Assembly: GCF_003597395.2 (NCBI RefSeq)
Contig: NC_133773.1
Coordinates: 124,637,399-124,701,398, forward strand
From: Chelonoidis abingdonii
Lineage: Eukaryota; Chordata; Testudines; Testudinidae
Direction of reading: 5' to 3'
DNA: 64,000 bases
Below, piece after piece: positions 1-64,000 of the stretch (the stretch's first letter is position 1; each line of letters begins with the position of its first letter). Position numbers and translations under genes: made by a program. The notes below the pieces were generated by a model, which saw only the letters and a program-made list of their open reading frames with translations, made no database searches and was not told the origin of the DNA.

Positions 1-544
1 TCTGGATGCAAAGTGGAATTGTGGCTTTTGCTTTTTTCTCCATTTTCTGACCAACTCTAATTAGAAGCAACCATACTGACATAGTAGGAGAGGCTGTTAT
101 CGGATAGTACAATGGTATAAAATGTATTACATGAATTTTCAATGCAGCCAAAAACTGGTTGCACTATAAATTATTAGACATATCACAAGAACACTTTTTC
201 CCCTCCTCAATTCCTTTTTCAGGGAAAAGACATTCTGATATGTTGAGAAAAGCATCCCAAAGTTTGAACTTTCTTAGGTAAGCACCCAAAGGTTTAAATA
301 TGTTCAAATAAGTACAGTCTTTCAAATGCTCACGTGAATCTTTGCACTCTTCACATCAGAACTTGAAAAGCTTTGGTTAGCAAGTAAGTGGAAACAATAC
401 TACATGACTGTGAACAATAATACACCATAAATAGCAAATAAAGAGACGTAACTGAAGCCAATAGCTTGCAAAAAATCCATAGGCTGAAATGTTTGTATGA
501 AGTGTTTGTCAAAAAATGAGTAACATACATTCCTAAATATCAAG
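1..544. other. AT-rich sequence, nothing recognised
   Basis: No coding frame, structured RNA or repeat was recognised here. The stretch ends where CR1-like sequence begins near 545. Confidence 0.5.
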
Positions 545-970
545 ATAATAATATTGGAGAGCAATTATATCTCCCCTCAGCCTGCGTTTGGTTAAGCTAA
601 ACAAGCCAAGCATCCTGAATCTCCTCTTGTAAGGTAAGTTTTCCATTTCTCTGATCATCCTACTAGCCCTTCTCTGCAACTGTTCTAATTAGAAATTCAT
701 CTTTCTTAAACATGGGAGACCAGAATTGCACATAGTATTCCAGATGAGGGCTCACCAGTGCCTTGTGTAAAGGCAATAACGCTTGTCTGTCTCTACTGGA
801 AATACCTCGCTTGATGCACCCTTAGATTGTGTTAGCCTTTTTCATGACCACATCACATTGGAAGCTCATAGTCATCCTGTGATCAATCACTACACCCAGA
901 TCTTTCTCCTCCTCTGTCTCTTTTAACTGATAAGTCCCCAACTTATAGCAAAAATTCTTGTTGTGAGTCC

Positions 971-1574
971 TGTGATACAGCATGGCCAGAGGGCAGCAGG
1001 AGAGTGTTAGCAGGGAGCCTTATTCCCTGCAAGGGGAGAAAGGTTTGCTATAGATTAACTAGAGCACCTGAAGCCAATTAGATCACCAGCAGTCAGTCAT
1101 GTGATAAAAACCCCTGCTTCGGTCAGACAGTGTGGGAGTTGGAGCAGGAAGGTTTGGTTGGAGCAGAGAGCAGTTTGAAGGAGTTGGAGAAGAGAACAGT
1201 TTTGAAGAGAGACAAAAGGAAAGTTTGTAGGAGTGCTGTGGTGGGCTGAGAAATCCAAAAGAAACCCTAAGTAAGGGGCACCTGGCTTGTGTAGAAGGAG
1301 GGCAAGAAGCCTCTTCACAAGCTGAAGGGCAGGAGAGGGAAGTAGCCCAGGGGAAGGAACTGCTAGTTCAAGTGGTTCACCGCAAACCTCAGGGCCCCTG
1401 GGTTGGGACCTGGAGAAGAGGGCGGGCCCAGGTCTCTCCCTCTCCACTCCTCTCCTCAAGGACACTAGTGGGATAATTAAAATACCGGTTCAGAGGCAAG
1501 CAATGGTGCCCTGAACCTTCCCCAAAATAGAGAAAGTGTGAGACCCAGCATAACAGTACCGGCAATTTGCCACA
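971..1574 (+). mobile_element. Solo LTR-like element, family A
   Basis: A 604-bp insertion inside the CR1. It begins TGTGATACAG, ends GCCACA and is flanked by GTCC at 967-970 and 1575-1578. TG...CA ends with a 4-6 bp duplication are typical of a solo LTR left by recombination of an endogenous retrovirus-like element. A TATA-like GATAAAAACC lies near 1103, consistent with a plus-strand promoter. It resembles the copies at 18479-19147 (inverted) and 61247-61875. There is no internal coding region. The family name is mine. Confidence 0.75.
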
Positions 1575-1578
1575 GTCC

Positions 1579-2873
1579 CTAAATGCATGACCTTGTACTT
1601 TGCATTATTAAATTTAATCCCATTTCTAATACTCCAGTTTTTGAGGTCATGCAGATCTTCTTGTAGGATATTCTGGTCCTCCTCCATATTGACAATACCT
1701 CCCAATTTTGTGTCATCCACATTCCCACTTGTTGTGCCAAGGTCATTAATAAAGATGTTAAATAAGATTGGTCTGAAGACCGATCCCTGAAGAACTCCAC
1801 TACTAACTTCCTTCCAGCCTGACACGTCATCTTTCAGTATGACCTGTTGTTGTCTTCCCTTTAACCAGCAGTTTGTTATCCACCTTTAAATTCTTATATT
1901 AATCCCCATCTTCTCCATCTCAATTAATTTCCCATGTGGAATTATAGCAAATGCTTTACTGAAATCTAGGTAGGTTAGGTCTACTGCATTTCCTTCGTCT
2001 GAAAAATCAGTTATCTTCTCAAAGAGCAGGTTGGTCTGGCATGACCTACCTTTAGTAAAACTATGTTGCATTTTATCCCAATTACCATTTACCTCTATGT
2101 CCTTAACTACTTTATCTTGCAAAATTGTATTCAAGGTCTTGAAACAACTTGAGATCAAACTAACAGGCCTTTAGTTTGCCTGATCATTTTTTTTCCTTCT
2201 TTCTTAAAAATAGGTACTTGATTAGCAAGTTTCCAGTCATAGGGTACCAGCCCTGAGTTTAGGGAGTCATTAAAAATCCTTGCTATTGGGCTTGCAATAT
2301 CATGTGCCAGTTTCTTTAATATTCTTGGATGGAGATTATCAAAATGCCTTGATTTGGTCCCATTAATCTGTTTGAGATTGACTTCCTCCTTAGATGTGGT
2401 AATTTCTACTTCCATATCCTCATTTCCATTAGCCACCCTACTCCTTTGCTCCTCATTACTCTTATTAAAAACTGAGACAAAGTAGTGTTTTAGGTATTGG
2501 ACCAAGGTCATTAATCTCCACCCCATCTTCAATGCTTAGCAGTCCCACTTCTTTTCTTTTTATTTATGTAGCTATAGAACCTTTTACTATTGGTTTTAAT
2601 TTCTTTTGCAAGACCTAACTCTGCTTGGTTTTTGGCAGTTCTCACTCTTTCCCTATACTTTTTGACCTCCAAGAGAGAGTTTTCCTTGCTGATCCTCCCC
2701 ATCTTCAATTTCTTGAAGGCTTTCTGCTTTCTCTTAATTAACTGTTTAAGATTCTTGCTCATCCAGTGTCTGCAACCCTTCCTTATGAAATTTTTTCCCC
2801 TTGTTGGGATGTGGGCTTCTGATAGCTTCTGCATCTTTGACTTAAAGTAATTGCAAGCCTCCTCCACATTCAA
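1579..2873 (-). pseudogene. CR1 ORF2 reverse transcriptase remnant
   Basis: Broken frames on the minus strand give the linker and reverse-transcriptase core of CR1 ORF2 in order. 2529-2873 is the basic linker after the endonuclease. 2155-2532 holds the entry region (LHPRILKKLA, then VPYDWKLANQVPIFKK). 1886-2158 holds motif A as YLDFSKAFAIIPH, where the usual second Asp of SKAFD is Ala. 1490-1825 holds motif B (SGVLQGSVFRPILFNIFINDL) and motif C with the catalytic pair in VDDTKLGG. At least three frame changes separate these blocks, so no protein can be made. In life the enzyme would copy CR1 RNA at a nicked target site. Confidence 0.85.
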
Positions 2874-3000
2874 ATCCTGGAATTCTTCAGTTCAGTCCAC
2901 TTTCCCAACTAATTCCATTTTTTTTTAAGTTTGTCCTCTTGAAATCAAGGACCCTAGTTGCAGGCCTATTTTTATTTTATCCTTAAGTCCAGTATTCTGT

Positions 3001-4764
3001 TTCTGATGGTGGTCAATATCAGGTGATACAGAGGATGGTTCAAGAAGTCTTTCAATGGAATAGCTAGCTAATCGGCAAAGTTTTTTAGTATGTGGAAATT
3101 GAGCTGAAGCACATCTGAGCTAAGGGAAGGAATCTGCAGTCCTAACGTGCCATCTAACCCATGTCATCAGTTAATTCAGAGCACAAGAAGGGGATCAGTG
3201 GAGGCAGGTCATTGCATCTCTCCAAAGTGGGTTTTTGCCATTGTGGATTCAAACTGTGTATTAATGCAAATGCCACAGCCCAATATATCTGTTCCCCTTC
3301 ACTCCATGTCACAGTACACAGAGTCACTGCAGGGCTGTCCCTTTATATGTGCAGTTAAGGTAGAGAGTCTCTCTTCCCTACAGGACCATGGAAACATGGT
3401 ATTTCTGCTGCGTTTGGGCCTTATGTAGGCCCAAAACACAACCAGGAGTGATTCAGGCTCATGAGGTGATGTTGAAAAGCCAACATCTCTATTTTGAGAG
3501 GCTACCTTTTTAAGATGTTGAACTAGGTAATGCCAAATATATCAGACTAGGTTCTGTGTTAGTGTGGTGACTACATTGTTTTTATGCTTTGCCACCTGTT
3601 AAATGGATGTACCAAAAATATTATTTCTGTCTGATATGTGCTTTAGTCAGCTCAGTTTCTTACAGGAACACTTAAGCCCCTTAATCCTTCATGTCTGATT
3701 TTTGCTTTTTTTTGCCCCTCCCATTTTCAATTATCTTTAAATCTAGATGCTTGATCACCTTATACTCCAGCCTCGGTAAACAGCTGATTGATATGTGCCA
3801 TATGTTGTTTAACCTACTTGTGATATTGCTTTGTTTGAAATATTTCTGCTGCTTGTTTACTATTTTTTGTCACCTCTTTTCATTAGGTTATTTGGTTTCT
3901 CATCGATCCTACTCATCATTTGAAGCATTCTATTAAGGTCATGGTGTTATGTGGCTAATTGCTATTGTAAATAGGATCCAATACCTTTTTTTCCAATCTC
4001 CCAGAGTAGTCATTTTAGCTGCTTTACACATTCCCTCCTTAGGATCATTATTATCCAGAGCACAGTGATGACAGTTGGCAGACCTGGAGAAGATGTATCA
4101 CCAGGTGCTCATAATATTACCACATTTTATATCCCTCTAGCAATATAACCATTCATTCAATTTTCCATCTTCATTTTAGTTGATTCAAAGCTTTCGGGAT
4201 GTTGCTGCATTTCAGATCTCTTTTTGCCTGACATACTGCAGCACATTGCCATTTAGAGGGGTTTCCTCTCTTTATTCTTTAAAAATACCAATTGATTATC
4301 AAGGTAGCATTCTCTTCACATTTTCCTACAGTGAGCTACTATGGAAATATTGATTCAGAAACTGTGCTTGCATTCAATGAGCCTTTATTAGATTTGTTCT
4401 TCAGGGCTTTATATTCTCAATATACAGATGGTTTCACCTTTATGGTTCATCACTCTGCCTCCCTCTTAATCATACATGTACATTCTATACTGCTAGAAAA
4501 CCAGTAAATAGCTACTTACATTTATGTAATTATTAACATTATTGGATTAAAAGTGTGTGGCAGACATACAGAAGTTAGATAAAAACATCCTGTACTCTTG
4601 CTGGAAAATCACAATGCACCTCTACTTTATTTCTTAGAATACAGAATCCTAACACAATAACCCAAAAACAGAGAGTGAAAAAGCAGACTGCTCCATAAAA
4701 CAGGCACAATTCGACTCTACTTTGCTCTAGCTTGGCTTTCTGCAACCTGACTTCAGTGCTGAGT
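3001..4764. other. No recognised gene or repeat
   Basis: AT-rich sequence. The longest frames (93 aa at 3147, 81 aa at 3691, 71 aa at 4292) show no recognisable domain and no splice context. A short stretch near 2985-3040 resembles a CR1 tail but is too weak to call. Confidence 0.45.
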
Positions 4765-5045
4765 AGAGTCCTGATCACTCCATATCTGACTCAGTTCTCA
4801 TCCTCAAAGGAAATCTGCACAACACCTTCAAAAGATGAGCCTGAGATCTTAAATTCATAACTTTGCTAGCCACAAAAAATAACATCTCATTACAACAATC
4901 TGTAACCCACTAACTTTCCTTTGTCCTGTGATTGCAGGGGAGTTAATAGCCCACTTCATCTTAAATGATCTTTTGCAACATGTAAACTCCTTTATGCTTA
5001 ACAATCTATTCTACCTTATATTTAGCTGTGGCACTCTGAGTACCA
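4765..5045 (+). mobile_element. Penelope-like element, lineage B, 3' fragment
   Basis: This matches the element at 12315-13061. Both carry the block around TCAAAGGAAATCTGCACAAC followed by GATGAGCCTG, the region after the GIY-YIG domain in this lineage. The copy continues further downstream than the other one, through TCTGTAACCCACTAAC near 4905, to about 5045. No clear target-site duplication was found. The family assignment is from memory of turtle repeats. Confidence 0.6.
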
Positions 5046-5520
5046 CAATAATGGTAGCAAACAGGAGCACCTAACAGAGTTTTGTGAGGGAGTTTAAAGA
5101 GGGAGCATGAGAGACAGGTACTCTAAACTAAGGCCTGGTCTAAACTACGCATTTAAACCAATTTTAGCAGTGTTAAACCGATTTAACGGCGCACTCATCC
5201 ACACTACGAGGCCCTTTATATCTATATAAAGGGCTCTTTAAATCGGTTTCTGTACTCCTCCCCGATGAGAGGAGTAGCATGAAAATCGGTATTACCATAT
5301 CGGATTAGGGTTAGTATGGCCGCAAATCGACGGTATTGGCCTCCGGGCGGTATCCCACCACTGTGACTGCTCTGGACAGCAATCTCAACTTGGATGCAGT
5401 GGCCAGTTAAACAGGAAAAGCCCCACGAACTTTTGAATACATTTCGTTTTGCCCAGCGTGGCGCTTGCCATAGACGGTGGCGATGCAGTCCAATCCAACA
5501 GACTCCAGCTGATACGGGGA

Positions 5521-6181
5521 TAAAGCCAGCGTCCTGTGACACTTATAGACTAACAGAAGTTTGGAGCGTGAGCTTGGGGTGTAAACCTCTCTCAGCTGCG
5601 GTGTGGAATGTCCGGGCAGGTTATATATGCTAGCAAGCAACAGAGATACAGAGTTATTCATCAGGAGGAGAGGCCTGTTCAGCAATAAGGTGAAACAGGG
5701 AGGAAACTGTTGGTATGGCAGACTCACAGCTTTGTTTGTCGAAGCTTTGTGTCATTTACAATGAACTGAAGTCAGCGTTTCTCTTGAGGATCTGTCCTGA
5801 AGTTTTGCTTGCAGGATAGCCACCTAAAGGTCTCTATTGAGGCAGAGGTTAAGTGCCTCTCTCAGGTTTTGTATTGCCATTCCTGATATCTGATTTGTGC
5901 CATTTACCTTTCCGTGCTGTTCCGTTGGCGATGTACATGCAAGGGGCATTGCGCTATATAGCGTATATGACATGGTGACGTCAGGTGAATGAACAGTGAT
6001 GGTAGTTGATTGGTTAGGTCTCGTGAGGGTCACGGTGTAGATAGTGGGCAGAGTGGCATCGAGGTGTTGCATGGATTGGTTCTGAGTAGATTACTGTGGT
6101 ACAGTGTGCAGTTGCTGGTGAGATTAGTTCAGGTTGGCGAGTTGGTCTGGGGCCAGATTCGAGCCACCCAAGTGTGAAAAG
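5521..6181 (-). mobile_element. Penelope-like element, lineage A, nested fragment
   Basis: A minus-strand PLE piece inside the TIR element. Tail sequence at 5530-5570 (CTTATAGACTAACAGAAGTT) matches the PLE ends elsewhere in the window. The minus frame at 5824-6072 aligns with the GIY-YIG region of the 29463 copy: HLDATLPTIYT corresponds to a cysteine-rich stretch, and QISGMAIQNLREALNLCLNR follows the domain. The flanks TACGGGGA (5513-5520) and TACGGGTA (6182-6189) look like a target-site duplication. The ribozyme core near 5555-5605 is badly decayed. Confidence 0.6.
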
Positions 6182-6764
6182 TACGGGTACTGGATCTGTC
6201 ACTGTTATGGGAGACAAATCGTTTATCAGACTCTAAGCTAGAAAGAATGACAAAGTGTTTGAAAAAATCTGCGGCCTACAGTGCTGGTGAAGCGTATGGA
6301 AGCCAAGATCACGGCATGTCTGGGGAAAAGGGAGGGGTCGACGGTCAGCTATCCACAGTCCGCCGTTCGAGTTGCATTCTGCTGAGCTCCCAGTGCTGTG
6401 GCAACATGTCCCGCGTGGTGTCGAGTAAGACACATTTACTCCTCCCCCACCGGTGAAGAACGAAGAAGCAATCGTTTCCTGATTTTTTCAATGCTATTGC
6501 ACTGAATGCGTGTAGACGTGATGCTGCAGGCAGTAAGAGCAGTATCCCGCTTCTCCTCCAGTCGATGTACAATATGACTGCTATCCGTCCACACCACAGC
6601 CCATAAGGCCCTGGCTGCCAGGTGAGCGGCGGGCGCCGGGTAACCAATAGGAAATGATCTGTCATTTCCCAGTAGATGGTACAGAACGGCTAGTAACCGT
6701 CCTCATCATAGCAACTGGGGGCTGAGCTCCATCAGCCCCCTCCCTTTCATGTGTAAAGAAAAGA

Positions 6765-6927
6765 TTCTGTACTGCCTGGACTGTCATAGCAGCAGGATGC
6801 TGGGCCCCTCTCCCCCACACCACTTAATGTTCTGTCTTGACTATTGTAGCAGTGGGATGCTGGGCTCCTCTCCCCCACACCGCTTAATGTTCTGCCTGAA
6901 CTGTCATAGCAGTGGGAGGCTGCTTCC
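6765..6927. repeat. 60-bp minisatellite, about 2.7 units
   Basis: The unit recurs at exactly 60 bp (6781-6840, 6841-6900, then a partial unit from 6901). Each carries CTCTCCCCCACACC and TAATGTTCTG. It makes a 20-residue repeat in a chance plus frame at 6749-6982, which I do not regard as a gene. Confidence 0.85.
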
Positions 6928-7899
6928 CCCTCATTTTATCTCACTAACAAGTCACTGTTTCTTATTCCTGCATTCTTTATAACTTCATGACACAAATGGG
7001 GGGGGACACAGCAACGGTAGCCCAGGAAGCTTAGGGAGGAGGGAAGCAACGGGTGGGGTTGTTGCAGGGGTAACCCCCGTGAATGGCATGCAGCTTGTCA
7101 TTTCTGCAGGATCTGACATGGAGCAGCTGTGCTCTCTGATACACTGGTTCTCTAGTACACTTGCTCCATATTCTAGGCAGGACTGACTCTATTGTTAGAT
7201 ACCATAAAGGAGGGATTGACTCGGGGAGTCATTCCCAGTTTTGCCTTTGCGCCCCCGCCGACCTCAGCCAGGGGCACCCATGATAGCAGCAGACAGTACA
7301 GAACGACAGATAACCGTCATCTTATTGCCAATTTACAATGGCAGGAGATGGTACAGAACGACTGATAACCATCTCTGCTATCATGCAAAAGCAAACAAAT
7401 GCTGCTGTGTAGCGCTGCAGTAACGCTTCTGCCAGCGGCATCCAGTACACTTATGGTGACAGTAAAAAAAAAAAAGCTGAACGGGCTCCATGGTTGCCAT
7501 GCTATGGCGTCTGCCAGGGCAATCCAGGGAAAAAGGGTGAAATGATTGTCTGCCGTTGTTTTCCCGGAGGAAGGAATGAGTGATGACATTTACCCAGAAC
7601 CACCTGCAACAATGATTTTTGCCCCATCAGGCACTGGGATCTCAACCCAGAATTCCAAGGGGCAGGGGAGGCTGCGGGAACTATGGGAAAGCTACGGAAT
7701 AGCTACCCACAGTGCAACGCTCTAGAAATCGACGCTAGCCTCGGACCATGGACGCACACTGCCGAATTAATGTGCTTAGTGTGGCCGCATGCACTTCACT
7801 TTATACAATCTGTTTTACAAAACCAGTTTATGTAAAATCGGACTAATCCCGTAGTGTATACGTACCCTTAGGCAAATAACCTATTTCCTGCTCCCCACC

Positions 7900-7927
7900 C
7901 CAAAACAAACAAACAAACAAACAAAAA
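7900..7927. repeat. (AAAC)n simple repeat
   Basis: Five to six AAAC units just right of the TIR element end. Confidence 0.85.
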
Positions 7928-8352
7928 CACGCCCTGTAAGAGTAAAAGTATTGCAGGCTGAAGTCCAGCAGCAGAGTGGGAGCTATCCAGTTTATTGCAC
8001 TGAATGCAGCATGTATGCTTTGTGGGCAGTGGAGTATGTGTGCATCTAGTGCAAACTCCTGGCCTTCAGAGATCAAGTGCAGGCTCTTGCTTCCAGAGTG
8101 ATTGAACTGGAGATGCTAAGGGAGACAGAAGTACAGGAAGGAGACTTTCAGGGACAGAGTAGAGTGAAATCACTCTACCCTCCATTCTGACAGCCTCTGT
8201 GCTGTTGAGGAGGATGAAAGTCTTGGGGAAGGAAAATATCAAGCTGGAGCAGAGAGAAACAATCTCATAACTGAGATGCTCCTCTCACATGATGTTGTTA
8301 TATCCTCTCACACTGAGGATACCCCTTCAGGGGAGGGGACAACGGTTATTAG

Positions 8353-8730
8353 AAAGAGACAGGTAACTATAACGGGGGATTTGATTACTAAACATATAAG
8401 TAGTTGAGTTGTGATGACTGGGAGAACCACATGGTGAATTGCCAGCCAGGTGCAAAAGTTGCGGATCTGTTGAGATATGTAGACAGACTTATGTACAGTG
8501 CTGAGGAGGAGCTATTGGTCATGGTACATGTAGATATCAGTGACCTAGGGAAAGATAGGAGAGAGGTCCTGGAGGCCAAATTTATGCTGCAAGGTAAAAG
8601 ATTGAGGTGCAGGATCTCCATGGTAGCATTCTCTGAAATGCTTCCAGTTCCACAGGCATGGCCAGTTGGATAGGCAGAATTGCAGGGTTTCAATGCATGG
8701 ATGAGACAATGGTTTTATGAGAAGGGATTT
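8353..8730 (+). pseudogene. CR1 ORF1 esterase-like (SGNH) remnant
   Basis: The frame at 8404-8673 contains CQPGAKVADLLRYVDRLMYS, VMVHVDISDLGKDRREVLEAKF and MVAFSEMLPVPQAWPVG. This order matches the esterase-like SGNH domain known in ORF1 of some CR1 lineages. The segment usually written GTNDIGK is DISDLGK here, so the Asn of that block is lost. A stop upstream separates the block with the nucleophile region (GDLITKHIS near 8380) from the rest. ORF1 proteins of this kind are thought to bind RNA or membranes during retrotransposition. Dead copy. Confidence 0.7.
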
Positions 8731-9196
8731 AGGTTTAATTAAAACGGGGAAACCTTTTGGGAAAGGAGGAGTCTCTGTAGGAAGGATGAGCTTCACCTAA
8801 ACCAAAATGGCATATAAAATTAACAATATTGTAGACAAGTTTTACAGTTAAGCACTGGGGGAAAGCTGCAGGTGTGGAAGAGCACATGGTTTGATTAGAA
8901 ACATACCATTCTACATTGGGAGGATTGGTTGAAAGCGATACTCTATATCTTAGTAACAAGGAGAGGATAGAAGTTGATAAAGTTCAGGCAGGACCTGAAG
9001 AGAAACAGTCAAATGAAAAAAGTCTCATTCAGTTACATCACTTGAAGCCATGCAGCTAAATTCTGACATATTTTATAAGTGCTCATATACAAATTCTAGA
9101 AATCTAAATACTAAAATGGGTGAACTTCCGTGCCTGTTATTGAATGAGGATATTCACGTAATAGGCATCAGAGAACCTTGGTAGAACTATTATAAT

Positions 9197-10837
9197 TTGG
9201 GCTTTCATTTAATCTCACTTAACTAACGCAATTAAAAAAATTAATCGTGATTAATTAGTTTTAATCCCACTGTTGAACAATAGAATGCCAATGGAAATTT
9301 ATTAAATATTTTCGGATGTTTTTCTACATTTTCAAATATATTTATTTCAATTATAACACAGAATACAAAGTGTATAGTGCTCACTTTATATTATTTTGAT
9401 TACAAATATTTGTACTGTAAAAATGAAAAACAAAAGAAATAGTATTTTTCAATTCACCTCATACAAGTACTAAAGTGCAATCTCTTTATTGTGCAAGTGC
9501 AATTTACAAATTTAGAGTTTTCTTTTATTACATAACTGCACTGAAAAAAAAAACAGTGCAAAACTTTAGAGCCTACAAGTCCACTCAGTTCTACTTCTCA
9601 TTCAGCCAATCGCTAGGACAAACAAGTTTGCTTACTTTTACGGGAGATAATGATGCTCACTTCTTATTTACAATGTCATCAGAAAGTGAGAACAGGTGTT
9701 TGCATGGTACTTTTGTAGCCGGCATTGCAAGGTATTTGTGTGTCAGATATGCTAAACATTTGTATGCCCCTTCATGCTTCAGCCACCATTCCAGAAGACA
9801 TGCTTCCATGCTGATGATGCTCATTAAAAAAAATAATGTGTTAATTAAATTTGTGACTGAACCCCTTGGGGGAGAATTGTATGTCTCCAGCTCTATTTTA
9901 CCCACATTCTGCCATATATTTCATGTTATAGTAGTTTCGGATGATGACTCAGCACATGTTCATTTTAAGAACACTTTTGCTGCAGATCTGACAAAACTTA
10001 AAGAAGTACTGTTGTGAGATTTCTAAAGATAGCTACAGTACTTGACCCAAGGTTGAAGAATCTGAAGTGCTTTCCAAAACCTGAGAAGGATGAGGCGGGG
10101 AGCATGCTTCCAGAAGTCTTAGAAGAGCAACTTTCTGATGTGGATACTACAGACCCCGAACCACCAAAAAAGAAAATCAGCCTTCTGCTGGTGTCATCTG
10201 ACTCAGATGACGAGAATGCACATGCATTGGTCTGCACTGTTTTGGATTGTTATTGAGAAGAACCCATCATCAGCATGGACGCATGTCTGTTGGAATGGTT
10301 GTTGAAGCATGAAGGGACATATGAATCTTTAGCACATCTGGCATGTAAATACCTTGCAACACCAGTTACCACAGTGCCATGAGAACACCTGTTCTTACTT
10401 TCAGGTGACACTGTAAGCAAGAAGCAGGTAGCATTATCTCCTGCAAATGTAAACAAACTTATTTGTCTGAGCAACTTAAATGAACAAGAAATAGGCCTAA
10501 GTGGACTTGTAAGCTCTAAAGTTTTACAATATTTTATTTTTGAATGCAGTTATTTTTTGTACACAATTCTACATTTGTAGGTTCCATTTCATGATAGAGA
10601 TTGCACTACAGTACTTGTATGAGGTGAATTGAAAAATACTATTTCTTTTCTTTTTTACAGTGCAAATATTTGTAATAAAAATTAAAGTAAGCACTGTACA
10701 CTTGGTATTCTATGTTACAATTGAAATCAATATATTTGAAAATGTAGAAAACATCCAAAATATTTCAATAAATGGTATTCTACTATTGTTTAACAGTGCG
10801 ATTAATCATGATTAATTTTAATTGCTTGACAGCCCTA
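9197..10837. mobile_element. Palindromic hAT element with transposase ends
   Basis: A 1641-bp insertion flanked by a perfect 8-bp duplication, ATTATAAT, at 9189-9196 and 10838-10845, the hAT signature. The two ends are long inverted repeats, roughly 9197-9835 against 10262-10837. Each encodes the same C-terminal hAT dimerisation region reading outward: minus strand at about 9600-9840 (MEACLLEWWLKHEGAYKC) and plus strand at about 10272-10480 (MDACLLEWLLKHEGTYES). The middle holds plus-strand transposase upstream of that domain. It is therefore a foldback structure rather than a simple transposon. Confidence 0.82.
9945..10480 (+). pseudogene. hAT (ZBED-type) transposase C-terminal remnant
   Basis: Plus-strand remains of a hAT transposase. 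The readable blocks are FAADLTKLKEVLL (near 9980), FLKIATVLDPRLKNLKCFPK (frame 10014-10256), an acidic linker PEPPKKKISLLLVSSDSDDE, and the dimerisation block with WLLKHEGTYESLAHLACKYL (10290-10350). The frame breaks near 10017 and again at a stop at 10255. Such enzymes cut and paste DNA flanked by short TIRs. The catalytic N-terminal part is absent, so the copy could only have moved in trans. Confidence 0.75.
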
Positions 10838-11445
10838 ATTATAATCAATGGGACATTGTAATAGCAGGATACAAAATAAATAGGAACAACATAGTAGGTC
10901 ACACTGGTGGGGGAGTGGAACTATATGTGAAAGAAAGCATAGTCATATACAGTAGAAATCTTTAGTGAATCAAACTATACTATAGGATCTCTACACATAG
11001 AAATTCCATGCTTGAATAATAAGAGATTAGCAGTAGGAATGCACTACCAACCACCTGAAAAAGATGGTGATTGTGAAATGCTCAGGGAAATGAGAGAGGC
11101 TACAAAAACAGAAAACCTTGTAATAACAGGGGATTCCAGCTATTCCCATATTGACTGAGTATGTCACCTCACAGTAAGATACAGAGAGAAAATTTCTAGA
11201 CATCATTAATGACTGCTTCTCAGAGCAGCTAGTCCTGAAACCTATAAGGGTTGAAGTAATTCTAGATATAGTTCTGAGTGAAGCAAAGGTTCTGCTCCAA
11301 GAGATGAATATACCTGAACCACTTGCTAATAGTGACCATAATGTAATTAAATGTAACATCCTTGTCAGGGGGAAGGGGAGGATACCAAAGAAGCCCACCA
11401 CAGTAGCCTTTCAAAAAGTGGCACTACACAAAAATGAGGAATGTA

Positions 11446-12304
11446 GCCCGATCTATGGATCATATATTAATCATATTGATTACTTAAGAATTCTCTGTTA
11501 TCACTGTTAGCTTTGACAGGTTCTTGTCCCAAGATCAGGCCAGATATTATTAGAATTATTGTGTAGCTGAGAACCCTGATGTACACAGTGCAACACTCAC
11601 TCTTTTTGGCACCTTTCTGTATTTGTAATAGTTTATTAATACATTTAGCAAAGTCCCAAATACTCTAATCCAGCAAGGTGGATAGAGATAATGCACACTG
11701 TACAGCTGAACATCCATATGCTCACACTATTCCTTGCAGAACAACCTGAAATGTTAGCGATCAACTTCCTCATCACCATCACCTTCTCCATTATCACCAG
11801 TGGCCATCATCCTGGCACCTCCCAAAGGCTACATGTCTCTACCCTACTGTCCACAGGCTGGGATACAACTTTTATAATATGTTACGCTAACACTAGTATA
11901 TTTAATGCATATTCAGTTGAGGTTTCTCCCCCTCTTCCTTTTTTGTATTTCCTCATCTTACTAATGTTGGGATGCCCTTCTCCTATAGCTTAGCACAAAT
12001 GTTAATTCATTGCCATGGAACTCTTGTGGTCAGGTATCTGCAGATGTTCCCATCTACAGTATCAAAACGTTGGTATTAGTTCATGTTCTTGTGGTTGGCT
12101 GGTGTCGTTATGAACAAACTTACCCCTTAAACATTCTATTCTCAGTTCCCCAAAACTTAAGGGTGACTATTGGCACAGATAAATAGCCTAAAGTGCACAG
12201 GCCTCAAGCCTTATGCTAATTGCCAAAGCCAATGTCTTACATGATACAGGCCTATATGTTCTTAGCATTACTGCTGAATAATGCTCTGAGGAGAAGTCCA
12301 GGAT
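11446..12304. other. No recognised gene or repeat
   Basis: Sequence right of the CR1 break. The 100-aa frame at 11691 is hydrophobic at its end but has no family resemblance or splice context. Confidence 0.45.
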
Positions 12305-12314
12305 ACACTCCTTA

Positions 12315-13061
12315 ACACACCTGAAACCATTTGAAATGCACCACCAGAGAAGTAGATTGCATCATGGAATGATCCACTTAAATATCAAATACCCCAAGAG
12401 AACCTGGTTTAATATGTGGGGGGGGGAACCACTGAGCACATTCTGCTGTCACCTACCCATACTAGAACCCATATGGAGTGTCATCAAACAATTACAACCC
12501 ATACTTGATGGGACCACCTCCTGAAGGAAATCTTTCCTGAACCACCTTTTCTGGCCTCAGCCTTGCCAAGGTCATCATCCAAAGCAAGCTCCCCACAGAC
12601 CAGGACACACCAACTCAAATTGGCACCAGACCTTAGCATAACAGATACAAAACCTCTAGTTGTATATCCACTACTATGATGATCAATACCCCCTGTAACA
12701 CACCTTTCAAGAGGCATGTGTAGAGCCTCTGGATATCACAACATGTGGTGTACTTCACCCAGTGTATAAAATGCCCCAACAACAACTATGTGAGTGGAGC
12801 CAGGTAATCATTATGCTCTCCAATAAATTCACACAGAAAAATGATAAAAGACACTTATTTACAAAATAATCCCTCCATACCTGACTCTCAGTCCTTAAAG
12901 GAAACACGCATAACACTTTTACAAGATGAGCCTGGAACCTTAAATTCCTAACTTTGGTAGACATTAAAAATCATGGACTCAAGAGAGACTCTGGATTTAT
13001 GTGTAGCTCAAAAGCTTGTCTCAGTTGTCCCAGTAAAAGATATTATCTCACCCACCTTGTC
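12315..13061 (+). pseudogene. Penelope-like element, lineage B, C-terminal GIY-YIG region
   Basis: Decayed plus-strand coding remains of a second PLE lineage. Readable blocks are CPNNNYV-like text disrupted at 12770-12800, the stretch after the nuclease (VLKGNTHNTFTR near 12895), and VDIKNHGLKRDSGFM in the frame at 12954-13145. The tail carries AGTAAAAGATATTATCTCACC near 13032, typical of this lineage's 3' end. Flanks ACACTCCTTA (12305-12314) and ACACCCCTTA (13062-13071) match at 9 of 10, a plausible target-site duplication. A ribozyme-like remnant (GCTCAAAAGCTTGTC near 13006) lacks its CUGANGA half. PLE proteins join a reverse transcriptase to a GIY-YIG nickase. Confidence 0.65.
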
Positions 13062-13071
13062 ACACCCCTTA

Positions 13072-13940
13072 GGAGGGTTCAGTGCACATGCCAATCTATG
13101 GCTGAACAGTTCCATTGGTTAGTGTGGATCATGGCGTTGAGGTAAACTAGTGCCCATTGCATGGCTTACAAAAAGCTACAGCTGTGGATGTCCCTTCCAT
13201 TGGAGAAGACATTGACCTACCACAATATGTTTCTAACAGACTTGGCCAAGCCTATAGTTAGCAATTGCCTCCCCTATATCATAGTAAAATTGTTTGCTGT
13301 CTAGACAGTGAAAATTTAAATGAATGGCATTTCTCCTTTTCTGCTGCATCAGACAGCACTACATTGTCCAAAAGAGAATTATAGATCTGCTAAGGAGTCA
13401 CACCTCAGATCCACAATTCTTGTTCCAGTCAGTTTTCCTCTGAATGTTTTAATTTAGCCATTTGTTTTCATCACATTTACCAACCCTTTCCCCTATATTG
13501 TCACATGATGGCTTGCATCACTGAGTCATTTTTCTTAGTTTTTATCTGTGTTCATACTTAATTTTGCAACATCATATCCAAGAGAATGGCTTGCTTCCTG
13601 AGAAGTTAACAAACTTTACAAAAATAAAGTGAGCATGAGAATAATATTAGTGGAACTTACTGTTTGTGTCCAGTTGCATATTTAACTAAGGGAAAACATA
13701 CCTTTAGTAGGAAATCCCAAAACCTAGGGATCATATTGATACAGACCTAGAGGATTGGATGTTTGCTTGGAAAATGCAGCAGAAAAAAACTGGGCTTGCT
13801 AATTTAAAATAAAACTGTGCTCAGTTTATTCCAGCACAGTCCTGAGAGCTCTCATGATGACTGTTAAGCATATCTTCTAATGAGCACACTCTGAACTGTA
13901 TTTTTAAATTACTCTTAGAATTACCAGTAGCAATCTTGAG
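13072..13940. other. No recognised gene or repeat
   Basis: AT-rich spacer between two PLE insertions. No convincing coding frame or repeat was recognised. Confidence 0.45.
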
Positions 13941-13949
13941 CCTCCTTAT

Positions 13950-13987
13950 CTGAAGAAGTGGGATTTTTACCCACGAAAGCTTATGCC
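13950..13987 (+). ncRNA. Hammerhead ribozyme-like core
   Basis: The core reads CTGAAGA, then a 5-bp stem II (GTGGG/CCCAC), then GAAA, then AGCT, then T, then ATGC. AGCU is self-complementary, so stem III could form between two molecules. The predicted cut is after the T before ATGC. The upstream GCAT needed for stem I is missing because the insertion is truncated, so this copy should be inactive alone. Hammerhead motifs are known from Penelope-like elements. Confidence 0.6.
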
Positions 13988-14021
13988 CAAATAAATCTGT
14001 TAGTCTTTAAGTTGTCACCAG

Positions 14022-14274
14022 CAGGGCCGGCTCCAGGCACCAGCTCAGCAAGCAGGTGCTTGGGGCGGCCAAGGGGAAGGGGCGGCAAGTCGGGCTCTTC
14101 AGCGGCAATTCGGTGGCGGGTCCTTCGGTCCCTCTCAGGGGGAAGGACCTGCCACCGAATTGCCGCCAAAGAAGAAAGCGGCATGGTGGAGCTGCCGCCG
14201 ATTGCGATAACGCCTTTTTTTGTTTTTATTTTTTTTCGGCGCTTGGGGCGGCAAAAACCCTGGAGCCGGCCCTG
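14022..14274. mobile_element. hAT-type MITE, 253 bp
   Basis: TIRs CAGGGCCGGCTCCAGG and CTGGAGCCGGCCCTG, GC-rich interior with an inverted GGCAATTCGGTGGC motif. Flanks GTCACCAG (14014-14021) and GTCACTGG (14275-14282) agree at 6 of 8. The two differences are CA and TG at one original CpG, as expected from decay of each copy. No coding capacity. Confidence 0.85.
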
Positions 14275-14344
14275 GTCACTGGACTCTTCGTTGTTTTTCT
14301 GGATACAGACTAACATGGCTACCCCTTGATATCTGACCTCCTTA

Positions 14345-14924
14345 ACTAGGTTATTCTAAGACAGTGAGAAGAAAGCATGATTTTTATTTTCTATACAGCT
14401 ACTGCTGTAGAGATTCACTGTTCTGCTTAACCTCTTATTTATCAATGAAGTTGTATCCATTTATATTCTTAACTTTTTGAATAGTAAAATTATATCTTGA
14501 ATATTAAATTTAACTGAATGTGATACACAACATTATAAATCAAATATAATTGGTGCATTATGCTGTACAAGAAGTGACAAGATGTTCCTTCAGCTGCAGA
14601 AAAGAAAATGTGATTGATGGCAGAAATTAATATTGAGCAGCGTGGTTGACTATGCACTACACACAATGAACAGAGCAACTTCACAATAGGCTAGACAGGG
14701 CTAATAAATGGGAAGTGTCTTTCCATAACTCTTATTTGCAAAGCACTTATACAAATAAAAGAATCCAGTGCACATGTAGGCCAAACACATCCAGAGCACA
14801 ATAAGCCCCATTTTTAATGTAATGCCAATGTCCTTAGTGTCAAACAAAAATCACAAAGATGAAAAATCCTCCATCCTGGATGGCAGTGTTTAACTTGGCT
14901 CTAATATACAATAGTCATAGAGAT
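14345..14924. other. No recognised gene or repeat
   Basis: AT-rich spacer with no supported coding frame or repeat. Confidence 0.45.
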
Positions 14925-16650
14925 GTAGGACTGGAAGGGACTTCAACAGGTCATCTATACCTGTCCCCTGCTTTCAAGGCAGGACTAAGTAATAACTAAA
15001 CCATTCCTGACAGGTGTTTTTTCTAACTTGTTTTTAAAAACCTCCAATTACAGAGATTCCACAACATCCCTAGGGAATTTGTCCCAGTGCTTAACTACCC
15101 GGACAGTTAGGAAGTTTTTCCTAATGTCCAACATAAACCGCCCTTACTGCAATTTAAGCTTATTGCTTCTTCTCCTATCCTCAGAGGTTAAGGAGAACAA
15201 TTTTTCACCCTCCTCCTTGTAACTATATTTTATTTATTTGAAAACTGTTATATCCCCTCAGTCTTCTCTTCCCCAATCTGAAAAAAATTGGGTTTATTTA
15301 ATCTTTCCTCATATGTCCCATTTTCTAGACCTTGAATAATTTTTGTTGCTCTTCTCTGGAATTTCTCCAATTTGTCCACATCTTTCCTGAAATGTGGAGC
15401 CCAGAACTGAACACAGTACTCCAGCTGAGGCTTATCAGAACAGAATAAAGTGGAAGAACTACTTCTCGTGTCTTGCTTATAAGATTCCTGCAGATACATC
15501 CCAGAATGATGTTTGCTTTTTTTGCAACAGTATTACACTGACTCATATTTATCTTGTGATCCACTATGACCCCCCAAATCCCTTTCTGCAGTACTCCTTC
15601 CTAGGCAGTCATTTCCCATTTTGTATGGGTGCACCTGATTGTTCCTTCCTAAGTAGTGTACTTCACATTTGTCCATATTGAATTTCATCATATTTACTTC
15701 AGACCATTTCTCCAGTTTGTTCAGATGCTTGCAATTCCTCCCAATTTGGTATCATCCACAAACTTATAAGTGTACTGTCTATGTCATTATCTAAATCTTT
15801 TATGAAGATCTTGAGCAGAACTGGACCCAGGACCGATCCCTGCGGAACCCCATATGATATGCCCTTCCAGCTTGACTGTGAACCACTGATAATTACTCAC
15901 AGTTATGCAACCATCTTATAGTAGCTCCATCTAGGCTATATTTCCCTAGTTTGTTTACAAGAAAGTCATGCAAGACAGTATGAAAAGCCTTGCTAAAGTC
16001 AAGATATACCACATATACCTCTTCATCCATCCACGAGGCTTGTTACCCTGTCAAAGAAAGCTATTAGGTTGGTTTGACATGACTTATTCTTGACAAATCC
16101 ATGTTGACTGTTACTTATCACCTTATCCTCTCCTAGTATTTGGAAACTGATTGCTTGATTATTTGCTCCATTATCTGTCCAAGTACTGAAGTTAAGATGA
16201 CTGATCTGTGATTCCCCAGCTTGTCCTGACTCCCCTTTTTAGAGATTGGTACTATATTTGCTCTCTTCCAGTTCTTCGGAATCCGTTCTGTCTTCCATGA
16301 GTTTTCAAAGATAATCACTAATGGCTCAGATATCTCTTCAGACAGCTGCTTGAGTATTCTAGGATGTATTTCATCAGGCCCTGACAATCTGAAGATATCT
16401 AACTTGTCTATGTAATTTTTAACATGTTCTTTCCCTATTCTAGCCTCAAATCTAACACATTTTTACTGGTGTTCGCTATGTTAGACATCCAATCGCGACT
16501 AACCTTTCTGATGAAAATTGAAACAAAAAAGTCATTTAGCAGGTCTGCCATTTCCACATTTTCTGTTATTGTCTCCCCTCCTGCCCATTGAGTAAAGGGC
16601 TACCATGTCCTTGGTCCTTCTCTTGCTTTTAATGTATTTGTAGAATAATA
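14925..16650 (-). mobile_element. CR1 LINE, 5'-truncated
   Basis: Minus-strand CR1 of about 1.7 kb. The 3' end is at left (TCATAGAGATGTAGGACTGG near 14924) and reverse transcriptase is at right. Minus frames give the ORF2 C-terminus at 15248-15499 (EKFQRRATKIIQGLENGTYEE) and the start of the reverse transcriptase at 16133-16387 (DEIHPRILKQLSEEI, then IPKNWKRANIVPISKKGSQD). Catalytic motifs lie between in broken frames: GTSGCSGGDCC-type text at 15830 corresponds to motif B, and the position of motif C shows no open frame. Copy ends near 16650. Confidence 0.85.
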
Positions 16651-18110
16651 GGTATGAGTTTCACTCTTCTAGGGCTCATAGCATAATATAGTGAAGAGGG
16701 ACATGGGAATGAATTTCCAAATTTGAACTGATAGTGAGATTTTTTTGAGGTTTTAAAAATATAGATAACTTTTTCAAAGTGAGGTTTTTCTGCTTATGTG
16801 CACTTCTTCTTTTCAAAGGAGCATTGGGAGGTGGCTGGCTGGGTTCAGGCCATGGTGCTATCCCAAAAGCACAGGCTACAATGTGCATGCCTTCTCCTAT
16901 TGTAGGCAGCCATGACAACTGCCTTCTTCTTTTCCCCCTCCCACTCCCAAGTAGAAAACAATCCACCTTTGTGAGTAGATCTAGTAAATAAGTGAGACAG
17001 ATGGATGGATATAGTTAAGTAGCACCAGTGAGATTCATTGTTCAGATATTTTCCTCTTCAGGACCAGTGCTTAGAAAAGTTTACTGGTCATCAAAACATT
17101 TTTTCCAGTCTTCCTAAAGTGTTTCTCTCCCACATAGGCAGCAATTTTTTTTAACAAAAGTCCCTGTTAAAAAATATAATTAGAATATATCTGAATTTCT
17201 CTTCCATTTTCTCAGAAATGGCTTTTTTGAGGTAAAATTTGGGTTTGTCGTGGCTGCAGAATAAAACTGTAAATTGTTTCACTCTTCAAGAAATACGCAA
17301 AAATATAATTTCCCTCCCCACCCTCACACCTCAGCAGGGATACAAATTTTTATGCACTGCTCTCCTGCTGCCCACTCCTGCATTCCGTATTCACCCCACG
17401 CTCTGTGCACCAATTTAGTGTGCAGAATCATGCAGGATTAAGGCTCTTAATAAAGCAAAGCCATTTCAGCAATGGCAACCAACAATAAATCTCCCCTAAC
17501 CATGCAGATGTCTTACACACATTGGTTTGCGCATACCTGCTCTGTACATTTATGACACTATGGAAATAATAAACAGCATGTGAAACCCATTTGCCATTCT
17601 AGAATAAAATAATTCCATCAAGTGAAACAAGAAAGGTAGAGAGCCTGGGCCAAAATCAAAGGGGTGTCAATGGCCTTTGGATAAGGTCTTTAATGTGTTT
17701 TTTCACACAGATATTTTGAAAATACTAGCTTTGAACTTTTATTTAGAAATATGTAGTATGTTCCTTTTACACCCTTTGCTAAGATAACAAACCTTTGCCT
17801 ATAGAAATACATACAAAGCAAACAACATGAGTGGAAAAATTAAGCTGGCGTGAAAAAAATACATTTTCCCAACCCAATACATATTATAACTACTAATGCT
17901 TATTTCTGGAAATTATTCAAAGCACTCCACTTGTCTGAAGGCTCATTAGACGTTGTTAGGAATAGGGTATAAAATAGTCATCCAGGAATTGTCACCACTG
18001 AGAACCAGGAAAAAAGCCATGTTGTACTTTCTTCAGTGAATTAGCTGCAACGCAGTTGCAAAATAAGGTCCTTTTGTAAATAAACCATTTTACCTGTTTT
18101 GTGGCTTGTT
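16651..18110. other. No recognised gene or repeat
   Basis: AT-rich sequence. The minus frame of 96 aa at 16676 and plus frame of 70 aa at 16779 overlap each other and show no domain. Confidence 0.45.
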
Positions 18111-18470
18111 AGATGTATAACCCTTCTTCCCGGTGGTGTTGGCAGCAACACGGGTGGGATTCAGTATGAAGGTCATTCCTTTTAACATTGCAAAACAGAA
18201 CTAATTTGAGCTCTCATCCAGAAATCTGGGAAAACTGAACACCTCCCCTGGGTGCCTCTAAGACTCAATGCTTCCCCACTTGAAAGCACTGAGTCTGTGT
18301 ACGACAAAAGAAAACTTTTATTAAAAGGTAGAGGGAACTCTGCATTATCTGGGAAAACACTGCAACAATGATTCAAAAGTATGGAAATAATAAGTAATAT
18401 TGTACTTTGTAGAGTACAACCCCACCGTATCTTGGGTAGTGTCCTTTGCAATGTGAAAATCCATCTCCCT
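18111..18470 (-). mobile_element. LTR fragment, family C (R/U5 part)
   Basis: Read on the minus strand, this has a polyadenylation signal (AATAAA inside TTTTAATAAAAG, near 18318) followed by GTACACAGACTCAGTGCTT and, about 170 bp later, an end in GAAGAAGGGTTATACA. The plus-strand copy at 32890-33485 has the same order: AATAAA, GTACACAGTCCCAGAGTGCT, and AGAAGGGTTACA at the end. The shared layout is that of LTR R and U5 regions. The upstream U3 part is missing or unrecognised. Confidence 0.6.
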
Positions 18471-18478
18471 TTAACATG

Positions 18479-19147
18479 TGTGACAAAGTTCCTCCTCCAT
18501 CTTGGTGGGTCCTGTGCTTATTGGCAGATTTTTTCACATCAGAGATTCACCATGTGGGTCAGGGAACAGCACAGAGACCTTCCCCTCTGGTAGAACCCAC
18601 AATCCAGGCCAATTCCTCCTGTGTTTGATCAGGAGTTGGGAGGTTTGGGGGGAACCCGGGCCCTCTACTCCAGGTTCCAGCCCAGGGCCCTGTGGACTGC
18701 AGCTGTCTAGAGTGCCTCCTGGAACAGCTGTGCGACGGCTACTTCCCCAAGGCCTCCTCCCAACACTTTCTTTCTCCTCACCACCAGACTTTCCTCCTGA
18801 TGTCTGATAATGCTTGTACTTCTCAGTCCTCCAGCCGTACACCTACTCACTCTCAGATTCTTGCACGCCTCTTGCTCCCTCCTCTGCACGCACTTCCTCT
18901 CCTCTGGCTCCCTGGTTCTCTTTGGTCTGACTGGAGTGAGCCCTTTTATAGCATCAGAGGGGCCTTAATTAGAGTCAGGTGCTTAACAGACTCCCCTGAC
19001 TCTTAGCGGGTTAATTGGAGTCAGGTGTTCTCATTAGCCTGGAGCAGCCCCTGCTCTGGTCACTCAGGGAACAGAAAAGTGCTTATACAATGGCCAGTAT
19101 ATCTCCCTTTTAATACTATGCTGTTCCCAACTGGCCTGAGTCTATCA
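18479..19147 (-). mobile_element. Solo LTR-like element, family A
   Basis: A 669-bp insertion beginning TGTGACAAAG on the plus strand, ending GTCTATCA, and flanked by a perfect ACATG (18474-18478 and 19148-19152). A TATAAAAG box read on the minus strand near 18945 suggests that orientation. It is the inverted relative of 61247-61875 and of 971-1574; all share the block around CAGGGCCCTGG. The 102-aa and 101-aa frames inside are chance frames of the LTR. Confidence 0.8.
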
Positions 19148-19148
19148 A

Positions 19149-19705
19149 CATGGCCAGTGCAAGGAAAGGGCACAAAACTTCCACCGTGCGCCACCCCCCT
19201 ACCTAGCTAACCCTGCCCGCCTCCCCCCCCCATGGCTGCCAACCTCGCCTGCCGCGGCAGCTAGCCCAGCCCGCCATCCTCCCCACCTGGGAAGCCCCAC
19301 CCTCCAGCCAGGGAGCCCTTCCTCCATGGCTGCTAACCCCTCCCACGGAAGCCAACCCCACCCGCGGAAGCTAACCCCGCCCAGGGATCCTGCCCCAGCT
19401 TTCCTCCGCTCCGCTGAGCACGCCGGCTCTGCTCTAATTCTCCTCCCCTCCCAGGCTTGCGGTGCCAATTGGAGGAGAATTAGAGTAGGGGCTGTGTGCT
19501 CAGCGGAGGATGCAGAGTGGAGGTGATCTGAGGTGGGGAGCGGTTTCCCTGTGCACCCCCCCGTTACTGTGGGTGGCCCTCCCACCGCCCCCCCACCCCA
19601 GCTCACCTCCAGTCCATCTCCTCGCCTGAGCGAGCTTTTAGGCGCTCTCAACCACTGGGCACCCTAGGAGGCCACCTAGTTCACCTAGTGGTTGCACCGG
19701 CTCTG
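19149..19705. mobile_element. GC-rich hAT-like MITE (tentative)
   Basis: Left CATGGCCAGTGCAAGG and right GGTTGCACCGGCTCTG look like decayed TIRs of the type CAGGGCCGGTGCAA. The interior is very GC-rich and contains an inverted repeat around 19400-19515 (CTCTAATTCTCCTCC against GGAGGAGAATTAGAG). The LTR's right-hand duplication overlaps its first bases, so the LTR seems to have landed at its edge. I could not find the 8-bp duplication. The 150-aa minus frame at 19199 is a low-complexity chance frame. Confidence 0.5.
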
Positions 19706-20250
19706 TCTATCACACATGCCACTTCCCTTTTCCCTCTGCTGCACACCACTCATGGTTGATTGTCCGAGTTCAGTAAAGTCCCAGAATCTGGGGGTGCATT
19801 CAAGTGGTTCATCTCTGACCCTTTGAAGGGGGTGAAGTTGAGCAATGTCTCCACCGTCGCTGCCACTACTCACCATGGCTTGCCATTGTTTCTGCTTCTG
19901 CCTTGAGCTGCAATGCTGTGTTCTGAGGTTCTATCACATATCCAAGTTCACAGGGATTTACTGGGAAGTGGGGATCCTCACTACTGCTCCCTCTTCTGTG
20001 TTCCCTTTCACCGCAACACTATCATCATATGATGTCTAATGTTCAACTCCCAAGACCTGCTTCTCAGTGAGTTCAGCTCTTGTGATCACTGAGCAGAAAT
20101 AAGGACTCTCAACTGAGTCTTATCAGCTCTCTCTTTAAATACTGGAGGAAGAAGATCAAAGGGTTTCTAGAACTCTTCAAACATCATCTATCCTAGCAAG
20201 TAAGAACATATATTCCCACCCCTTCTGACTTTCAGTTGGATTGGACATCA
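19706..20250. other. No recognised gene or repeat
   Basis: Ordinary sequence with no supported feature. Confidence 0.4.
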
Positions 20251-20254
20251 CTAT

Positions 20255-20345
20255 CATAGACAATTAGAGTCAAAAGAGACCTCAGGAGATCATCTAGTCC
20301 AGCTCCCTAGTCCACATCTCCTACTCCCCACGCTTAGACACTGAG
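20255..20345 (-). mobile_element. CR1-like 3' end fragment
   Basis: The text CATAGACAATTAGAGTC then GAGATCATCTAGTCCAGC is the complement of a CR1 3' tail, as at 14925 and 63672. Confidence 0.6.
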
Positions 20346-20494
20346 ATTACAGTTATGGTGACCCCCACTCAATTAGGACATGTTAGTTCTGCTGCCTTTT
20401 AGTAAGACAATAAGGATAACAACATTCATTACCCTTGTATCCAAGACTGGCTTCTGATCACCTAAGCAAAATAGGTGAGTCTATTCAAATACAG

Positions 20495-20637
20495 AGGGGT
20501 AGCTGTGTTAGTCTGGATTTGTAAAAAGTGACAACGAGTCCTGTGGCACCTTGTAAACTAACAGAAGTACTGGAGCATAATATTATGCTCCAGTACTTCT
20601 GTTAGTCTATAAGGTGCTACAGGACTCTTTGTCGCTT
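20495..20637. mobile_element. Palindromic Penelope-like insertion
   Basis: Two inverted copies of the PLE 3' end, flanked by a perfect 13-bp duplication TATTCAAATACAG (20482-20494 and 20638-20650). The left arm (minus sense) reaches the true terminus AGGGGTAGCTGTGTTAG. The right arm stops at CTCTTTGTCGCTTTA, about 35 bp short. The centre, 20557-20606, is a perfect 50-bp palindrome. Each arm begins at ATGCTCC, separated by AATATT. ATGC is the first base block after the predicted hammerhead cut. Confidence 0.8.
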
Positions 20638-20650
20638 TATTCAAATACAG

Positions 20651-22991
20651 TCTGCTCCTGAAGTCTTTCCCCGTAGTTCATCACTAGATGCAGGACAGAG
20701 CTCATTCAGATCAAAGATTAGCTTGATTGTTTTAACTGAAATCAGAGCGATGCCAAAAAAGTACATTGCCTATGAAGAAATTTGTCTTTGATTTCCGCAG
20801 AGGGATTAAAGTTCCACATTTTGAGAGGTGCAACTTGGTGAATATTATCAGAATCTAAATTTAAAAAAATAAATCTCATAATAGAGTTGGCACATAGTTG
20901 GAGGTCAAAGTTTGAATTCAGTTTTCAATATGTAAATATGTACGGAGTGTTCCCAATAGCCATGCTAAATAAGAATATCCAGCTTATTATTTATCTAATA
21001 TCCCGTCCTGCCGTAACCAGCTGGCTCATTGTTCTGATGTGACCCACGCATGCACAGGTGCATCATGCCGCGCTATCAGGTTACCACAGAAACCTGCTGA
21101 AGCTTGGAGCCACGGCAGCCCATAGGGGATCAAGTGCAGTCCAATAAGTCCTGATTTGAATATATTATCTTTTTTCCTATCAAAGTTGATTTTTAAAATT
21201 ATGCTCCTAAAATAAGCTGTAACAAAAATTAAGATGTTACTATTTACTGACTTTATAGGACATGAGAAATATACAGGCATTCAGGCCCTGATTCAGAAAG
21301 GCATCCCTATTCAGGACATCACTTAAACATCTATTTAAGACCCATCAAACTCAATGGGATTTGAAGTAAAGGCCCTTGTATCAAGGCCCTACATACAGAC
21401 GGAATGGAATTTTCCAAGCATTGAATGGAATGACAGGTATGGCTGATGTTGAAGTAAAGCCTTTTTGTAGTGAATACATTAGAGAAATTGTTCAGGAACA
21501 TTTCATCCTTTGGTAAATATCATAATGACTGAAGTAGATGTTTTCAGCTTACTGTTCAGAAGATTTGAGACTAACAGGTGCTGAGATTAGCAACTAATTT
21601 TTCATTTTGTATTCAGCAGCACATGAACTTTGTTTCTTAATGATCACTGTCACCATCTAATATACCATTGTAAATTAGACAGAATGTAATTATTGTCTGG
21701 ATTGTTATTGTATTATTGCCAACACTGGGATATTGCTACCTGTCTTTTATAAAAGTATTTTTAATAAATTGCTCTGCAAAGGACCATATTATTTTGGAAG
21801 ACATCTAAATATTCCATGACTACAAAATAAAATCAGAAGTTTCTCAAGGTGTAAGTAGGGAAAAAAATCTAAAGAACAATAAGTAAATAAGTGCCCCCAT
21901 CTCATTTATATTCAACATGTGCCACAACAGCATACTGAAATAATACTTCCATTATAGGGCAGCACACTGGCAAAGTGTGTCTTATTCCTTGCTTATGGAT
22001 GCTCTACTAAAGGGTCACAGCCTAAACCACTTAACAGCTAATGAAGTTTCTCCTTTGCTCATGTGTTAAAGCTCCATGCTTTTATAATAAAAGTCCTAGG
22101 TTGAAACCCTGGTAGTCACTATGGAAGGCCATTGCTATACTTAGGATTTAGTGAGACTGCTAAGAAAGGGCACGAGCATACAAAAGATCTTTCATCCTCA
22201 ATAGAGCTGTTTTCAAAAACTAAGAACAGAAAGAGAAAGTATCTCAGTTCCACTGGCCTCTCCATCTTTTTAAAGAATTCTTTCTTTTCTTTTTAATCCT
22301 CTGCCTTTCTGGTTGCCTGTTCCTCTCTGATATTTCTCTTTTACGTGTCCTTCATCTTTCTTCTTCCTGTAATTTTCTTACCTACCACTATTGTCACCTC
22401 TCTGCTCTTCTCTCCTACATTGAACAAAACAGCAGAGTGTTGGATAGGCGGTTAACCATGAGCTGGACCTTGGAGTGTAGTGTATGCCCGTTTTTTGCTG
22501 CCAGTCCTGTGTGTCTCAGAAAGTCTCACCCCAGCATAAGGGTGATCCTGCAGTTGTTTAAAGCCAATATAGAGGCTCATCTTCTGGCTATTGACACATT
22601 GAGGGAAGGGGGTGCCATGATCATTAATCTGACTCATGACATGGTTGTGTGGTACCATGGAGGTCTTACAGGCCAATGCAACGTAGAGCAGTCCACAGAC
22701 TGCTGTAACACAGCACAGTGATAGAAATCACTCAAGCATCAGGGTAGTGCAAGGGAGAATTTTCAACAGCTCTGCAAACCATCTCCTGATTTGTCTGTGC
22801 ATCATTCAATCCTGACCCCAAATCCCCACTTTAAATGGTAAAAAGGCCTTTTGAAAAACAAACATACAAGAGTATAAACATTTGCAGAAGGAGTTAATTG
22901 GAGAAACTGTACAGAGACTTCACTGTATATAAGCAAAAAGAATGGGTAGAAAACTTTAATGGAAAACAAAATAAATATATGGAGATACACC
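20651..22991. other. No recognised gene or repeat
   Basis: AT-rich sequence without supported genes. A stretch at 22020-22115 ends in a B-box-like GGTTGAAACCC and could be an old tRNA-derived SINE, but no second box or TSD was confirmed. The 94-aa frame at 22437 has no recognised domain. Confidence 0.4.
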
Positions 22992-23171
22992 TATCTCACA
23001 GAACTGGAAGGGATGCTGAAAGGTCATTGAGTCTAGCTCCCTGCCTTTACTAACAGGACCAAGTACAAATTTTTGCCCCAGATTCCTAGGTGGCCCCCCT
23101 CTTCAGTTATTGAACTCACAACTCTGGGTTTAGCAGGCCAATGCTCAAACCATTGAGCTATTTCCCCCCAA
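22992..23171 (-). mobile_element. tRNA-derived SINE
   Basis: On the minus strand the right end reads like a tRNA head: AATAGCTCAATGGTTTGAGCA (A-box region, 20 of these bases at 23139-23160) and then GTTGTGAGTTCAAT (B-box region near 23110). The body continues to a 3' end, CCTTCCAGTTCTGTGAGATA, similar in style to CR1-type tails, as in cryptodiran turtle SINEs. The A box would drive RNA polymerase III. No target-site duplication was resolved. Confidence 0.72.
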
Positions 23172-25344
23172 GAGCTTCCTAAAAAGAATTTCATTATATG
23201 GGATTTGGGCAAAGAAGAGACAATTTCTTATTTTTAAATTGAATTTAGTAGTTCATTGTGTCAGAGTCCACACACACAGTGCCCGATAGTCACTTTTTCA
23301 TCTGTAAGACATGAAAAGAACAGGAAGGGAAGAACAAGAGAGGATTAAAGAAGAGAAAATTGAAATAGAAAAAGGAGAAAGTGTGAGAGGAAAACGAAAT
23401 AGAAAGAGAAGGACCCACACATCATTGTGAGATGTGGATTTACAATGAGAGGTGAGCAGAAAAGAGTGTTTATGGCATATTATGTTATCTCCCAGGAATG
23501 GGAAACAAGTTGCCTCTCCTAGACTGGCCTTATTGAAGGCTCACTTCTGACATCTACAATCATATTGAGCAGTTCCCACTTGCATGAGTAGCCCTCTGGG
23601 ACTACACTTGTGAATACATACTGCTTAACATAAGGGTGGCACAACTGAGCTTTCTAATTTAACTTCTCCAGGGAGCGTATGCAGAGTGCAGCTCTGCCTC
23701 TTACAATGATTAAATAGCACATTGCCTGCTTAGGCTTCAGAGATGTCACAATGTGCAAAATCTATTTTCTCTCTCTGCCACCTTTTGGGAAGTACAGTAC
23801 TCCACCCCATCCCTTTGCTTTCCCTGTGGGTTATAGATCCAATGTGAGCAAAAACATCTCGTTAACTAGTAGGCCAGCCACAGCAAGAACAGTCTGGAGC
23901 AGAAAGAAAAATGAAAATATAACAGGAAATTGTGTCTTAATTTTGCTCATCATTTAGGTTGGAGTGCCCTAAAGGATGATCTGTTGTTTCACTTGTACTT
24001 TCTTTTCATTTTTAAATCAACTCTTGGCATATGCAAGGTAGAGTTAAATTCTTATGATTATGATGTGAATATTACCATTTGGCTTTATCCGGACAGAGAC
24101 TATTTGCCATATGAGCAGCGCTATCTTACTCTGAAGTTGTTTTAGACAGAGGGTCTGCTGAACAGCCAAAGTAATCAGCATGCCATCTCGTGAGAAATTC
24201 ATCTCACTAAAATAAGAACTTGGTAGCTCTTATCCCTCAGGTAAGAAATGCTGTCGTTTTCTTTGATTTCCATATATCACTTTCTTCTCATGTGAGGCAG
24301 TAACAAATCCCTGTCCACATCATTTGTTTAATCTCACGAAATTCACATATTAGTGCCTGCTGCTCTGATTCCGGTTAACTCTTCAGGCATTCCTCAACAA
24401 GATCATTGTTTTAACTTTTTAAGTGGTCTTCCCTTTTCATCTGTCCCATATTTAAAGTCTACGCAACATTTTTTCGTATTTATGAATTTTCCCCAATTTT
24501 TGAAGTTCTCAGGTTTTTTTTTCTTTAGGGTTAGCTTTTGACACAAAAATTAAGTAGTACCTTTCTCCAGCGGGGAGGTCCCACTGAAACCAATGGTATT
24601 ACTTGGGCACTATCATATCACTCAATGTGAGTAAGCATATCAGAATCTAGTTCTTATTTAGACAATGACAGTGGCTTCTCTGCACCTGAACGTTGGGTTT
24701 AAAGTTCATATTTCCAGCACTCCAACTTATGCTGAAGTTCACATTTTGTTTTCTGTATTTGTTTCATTATTACTGTCTCATATGCACTTTCTCTCATACA
24801 TATTGAAGACCATGTTTTAGTACAATTTTCACACTGCTGGTGCAACTCTCTTCCATAAAATATCCACACAAGTTGTTCTCACGATAAAAGTTCTTTTTAT
24901 GTGTTGCCTGGTCATGTTATAGATACAGCTTCTTGCATCATTTTCACTTTTCAAGGTTGCAACAAACACTGGGTACAAAGTTTTCTTTGGTTTTAATCAC
25001 TATTACTTCGAACTGTCCCTGCCCCATCCAGACCAATTTTGCTTAGAATTTTACGTGTGAGCAAATCCCAAACTAGATCACAACTGAGTTTTGCCTAATT
25101 CTACATTGAAAGCATGAGTTTCAAATGATTCTGCTGCAAAATGATAAATTGGTATCATTTGTATTATGGTAACACCTCCGGGCCCCAATCAGGATTATTT
25201 ATTAGCTCATATTCCATCCAAATTCACTTGCCTCCAAAAAAAATCTTCAAATCTAGCCCTTCCTTGGTCTCCTAAAATAGGGGCCACTGACATATCCATA
25301 TCACAAAACCCAGCACCACAGTTGGTGCTAATTAACAATCTAGT
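23172..25344. other. No recognised gene or repeat
   Basis: AT-rich sequence with purine-rich patches near 23310-23415. No domain-bearing frame. Confidence 0.4.
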
Positions 25345-25653
25345 TGACAGTCTCAGCAGAGAGACCAAGGGCTGAAACTGGTCTCTCTCAGAGTGGTCCT
25401 TCTAAGGCAGGGCTGAGGCATGTTCATGAGAGAGTGTACTGGCCGCTTCAGGCCAATGGGGGCTTCAGGAAGGGCGGCCAGCACATCCCTCAGCCCATGC
25501 TGTTTCCAGCAGCCCCCATTAGCCTGGAGCGGCAATCTGCTGCCAGTGGAAGCCGTGATCGGCCAAACCTGCGGACACGGCAGGTAAACAACCCGGCCCA
25601 ACCCACCAGGGGCTTTCCCTGAACAAGCAGCGGCCCAACTTTGAGAAGCGCTG
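25345..25653. mobile_element. GC-rich foldback MITE, right end clear
   Basis: The right end TTGAGAAGCGCTG resembles the complement of a hAT-type CAGTGTTTCTCAA terminus. Inside, GCTTCAGGCCAATGGGGGC (25445-25463) pairs with GCCCCCATTAGCCTGGAGC (25514-25532). The left end is not resolved. The overlapping 80-101 aa frames on both strands are chance frames. Confidence 0.5.
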
Positions 25654-25821
25654 GCCAATGCTTTTGTGCTTCTGAAGATGAACAGAAGACTTCAGTTTCC
25701 AGGGCTATCAATCCAGCATCTATCATGGGCAATTTTTTCTGACCCTGCAGGTTTCCAGAGGCCCCCTACATAATACACAATTTCAGTTTGGTGGTGGTCT
25801 TGGTTTTTTTCCTTTTTACTA

Positions 25822-27214
25822 AGGGCTTCGCTACACTTGCGAGTTACAGTGCATTAAAGGAGCCCCAGGTGCACTAGCTCACTACCTGTCCACACTTGCA
25901 AGGCACGTAGAGGGCTCTGACTCCACTGCTAGAGCGCCCCTGGAACTCCACCTCAGCGAGTCTGTAGCAGAGTGGATCTCTGCTCCGGCCCTGAAGGGGT
26001 TAAAACAGCCCAGGGAAGGAGCTGGGGCTGGGGCAAGCAGCCTGTTTAGCTGGGCTGATTGGGGGAAGTGGCTGCAGCTGGGGCCACACCCCAAACTGAG
26101 CCACAGGCCCTTATAAAAGGGCAGGGAAGCCAAGAGCCTGAGTTTCTCTCTGCATTCAGAGAGAGAACAGCCTGGCTGCTGAGACAAGGTACCTAGGGTG
26201 AAGCAGGGCTGGGGAAGGCAGCGGAGCCAGGGAGCTCCTGCCTGGAGAGCCCCAGGCTGTGGCCTAGCAGTAGGCTAGGGGGTACTGGGGTTGCAAGGTG
26301 CAACCCAGGGGCAGGCCAAGGCAGCAGGCCCAAACCCCTTTGCCGATGATGAGAGGCTAACACTGCAGTCTGCCCCAGGGCGTGGGGCTAGCTAATGACT
26401 GGGTAGTTGCCAAGACCCTGAGGCAAAGTGGGGATAGAGTGGGGGGAGTTCTCAAGGAGGGGAAACCCTGAAGGAAAAGGGGTTACTGCCAGGGGGGCAG
26501 CACCCCCATGTAAAAGGGGCTCCGGGGTCCAGGGAGGGACACGGGGCCAGAAGGCGGATCACCGGCCTGCAGAGGGTGCTCCAGCTGCAGTTTGAGCTAA
26601 TTCCCTAAAGCAATCAGCAGGAGGCGCCGCGGGGGTGAGTTCGCCCAGTTACAGAGTCGAATAACATTTGATGGACCCCCGCTGGAGCGCCCCAGTGTCA
26701 GTGTGAACGAAGTGTTGCATTACTGCGCTCTGATCAGCATCCGGAAATGTGCTATAAGTCAAGTGGCCACTCTTGTCATTGTTTTGGATATGCCCTTTGA
26801 AAGCTCCGTTTGACAGCTGGCATGCTCATCTGCTCCAAGACAAAGCAACCATTACTGTGGAATGCTGTGTGTGAGAGGGGGGAGTCTGCTGCTGTCTGAA
26901 CTTACAAGACAGCACAGTGACATGCTCTCAGCCCCCAAAACCCCACTCTCTCTCCCCCCACATACACACAACACACTCCTTGTCACACTCCACCCCACCC
27001 CACCCCCATTTGAAAAGCACGCTGCAGCAACTTGCATGCTGGGATAGCTACCACATTGCACTGCTCTCTGTGGCCATTGCAAGTGCTGCTAATGTGGCCG
27101 CTCAAGTGCGCTGGCAGCTGTCAGTGTGGACAGACTGCAGTGCTTTCCCTACTGTATGCTACAAAGGCTGGTTTAACTCAAAACGCTCTACATCTGCAAG
27201 TGTAGCCATGCCCT
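25822..27214. mobile_element. TIR element (MITE) carrying a solo LTR
   Basis: Left end AGGGCTTCGCTACACTTGC and right end GCAAGTGTAGCCATGCCCT are inverted repeats, with mismatches only near the outer end. TA precedes the left end (25820-25821); the right flank is AA. Without the 691-bp LTR at 25963-26653 the element is about 700 bp, with no coding capacity. The interior has an ACAC- and CCCAC-rich patch at 26940-27010. Its TIRs resemble those of 5131-7868. Confidence 0.75.
25963..26653 (+). mobile_element. Solo LTR-like element, family B
   Basis: Begins TGTAGCAGAGTGG, ends CCCAGTTACA, flanked by a perfect GAGTC (25958-25962 and 26654-26658). A TATA box (CCTTATAAAAGGG near 26110) follows a GC-rich upstream block, as in an LTR promoter reading right. 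The copy at 36097-36744 is a related inverted version, sharing GGGGTTAAA and GGGGGAAG..GCTGCAG blocks, but lacks the first 30 bp or so. No coding content. Confidence 0.78.
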
Positions 27215-27216
27215 AA

Positions 27217-27553
27217 GTGTGAAGTTTTATAACAGAATTGAAATAGCTAGCAGATTCCAAGTTGTAAGTATGTATTTATGGAGTAGGCTAAAGACAGAAA
27301 AAGATTGTGGTCATTATGCTACCCACTAACAAGGCTGATTCTGCTGTTACTTTTATTATTAAAAAGTAAAAACACACATCTGCAGCCTGATGATTTTCCT
27401 ATTAGATTGGCTTACACAATAACTCAGCTGGACTGAAAATATGAAGGCTCTCTGAGGCATTCTGTTTCCTTTACTTGGCAATGCAAAATAGCTGCTTTTA
27501 TAGCTATAGGCAAGAACTGTATGTGTGCATGTTACACTCAATGTCACAATGTC
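27217..27553. other. No recognised gene or repeat
   Basis: Short spacer between the TIR element and a PLE insertion; nothing supported. Confidence 0.4.
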
Positions 27554-27616
27554 CACAACAGCCACAAAAACAACAAGGAGTCTGGTGGCACCTTAATGAC
27601 TAACAGATTTATTTGG

Positions 27617-27657
27617 ACATAAGCTTTCATGTGTAAAAAACCCACTTCTTCAGATGC
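27617..27657 (-). ncRNA. Hammerhead ribozyme-like motif, left arm
   Basis: On the minus strand: GCAT, CTGAAGA, a weakened stem II (GTGGG against CACAT), GAAA, AGCT, T, ATGT. GCAT and ATGT can still form stem I with one wobble pair. Likely weak or inactive because stem II is damaged. Confidence 0.5.
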
Positions 27658-27748
27658 TTTGTCAAGTGAGACCTTAAAAACCTCTGAGGATAGAGACTCC
27701 ACCACCTCCCTAGGTAACCCATTCCAGTGCTTCATCACCCTCCTAGAT

Positions 27749-27789
27749 GCATCTGAAGAAGTGGGCTTTTTACCTACAAAAGCTTATGC
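27749..27789 (+). ncRNA. Hammerhead ribozyme-like motif, right arm
   Basis: GCAT, CTGAAGA, stem II GTGGG/CCTAC, then AAAA where GAAA is expected, AGCT, T, ATGC. Stem I (GCAT with ATGC) is intact. The GAAA to AAAA change and the CCTAC change fit CpG decay of CCCACGAAA. Loss of that G should abolish cleavage. Confidence 0.5.
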
Positions 27790-28039
27790 CCAAATAAATC
27801 TGTTAGTCTTTAAGGTGCCACCGGACTCCTTGTTGTTTTTGCGGATACAGACTAACACAGCTACCCGGTGATACTTCACAACAGCCAGACATTCCAACAC
27901 CTGGATGAATCCTTTCCAATTAAATTATGTGTTCACTGCTCCTCTCCAGTTCCTTATTACTGTTATTCATTTATACAGGGTTTAACATATGCTAGTTTGT
28001 TGGCAATACAAATAAAAAGTTCCTGCACCTAGAAATTTA

Positions 28040-28400
28040 CAATCTAATTGAAGTGAGCCAGGAGTCTGGCTGGTAGGTCTTGCCCACATGCTCAGGGTCT
28101 AACTAATTGCCATATTTGTGGTTGGGAAGGAATTTCCCCCTGGATCAGATTGGCAGAGACCCTGGTGATTTTTCACTTTCCGCTGCAGCATGGGGTATGG
28201 GTCACTTCCAGGTTTAAGTAGTGTAAATGGTGAATTTTCTGTAACTTGAAGTCTTTAAACCATGATTTGAGGACTTCAGTAACTCAGCCAGAGATTAGGA
28301 GTCTGTTACAGGAGTGGGTGGGTGAGGTTCTGTAGCCTGCAATGTGCAGGAGGTCAGACTTGTTGATCAAGAATGGTCCCTTCTGACATTAAAGACTATG
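28040..28400 (+). mobile_element. CR1-like 3' end
   Basis: Sense CR1 3' region: GGTTGGGAAGGAATTTCCCC, then CTTTAAACCATGATTTGAGG, then GCAGGAGGTCAGAC and a tail of ACTATGAGTCT near 28395. The same blocks recur at 54650-55075. No coding part remains. Confidence 0.75.
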
Positions 28401-29450
28401 AGTCTAAATAAATAGGGCTCCAGTTCTGCAATAAGGTCTGCACGGACAGATCCCTGTGCTTGTGGTGGAGTCCTACTGAATTCAATGTGTCTCAATGCAG
28501 TGTTCATTGCTGGATATGGGTGTAGAGCTGGAATATTAAGATTACCTGGTTACTTACATATGTAGGCTGATTTATTAGAGTGGGTCTGGCTCACTACTGC
28601 ATTACTCTAGTTTTCAACCCATGTAACTTCATGGCCCCCAGTAGCATTGACCGGGTGGAAAGCCAGAGTGATACTGTATGAATCAGGTCCTGAAAATGTA
28701 CCTCTAGATCAGTGTAAATTGACAATATGGATTTAAAAGAATGCATCAGGGAGACCAAATGCTCCATTCAAAAGAGATTACCTTATAGCTGCACATCAAC
28801 TTCCTCTCAACTTATATTTGAGCAGTCTACTTGCTTTGAAGGAAGATGGATATATGGACAGGGAAATGAGAGAGAAGAAACTGCATATGGCCATGACTAT
28901 CATCTAATCTACTACAGGTCCAACTGAGAAAAGAAACAGGCCATGTGATAAATATTCTAATTAATCCTGCGGGAAGGAATCTTCTGCATTAACTCCTCAC
29001 TCAGTCCACCTCCCCGCTGTGGGTTCTTTCACATGACCATTGAGGCAGGAAATCATGGGAAAGGAAGATTGTTTGGCAACAAATATCTATGGGTGGTGGG
29101 AATAGAGCTAATATGGCGCTGGAGCAGGTCAGATCTGATAAGCAAGCCACGGTTTGTGGGAATAGTGGTAAGAACAGGGAGTCAATTGGGTTAATCTGCA
29201 TCCTGAGATCCTGAATAGCTTGAGTAAGGCACAGATGAGAATCAAGGCTTTTAGGTGCTTTCCCAAATCGAACCCCAAATACTCATGAAGTTCACTCGTC
29301 CCTTAATTCTAAGAGGAGTTTCAAGATGTTTCTATTTTCCTCCATCTGCTCTTGTTTCCCAGGGAATTTGTTTTACTGAAAGAAAATGTTGGTCTTTTTG
29401 CTTTCTACAAGTACCATAAAAAGCATCACTATGGAAACGAGAAGCTCAGC
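28401..29450. other. No recognised gene or repeat
   Basis: AT-rich sequence; the 66-72 aa frames have no recognisable domain. The minus frame at 29429 overlaps the PLE tail. Confidence 0.4.
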
Positions 29451-29552
29451 ATTTTAACATTAAGTATCAGAGGGGTAGCCATGTTAGTCTGGATCTGTAA
29501 AAGCAGCAGAGAATCCTGTGGCACCTTATAGACTAACAGACGTTTTGGTGTT

Positions 29553-29600
29553 AGCATGATGTTTCGTTGCGTGTGAATACGCCACTTTGTCAGATTGCAA
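29553..29600 (-). ncRNA. Decayed hammerhead ribozyme-like motif
   Basis: Minus strand: TGCAAT, CTGACAA (expected CTGACGA, a CpG change), an enlarged stem II (GTGGCG..CACGC), GAAA, then CATC and ATGC. The AGCU stem III element has become ACAU. Probably inactive. Confidence 0.45.
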
Positions 29601-29994
29601 TGATAGATGGAATTGGTGCCAGGGCAGGTGTATATACTGTCTAGCAAGCAAGAGCTAGAAAATGATAATCGAGATTAGTTCGATCACGCGCCCCTCCGAG
29701 GTATTGAGCCCTGTTCAGCTAGGCTGCAGGTGTGAAACGCATGAGAGGAGAAACTGGTTCTTGTATTGGCAAGCCATTTCACTAGTCTTTGTTTCAGTCC
29801 TGAGTCTGATGGTGTCATAATTTGCAGAATGATGTACCCTAAAGCTTCGGCTCAGTTTCTGCTTTGAAGTCTGCAGTCTCTGAAGTTTTTTTGCTGTCAG
29901 GGGATGGCCACCTTCAAAAAGGTCTGCTATAGGTCGTGGCCTAGGAGGCCTTGAAGTGCTCTCCTACCAGGTTTTGTATTTTGCCGAATTCCTA

Positions 29995-30712
29995 CTGTCT
30001 TGATTTGTGTCCCATTTTATCCTTTTTCCCGGTGACGAGAAACCGCCTCCAGTTTTTGGCCAATGTACATGATCAGAGGTGTGCATTGGCTCGCAGGCAT
30101 ATGATGGGCGCCTATATTATATTGGGGTGGAATGTGCTCAGATGTGACTATATGAAACCAGGAGTGCATGGTTGGCTGACCTGGTTAGGTCTGTGATGTA
30201 GGAGCATGTTGCCGCTGGTAGAATATGGGGCAGAGTTGGCTCAGGGTTGTGGTGCAAATGGCCAATTGCGGTATCCATGAGCGTAGAGTTTACTATGGTG
30301 CGTGTGCAGTTAAACTGGTAGAGGATATGTGTTCAGGTTGGCAGGTTGTCTATGGGCGAGGACTGGCCTGCCACCCAAGGCCTGTGAAGTGTGGGGTCAT
30401 GTCCAGGATTGGGTCCTGTGAGATCACCTGACGAATGCGTGGGGAGGAGAGTTATATTTTAGCTGGGGCTGTATGTGAATGGCCAGGTGGAGTACCTGTT
30501 GGCTCGCTTCTTTGTGTTTGTCTTGCCAGTAAGGCTTCTGCGTGTACCACGTTCTGTGCTCTGTGTCTGCTTTCCTTATTTTCCTCGTTCTGCTTGGGTA
30601 ATAATGTAGTTTTGAGAATGCTTGGTGGAGATTTTGTAGGTGTTGGTCTCTGTCTGAGGGGTTAGAGCAGATGAGGTTGTACCTCAGTGCTTGGCTGTAG
30701 ACAATGGATCTA
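29995..30712 (-). pseudogene. PLE reverse transcriptase end and GIY-YIG remnant
   Basis: The minus frame at 30424-30756 becomes PLE-like exactly at the insertion edge: residues upstream are host flank, then SIVYSQALRYNLICSNPSD and RDQHLQNLHQAFSKL, the thumb region after the reverse transcriptase. A second block with the GIY-YIG endonuclease lies near 29990-30110 in broken frames, recognisable from the antisense of the YIGQT-type segment (GGCCAATGTACAT near 30058). Several small insertions and deletions disrupt the frames, so this is a fossil. In an active element the nuclease nicks the target and the reverse transcriptase copies element RNA. Confidence 0.75.
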
Positions 30713-30724
30713 ATTTTAACATTA

Positions 30725-32039
30725 GAACTTAAGGAAAAACCATGATCAACATGCAAGTATAATCAAGCCTATTCAGATTTATTTGTATCACATTTATTTT
30801 TTTCCACTTACTGCTGATTCTGATTAACTGTGTTTTTCTTCTGTACCATTGCTATTTTTCAAAGTTGGCCCTTTTGCAACATAATGCATCAAAATGACAT
30901 GTAGGTTTTTTTCCTATGTGACAGAAATGATGTGTTTATCTACTTGCATGAAAATTACCTTACCCAAGAGCTACTTGTGGAGATAAACACATAGAGATAT
31001 GGTCAAGATTTTCAAAAGTGATTAGTGATTTTATTGCCTTAATTTTGGGGTGCCCAGTTTGAGAGACTTAAAGGGACCTAATTTTCAGAGGATTAGTGCT
31101 CAGTGCATTCTGAAAAGCATACTCCTTTAGGCATCTCAAGGTTCTCAGCGCTGACTGTGAGCTCAATGCACTCCCCTCCTGCAGCTAATATCAAAAGAGG
31201 GAGAGCACAGATCCATTCCACTAGCTTGACCAGACAGCACTTGCTCTGGGAACAACCTGGCCCCAGCTTCCCCTCTACATACACAGAGCAACATTAGAGG
31301 ATGTTCTCTAAAAGAGCCCTGCCTCCTCAACTTTTCCAGAAACCCTCTACAACTGGCATGACTGATCTGCTGAGACCAGAGGTAGAAAGCTTTCAGCACC
31401 TCTGCTTCCTCACATGAGGAGCCCTAAACACTTTAGATCTTTTCAACTGGATATCAGTATCTGCCTCTGTCACCAAACCACTCTGCCTAGCCTCGCAGTT
31501 TCCAGGCTTCCATGCCTCTTTCGTGCCTATAGCTTCACCCCATTCCTCACCCTTGTATCCCCCTCTCCAGTTTCTCAGTTGATCTCCTCACTGTCACCAT
31601 TGTCCAGCTTTTCCTGCTCCCTCCTCTGTGTTGAGTCCCACCTCTTCATTCACAGTAACAGAATTCTCAAGACAGGGACCATATTCACCATTACTCTGCG
31701 CCTCATGTGGTCAATACATTTTCCACCAGCTCTCAAGTGCGCTCCTGAAGACCATGCCTCTCCCAGTCAACAAAATACCAGAGTTTGCCACAATTATGTT
31801 TAGAGTCCAGAATCTCATGAACCATGTGGCCCTCAACCATTGCAAAATGGAGACTGAATATATGTTAAATAATAACATTGATGTAAGCCCTCAGGCCAGA
31901 ATCTCAGGAGGGGAAAGAACTAGCTACTCCCCTTCTTGGTGAAAAGGCAAAAGTGCTGTTACAGGGAGCTTCATTTGCTTAGACTGCTATTACAACCAGG
32001 ACATGGGTGGTCTGACCTTATAGTCAGATCAGGAGTCAG
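30725..32039. other. No recognised gene or repeat
   Basis: The 129-aa plus frame at 31414 is Ser/Pro/Leu-rich with no domain, and the 104-aa frame overlapping it is equally unsupported. No splice-like exon evidence. Confidence 0.45.
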
Positions 32040-32700
32040 GCTGGATCAGATACCAGGAGATCAGAGTCTGTGACATGCCTGAGGGTAGATCAAGAGTCAG
32101 GATGCAGGCATGGTCAGGTTACCAGGAGATCAGAGTCAAATCAGGAGCAGGTGGTGGAAGGGAAGCAGTCCAAAGCCAGAGAAACCCAGCTGCATGGACA
32201 ACTTCCTGATCCTCTGCTAGGCTTAGGAGCTTAGAAGCAGGGAACCAGTCAGGACCCCCAGTGCCCCACCAATCATATGCCAGGACTGGAATCCTTTGTC
32301 AGAGCTGAGCTTCTAATTCTGACAATTGTTAACAGGTCACTGGGTTGTAGATTGCAACTTACTGTCTTCTAACAGCCCTTTGGATCCTGGAGATGGGAGT
32401 CTGAGACAGACCAATGACAAACGGGAGTCAAATGTGAAGAGGCAGGCAGAGTCAGGTTACCAAGAGATCAGAGTCAGACAGTAGAAGCAGGTAGTTTAAG
32501 GAAAACAGTCCTAATCTGGTGAGACCCAGGTGCATGGACAACTTCCTGTTCCTAGCCTTGGCTTAAATAGAAGCAGGCAACCAGTCAGAATCCCCAGTGT
32601 TCTGTCAATCAAATGCTAGGACTAGAGTCCTCTGTCAGAGCTGAGCTTCTAGTTCTAGTAATGAACAGGTTCCTGGGTGGCAGGTCACTGTGCAGATTGG
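32040..32700. repeat. Tandem duplication, about 338-bp period
   Basis: The block from TCAGGTTACCAGGAGATCAG (32114) recurs from TCAGGTTACCAAGAGATCAG (32452). Both copies then carry GCATGGACAACTTCCTG, AACCAGTCAG, and CTCTGTCAGAGCTGAGCTTC-like text. A shorter version (GATCAGATACCAGGAGATCAG, 32049) precedes the first by about 71 bp. It may be part of an LTR upstream region, given the LTR to its right. Confidence 0.75.
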
Positions 32701-32889
32701 GGTCCCTGACTGCTGCCTACCCACAATTCCTCTAGTAAAACTTGGAGGTAACCCTAACAAAACATAATGGGGGAGGAGGTTGGTGGCCTCCCAGAGAAAC
32801 TCAGGGTGGGAATGGAACTCTTACCTGGTGGTAAAACACATTTTTAAGCTATTAGGCCTCTGCTCAGAGTCCTGAGTGCTTTTGACTCC

Positions 32890-33485
32890 TCTCCCCTGAG
32901 GACTTCATTGTGAGAGATGAAGCAGAGGGCAGCAGTTGAGCTGAGTAGACACTGGTGAGGTCCCATTTACCCAGCATCTTAATAAAGCTGAATCATTAAG
33001 CTGTGGTAGTTGGTGGCACCTCCAGGCAGGACCAGGAAAGCAGTTCCCTTGAGACTGGAGATAGACTGTTTGGACTACTGCTACTTGCTGATGCAAACTA
33101 TGAGTGGGATTTGGTGGATGCGTGAGGTAGTGCAGTGAAGGGACATTCTCACCAATTGGTGAGAAGGAAGTTAGATGGACTACTGCCAAAGTTATTGGAA
33201 AGAGTGGTTTTTGCACTTTATTTTCATTACATTCTCTTGCTGTGCTTTTCCAAGTTTATGAGAGTGTTCCCTTTCCCCAATAAAGATTCTCTTGTTTGTA
33301 CACAGTCCCAGAGTGCTCACAAGTGGAAAGTTCTGCCTGTTAAGGGTGCCCAGAGAGACTGTGTATAGTTTTTCCAAGTTTCTGGCTGTGAACTCAAGCT
33401 AGTTCCTTTATTTATAAAGAGGACCTCTAGATGTATTGAACCCAGCCCTCACTGATGTTGTTAACCACCCATCAGAAGGGTTACA
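32890..33485 (+). mobile_element. LTR-like element, family C
   Basis: AATAAA at 33279-33284 is followed by TACACAGTCCCAGAGTGCTC and, at the right end, TGAACCCAGCCCTC and AGAAGGGTTACA (to 33485). The same order occurs on the minus strand at 18111-18470. This is the layout of R and U5. The left boundary is not fixed and no duplication was found. The 77-aa and 103-aa frames inside are chance. Confidence 0.55.
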
Positions 33486-35035
33486 CCAATAACAGCCTAT
33501 GTCACCACCATACAACAATTTAGGACAGAAAGGGAACATTACAGTCTTTTTTTAAAGTGAATTGCAAGTAGCATAAGATTAAGGAAATAATTTCAAAATA
33601 GTAAATAAACAGCCTATAAATTATCCACTGAAAAATATAAATGAACAGAAGTTCTTCATTGCTTTTAGGTAGCACGATATGATATAAGGTTTCTAACTCT
33701 TTAAAATATGTGTTCTTCTTTGATTTATATATAATACATACTTCCTGAAGACAGATGACCATACTAGTAGCAATATACTGCTACGTAAAACATTACTCAA
33801 AAACATCATTTGTTGTTTAGAATAATAGACTCAGAGCAGCAATGGTAAAAAGGAACCTAGGTTTCAATAAATTATTTAGATTAAAGAATGCATGCTTGAG
33901 GGCGACCGAATGATTTTGTTTTCTTTTAAATCTAATTTTCATCAGTGACTGGAGGTTAAGTTAAAAGAGAGTCCTTTACTACAGCCCTGTGAAGTGGCTG
34001 AACCGAAGAAGTTTGCTTCCATGCTGATAAGATTTATAATGTAATTCAGTAAATGGCACTGATTCTACACACCTAATAAGGAATCCCCAAACGAAAGGAA
34101 GAGTGTGTATCAGGATAGCAGATTTCTGACTCCCACAATGAGATTATGGTCTCTGTACTGAGACAGCTAGTTATTCAGAGGGAAGTAAAATGGAGATTGA
34201 TAATTTGTTCTGTTTCAGACTGATACTGTTGAAACAGAAAGGGTCATGATGGTAGCAATTTAGTGAGTGTCAAGTCCTGACCTCCCTACATTAGGAAGAG
34301 CTAGAGTGCACAGTGGAATGCTGTCTTATCGGAAGCACATGAAGATATACAAACAAAAAGCAACTAATAATGCATTAAAGCAATTCATGATTAAAATCCA
34401 TCAAATGAGACGTGAAAATGACTCCAAGTGCATTTCAAATATTGGAAAGAAAATTGTGTTAGCACTGGGAAATAAATAATGACTTCAGTGTTTATAAAAG
34501 GTAAGGATTGGAAACGGATGCCTTCTTTAGCTCTCTTGTTTCTTTGGGTCTCATTATAATAATGATAATTAATGGAATCACTGCTGTTTTGAAAATCTAG
34601 CTATTTATTTCTGTAGACTGCTTTACAGGGAAACTAACATGAGAAATCATGTGACGAACATGTAACAGTTTCTTAATTTACTGTTGCTATGTTGCCAGTT
34701 CATTCTATTTCTACCAGCCATAATAAAACTGGAGTAAAATCCAGATGGTTAGCATCTATTTTAAAAATCATTCAGTGGGCTCTCTGCTTTTCCTTGATAT
34801 GTGAGTTAACATCAGTTAGAGTTATGCATGTGTATCAAGAAGAGAAGATAGAATCTTGAGCCCAGGTGTTCCAAATTACCTAGCTGCACTGACAGCCCCT
34901 CTGTTCTTTGGACTTGCTCCATCTTTTTTCAGCTGCCAGCAGCTCACAGGAGCTGTTCTGGCAGCCAGGAATCTGCTTCAAATATGCACCTCCATTCCCA
35001 GACAAGCCACCCATACAGAGTAAAAGAGAAGAATA
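33486..35035. other. No recognised gene or repeat
   Basis: AT-rich sequence; nothing supported. A minus frame of 80 aa at 33520 is hydrophobic and AT-driven. Confidence 0.45.
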
Positions 35036-35039
35036 TGTT

Positions 35040-37250
35040 AAGATCTAGCCCAGTATCCTGTTTTCCAACAGTGGTCAGTGCCAAATGCTTCAGAGGGAAC
35101 GACCACAACAGAGCAATTATTCAGTGATCCATCTCCTGTTCCCTAGTCTCAGCTTCTGTTAGTCAGAGGCTTAGGGACACCTGGAGCATGGGGTTCCATC
35201 CCTGTCCATTTGGGGCTAGTAGCCATTGATGGACCTATCCTCCAAGAACTTATCTATTTCTTTTCTGAACTCAGTTATACTTTTGGCCTTCACAACATCC
35301 CCTGGCAAAGAGTTCCACAGGTTGACTGAGTATTATGTGAAGATGTACTTCCTTTTGTTTGTTTTTAAATTTGTTGCCTATTAATTTCATTGGGTGACCC
35401 CTGGTTCTTGTGTTATGTGAAGGGGTAAATAACACTTCCTTATTCACTTTCTCCACACCATTCATGATTTTGTGTATCAGCTCCCTCCATAGTGTTCTCT
35501 TTTCTAATCTGAACAGTCCCAGTCTTTTTAATCTATCCACATATGGAAGTTGTTCCATACCCCTAATCATTTTTGTGGCCCTTCTCTGTACATTTTCCAA
35601 TTCTAATAAATCTTTTTTTAAGATTGGGTGATGAGAACTGCATGCAGCATTCAAGGTGTGGGTACACCATGGATTTATATAGTGGTATTTTGATATTTTC
35701 TATATTATTATGTATCTCATTCCTAATGGTTCCTAACTTCTACTGCTGAACATTGAGCAGCTGTTTTCAGAGAACTATTCATGATGACTCCAAGACTTCT
35801 TTCTTAAGCGTTAACAGCTGATTTAGACCCCATCATTTTGTACGTATAGTTGGGGTCATTTTTTTCCAATGTCAATTACTTATCCACATAGAATTTTCAT
35901 CGGCTATTTTGTTGCTCAGTCACCCAGTAGTGTAAGATCCCTTTGTAATTTTTCACAGTCAGCTTTGGACTTTGGACTTATCTATCTTCAGTAACCATGT
36001 ATTGTTTGCAGACTTTGCCACCTCTTTCCCCCACTTTTCCAAATGATTTATGAGTTTGTTGAATAGCACAAGTCCCAGTACAAATCCTTGGGGGACTGTG
36101 GCGGGGTGATGACTCATTGGCACAGCACCTCCTTCTGGGTGTCCTGGGAATTCACTCTTTCCAGCAAGGTGCGCCCTCTTCAGGCCAGTGTCTTGTCTGC
36201 CACTGGCCTCCATGTCCCTCCCGGACCCTGGTGCCCCTCTACATCAGGGTTCTGTACCCAGCAGTAACCCACGATCTGGTTGTCCCCACCCAGGGGCACT
36301 CCAACCCTCTATCCCCACCTTGCCTCAGTGGCTACTGCCAGTTTCCATCTAGCCTCGCTCACTGGGTCTGAAAACCACTCATTATCAGCAAGGGGGGTTG
36401 GAACAGCTGCCTCTGCCTATTCCTAGGATGCCCCTCTGCAGCTTAGTACCCTTTTGTGGGCCCTTAACTTGGCCTGCAGCTTGGCCTTCGTTAGGCTGGA
36501 GCTCCCCAGCTCCCTCTGCCCTTCCTCAACACTTCTCCACTCTAGGTACCCTTCTCATCTCCCAGGCAGCCAGCTCCTTCTCTCTCAAGAAGCAAAAGAG
36601 AAAATGTCTCAGCCTCTGGCCCTCAGTTCTCTTATAGGGCCAGCTGTGGCCTGATTGGGGCGTGGCCCCAACTGCAGCTGCTTCCCCCAATTAACCTAGC
36701 TTTTTCCAGCCACAGCCCTCTCCAGGGCTGCTTTAACCCCATCAGGGACCCCGCTATTTACCTCCTTCCATAGTGAAAATTGGCCATTTATTCCTACCCT
36801 TTATTTCCTATCTTTTAAAGAGTTACTGATCCAGGAGAAGACCTTAACCCATGACTGCTTATTTTGCTCAAGAGCCTTTGGTTTGGTATCTTGTAAAAGG
36901 CTTTCTGAAAGTCCAGATACACTAGATCAACTTCATCACTCTTGTCTATGTGCTTGTTGACATCCTCAGAAATTCTAATAGATGGTGAGGCATGATTTTC
37001 ATTTTCAAAAGCCATGTTGACTCTTCCCCAAAATATAACGTTCATGTATATGTCTGATAATTCTGTTCTTTACTTTAGTTTAAACCAATTTGCCTGGTAC
37101 TGAAGTTAGGCTTACCAGGCTGTAATTGCCAGGTTACATTAGCTATTCTCCAGTCATCTGATACAGAGGCTTATTTAAGCAAATAGTTCTACAATTTCAT
37201 ATTTGAGTTCCTTCAGAACTCTTCGGTGAATAACATCTGGTCCTGGTGTT
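35040..37250 (-). mobile_element. CR1 LINE, 5'-truncated, split by an LTR
   Basis: Minus-strand CR1. The 3' end (GCCCAGTATCCTGTTTTCC near 35047) is at left. The ORF2 C-terminus is in the 127-aa frame at 35271-35654 (ENVQRRATKMIRGMEQLPY, then SHNTRTRGHPMKLIGN). Right of the LTR at 36097-36744 the reverse transcriptase continues, with motif A as VYLDFQKAFYKIPN in the frame at 36815-37045. Catalytic residues are partly lost and frames are broken. The copy stops near 37250. Confidence 0.87.
36097..36744 (-). mobile_element. Solo LTR-like element, family B
   Basis: A 648-bp insertion in the CR1. It begins TGTGGCGGGGTG, ends AACCCCATCA and is flanked by a perfect GGGAC (36092-36096 and 36745-36749). 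Removing it with one copy of the duplication restores continuous CR1 text. A TATA-like CCCTATAAGAG reads on the minus strand near 36640. Related to 25963-26653 in opposite orientation. The frames at 36117-36654 are chance. Confidence 0.82.
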
Positions 37251-37549
37251 CCAAAACCTCCTCTATTAACATATATAAATTGGAAGCCAAGTCTACAGAC
37301 TTCACTCAGAAAACATCTACATTAAAATCAACAGACTTTTGCCTCATTCAGAAGTCCTTACTCTTCCAGCCCTCATTTTCCAGTACCCTAACCAAATACT
37401 ACAATTGAAGTAAGTGGGATAATGAGTTCTCTGAAAGTGGGGGTGGGAGGAGGGAGGGAGAGAGAGAATACAATAGCCAAAGGCATTGATTACCAAGGTA
37501 CAGTACATAAAAATGGAAAATATGATGCTGTGTGATGTTCTATGCCCGT

Positions 37550-38623
37550 TGTGACGAGGGTTGCCGGGGCTCAACCCTTCCTGTGGAGGAGGGGAGCCAC
37601 ACTGGCCTCATTCTGTCCTCCGAGGGTCCGGTCCCTTGGACCCACGGCCCACCGTCCTGGGACGTTTGGTCCCTATGGAGAGGACTGAGCACAGGCAAAG
37701 ACAATGGGGCCCAACCTTTGATGCAGGCGGGCACCAACAAACACAGTTACAGTTTCTATGGGCCCTGGCCCTTTGGGCAGGGTAAGGCGGTGACAAAGTT
37801 AGAGGGGGCCCAGCCCTTGGGTCGGGCGGGGCACCAGACACAGTACAAAGAGCTCTAGCCCTTGTGGAGCAGGGCAGAGCAGCTGTTACCACAATGGTCT
37901 CCTTTGGTCAGGGTGAAGGGGATTCTGCCACCCGGTTACGGGTGGCAGGGGGAACGCAGGCCCACCCACTCCTCTGCGTTCCAGCCCGGGGCCCTATCAG
38001 CAGTCAGCGCCGCTGACGGTCAGTGGGGAATCCTGACCGAAACACACTGACATTGGCTCAGGTGAGTCTGCAGCCTGACAGGAGTCGGCTGCTCCCGGGC
38101 CACTTCCAACCTCCCCCTCACTGGGTACCTGCCCTCTGCCAGTGTCGTCCGGGGGGTCCCAAACCATGGGTTCCTCAGGGTGTCCGGCGTCGGGAGGTCC
38201 CCTCCCACTCAGGGCTGGGTGGTAGGTCGGGAATACCTCCGGGAAGGGCGGCCCAGGTCTGGTCCGACGGCTCCTCGGGGCCGTAGCAAGCGGGGTAGCT
38301 CTGGACGGGGTAGCTCTGGCAGCTCCTCGTCGTAGCGGCTGGCCGGGGTAGCTCTGGCAGCTCCTCGTCGTAGTGGGCACGGGGTAGCTCTGGCAGCTCC
38401 TGGTACCGGCCTCAGCAGCCTCCCAGTGACGAGAGCCGGCAGGCACATCTGCTCCTGGCGGCGGCTGGGGCCTGACTGAAGGCTGAGGCCTGGTTTTTAT
38501 CCTTCTGGGTCGCCGCCTGACCCTCTGAGGGGTGGGACTTCTGCCCAGCGGTTCCGCCCTGGGGGATGATTGACGGGGCTCAACCCTCCCTGTGGAGGAG
38601 GGGAGCCACACTGCCTCGCTACA
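37550..38623 (-). mobile_element. Long solo LTR-like element, family D, 1074 bp
   Basis: Begins TGTGACGAGG, ends CCTCGCTACA (the ends are also short inverted repeats) and is flanked by CCCGT (37545-37549) and CCCAT (38624-38628). The single difference is a CpG-type change. GGATAAAAACC on the minus strand near 38500 is TATA-like. A roughly 50-bp block is repeated directly near the two ends (37567-37612 and 38573-38614), and a short tandem repeat lies inside. The 215-aa minus frame at 37997-38644 spans the right boundary of the insertion, so it is a chance frame of the repeat. Confidence 0.68.
38288..38404. repeat. Tandem repeat inside the LTR
   Basis: GGGGTAGCTCTGGCAGCTCC occurs three times (near 38305, 38346, 38381) plus a shortened unit near 38290, with spacings of about 35-45 bp. 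Confidence 0.8.
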
Positions 38624-38628
38624 CCCAT

Positions 38629-41600
38629 TATGTATGCATCCCAAGGTGCAGGCCTCTTGTATATTGTACTAAAGTTGGAAACAAAATAAGGCATTAGGGA
38701 ATGCTGCTTTTTAATTTTTGATGGATGGATCTTAATTTTTTTAAAACTGCTGGTGACAAAGGTAACACACCTGGTATGATCATATACCCAAGAGTGTAAT
38801 CTCAGTGTTCTCAGCTGGTCTTACCAATACCATCCTCTGATCACATGCATCATCAGAGAGAGAGAGAGAATAACTAACAGAGGAAGAAGAGGTAAAGTTT
38901 GATGCATAAGCTCTGTCTCATTAAGCCAGAAGGAAGGAAGAGAGTTTCCAGTGGAACCCACATTACCTAAACTTGCCTTCTAGATTCTAGGAGCTCGGGC
39001 CAGTGTAGGAAGGTTTGGGAGAAAAGTCACATACATTCATGTTTTACTGTGCATTATGGTGGGAACTAATAACAGTAATCACAGCCGGGCCTAAGCTTCC
39101 ACCCTAGAGTTGGGTATATAATGCAAGAAATGTCCATTACAGTTCATTGGAATGAGCTTTGACTGTATTTGCACCTCTTTTGTATTCACTTTCCCTGAGT
39201 AGCCTAGCCTAACGAGCCTACAGGCAGGAATGTTTGCCCAAAGGCCACATTTTAAGAGAGTATCACAGAATGTTCACAGAAAGCAAATTTAAAATGTGCC
39301 CTAGTGAGTATGAAGGCTAGAAATGAGATTTTAAAAATGACACTTATCAAGTCAGGGAGCTGCACTGCTAGGGAGTCAGGCGTGGGGAATTCTGCCAGGA
39401 GCCAGAACCTATGTGGAGACATGAGCCTCCACATAGATACCTTGGCTTCCTGTGTATCCTCTAGAATCTGTGTGGCTCCCAGCAGGTTTACTAGGTTTGA
39501 AAGTGAACTTCATGGCCTTTTAAATTAAATCCTAGGTTTCCTCCTCATCAGCTATGAAATGCTATGAGGGTGACCTTTGAAAGGCTTTACTAGGTGAGGA
39601 TATGATCTGGCCATATGCTAAGCATCTGAGAAAGAGTATGTGAACTAGATATTTCTGGAAGCCTGACAGGCTCAAGCTCATCTGAGTGGCCAGGCAGTAA
39701 CCACAAATGTTGTGTCTTTGTGACTGACAGGCTTGTCTCCTGAGTGCTCATAAAACGTACAGAGACCTCCAAGAAGATTGCTTCCAAGCATATGGGGACA
39801 CTGGAAAGACAGACCCAATCTTCAACAGTCCACATTCTGGAGAAGGTAAAGTGCCAGTACATTAACTAAGATACATTTACCTGAATGTTAAATAAGTTGT
39901 ACATTCTCATGGAGGGCCTTTTGAAAACACAAAGCTATAGACTTTCTTCATTACCATACATCCCAAGCTGATGATTGCTGTTATGAATCATCATTTGTGG
40001 AAGGTGTGTTTAACATCATTTATACCAGGTGTTATCCTGAGAGCTAGCCCAGGCATTGTGACACACAAAGTCCCTGCCCTAACAAGTTTACAATTTAAAT
40101 ACACTTCAGTGAGTAACACAGAATGCTGGGTGACCTTAAGGCCAAAGTAGTTCATGTACTTGGTGTGACTAGGAATTATGAGAAGGAGGAAACTGAGGGA
40201 GCCTGATTTACATTAATCAGAAGGCCACTCCAAGCTTATGGAGAGGTATAAAAATTCTACAGCATGCAAGCAACACAATTCAAAGTATCTAAATATAAAT
40301 TATAAAATAGTGTACACAATCTGATGGAATAATTATTTATGAAAACCATGTTGGTTCCTCCTGTCTACACTGTGTGGAATGCATGAATATTTGCACTAAA
40401 ATGCAAATCAATTCATCTGAGAGACTTCAGAATCCTGTATCTCCTTGCTTAATCTTTCTAAATACTCCTTTTTAATTAAAAATGTATTGTTTTACAATAA
40501 AAGCCACTGAGATTTAGGCTGAAGATTGTATTCCTAGTGCTCAGTGTCATGTTGATATACCACCAGAATGACATTGCAATATTAATATGGCATCAGCTTT
40601 CACAAACCCTGCCTGAAATTTAAAGTCCTATAAAGTTCATTCGTAGTACAGCAGTTCTTATTTTAAAATAAAAGCTGTTTCTTTTTGAAATGCCAAACTC
40701 AGGGAGCTGTTGTTTCAGGAATTACTTTGTCTTAGCTGCTGCTGTCTACTACACTAAAGAAAGATAATGCAGTATAGCACAGAATGTTACTTCAGGGCAA
40801 AGGGTCTTTTTAGGGTTTTAACACTTCATTTGAAGAAAGGAAAAGTAAAGTTATTTTTTGGGGGGGGGGCAGAGTGCTATACCTTTATTCACACTGAGTA
40901 GTAGCTTGTTCCACAAGTATCCTCACTGATTTCAATAAAACCTACTCATGGAATAAGGTATGATTCACCACGAGGAAGGATATAATTTTTTAAAAAATAC
41001 GTGACTCCTAAGTATAAACTCTTGTAACTTTTTACAGAAAATACACATTAAATTTATGCAAAATTATTCATATCATTCTAAAAAAAGAAACATATTTCTG
41101 CATGTCAGGTCTCTGTAGTTAATTAGGCATGTATAATTATTATTTTTTATTAATAACTAATACAATGTCTTGGAAATCCCAGCATCTTTTGAAGGAGCCT
41201 TTTCTGCATGTCTGAAAATGGATATCTAAATAGCCATAAACTGTGACTACTTTTCTCTTAAATGAGCTGTCATTTTATCTGTTGATATTGTACCCCAGAT
41301 TGCAGAAACCATCTTCATTCAGCTATTAACAAAACAAAAGTTATATCCCAATATAAAAACCTGATCCTGCAGTCTCACTTGGGCACACTCCTGTAGATTT
41401 CAACCAAGGGTAACTCCACCACCAAGAACATGCAGTACATCCAATTTAATAGCAACACGATGTTAATTTACATACAGTCCTTGAACGTAAACTAGAACTG
41501 ATCAGTGAGAGCTACCATTACATACTATAGGCCAGTGCTTGCATATCCCCTAATAGAGCAGTCAAGCGATGGGTGCTCAGGCTATGCTGCTTGTGTAGAG

Positions 41601-42524
41601 CAGGCGCAGAGAGAATTGCTCAGGGAATCCTGGAAGATTTAGAGTCAGTGGTGCTCGCTACTGCTGCTGCTTTAGAAATGAGTGGGCAGACTGCCCCCAG
41701 CAGTCTGCTACTGAAGCAGAGGGTGGGAATCTGGCCATCACCCTATGATTGTGGTATATTGCCAGAAGTGCTTACTGACTCCACCCCTCCATCTCCTATC
41801 CACATTGGTCCACGAGCACTAGGGGCTGTGTTCTGTCTATATAGGTTGAGGCCTCTGTCACAATAATACCTAAGTATATTCTGCCTGATTCTTGTGTAAG
41901 AAGATAAGAGGTTTCCTGCATCCCCTTCCCTGCAGCGCACCTAAAAGAAAAATCACCAGAACTTACTCCTTTCTATGACAAGGAGATCTCTGTTATATCT
42001 AACAGACTCCAAAAAGAGTAATTATTTGAATCCCTAGAATGTCGTTTGACAGGAGTCACATAGCACTACACATAATTTTCCTTTGGGCTCCCTTAATTGA
42101 TGCTGCAGTTGAACAGCCTGAAAAAATAACAAGTCCAACTGCAATTCCAGTCTATGTCACTCAAATTCTGGTTCAAGTTTTCATTGTTTTCTCTTTCACC
42201 TTCAGAGTCATAAGTACTTTATATGCTTTTTGAAGCTTTCCTTTTCTCATCTCTCTCTCTCTCTCTCTTTCAAATAATGCTTGTATAGTTTTCTCATATT
42301 GTCCCAAAATTTGCAGTTTAGTCAATGAAAAAAAGCACATTAAACAGCTTGGGATACTGTGAAACTGCAAAGGTCTCTGATTTTTCTTTGTACTTGCTGC
42401 AGAGATTAAAAGCCTTCTGCCTTAAAATAAGTTAGAGAAAATAATTTATTCTTCCAGTTCCTTGAAATATTCCCATTTTTAAAAATAATAAAAATAATAG
42501 TTAGATGTAGATGATTCGTAGACT
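38629..42524. other. No recognised gene; simple repeats only
   Basis: Mostly AT-rich sequence. Simple repeats: (AG)n at 38854-38870, a G run at 40859-40869, (TC)n at 42249-42270. The 97-aa frame at 41573 has no domain. Confidence 0.5.
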
Positions 42525-42946
42525 TTTTTAAGGCCGGCAGGGATCATTGTGATCATCTAATCTGACTTCTTGCATAACACAGCTCATGAACTTTCATAGA
42601 ATTTCATATTAATTCCTTCATTAAGCCCGACAATTTTTGATTGAGTTACAGCATATTTTTAGGAAGGCATCTAATCTTAAACTAAAGATTTCAAATGATG
42701 GAGAAAATACCACATCCCCTGGTAAACTGTTCCAATGGTTAACTAAACTCATAGTTAAAACTGATGCATCTTATTGACAGGTTGAATTTTTCTAGCTTAA
42801 ATTTTTAGCCATTTAACTGAAATCAGCCCCTTATCAAGTTCTATTTTAATATATTATAAGTCAGATTCTGCCCCCCTCCCTTCCTCGTATGATATAATAA
42901 ATTATACAAGAGTAATCTGCTAGATTAAATACTGCTGTAGTATCAG

Positions 42947-43071
42947 TGTCTGACGAAGTGGGTATTCACCCACGAAAGCTCATGCTACAAAATGTCTGTT
43001 AGTCTATAAGGTGCCACAGGATTCTTTGCTGCTTTTATAGATCCAGACTAACATGGCTACCCCTCTGATAC
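42947..43071 (+). mobile_element. Penelope-like element 3' end, 125 bp
   Basis: Flanked by a perfect 15-bp duplication CTGCTGTAGTATCAG (42932-42946 and 43072-43086). It contains a well-kept hammerhead core, TAGTCTATAAGGTGCCACAG and the terminus CATGGCTACCCCTCTGATAC. The 5' end is truncated three bases before the CUGANGA core. Confidence 0.85.
42950..42985 (+). ncRNA. Hammerhead ribozyme-like core, best preserved
   Basis: CTGACGA, six-pair stem II (GTGGGT/ACCCAC with loop ATTC), GAAA, self-complementary AGCT, C as the predicted cut site, then ATGC. All conserved core positions of a hammerhead are present. The GCAT stem I partner, present at 27749, was lost by truncation, so cleavage in cis is unlikely. 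Confidence 0.65.
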
Positions 43072-43396
43072 CTGCTGTAGTATCAGATATATCCTCCATG
43101 TGTAGATAGTTATAGATCATAACCCTCAAGCCACCTTCTACGTTTCTCTTCAATAAGCTATATTGATTGAGCTCCTTAAGTCTCTCAGAGTAAGATATGT
43201 TTTGCAGACCTCAAATCATTCTTGTAGTTCCTTTCTGAATCCTGTACAATTTTTCAGCATACTTTTTCTACAATTCTACAGCTACAATTTGTTTAGTCTT
43301 CAGTGATAAAAGTAATAGAATTTAATTTTTTCTCTTAAATGAGAAGTTTAAATTGCTCATTAAATTTTTCTCTTAAATGAGCTGTCATTTTATCTG

Positions 43397-43560
43397 CAAA
43401 AAGAACAGAAGTACTTGTGGCACCTTAGAGACTAACAAATGTATTTCAGCATGATCTTTCATGAAAGCTCATGCTGAAATACATTTGTTAGTCTCTAAGG
43501 TGCTACAAGTACTCCTGTTCTTTTTGCAGATACAGACTAACATGGCTGCTACTCTGAAAC
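43397..43560. mobile_element. Palindromic Penelope-like insertion
   Basis: Flanked by a perfect 15-bp duplication CTGTCATTTTATCTG (43382-43396 and 43561-43575). The right arm (plus) runs to the terminus CATGGCTGCTACTCTGAAAC. The left arm (minus) ends at CAAAAAGAACAG, lacking the last 35 bases or so. The arms meet at CTTTCATGAAAG, about nine bases upstream of the predicted ribozyme cut. The terminal bases differ from the 20495 and 42947 copies, so it is another subfamily. Confidence 0.8.
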
Positions 43561-43576
43561 CTGTCATTTTATCTGT

Positions 43577-46500
43577 TTAGCAAATAAGGAAAAGAGCTCT
43601 GCAGTGAAAATTGAGCAAACAGTCTGAAATGTAACATCCTCCCAGTGCCTTTACAGAATCAACATTTCTATATTTGTTTATTTTGTCAGTATAAATACTG
43701 TTGCTATTCATATAATTATAAACAAAAACCCAGGTATTAGTGAAAAAGAAGATACAGCTATTATCAAAATAATCCAGGATTTCTTGATCATGTCAGACTC
43801 ACTTGGTAAGGAACCATTTTTATGCTCATGGAATGGGGTTCTTTGCTGTCACACTTTGTAATAATTCATCATGAAGATTTGTGGTTAAAGTCCCAATAGA
43901 AAAACATCATGGCTCAGAAACTGGGTAGTTCAATACAGGCAGTGAAAACAAAGTCTATATAATTATCCCACATTTTCCTTAATGTTAAAACTATTGTTAA
44001 TGTGAAAATGCATCTGAACAGCCATTACATATATTAGCAGACTAATGTATACATCTAAAAATCATAAATATTCTTCAAAAGTTAGATATCTTTTCTGTTT
44101 TGAGGCTTTTTCATAAAACAATACCTGAGTGATCTGGTAGCTTGATGGTTTAGTGGATCAGCAATAGAACACAGACCCACAGCCAATACCATTCAAGAGT
44201 TTCAGAGTTTGGTGGTTTCTGTTAGTAGCCAGGTAGCCTGAGTATTATAGTCCCAGACAATCTCTAATCAGAATAATAGAAGGTCAAGAAAGAGTTTGGG
44301 TTTGATTTAGAAACACATCCAAAAGTTGTGATAAATAAATTATTGTATTCTAATCAAAACGCTAGGGATGAAGTCTTTGCCGTCTGTTGAAATCAATGGC
44401 AAAATTCTCATTTACTTCAATGGCATCAGGATTTCACCCTTGATCTGAACACTATCTGAATACTGGAAGGAATCCAGATTCAGCCACAAACATGATGGTT
44501 GCCACCTAACTCTGAAACCAAAACCAACTTTGTGGCTTGGGCCCACTTTTCTCCAGATCTGTTGGATTGGACAGCATGTAAGAACAGATACTGCTAAAAT
44601 ATTCTGTAACTTCTGCTTCTAGACCTAGCTGGAAAAATTGCATACAGCCTCTCTTTGTCATTTGTTGGCTACTCTGACATTTATTCAGATTTTCAATATG
44701 GGTTCAGTTCAAGTCCATTTCTGAAAATAGTAGGTGACGTTTCAGGGCTCGAGTTGGGGGGCTCATTTTGTCTAAACTTGTTAACTAATGCCTTACAGCT
44801 AATCAGTCTGAAAACTGCTTCTTTATCAAATTAAATATACGTACCTGGGTTTCAAATGCAATAATGTATGGTGCAGAGACTTAAACTATGGCCTTGGAAA
44901 TTCATTTAGGCATTGGCAAATTGCACCTCTTTTTAAACAGAATGTTACTTTCTGAATAAAAATGGAGTGTAACATTGTTTTACAGGATGTGCTATGAAGC
45001 ATAAGGTTAATCACTTGCAAGAAAATAGGCCTGGTTCTCCACTGAATTGTTCCAGTTTCTTGTCAGTTTATCTCCATTGTAACTCCATTGAAAACTGAAG
45101 TCACACAGTGGTGTTTCAGACCTGAAAAGTTTAAGAAAATAAGAAATTGAGGTGTGGTGGGAGATTTATTTTCCTCCTACAATATTTCATAGTATTGAAA
45201 CCACCTAAAATGCTTTTTGAACTAAAACAAAACCTAGCATGTCTTGTGGAGCAGTATGCAAAATAGAAGTGCTACCATTTAACAATTCTTTGCAAAAGTC
45301 CCCAATTTACATTGAACTATTTTTTTTGATTGATGGGATTTTCTTTACAGTTGCATTATGTTTTTTAGATGTACTGTTTCAACAGTGAAAATATGTATAC
45401 AAAACACTGAGATACAACTGACTGACTGAGCGCACACAGTTTTTGAATTGAAAAAACCCAAAACAGTCAGACCCCTGGTTTATTGAAGGACTATATGACA
45501 TATATAAACTCTTCTCAGTCCCCTAAAATTAAATTGAAACAATGCTGTTCTAAACACTGGAATTAAATGCATTTCTAAGTACTGCAGTTCCGTACGCTGG
45601 GAATTAGAACCATGTTGTGATATACAAAGTAAAGTCTCTGATGTTTTTCAGATTCTTTAAAACTTGTGATTAAAACCTGTGGTTTAAATTACTTGCTTTT
45701 GCTGCTTATTGCTTTTCTTTTCTAATCCTACCCACTATGACCAATGGTTTATATATGACAATGACATGGGAAAAAAATAGTCTGCACTAAAGTTAGCAAT
45801 TTCTATCAAACTGTCAATTTGTCATTTTGCCTAGAGATTAGCATAAGTCTTCTGACACATTAGTCTTGGCTTCCACATATGTCAAATGAAGATCACACTG
45901 GGAAGATTAGTATACCAATCCTTTTAGTTTAAAAGAAATTATTTTATACTTTAATAGGTCTACTTTGTATTTAGAGATTTATATCTTCTGCACATTTCCC
46001 AGACATTATGCTGAATAATGCTCTAAAAATGTACTGATTTCTCTGCTGCATTGTTAAGTTTTTCCATCTTAGTAAGAAGGAACACACAATGAAACTGGGG
46101 GAAAATGCTGTCTAATAGATTTAATTCTGCTGAATTAAGTTTCCTAAATCTGCCCTCAAATGCAGAAGCATAGCTCCATCTAATTCTGTGAGACGGAGAC
46201 TCACACATCTGAAGGCAGAAATCAGCACTTGCCACTTAAAATCACCACAAATCTGTTTATTGCTGAAACCATTATTTTGCTGACAGAGTGACACAGCCAT
46301 CCCGCAATCTAAAGAGGACCCCTGGCTCAGGAAGTACTTCTGAGATCTATTTGAGAGTGTGTGAAGGTGACAGCAATACAGCAGCAGAAAGGTAAGCTGT
46401 CTGTGCCCTGCTTTTCAGCATTAGAAGACTTGTTCCTTTGCTGAATGATCTTGTCCTTGCTCTCATTTTTCTAGAATCTGTGCCTGCTTGTGCTAATTCA

Positions 46501-48389
46501 CCAATAAACTTACCATGACATCTCATAAGACCACAGAGATACAATACCAGGTACTACTAATATTTTTACATGTTAAGAGTCCCTTGATCTTTGCTTTATC
46601 CTCCCATAGTCTGTTCAACTGAATTCCAAAAAAGCTTTTTATAAAAAATTCCTAAAATAGATATATTGCCATTTATACTGTATACAGTATCGGAAACATG
46701 ACTCAAATAATCCTATCCATATTTTAGCATTTAAAAGGTCTCCAAGCAGCCCTATTCAAAGAAAAACAGGAAGATTGAATGGTCAGAGAGCTAATGGTGT
46801 GGAAATATATTATCCCTCTATATATTTTTCTTTTTTAGCAATGTGTTAGTGTAACCCATGTGCCTAATAGGGAGAGATCTCTTTAAGAGACCCACAGTTG
46901 GGGTCAGGAGGAGGAGAGATTTGTGTCTGGGTCATTGTTGCTAGGCAGATTTAGCACTCCACATCCAGAAGCTTCTGGATGTTAGGTGTGGTAGTTTTGA
47001 GTATGCTCCCATAGGTTCCCAGTTGCTGGGGTCAGACTCCATGAGGGTGAACAGTCAAGCAGCTGCTTGACAAAGGGTCCTGTGCCCTGTGTGAGTTGGG
47101 AGAAGTTGAGCCCAGGAGCAGAAAGCAGGACGGTGTCCCTAACTCTGAAGGATTTTGCAGCAAATTAGTGATATTATTAACTCTCTAGAAAGGAAGCATG
47201 GGCAATGCTAATTATAGAAAGGGGAAATTGGGAGGGAAAAATAATTTGTTCTATTTTAATTGTATACTTTGTCTTTAACCAAACTGTTTTAGTTATATTG
47301 TCTCAACTAGTATGAATCCCCAACTTTTCTTTGAATCTAGTAATAGGGAAAGGGTCATTTATATTTTGCTATTCTGAGTTTTTTATTTTCTTGTAACAGG
47401 GTGGGATTTTTTTAAATCAATACATTTAACTGAGTGATTGGTTAATCAGTTAGCTGATTGGTTAACAGTGATTTCAGCAGAAGAAGAGTCTGCATGGATT
47501 CCAATGGAAGATTCCCACTAGCAAGTGGAGGGAAGATGTTGTTTTTGACTCAGCAGACTATAGATTTGGTAATCAAAAACTCTGAGACTCAGGTGAATTC
47601 AGCCTAAGCTTTTGGGAATTCTCAGTTCCTCCTCACTGCATTTCTGTGAGGATTGGCCTGTTTAGATTTAGTTTGTTTTCTTCATTTATGTTTTATGTGT
47701 AACTGTATAATGTATAATGTAGGTGGATTATAAAATAGCCACGTTGTTCACATTGGTATTACTATTATTGTTTCTTTATCTTAAGATTTTATCAAGTTGT
47801 TAATTAATTAAATTCATTTCTTTTGTTCCTATTGGGACTTGAATGTGGGGAGATTGACCCTATGCAATCCTTGCTGAAAATCTTTAGAGACTGAATTCTG
47901 GGTCTCCAGCTACTTTTCTATAGGAGATGGGGATTTTTAGGCACTGGAGAATGGCAATGAAGAGAACTCTAGCCCACCCAAAGATTACATTAGGAAAGCC
48001 AATTTTTAACAAGTTTACTTTAATGAAGTTTCATCTCCTAATCTATTGCCGTAGGGTGCTGCAGCCGACTGAGAATGTGAAAAATCACCAGGAAACCTAA
48101 CCTTAATGAAAAAGTCTTTTAGAATGTAATAGGGATGAATCTATTAAGGCTGATGGCCAAAAAGGATGTCTTTTCAACCATGTTAGCTCATTAGAGTTAG
48201 TGTAACATGATTGAAAAGCCCTGTCAATATGCAGGCTAATGTATCGAAGGCATATTTACAGCCCTTGTTGTAGCCTAGGATGATAGCCCAGGCTACAGCA
48301 CAGTCAGATAATATGGCCTCAGACTGGTTAGCCTACATCTTAATGGGTTTTTCAGTCATGTTACATGAGCTCAATTGAACTAGCATGAT
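43577..48389. other. No recognised gene; weak LTR candidate
   Basis: AT-rich, apparently old sequence. A stretch from TGTAACCCATGTGCC (46851) to about 47400 has LTR-like base composition, but no matching ends or duplication could be confirmed. A possible old SINE-like stretch near 44140-44200 is too weak. The short frames have no domains. Confidence 0.4.
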
Positions 48390-48499
48390 TGAAAAAAACG
48401 CAATCATTTTGTCCATTGTGACGTACACTATGGCTCTAGAAAAAACGTAAATGATTTCTCTATAAAATAACCTGAAAACCCCCAGTTTGAGAACCCCTG
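48390..48499. mobile_element. hAT-like MITE remnant, right end
   Basis: The right end CCCCCAGTTTGAGAACCCCTG is the complement of a CAGGGGTTCTCAAACT-type hAT terminus. The left end was not found. Confidence 0.4.
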
Positions 48500-49699
48500 T
48501 TCTAGAGGCCTAGTTAGGGAAAGCTTGGAGTTAGTAATGAGTTCTCATTTCTGCCAACCACTGTTGACCTGTTGAAGCAGCCATTGTGCATGGAAAGTTG
48601 ACATGTGATTGATAGGGAGGAGATATCTTTATTCTCTAAAAATGTATGCAGAGTACTTCTGTGGTGGCATCAGCCAGTCATTATAAACTGAGCTGATTAA
48701 GTGCCTCAGGGCAGAGGCACTAGACACAAGAATACACAAGTTCCGGCCATTTATCTAGTGTGACACTGAACTGGAACCGGGCTAGCATGTCATGGCATAA
48801 GGTTTTTTTGAAATATTTCTTTTTATATCTACTGCAGCTCTGTCTGCTAAGTCAAATCAGTCCATTTAGGAAGGAAAAAGCTGTCAGTTATGATCTATGA
48901 TTGTTTTTTCCTCTCAAGCTGAAAATGAACACATCAGTGTGCTGTTATCAGATCTCTCTCTGATGGCAGGAGTCAGTGACAGGTGTGAGGGCAGCAACTG
49001 AGGTGGCAGTAGCATTCTCCCTTTTAACTCTATCAGCGTGGTGGTTAAAATATGAGCTTCATTCAGCTTTCATTAAAATCAACAGGCATCTTTCCACTTT
49101 TATAGGGGGACATCAGGGAGTTATGTCCATTGACTTCAATAGGGTTTGGATTAGGCCCCACATTAGCAACAAATTGTGTTAAAACATAGTTCTTGTTAGC
49201 ACAGTTTCCAGAACCAATGTAAATTGATTTTGTTTTTTTAAAGGGAAATACGTGATAGAACCTTGCTAAAAGGATGCCTACATGTATTTGGCCACCAATG
49301 GTTGTCAGAAAAATCTCTGCCAGACTGGTTAGGGAACTATGACAGACTCATGTTAGCAACAGTAAGGTCTCAATACAGTTGTAACTAGCTCAGTTTCAAA
49401 CATCCTGTGGTCAGAATCCAACATACATTTTTTGGATAAATTTAAATAATCTGTAGCATTTGTGATATCTGTTACTTCCTGTAACTTTTCTTACAGTCTG
49501 ATAATATTTAATGCTGAATAATCTTTCTACGTAATTTTTAAACCAGCCTATATCAGTGTTCAGCAAAGGTATAATTCCCAGTTAAATTCCATAATTAACA
49601 AACATACAAATATCACTTTTCACAGCAGCAGACTTACTATCTAGCAAGTTTTTTTTTTTTTTTTAAAAAAAGCAACCAAAAATGCAAAAGAAACAACAA
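48500..49699. other. No recognised gene or repeat
   Basis: AT-rich sequence without supported features; ends at a T/A run near 49650. Confidence 0.4.
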
Positions 49700-49973
49700 C
49701 AAAAAGACAGAAACATGCAAATCACCTTATCTGTGTTTCTATTCTGTTTAGGTCCAGTAAAGAATACAGACCACTGTACATTGTTTTTATTACTGAGTCT
49801 GAAAAAACCCTACATAAATAATTTACAATGATTTGGACTTGTATATATGCATTTTTATTTGTTTTTTCCTAAAATTAATTAAGTATTTTAGGAAAAAATA
49901 GTCAGCGCGGCCACCAGCAAGAGTTGGTGGCCTTACTCTGAGGCCACCAACAAATTTGTTGTGAGAACCTCTG
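49700..49973. mobile_element. hAT-like MITE remnant
   Basis: Right end GTTGTGAGAACCTCTG looks like the complement of a CAGAGGTTCTCA terminus. Two inner hairpins are visible: TTCCTAAAATTAATTAAG against TATTTTAGGAA (49864-49895), and GGCCACCA/TGGTGGCC repeats at 49908-49948. Left boundary uncertain. Confidence 0.45.
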
Positions 49974-50079
49974 CTCTAAGTCCTACTGTAGTGTACATGA
50001 CAGTTCTGCATCACCATAGTAACAGAGGAGCTTCTAAATCCACCCTCCCTGTCGCTGCGTGAAAGAGAAGAGTTTGAGA

Positions 50080-52080
50080 ATAGAAATGCAAACAGGCCAG
50101 ATGAGGAGAGTGGTTCAGCTGAGTGGAGTCAGATTACATAAAATTAGAATAAATAATAAGAGGTTTCTTAGTTATATAAAGGAATAAGGAAGGATGAGGT
50201 CGAATCCCTATGTATTGTGGATGGGGAGGAGATTAATGATACTCTAGTAGGTCCAAAAATAAATGAATGCTGTACCTCAATTTTCAGTAAGGATCATAAT
50301 ATGGGCATAAAGGTAGGGTGGCTGATGAAAAAAAGTGTATAGAAATGGAAATTACCACATCTAAAGTAAAAGGGAAATTTAAATAGCTTAATGTGTTCAA
50401 ATCACTGGGACTAGATAATTTCCACCTAAAAATACTAAAAGAACTGGAATATAAAATTGTTAGTCCAGTAGCAAAGATTTTTCACAAATCTATCTATTCA
50501 AGCGTAGTACCATATGACTGGAGAATAGCTAACATCATACCTATATTAAAGAAAGGGGAAAAAGTAATTCAGACAAGTGCAGACCTGTTATTCTGAACTC
50601 GGTAGTATACAAGGCTTTAGAACAAATAGTGAAGGAATGAATAATGAAATTCATGGAGGTAAAAGGAAAGGGATATGTAATGCAATATGGGTTTAGCAAA
50701 GATATATCATGCCAGAGTAACCTGATTTTCTTCTTTGAGAAAATACCTCATTTTTTAAATAAGGGAAATGTAGTATGTCCAATATACTTGCACTTCAGTA
50801 AAGCATTTGACATGATACCACATGTGATATTACTAGTTTAAATCAGAGAAGACAGGGATTAGTACAAGAATTTTAAGGTGGAAAAGGAACTGGCCATGGG
50901 GAGAAAGCAGCAGGTTGTGCTGAAAGGTGAACTATCAGACTGAAGGGAGGTTACAAGTGAAGTTCCTCAAGGATCGGTCTTGAGACCAATCTTAGTCAAC
51001 ATTTTTATTAATGGTCTTGGCACAAAAAGTGGGAGCAGGCTAATGAAATTTGATGGTGATAAATTCGATGGGTGGCATCTTCAGTACAGGAAGAGGATTG
51101 GAATATTATATAGGAAGATCTGGATGACCTTGAAGACTGGAGTGACATAAATGGGATGAAATTCCATAGTACAAAGTGTAAGGTCATGACTTAGGGTCTA
51201 ATAATAAGAATTTCTGCTGGGGCTCATCAGCTGCAACTGACATAGGAGGAGAGAGATCTGAGTGTGTGGGTAAATCACACAGTGACTCTGAGCCACCAAT
51301 GTTGTGCAGCTATGGAAAACGCAAATATGATGCTAGGATGTGTCAGGTGAGGCCTTTTCGGTAGAGCTGGAGAAGTATTGGTGCCATTGTACAAGACACT
51401 GGTAAGAGTTCAGGTGGAATACTGTGTATAATTCTAGTCACCCATGTACAAGAACGATGAATTCAAACTGGAACTGGTGTGGAGAAGAGCTACACAGATG
51501 ATTAGGGGAATGGAGGGCCTGTCCTATCAGAGGAAACTGGAGGAGATTGGCGTGCTTAGCCTAGCAAAATGAAGTTTCAGAGGGTATATGACTGTTATGT
51601 ATAATTACATCAGGGGGTAAATATCAGAGAATGTGAAGAACTCAAATAGACAACATTGGCACAAGAACAAATGAGTATAAACTGGCCATGAATGAGTTCA
51701 GGCTGGAAATTAGAAGGTCTCTAACCCAATAATAGCTGTGGGGACAAACAACTTAATTAGTTTTTACTGAGAACTGAACAAATTTATTTGTGGGATTGTC
51801 TGATGAGGTTGCTTCTGCTGGTAGGGCCTTATCATGGTAGAGCTCAGCCGCCCTGGAAGTCCCTTGCACTTTAGGTCTTATGTTCCTAAAATCTCATGCT
51901 TCAGGGGTTAGATGGTCACCTGAAGAGATCAGGAAGGAATTTCCCCACACCTCTAATATATTCTTTTGTTGTTGCTGTTGCTTTTTCCTCTCCTTCCTCT
52001 GAAACAGCAGAGATGAGGAACTGGATGGGATGGGCTAGTGCTCTGAGGTAACACGGAGCAATCTCTCTCTCAAGTCTTTG
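50080..52080 (+). mobile_element. CR1 LINE, reverse transcriptase half
   Basis: Sense CR1 of about 2 kb with no endonuclease, so 5' truncated. It runs from the linker through the reverse transcriptase and the C-terminal domain to the 3' region (GGTCACCTGAAGAGATCAGG near 51916, then CAGGAAGGAATTTCCCC). Decay is moderate. Confidence 0.83.
50390..51580 (+). pseudogene. CR1 ORF2 reverse transcriptase remnant
   Basis: Entry block in the frame 50393-50596: GLDNFHLKILKELEYKIVSP and VPYDWRIANIIPILKKGEK. Motif A in the frame 50644-50841: YLHFSKAFDMIPH, where the first catalytic Asp (LDFSK) is His. Motif B near 50955 reads VPQGSVLRPILVNIFINGLG. Motif C near 51050 reads FDGDKF where F(A/V)DDTKL is expected. 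The C-terminal VWRRATQMIRGMEGLSYQ block lies near 51480. Frames change between blocks; the protein is dead. Confidence 0.8.
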
Positions 52081-52289
52081 GCTGGTGGATCTTGCTAACA
52101 TACTCAGGGGTTCCTGAACATAGTGCTTGTATTACCCGTTTTGAGATTTTACTGTTTTCTGTGAGCTCTGACAACAAAGGAACATAACAACCAAGGAATC
52201 CAAGGAATTTACACATTAAGTATGTTATGTAATGCTCTCTAATGTGATATATAGGCTTGTGTGTTGTGACACAGCTTCTCTAAGTCCAG

Positions 52290-54070
52290 GGATGTGGTAG
52301 AAATTGCACATCTAATTTCCAGTGTGACATCAATGGTAGAACTTGAAGGACACAATTGAGCTGAATCCAGCTTCACACAAATACATGTTCACAAAAGGCG
52401 CTCTCAGTTTCAAGGTATGTGTTGAGGATGCAGGATATTCATTCTTGACAATGAACCAGAACTTGAGGACATAAAGTTCGGCATATGTGCCTCACAAGAA
52501 TCGGTCCCAGGAAATTTCGATAAGCTGTTTGATTTCAACTGATGGCAAATTCATGGCATCATGTTTGCACTGAAAGGGTTTTGCATCCAACCATACTTTG
52601 TCATGTTCAAGTCGGGGAAAAAGGATCAAAACTGTTTTCCTCAACTGGCTGAAATGCTCAGCCATCACCTGCGTGGTAGGCTGAAAAATTTCATTTTCAG
52701 ACAGGAGCTTGCAAAGCTTTGGGAAGGATTCATAGTTTGTTTCTGGAAGAATAATCTATTGAAGACCATATTCTTCATGAATCCTGTGATTCAGTCAATC
52801 AGCTGAAAGATGTAGGTGTTCTTTCCTTGCAGACCTGTATTCAATTCATTTCATTTCCCAAATATGTCTGTGACATAGGAAAGAAGGCACATCTTTATTT
52901 GGTCACATAGAAAACCAAAGAAGTCACTCTTTTTGCAGCCCATTGCATAGGCATGCAGGTTGTCTCTCAATTCAAAAAGTCATCCCAATACTTTTCCTCT
53001 CGAGAGTCAATGAATTTCAGTGTGGAACAACAATATGTCATGATCAAACCCCATTTCTTCACACAGTTTTGCAAATAGATGTGTGTGAAGAGACAGAGTA
53101 TTGCTGTAGTTCACAATAGATAGAGACTGCTAGAAAACTTTACCTAGCTCTGGACTCAGAGCTTTAGATGTCAGTTGTTCTCTGTGAATCATTCAGTGAG
53201 TCCACACAGCAGATGGAGCAACTTTCTTCACCAAGGCATGCAGACCTGCTTTGCAGCTTGCCATAGATAGAGCTCCATCTGTACAAAAGCCCACCATACA
53301 ATCACATGGTATATTTTTGTCTTGCATGTAGCATGTGGCACATCGAACATTCCATATGCCATCTCATATACGGGAATAAGGAGACAGAACAGAATGTCTT
53401 CAAGAATTTCACCCTCCGATGTGTATTTCACAAAAGTCAAGATATGTGCATCACGATCCTCAGTGCTCACATCAACTTAAAGAGCAAAAGGATCCATGTT
53501 TTTCAAATGCTCCACCAGTGTGTTTTCCTCATCTGCTGCTATTACTTCAGCCCTTCACTTCACTGTGTTGTTGGAGAGTGGTTTGGCTTTGAGTGTGTTT
53601 GCCTCAGTTTCTTCACACATTACTTTCACCACATTGACTGCAGCTGGCAAAATCGAAGTGTTTACAACAATTGTCCTGTGCAATGCTGTAACTCACCTCA
53701 AATGATGCCTTTTGAGCTTGGTCAGAAAGGGACATGACTTTATTGAGTTGCAATTGTTGACGTGAAAGTTCTTCTTCCTGGTGCTGGAAAAGTGACCTTG
53801 GTTTTCCTATGTGTTCCTTGTGAAGGGTTTCCAAGAGATGATTAAGTTTATTAGGCCGCATGCTTTCATGTGACATAGCAGGCATTTTGGCCTCTCTTTG
53901 TTCTTGACCAAAACACTGGAGAAGCTATAAGCAAAGAAAGCCTCATTGTATTTGCGAGCATGTTTTTTGCGCTCTTGTTTTTCATCAAAACTTCATTGCT
54001 AGACACACTGCTGGAGGCTGAAGAAAATACTCTGGACAAAAATGAGTCCTTTGTGTTTATTATCACAAAT
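52290..54070 (-). pseudogene. hAT transposase pseudogene (ZBED5/SCAND3-like)
   Basis: A nearly full-length but broken transposase on the minus strand. The start frame at 53866-54066 opens MIINTKDSFLSRVFSSASSS. A BED-type zinc finger remnant follows (CLLCHMKACGLINL near 53880-53840). The catalytic region includes VDVSTEDRDAHILTFVKYTS EGEILED (frame 53228-53470), where VDVSTED matches the first acidic residue block usually written VDESTD, then CTDGALSM-like text near 53275, and a HTEIH block near 53010 matching HTEIRWLSRG. Stops and frameshifts occur throughout. I found no TIRs or 8-bp duplication. It resembles transposases that gave rise to host ZBED genes, but its many lesions argue against a domesticated gene. 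Confidence 0.75.
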
Positions 54071-54079
54071 CAGAAAAAG

Positions 54080-54445
54080 GAATTCACTGTTAAGCAAATG
54101 AGGCCAGGATTTAGGGAGGCTCTCTGCGGTGATACTAAAGCAGCACAGAAACAGTGACTTACAATGATTCTTTATCCTTGAGTATCAACAGGTATTTAGG
54201 GTGGCATAAAAGAAAGTATGGGACCTATCTTAAGGAGCTTACAAGCCACTGCAGAGTCCCGTCTCAGAAAAAGCTCGCATGGGCTCCTACCAGCTCAAGC
54301 AGAGAGGATGCCCTGTTGATGAGGCTGCTGCCCACAGATAAGGATCTTCTCCATTCAAGTCCCTCAGCCTGATGCTTGCACATGCAGGTGGTGCAAATGG
54401 TCAAACTGGCATCCACACAGCCACCTCCACACAGCTAATGAGTCT
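54080..54445. other. No recognised gene or repeat
   Basis: Flank of the transposase pseudogene. Frames of 65 and 72 aa have no domain. Confidence 0.4.
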
Positions 54446-54615
54446 AGACCTGCTTCAAAAATGCCACACCAAACCACTGTTTTGAACTACAAAATGGTGA
54501 TGTCTACACAACCTGACCTCACATGCAAAGTACGGGTGAGGTCATGCTGTGCATAGGCTGCCATTTTGTAGCTCATAATGATGGCCTCCTGATGTGGCAT
54601 TTGTGGAGCAGGTCC
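54446..54615. repeat. Foldback element, about 170 bp
   Basis: GACCTGCTTCAAAAATGCCAC (54447-54466 in part) pairs with TGTGGCATTTGTGGAGCAGGTC (its core at 54594-54614). A second inner pair is CTACAAAATGG against CCATTTTGTAG. No coding capacity; a likely MITE. Confidence 0.65.
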
Positions 54616-54649
54616 AGATATGTTTGGGGGCAGGTGGCCTCATCTTACA

Positions 54650-55075
54650 GGTTGAATCTGGCCTATTGGACCCACAACCTCATCTGCTAATGGCTTGACC
54701 CTGCTTGGGGTTGCAATCCACAGATTGGGATCATAATTGATCATATGTGTGATTGGGAAGGAATTTACCCCCAGATCAGATTTGCAGTGAAGTTGGGGAG
54801 GTTTCACCTTTCTCAGCAGCATATGGTGCAGGTCACTTACCGAAATTCTTTGTATATAATCAATTCCCTGCCATTTCAGGGACACTAGGCATTGCTGCAC
54901 CTCAGTCCCTTCTATTCTCTGCCTGTGGCACAAAACAGTCTCTTGATGACTGTAATACTTTGGTCTAATTTTGGTTGCTGGGTTTAGTTTGTGAGTGCTG
55001 CTCGGTGTGGGTGACCTGTGATATACAGAAGCTCAACCTAGATGATCTAATGGTCTCTTTTGGGCCTTAAACTCA
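54650..55075 (+). mobile_element. CR1-like 3' end
   Basis: Sense 3' region with GATTGGGAAGGAATTTACCC, CTCAGCAGCATATGGTGC and a tail CTAGATGATCTAATGGTCTC then GGGCCTTAAACTCA. Homologous to 28040-28400. Confidence 0.72.
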
Positions 55076-55220
55076 TAGACTCATAGGTCAGAAGGGACCA
55101 ATATGATCATCTAGTCTGACTTCCTGCACAAAGCAGGCCACAGAACCCTACCCATCCACTTCTATAAAAACCCCTAACTTATGTCCGAGTTATTGAAGTC
55201 TTCAAATTGTGGTTTGAAGA
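55076..55220 (-). mobile_element. CR1-like 3' end, opposite orientation
   Basis: Starts at the tail repeat (ACTCATAGACTCATAGGTCAG) directly after the plus-strand copy. It continues antisense through AGCAGGCCACAGAACCCTAC to TTTGAAGACCTCAAACTG. The two CR1 copies therefore meet tail to tail. Confidence 0.72.
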
Positions 55221-56126
55221 CCTCAAACTGTATGACTCTACATAGAGACAATGATCCTGCCTTCTTTTGGCCCTTACTTGAGAAGCACAAAGTGATGCAA
55301 TTCACCTTACCAGTGCTAGGAGCCTGGGTGACAAACAAGAGGAATTGAAATTGCTCATTTATGAGCATAAATTTTATCTAATTAGTATTATTGAAACCTG
55401 GTGGGATAATTCGCACAATTAAAATGTTAAAAGTTCGAGTAGGCAAAAGGGAAGGAGGGAGTGGCACTCTACTATGTTAAAAATGGCATTACCTGAGTCA
55501 TCAATAACTCAGAAGAAAATGATATTGAATTAAAAATTATAGATAATTTTACTAACAAAGCACAAGGTGGGATATTAGTTGGTGTCTGCTACACAGTGCC
55601 AGATCACAACCGGGAACATGATAATCATCTCCTTATGCACCTAGGAACTGCAATTTGATTGACTTTGATTGACATATGCTGGAGATCTCCTGCTGCCAGT
55701 ACTAAAATATCTTTGGAATTTATAAACATTATACATGACAATTTTCTAATTCAAAAAGAGTTGCAGCCAACACAGGAATTCTTTATTAGAACTTGTGTCC
55801 TAACAGACAAAGAGGAACTGATTACTAAAAATTAATGGTAGCTTCACTACAAGTAATCATGAATTAATCACATTTATAATGCGCAAGTGGAATAACGTCC
55901 AGACCCATAATGTAATATACTTGGTGCTTTAAGGGGGCCAGTTTCACAAAGCTGAAAACAATTAGTAGTCAAGTCAGCTGGGAAGGAATAATTCAATCAG
56001 GAAAACATGAATGATCATTGGGAATAATTTTAAAACACCTTACTAGATGCCCAAAATTGAGGAAGAAGGCTGAGCTAGCTTTAAAAACCAACCTGGCTTA
56101 GAGGGGAAGTTAGGAATTGTAGAAAA

Positions 56127-56590
56127 TTGATAAGGAAAGCAAAGGGACACAAGGAGATATCTATGACGAGCAGAATTAAGGATAGTAAAAAGGAGTTTTT
56201 TAAAAATATATTAGGAGCAAAAAATGGTTTTGGTCTATCACTAGATAGGAATGGTAGAATTACCAATAATGATGCAGAAAAGGAAGAAAGATTTAATAAA
56301 TATTTCTGTTCTGTATTTGGGCTAAAAACAGATGATGTAATCTTATCACATGGTGATAATAACTCTCTATCCATTCCACTAGTATCTCTGGAGGATGCTA
56401 TAGGTAGACATTTATAAATCAGCAGGTCCAAGAGTTTTAAAAGACCTGGTTGTGGCACTTACTGGACCATTAATGTTGATTTTCAATAAGACTTGGACCA
56501 CTGGGGAAGTTCCAGAAGACTAGAAGAAAGCTAATGTGCCAACTTTTAAAAAGCGCAAAAGGGGTACCCCAGGTAATTATAGGCCTGTCA
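56127..56590 (+). pseudogene. CR1 ORF2 linker and RT start remnant
   Basis: The frame 56127-56417 (ISMTSRIKDSKKEFFKNILG, then KEERFNKYFCSVFGLK) is the segment between endonuclease and reverse transcriptase. After a frame change come VLKDLVVALTGPLMLIFNKT, TTGEVPED and GTPGNYRPV, the reverse-transcriptase entry. The text stops at the junction near 56586. Confidence 0.7.
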
Positions 56591-56862
56591 GGGGGTGGAT
56601 CAATTAATAATTGCCCTGTTCTATTTGTTCCCTCTTAAGTATCTGGCACTGGCTGCTACTGAAAGACAAGACACTGGGCAAGATGGATCATTGGTCTGAC
56701 CCAGCTTGGCTGTTCTTATGTTCTTCTTTTTAATAGTGAGGACGATTAATCGTTCAGACTATTTACCAAGGTTCGTGGTGGATCACTGATCATTTTTAAA
56801 TCAAGACTGGATGTTTTTTCTAAAAGATATGCTCTAGGAATCATTTTGGGGAAGGTCTATAG

Positions 56863-57168
56863 CAAGGGTAGGCAACCTATGTCACACGTGCCAAAGGCAG
56901 CACACGAGCTGATTTTCAGTGGCACTCATACTGCCCGGTTCCTGACCACCGGTCCGAAGAGCTCTGCATTTTAATTTAATTTTAAATGAAGCTTCTTAAA
57001 CATTTTTAAAACCTTATTTACTTTACATACAACAATAGTTTAGTTATATATTATAGACTTATAGGAAGAGACCTTCAAAAAACGTTAAAATATATGACTG
57101 GCACACGAAACCTTAGAGTGAATAAATGAAAACTTGGCACATCACTCCTGAAAGGCTGCCGACCTCTG
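56863..57168. mobile_element. hAT MITE, 306 bp, intact
   Basis: Begins CAAGGGTAGGCAACC, ends GGCTGCCGACCTCTG. Flanks GTCTATAG (56855-56862) and GTCTGTAG (57169-57176) match at 7 of 8. Same family as 61234-62176; both share TGATTTTCAGTGGCACTCA and an AT-rich right half with ACATACAACAATAGTTTAG. Confidence 0.87.
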
Positions 57169-57250
57169 GTCTGTAGCCTCTGTTATACACGAGGTCAGAC
57201 TAGATTATCATAATGGTCCCTTCTGGCCTTGGAATCAATGAATCGGCTCC

Positions 57251-59638
57251 AAAGAAACACAGGATTTCCACTCCTAGTACAGTTCTGAACGTGGATACAA
57301 AGCCAAAAAAATATATATATTGAATACAAAATGAAAAGAAAGAAGGCAATTACTGGCCAAGTTCTGAGCTCAGTTGAAGGGCTTACATGGAAGTTCTGCC
57401 TGAGGAAGAATGTGGTGCAGGATTGGGCCCAGAGCTTACAAAAAAGAAAAATCTAAATAATGAACAAACATGAGAGTTTGGCTTTGCACAAATCCTTTGA
57501 TAACTTTTTTAACTCATGGAAATCTGTATGTTTTTATGATGATGATAAAGCGTCTAGAGTGTTATTTTCAATTTAATTATTCTGAAATTTGATGTGAAAT
57601 ATGTTAATATATCAAATATTTGTATGATTTAGTTAATGATATTAACTAAGACTCAGATGCCAGTAACCACATAAGGGCATAGTCCTGAGAACAGCACAAT
57701 GCCTTCTGGAGCCTTCCCCAGTTATGCTTTGCGGGGTATAACAACCTTCCACTTGGAGCACTTGGATACATGAAAGGGCACATCATCTGTGCTGCAGCAT
57801 TAATAACAATAATCAGGGCCTTCTGTGGAGTCAGAGGAGAGGAGTGTGTAGGGGTGGGAAAGGGAACAGCGGCTGAGTACATTACCCATATGTACACAGA
57901 CTGTCTCTCTCTATCCCCCTCTAGCTGCTGGACTACAGAAGTTTATAATTCTGCTGTTGCCTCTGCTCACAAACCTGTGCCTTTTAGCGCAGATAGTAGA
58001 GACTCATGCTTTAGATCCAGAAGCATCACACTGCAGTTGCGTGTAGACCCATTTCCCCCTTCTGACAAAAATTGCACCAGTTGGTAAAAGTCTTCCAAAC
58101 CTCCATGGGATTTTTTTTCAAAAGCATGGTCTCGGCCTGAATAAAGCTTGGTAGACTGGGTCTTTCTCTACATTAACTCTGAATAGAAGGAACCAGCACT
58201 GACTGCACAAAACATTAAGGAGAAAAAAAAATCTTGAAAAGGTCCTGAATGAATCTTCGAACAGCTGCTCACTGTTTATGAAAAGATACGCTTTGTAATT
58301 GTATATGGAGTGCGGAAACAAACAGGCCTGTAACAACTAGCTGAATATCATTCAAATATGTCAAGTGAAACAGTAAAGCAAATCAAAGTGCCAGAGGGTA
58401 GAGCTGAAGCTCAGTAATGAGTAATTAAAAGAGAAAATCAGCCAGAGTGACAGAAAAAACAGGACAAAAGTGACAAAAACAGGGTGAGAAAAACATAACA
58501 GGAAGCAAACCAACTTCATACTCAAAGGCAATACATTGTTCAGTGCTTTCATTGTTGCCGTTGGAGTTGTGAAGGCCTGATCCACCACCAAGGGGATTTT
58601 GGTAACAGATGTTCTGATAATACATTCAGAAAGGGCAAAGAGAAACTAGAAACAGAACAGGGGTGGTTTTCAGCAGGTTCAAGGTGGGGACCTTTAGCTA
58701 TGTCAAGGTAACTGTAAAAAGATAAAGGTGCGGCAGTATGTAAAAGGTTCACAGGTCCCAGCTGATCACATAGCTGCTGGGGGCCGAGTATAATAGGAAG
58801 AGAAGCTGGACTGACTGACAAGTCTGAGCATTATTGTCCAGTGTTTTTCAGTTGATTTATGACCCCTTACTGGATAATAACACGGCACTGAGAAAAAGGC
58901 CTTAAAAGGACTGAAGCTTGGAGCTTTATTTTCCTTCTCTGGCTGGTAACACTTCCCACCAGCTAACAGTAATCCAGAAAAGTTAATAGAGAACATAGGG
59001 TAATGATTACAATGGCACACTGTTCATGTAACCTTGGGATACAAACTGTGCGTTATTATAGTACCTTTTGAGCTAGATGGCTGCTTTTAGTATTTCATAT
59101 AACACAGTTGCATACAGGGTTTGATCTGTTTCTGTGCAAGTCCAGAGAAGGAGTTTGACCATTTCATGCCCACAAGGAACAAAACTGAACCCACATACAT
59201 TAGAGATGGAAAAGACCATAGTTTATCTGGTTAAATTATTACTATTTATTAATAATTGATTTCATGCTGTGTTTTGTACAAGGCATAGACATCAAGGCAG
59301 TCCCTGCCACAGAGAATCGTTGTAATAATTGGGCCTACACATTTACCCTAATTGTAAGCTTAATTGTAAAAAGATGTATGAACATTTATAAAATATTACA
59401 ATAACCTATAATAACAAATGTTGATGGAAAGTAGGCCACATTGCTTTTAATAATGAATGTTGTGATCAGTGCAAAGAGAATCAGACAGAGACAAAATTAC
59501 TCCAAACCGAGAAAAAAGCAACATTACTATAATTCAAGGACTATGTTAAAATCATGCTTGGTAAACACAAATGATCTGACACCAAAAATTAACCAAAATT
59601 GGTGTGTTGAACATAGGCCTAACTGGTGGACAAAATAA
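57251..59638. other. No recognised gene; simple repeat
   Basis: AT-rich sequence. Small (AT)n at 57309-57320. The 105-aa frame at 57770 and the minus frames at 58361-59020 have no recognisable domain. Confidence 0.45.
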
Positions 59639-59640
59639 TA

Positions 59641-59760
59641 GGGTGACCAGATGTTCCAATTTTATAGCGACAGTCCCGATTTTGGGGTCTTTTTCTTATA
59701 TAGGTTTCTATTACCTCTCACCCTGTTTCCTGATTTTTCACACTTGCTATCTGGTCACCG
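59641..59760. mobile_element. Short TIR MITE, 120 bp
   Basis: Begins GGGTGACCAGAT, ends ATCTGGTCACCG: inverted repeats with one terminal mismatch. Flanked by TA on both sides (59639-59640 and 59761-59762), as expected of a mariner-type or similar element. No coding capacity. Confidence 0.8.
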
Positions 59761-59762
59761 TA

Positions 59763-60594
59763 ACAAAATAATGACAGGGTGGTCTGTTCTTCTCATCATT
59801 CCCTTTGCAGGTCCTTAAAGAAAGAAAGTGTTGGGGGAGAATAAGGCAGAAAAGATGGAGGCTACTGAAGCAAGCTTAACCATCCTGGCTGCCACCCCCA
59901 GCATCACCTGGTATCCCAGAATTTCTTTGTTCTAATCCTAAGAAATGTCCTGACCAGCCAGACTGGGCCAAAGAGCGGGACCTAAATAACATTGCCACTT
60001 CTACTGGCTCTAGCTGAATCCCAAACACCACCAGGGATGAAATGGGATCAGACTTTGACAGCAGCAACAATAACAGCAGCTCCAGCCCATCTCAATAAAC
60101 TTCTTCTCTTTTTTCCAAAAGAACAGTTTCAGGCTTTAACAACAACAACAATAACAACAGCTTATCTCAACTAACTTCTCTTTTTTTTACCTGAAAGGAC
60201 AATTACCATCTTTAATATCATCTGAAAGACTGTCAATCAAGGAGGTTTTCCTTTTAAAAGCTCTCTCCAGCTACAAGGAAAGGGAACAAGAAATATCATT
60301 AAAATGAAAGCCTTACATAACACTTTATATTTCAAATGCTTTAACTGTTTTTCCTTCTCTCTATCTTTAATAAAAGGTTAAAAGTATTTTAATGGTGTGT
60401 TAGCCATGGTACTAAGAAGGCTATGGTCCCTGTCTACCAAAACCTCAATTTGTTTAATATGGGATAGTAACTGGGTTATGATAACACCATTAACCCATAT
60501 ATTCCATCTAAATTAACACAACTGAGCTTGAACTCTAAAAGATAAAATAATCTGGGAGACTGAGTGAGTTACTTTAGATAAATCTCATGAACTA
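59763..60594. other. No gene; small tandem duplication
   Basis: A block with AACAATAACAGC, CATCTCAATAAACTTC and CTTTTTT (60066-60115) is repeated imperfectly at 60147-60190, with an (AAC)n run at 60140-60158. Nothing else recognised. Confidence 0.5.
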
Positions 60595-60790
60595 GGCCTT
60601 AAACTTATCTCTACATCTTAGGGGTTAAGAGTGAACTCTCCCGTTGGGCAGATTACCCTGTATCAGTTTACTGGCGGATTCTTGAACTTTCTTCTTAAGC
60701 ATCTGGTATTGGCCACTGTCAGATAAGAACTGCCATAGCTGATCGGGCTTATGGTCTATCTAGTCCAGTATCCTATGTTCCTAAATGTGA
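60595..60790 (+). mobile_element. CR1-like 3' end fragment
   Basis: TTAAGCATCTGGTATTGGCC, then CTATCTAGTCCAGTATCCTA TGTTC, as in the short 3' end at 56600-56727. Confidence 0.7.
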
Positions 60791-60844
60791 TAGTCATTTC
60801 TTTCACACAGAAAGAGGTTTGTCTTTCAGAAAGACTGGATAGTA

Positions 60845-61096
60845 CAGTGACACTCAGTCTGAGGCACACAAGCCGCAAGTGGCTCTTTAGTGTGTCTCCT
60901 GCGGCTCTTTGCAGCACATGATGTTAAACCACTGTGTGATTTAATTATTAACCAATCTAAGTTATTAACCAATCAGGATGCTTTTACTATGTTATTAACC
61001 AATAGCAATAGTTGATAAAATATTAATACTGTAGCTCTTTGGAATAATGTTGATTGCTAATTTGGCTCCTGACCCACTGAGGTCTGAGGATCACTG
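60845..61096. mobile_element. hAT-like MITE, 252 bp
   Basis: Begins CAGTGACACTCAGTCTGAGG, ends GGTCTGAGGATCACTG. Flanks GGATAGTA (60837-60844) and AAATAGCA (61097-61104) match at 5 of 8, all differences being transitions. The interior repeats TTATTAACCAAT three times (60944-61005). Confidence 0.65.
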
Positions 61097-61233
61097 AAAT
61101 AGCATGTTCGGACTATGGCAGCTTGGGCTGGGGATCAGATCTCCATGACAATCCATGGCAGGATTGCTCCATATTGCACATTTAGTAGGGTTAAGTCACA
61201 TTTTAATAGTCCAAACTGGGCAAAACACTAGAG

Positions 61234-62176
61234 CAGGGGTAGGCAAGATGGCTACAGGAGAGTGATTGAAGGCAGATATGTTAGCCCCAGGTTAAGTAGG
61301 TCCCCTTTCCCTGGGTAAGGTAACAGGGAAGGTTCCAGAACAATCAAGAACTTTCTGGAAACAAGGCAGACAGGCTGATTAAAACACCTGCAGCCAATCA
61401 AGAAGCTGCTAGAATCAATTAAGGCAGGCTAATCAGGGCACCTGAGTTTAAAAAGGAGCTCACTTCAGTTTGTGGTGTGCATGTGAGTAGCTGGGAGCAA
61501 GAGGTGCAATGAACTGAGAGTGAGAGGGTGGGCTGCTGGAGGACTGAGGAGCACAAGCTTTATCAGACACCAGGAGGAAGGTCCTGTGGTGAGGATAAAG
61601 GTGTTTGGAGGAGGCCATGGGGAAGTAGCCCAGGGAGTTGTAGCTGTCATGCAGCTGTTACAGGAGGCATTATAGACAGCTGCAATCCACAGGGCCCTGG
61701 GCTGGAACCCAAAGTAAAGGGCGGGCCCAGGTTTCCCCCAAACCTCCCAACTCTTGATCAGACACAGGAGGAGTTGACCTGGACTGTGGGTTCCACCAGA
61801 GGGGAAGATCTCTGAGGCGAGCAAATCAACCAATAAGCGCAGGACCCATCAAGGTAGAGGAGGAACTTTGTCACATAACCTATGGCACGTATGCTGAAGG
61901 CGGCACTTGAGCTGATTTTCAGTGGCACTCACACTGCCTGAGTCCTGGCCACTGGTCCAGGGGGCTCTGCATTTTAATTTAATTTTAAATGAAGTTTCTT
62001 AAACGTTCTGAAACCTTATTTACTTCACATACAACAATAGTTTAGTTATGTATTATAAATGTATAGAAAGAGACCGTCTAAAAACTTTACAATATATTAC
62101 TGGTGCATGAAACCTTAAATTTAGAGCGAATAAATGAAGACTCAGCACATCACTTCTGAAAGGTTGCCAACCCCTG
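61234..62176. mobile_element. hAT MITE split by a solo LTR
   Basis: Begins CAGGGGTAGGCAA, ends GGTTGCCAACCCCTG. Flanked by a perfect 8-bp duplication CACTAGAG (61226-61233 and 62177-62184). The LTR at 61247-61875 lies 13 bp inside the left end. Without it the MITE is about 314 bp, matching the copy at 56863. Confidence 0.88.
61247..61875 (+). mobile_element. Solo LTR-like element, family A, nested
   Basis: Plus-strand relative of 18479-19147: its right end GAACTTTGTCACA is the complement of that copy's left end TGTGACAAAGTTC. The left end starts at GATGGCTACAGG and appears to lack roughly 18 terminal bases, perhaps through a small deletion at a shared AGGC. TTTAAAAAGG near 61447 is TATA-like. 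The 122-aa minus and 95-aa plus frames inside are chance frames that also occur, altered, in the other copy. Confidence 0.75.
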
Positions 62177-62184
62177 CACTAGAG

Positions 62185-63671
62185 TATGTGCCATGAGCAT
62201 GCATCAGCAGAGGAACTGACTATAAGACCATAGAAGGTGTTTTCTGTTCCTAATATCTGTGGAACTGCTCCTGTTCCTATGGAAATGGACTGTAAAGTTT
62301 TTGTTGACCTTTAAAGAGTAAGGATTAAGTCTGAAATCTTCTTCTAAGCTTCCTCTGCACCTTTATAAAATATGTAAGTATTGAACATTAATGGTCCAAA
62401 ACTCAGTAGTAAGATCATTGGGGCCACTACTGTAGGATAATGTTTAATGCTAGTATCCCATTCCATTGCACTGTATATCATGCCATCAAAGCAGCAGAGC
62501 TCACTTGACCCCTCTGGAAAAGATGCAGCCATCATCCCCATCACACGCCTACCTCCAATTCACAGAGGAAAGAACCAGCCATTTTCATTTTAAGGTTTCA
62601 CCTTTTCCCCTCCCTATATAAACCTCTCCAGCTGAGTTGAACATTTTCATTTGCATTTTATCAGACTTTAAAGCTTTGTTCCAAACCTCACTCTTTCTCA
62701 ACTTTTAAAATAAAATAAATAATAATAATCACAATTTCCTTGTGCTTTGATGTTAGATAATGTTTCTTAAAGGTTAATTTTCTATTCAAAATCTTCCTCC
62801 TTATTCCTCTTCTTTCAGCTTTCTGTGCTATTAGCCACAATATGTTCCTATCTCTTTTTTTCGGCTCCCCAAGCTCTCAACCTCCTGTTTTTCTTCCCTG
62901 GTTTCTAACAGAGTTCTTTTCACTCTATAACTTAACTTGGTTGATCTCCCATTTCTATTCTTTGGCAATATGTGTCTCATTATAATTTCCATAATCCATT
63001 TAGGTACTCAAAGCTGTTATCTCATTTATCTCAGAAACACTCCTAATTCCAAACATGTAGTATTATATGTGTTGAAAGCTCAGCTCTTTCTTTTTGTCAA
63101 CAATGGTAACATATTATGCTCTCTTTGCCTGCTAAGTATAAAATATGGCCCAAATGATGTGTTAATTAATACAATGCCTTTTTGAAGATCTGAAAATTGT
63201 CTACCTTCTCTGAAATTCTGCTTTGCGGTGGCAGAGACTCTTTCCTGAAAACTCTTATGAATGTGCTTAACTTTACATATGTCAGTAGTCCAAACTGAAG
63301 TCAATGGAATCTATATTTGTTATTCATTTGTTTGAATTCAAAGGGGACAAACAATCTGGGTAAAGTTAGGCATGTAGGTAAGTGTTTGCATGATGGGCCT
63401 TAGTCTGTGGACTTGTGTGATTAAAGTAAGGCACCCAATACATGGTTTTTCTATTTATTTACCCCACCATCCATTCTAAACTCTCTCTCTGTTCTTATAT
63501 AGAGCCCCTGGCAGTGGTATCTGAGCACCGACTATGGCTCTGGTCCTGCACTGGGATATGCCAATGTCAACTTCTGCAATTATATGAAATACCACTGAAG
63601 CCAGTGAGATGTCTGTCTGGACACATATTTCTGCACTAGTGGATTTGATTCAGGATGAGGGCTTATATTAA
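62185..63671. other. No recognised gene or repeat
   Basis: AT-rich sequence. The 66-82 aa frames have no domain or exon context. Confidence 0.45.
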
Positions 63672-63835
63672 GTAGTCATAGAGTTTAAGGTCAGAAGGGT
63701 CCACCAGATCATACAGTCTTACGTTCTATATATCATAAACCATAAGCCACCAACACCACCGAGTCCCCACACACTAAACCCAACAACAGAAATTAGACCA
63801 AAGTCTTATAGTCCAAAGGAGACTGTAGTTGCTGC
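63672..63835 (-). mobile_element. CR1-like 3' end fragment
   Basis: GTCATAGAGTTTAAGGTCAG, then CACCAGATCATACAGTC and CACACACTAAACCCAACAAC: antisense 3' tail of a CR1-like LINE. Confidence 0.6.
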
Positions 63836-64000
63836 AATTTGTTGGAAACCTGTGTTGTTTCCTGCCAGCTCTTCCAACTTGTTTAGCTCTTCCTTAGCAG
63901 TGCTGGGCCAACTCACTTGGTAGACTGTTCCAGAGCAAGCTTCCAGAGTCCTGGCTCACAGGTTTCCTGATCTGCCTGGCCTCAACCTGAGCTTCCAGGT

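Follow-up and report, generated by a model that had tools for sequence, protein, structure and literature searches.

Paired long and short outer ends in head-to-head insertions of a putative Penelope-like element in Chelonoidis abingdonii

The window analysed here is a 64,000-nt stretch of the genome of the turtle Chelonoidis abingdonii. At the focus of this study (20482-20650) it carries two copies of a putative Penelope-like element (PLE) joined head to head (Table 1). The junction is a perfect palindrome of 50 bp with 25-nt arms, longer than any other in the window (the runner-up reaches 11 nt); in each of 100 dinucleotide shuffles of the window the palindrome arm was at most 11 nt. Beyond the palindrome, imperfect pairing of the two arms continues out to 72 nt at 88%, and the arms are 90.9% identical to each other over 55 nt. 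Positions in the element are counted from the A of ATGC (+1), the first base after the ribozyme cut predicted in an earlier, sequence-only reading of this DNA. As that reading had described, the palindrome unites two PLE 3′ ends, and both arms begin at ATGCTCC with AATATT between them: on the right ATGCTCC starts at 20585, and its mirrored counterpart on the left ends at 20578. The outer ends are unequal, the left arm running to +84 with a 3′ tail of 31 nt that is absent from the right arm, which ends at +53. The 13-bp duplication TATTCAAATACAG encloses both arms, in keeping with the earlier claim of one insertion event, and is found nowhere else on the plus strand of the window.

Table 1. Coordinates of the PLE insertions and their parts in the window (TSD, target-site duplication).
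Feature	Position	Strand	Remark
Copy E, degenerate PLE fragment	5528..5585	-	
Single L-type copy split by an inserted element	13949..14336	+	possible TSD CCTCCTTA
Focus, left TSD TATTCAAATACAG	20482..20494	+	
Focus, long (L) arm of the PLE, outer end +84 relative to predicted cut	20495..20581	-	
Focus, 31-nt 3′ tail, left arm only	20495..20525	-	from end coordinates, +84 vs +53
Focus, perfect 50-bp palindrome, head-to-head junction	20557..20606	.	
Focus, AATATT centre	20579..20584	.	position of the element's AAGCTT, immediately 5′ of predicted cut
Focus, tailless short (S) arm of the PLE, outer end +53	20582..20637	+	
Focus, right TSD (TATTCAAATACAG)	20638..20650	+	
Third dimer (F/A), left TSD CACAACAGCCA	27554..27564	+	
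Third dimer, S arm (copy F), including ribozyme motif	27565..27657	-	
Third dimer, filler of about 90 nt between heads	27658..27747	.	matches 15034-15100 at 75% over 67 nt
Third dimer, L arm (copy A)	27748..27876	+	
Third dimer, right TSD (CACAACAGCCA)	27877..27887	+	
Copy B, single, L-type	29464..29595	-	no TSD found by eye
Copy C, single, L-type	42947..43071	+	flanked on each side by TSD CTGCTGTAGTATCAG; cut predicted between 42981 and 42982
Second dimer (D), left TSD TGTCATTTTATCTG	43383..43396	+	third occurrence of the word at 41268
Second dimer, S arm, outer end +56	43397..43461	-	
Second dimer, L arm, outer end +90 or +91	43462..43561	+	
Second dimer, right TSD (TGTCATTTTATCTG)	43562..43575	+	

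Turtles carry this repeat. A profile made from ten window pieces gives 11 matches at E < 1e-7 in the window, which may be read as seven insertions. The copies share a layout in which a head resembling a hammerhead (CUGA box, stem II, GAAA) is followed by a stretch running to about CTTTTT and then by an optional tail, CAGACTAACAYGGCTACCCCTCTGATAC. The core of the head, recognized from its motif, may be that of a hammerhead ribozyme. By eye it comprises CUGA..GAAA, stem II and GCAU/AUGC, with an extra A after the CUGANGA box and without an Rfam hammerhead match. Rfam at gathering score returns no matches across the window, and a lenient scan returns no match at all in copy C and, in copies A and F, four matches other than a hammerhead; a microRNA-family match in the latter copies spans the inverted pair F/A. 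We call the element Penelope-like from its architecture and from published descriptions of the tail and start sites, an assignment made on non-coding sequence, the copies being short non-coding fragments. As in PLEs of the Penelope/Poseidon type, its pLTR ends lie inverted and head to head within one TSD, and an optional 3′ tail of 30-40 bp accompanies two start sites, a short one (S, +43 to +58) and a long one (L, +82 to +98). A 20-letter pattern of the element has no match in genome_contigs and viral_contigs.

The predicted cut just before ATGC is reasonable. In copy A, GCAU before CUGA can, by eye, pair with AUGC after GAAAGCUU, and in copy F the same pairing would include one G-U pair. A cut after GCTC, with the hairpin as helix III, was considered and dropped because helix I from GCAU/AUGC needs the cut before ATGC and because PLE hammerheads are described, in the available text of PMC6155905, as usually minimal and without helix III; minimal hammerheads in PLEs appear also in that of PMC7229834. 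Had the cut been placed after GCTC, the focus arms would run still further past it. The copies at 42947 and 13949, and copies A and F, start immediately 5′ of the CUGA box, which would be the pattern left by frequent arrest of copying where the ribozyme motif has its 5′ edge.

Three insertions in the window are head to head: the focus, 43397-43561 (dimer D) and 27565-27876 (dimer F/A). Each has one arm with the tail and one without, the tailless arms ending at +53 to +56 and the tailed arms at +84 to +91. Among nine segments compared (one of which, IH, consists of pieces joined across an insert and is non-contiguous in the window), the nearest relative of each arm is its own partner in all three dimers. 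The centre of the D junction is the self-complementary CATG at 43460-43463, with the predicted cut 9 nt downstream. A 31-bp stretch ending in the left TSD of D (43366-43396) is repeated exactly at 41251-41281, about 2 kb away. This place was rejected as an empty site for D: of the 33 bp matched by the joined flanks (41251-41283), just 2 fall past the join, so that it is a local repeat of one D flank. The filler of the third dimer is presumably CR1-like. Lying within one TSD, it resembles the published capture of DNA between pLTRs. The single copy at 13949 is split by an insert (about 14019-14276) with inverted ends of CAGGGCCGGCTCC type and an imperfect 8-bp duplication, GTCACCAG/GTCACTGG, which we take to be hAT-like; the possible TSD of the copy itself has 8 bp, a word present five times in the window.

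The frequency of such dimers was estimated outside the window in two unselected pieces, from C1 (200 kb, 13,298 N) and C10 (50 kb, 512 N), at positions fixed before looking. C1 holds seven insertions, four of them head to head, and C10 holds two, one of them head to head (5/9 together). With the window, which was itself picked for the finding, dimers make up 8 of 16 PLE insertions, a count that takes in three copies whose decay precludes classification (E, C1 191 kb and C10 18.7 kb, the last by its appearance a lone short end). A TSD encloses seven of these eight dimers, six by script and that at C1 110 kb by eye (TTGGCCACA), and each of the seven pairs an S end with an L end. The eighth, at C1 97 kb, has indistinct arm ends and gave no TSD in a second pass; a 9-bp repeat from the first pass was rejected, as it lay in an implausible place and was absent on the second. 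Head-to-head insertion is not unusual in this genome.

A larger set of loci came from searches of the 2.26-Gb genome. The 143-bp focus query gave 80 matches, the best 40 of 3,679 candidate places with both strands at each; of the 39 places other than the window's own, 36 are head to head by strict anchors and three, without such anchors, were left out. A tail-neutral query shares 28 of its best 40 places with the focus query and adds 12, and there is no clear short-short dimer among the 40. In all, 51 selected loci were fetched, of which 49 are dimers by anchors (L047 and L083 have none) and 42 of these have a TSD score of at least 8, leaving seven without TSD. The loci of these queries, and of a third described below, were chosen by similarity to a dimer, and the focus query additionally favours tailed dimers. 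In a control for the TSDs, a score of 11 was reached by 0 of 107 mismatched flank pairs vs 18 of 37 real ones, and a score of 8 by 20 of 107 vs 31 of 37, so that some of the 42 TSDs may be due to chance. Score 8 together with one S and one L end occurs in 3 of 107 mismatched pairs. A head-neutral tail query found the long end at 97-100% identity in its best 40 places, singles and doubles being pooled for want of flanks.

At the selected loci, 39 of the 42 TSD dimers combine one S with one L end. The automatic rule makes exceptions of three: L021 is long-long by script, its second arm ending within the tail by eye; L037 has ends at +77 and +52 by script and a deletion-bearing long arm by eye; and L079 is short-short by script on a repeat inside the element, and is rearranged. 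The seven dimers without TSD, L074 included, have one long and one short arm each by eye. If the choice of ends were independent and of equal chance, at least 39 mixed dimers among 41 called would have P = 4e-10, a figure that ignores the selection of loci. A dimer of another subfamily (C1 125 kb), used as query, gave best 40 places at 94-100% identity. The opposite-strand match stops at position 144-167 of 196 in all 40, one of which is the query. Thus the second arm lacks the tail and there is no long-long pair in these 40 places, in a list that short-short dimers would score too low to enter.

Junctions were mapped in 40 of the 42 TSD dimers, those with an alignment cost of at most 6; two loci of AAGCTT type, L013 and L015, have no TSD and lie outside this set. 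Only 7 of the 40 are symmetric. A recurrent junction, GCATAAGCTTATGC, with AAGCTT at its centre, is exact in 5 of 36 dimers. The AATATT of the focus has the same length and place as AAGCTT, the element sequence 5′ of the cut in other copies, and the focus is therefore read as a member of this class with a changed centre; AATATT may instead have been present already in a source copy. Microhomology is in excess at these query-selected loci: the 31 clean junctions (31 of 36 kept for low cost and no insertion, and subject to the query bias discussed below) overlap by 2.39 nt on average vs 0.90 for random pairs, and none of 20,000 draws reaches the observed mean. Of the eight unselected dimers, the focus alone is joined at the cut; in the remaining seven the junction lies 9 nt (D) to about 127 nt upstream, partly by eye. 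In the dimer at C1 50059900-50060410 (L053/L054, C1 60 kb) the arms reach about 126 nt past the predicted cut on its upstream side and are separated by a spacer of 26 nt; the TSD is CTGCTCTTTCTAGT.

A dimer is probably the product of one insertion, with reverse transcription primed from each of the two target strands on uncleaved RNA and the resulting cDNA ends joined through microhomology. We infer an RNA template, left uncut and primed by both strands; the single TSD, the two fixed outer ends and the overlapping arms point to two primings on element RNA, one per target strand. The endonuclease of the element would make staggered cuts, later seen as the TSD, and each exposed 3′ end would prime reverse transcription on element RNA, one strand starting at the long site and the other at the short site about 40 nt upstream. 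Both cDNAs would enter the ribozyme motif or pass beyond it, the RNA being uncut there, and their 3′ ends would then join by microhomology into a head-to-head dimer. At the focus, both cDNAs would have ended at one and the same self-complementary site, a little upstream of where the cut is predicted.

The sequence-only reading had instead proposed a ribozyme-cut RNA end as template. Both cDNAs would then run off at the cut, gain a few untemplated bases and be joined at their ends. The focus junction, 0-6 nt from the predicted cut, fits such a course, as do 10 of 40 junctions in which one arm may start at +1 and one locus (L081) in which both arms come within 2 nt. When arm starts are mapped against the cut, as that reading had suggested, both arms start exactly at it in 0 of 40 junctions, and bases upstream of it are needed in at least one arm in 38 of 40. 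A bulge does exist at -5 to -1 (23 of 80 arms of this similarity-selected sample); it is not taken as a peak because the query's own junction sits there, and we attribute it to query bias, though we cannot prove this. Moreover, the centre of the focus matches AAGCTT in length and place, the junctions of D, of F/A and of all five unselected dimers from C1 and C10 are further upstream, and in a related system ribozyme-dead RNA inserts as before (PMC11167929). The cleaved end as template is thus unsupported, and we consider it improbable.

The earlier reading had also allowed that the enzyme copied two molecules or turned back on itself. The first part stands, as two templates or one copied twice. 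The second, in which one cDNA or antisense transcript would fold back at the head and copy itself, is an unlikely course, although the available text of PMC3846280 infers self-priming from palindromes at inverted junctions and, in the three dimers of the window, each arm is closest to its partner. It is disfavoured because the focus and D are palindromic to the very centre, with no room for a hairpin loop, and because the outer ends of the two arms are unlike; an arm made by copying back should not, as 39 of 42 dimers do, stop next to the TSD at another fixed start site. Most junctions are, in addition, asymmetric.

In twin priming of L1, both target ends prime and the insertion has a TSD, microhomology at the inner junction and non-overlapping halves. 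The turtle dimers would resemble 5′-inverted L1 insertions in all but the last respect: they copy one RNA segment twice, the same stretch up to about +50 being present in both arms, which makes twin priming on one RNA very unlikely here. Separate insertion of the two arms, or inverted duplication of an arm already inserted, would draw on the abundance of PLE fragments (16 insertions in the window plus 250 kb) but is scarcely credible, given a single TSD around both arms (score of at least 11 in 18/37 real vs 0/107 mismatched pairs) and partner arms that match each other best in the three window dimers.

The turtle dimers have parallels in known systems. In the rotifer Adineta vaga, the available text of PMC3846280 describes Penelope with head-to-head inverted pLTRs, junction palindromes, TSDs, a tail optionally on one pLTR and, in some cases, captured foreign DNA between the pLTRs; the mechanism proposed there is self-priming, with an antisense template. 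Inverted pLTRs and short 3′ extensions figure also in the available text of PMC8969392. The turtle insertions share inverted heads, palindromes, TSD, an optional one-sided tail (31 bp) and captured DNA. In contrast to the rotifer Penelope, they are short non-coding copies with mostly asymmetric microhomology junctions, and a near-exclusive S/L pairing has been counted. The protein of the Anolis carolinensis Poseidon PLE (PAc) cuts and extends both strands, has two nearby reverse transcription start sites and inserts ribozyme-dead RNA as before (PMC11167929). The turtle dimers would agree with it in adjacent start sites separated by the tail, both-strand cleavage and extension and a dispensable ribozyme activity. 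Unlike them, the PAc work was done in vitro, the two strands were alike in start site and the main text is without head-to-head products (PMC11167929). As the strands do not differ in start site in vitro, the near-exclusive genomic pairing is unexplained by that work.

Architecture (rotifer Penelope), two start sites and both-strand extension (Anolis, in vitro) are thus known already, and near-exclusive pairing is unstated in the available text of those sources. Nor is the one-long-one-short rule stated in titles or abstracts among the literature matches listed, a set that mostly leaves out subscription papers. The two-sided insertion may be ordered and asymmetric, the target strands being assigned different RNA start sites, one long and one short, which would give nearly all dimers one of each; we hold this to be evenly balanced. 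If true, the ordered pairing would indicate a polar two-template complex, which to our knowledge is unlike that of any known retrotransposon. A bolder addition would be that the recurrent AAGCTT/AGCT junction reflects two RNAs paired via the self-complementary helix III of the ribozyme, holding both templates together.

The rule is directly testable against purified enzyme and bears on how Penelope-like elements complete insertion. The record of dimers, as far as it was analysed here, disfavours a ribozyme-cut template and snap-back and favours priming by both strands. First-look searches gave 2,580 to 3,679 candidate places, 40 being scored per search, so that PLE insertion has probably left an extensive natural record in this genome. 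Copies of the C-type subfamily occur at 97-100% identity and dimers at 94-99%, which suggests fairly recent activity.
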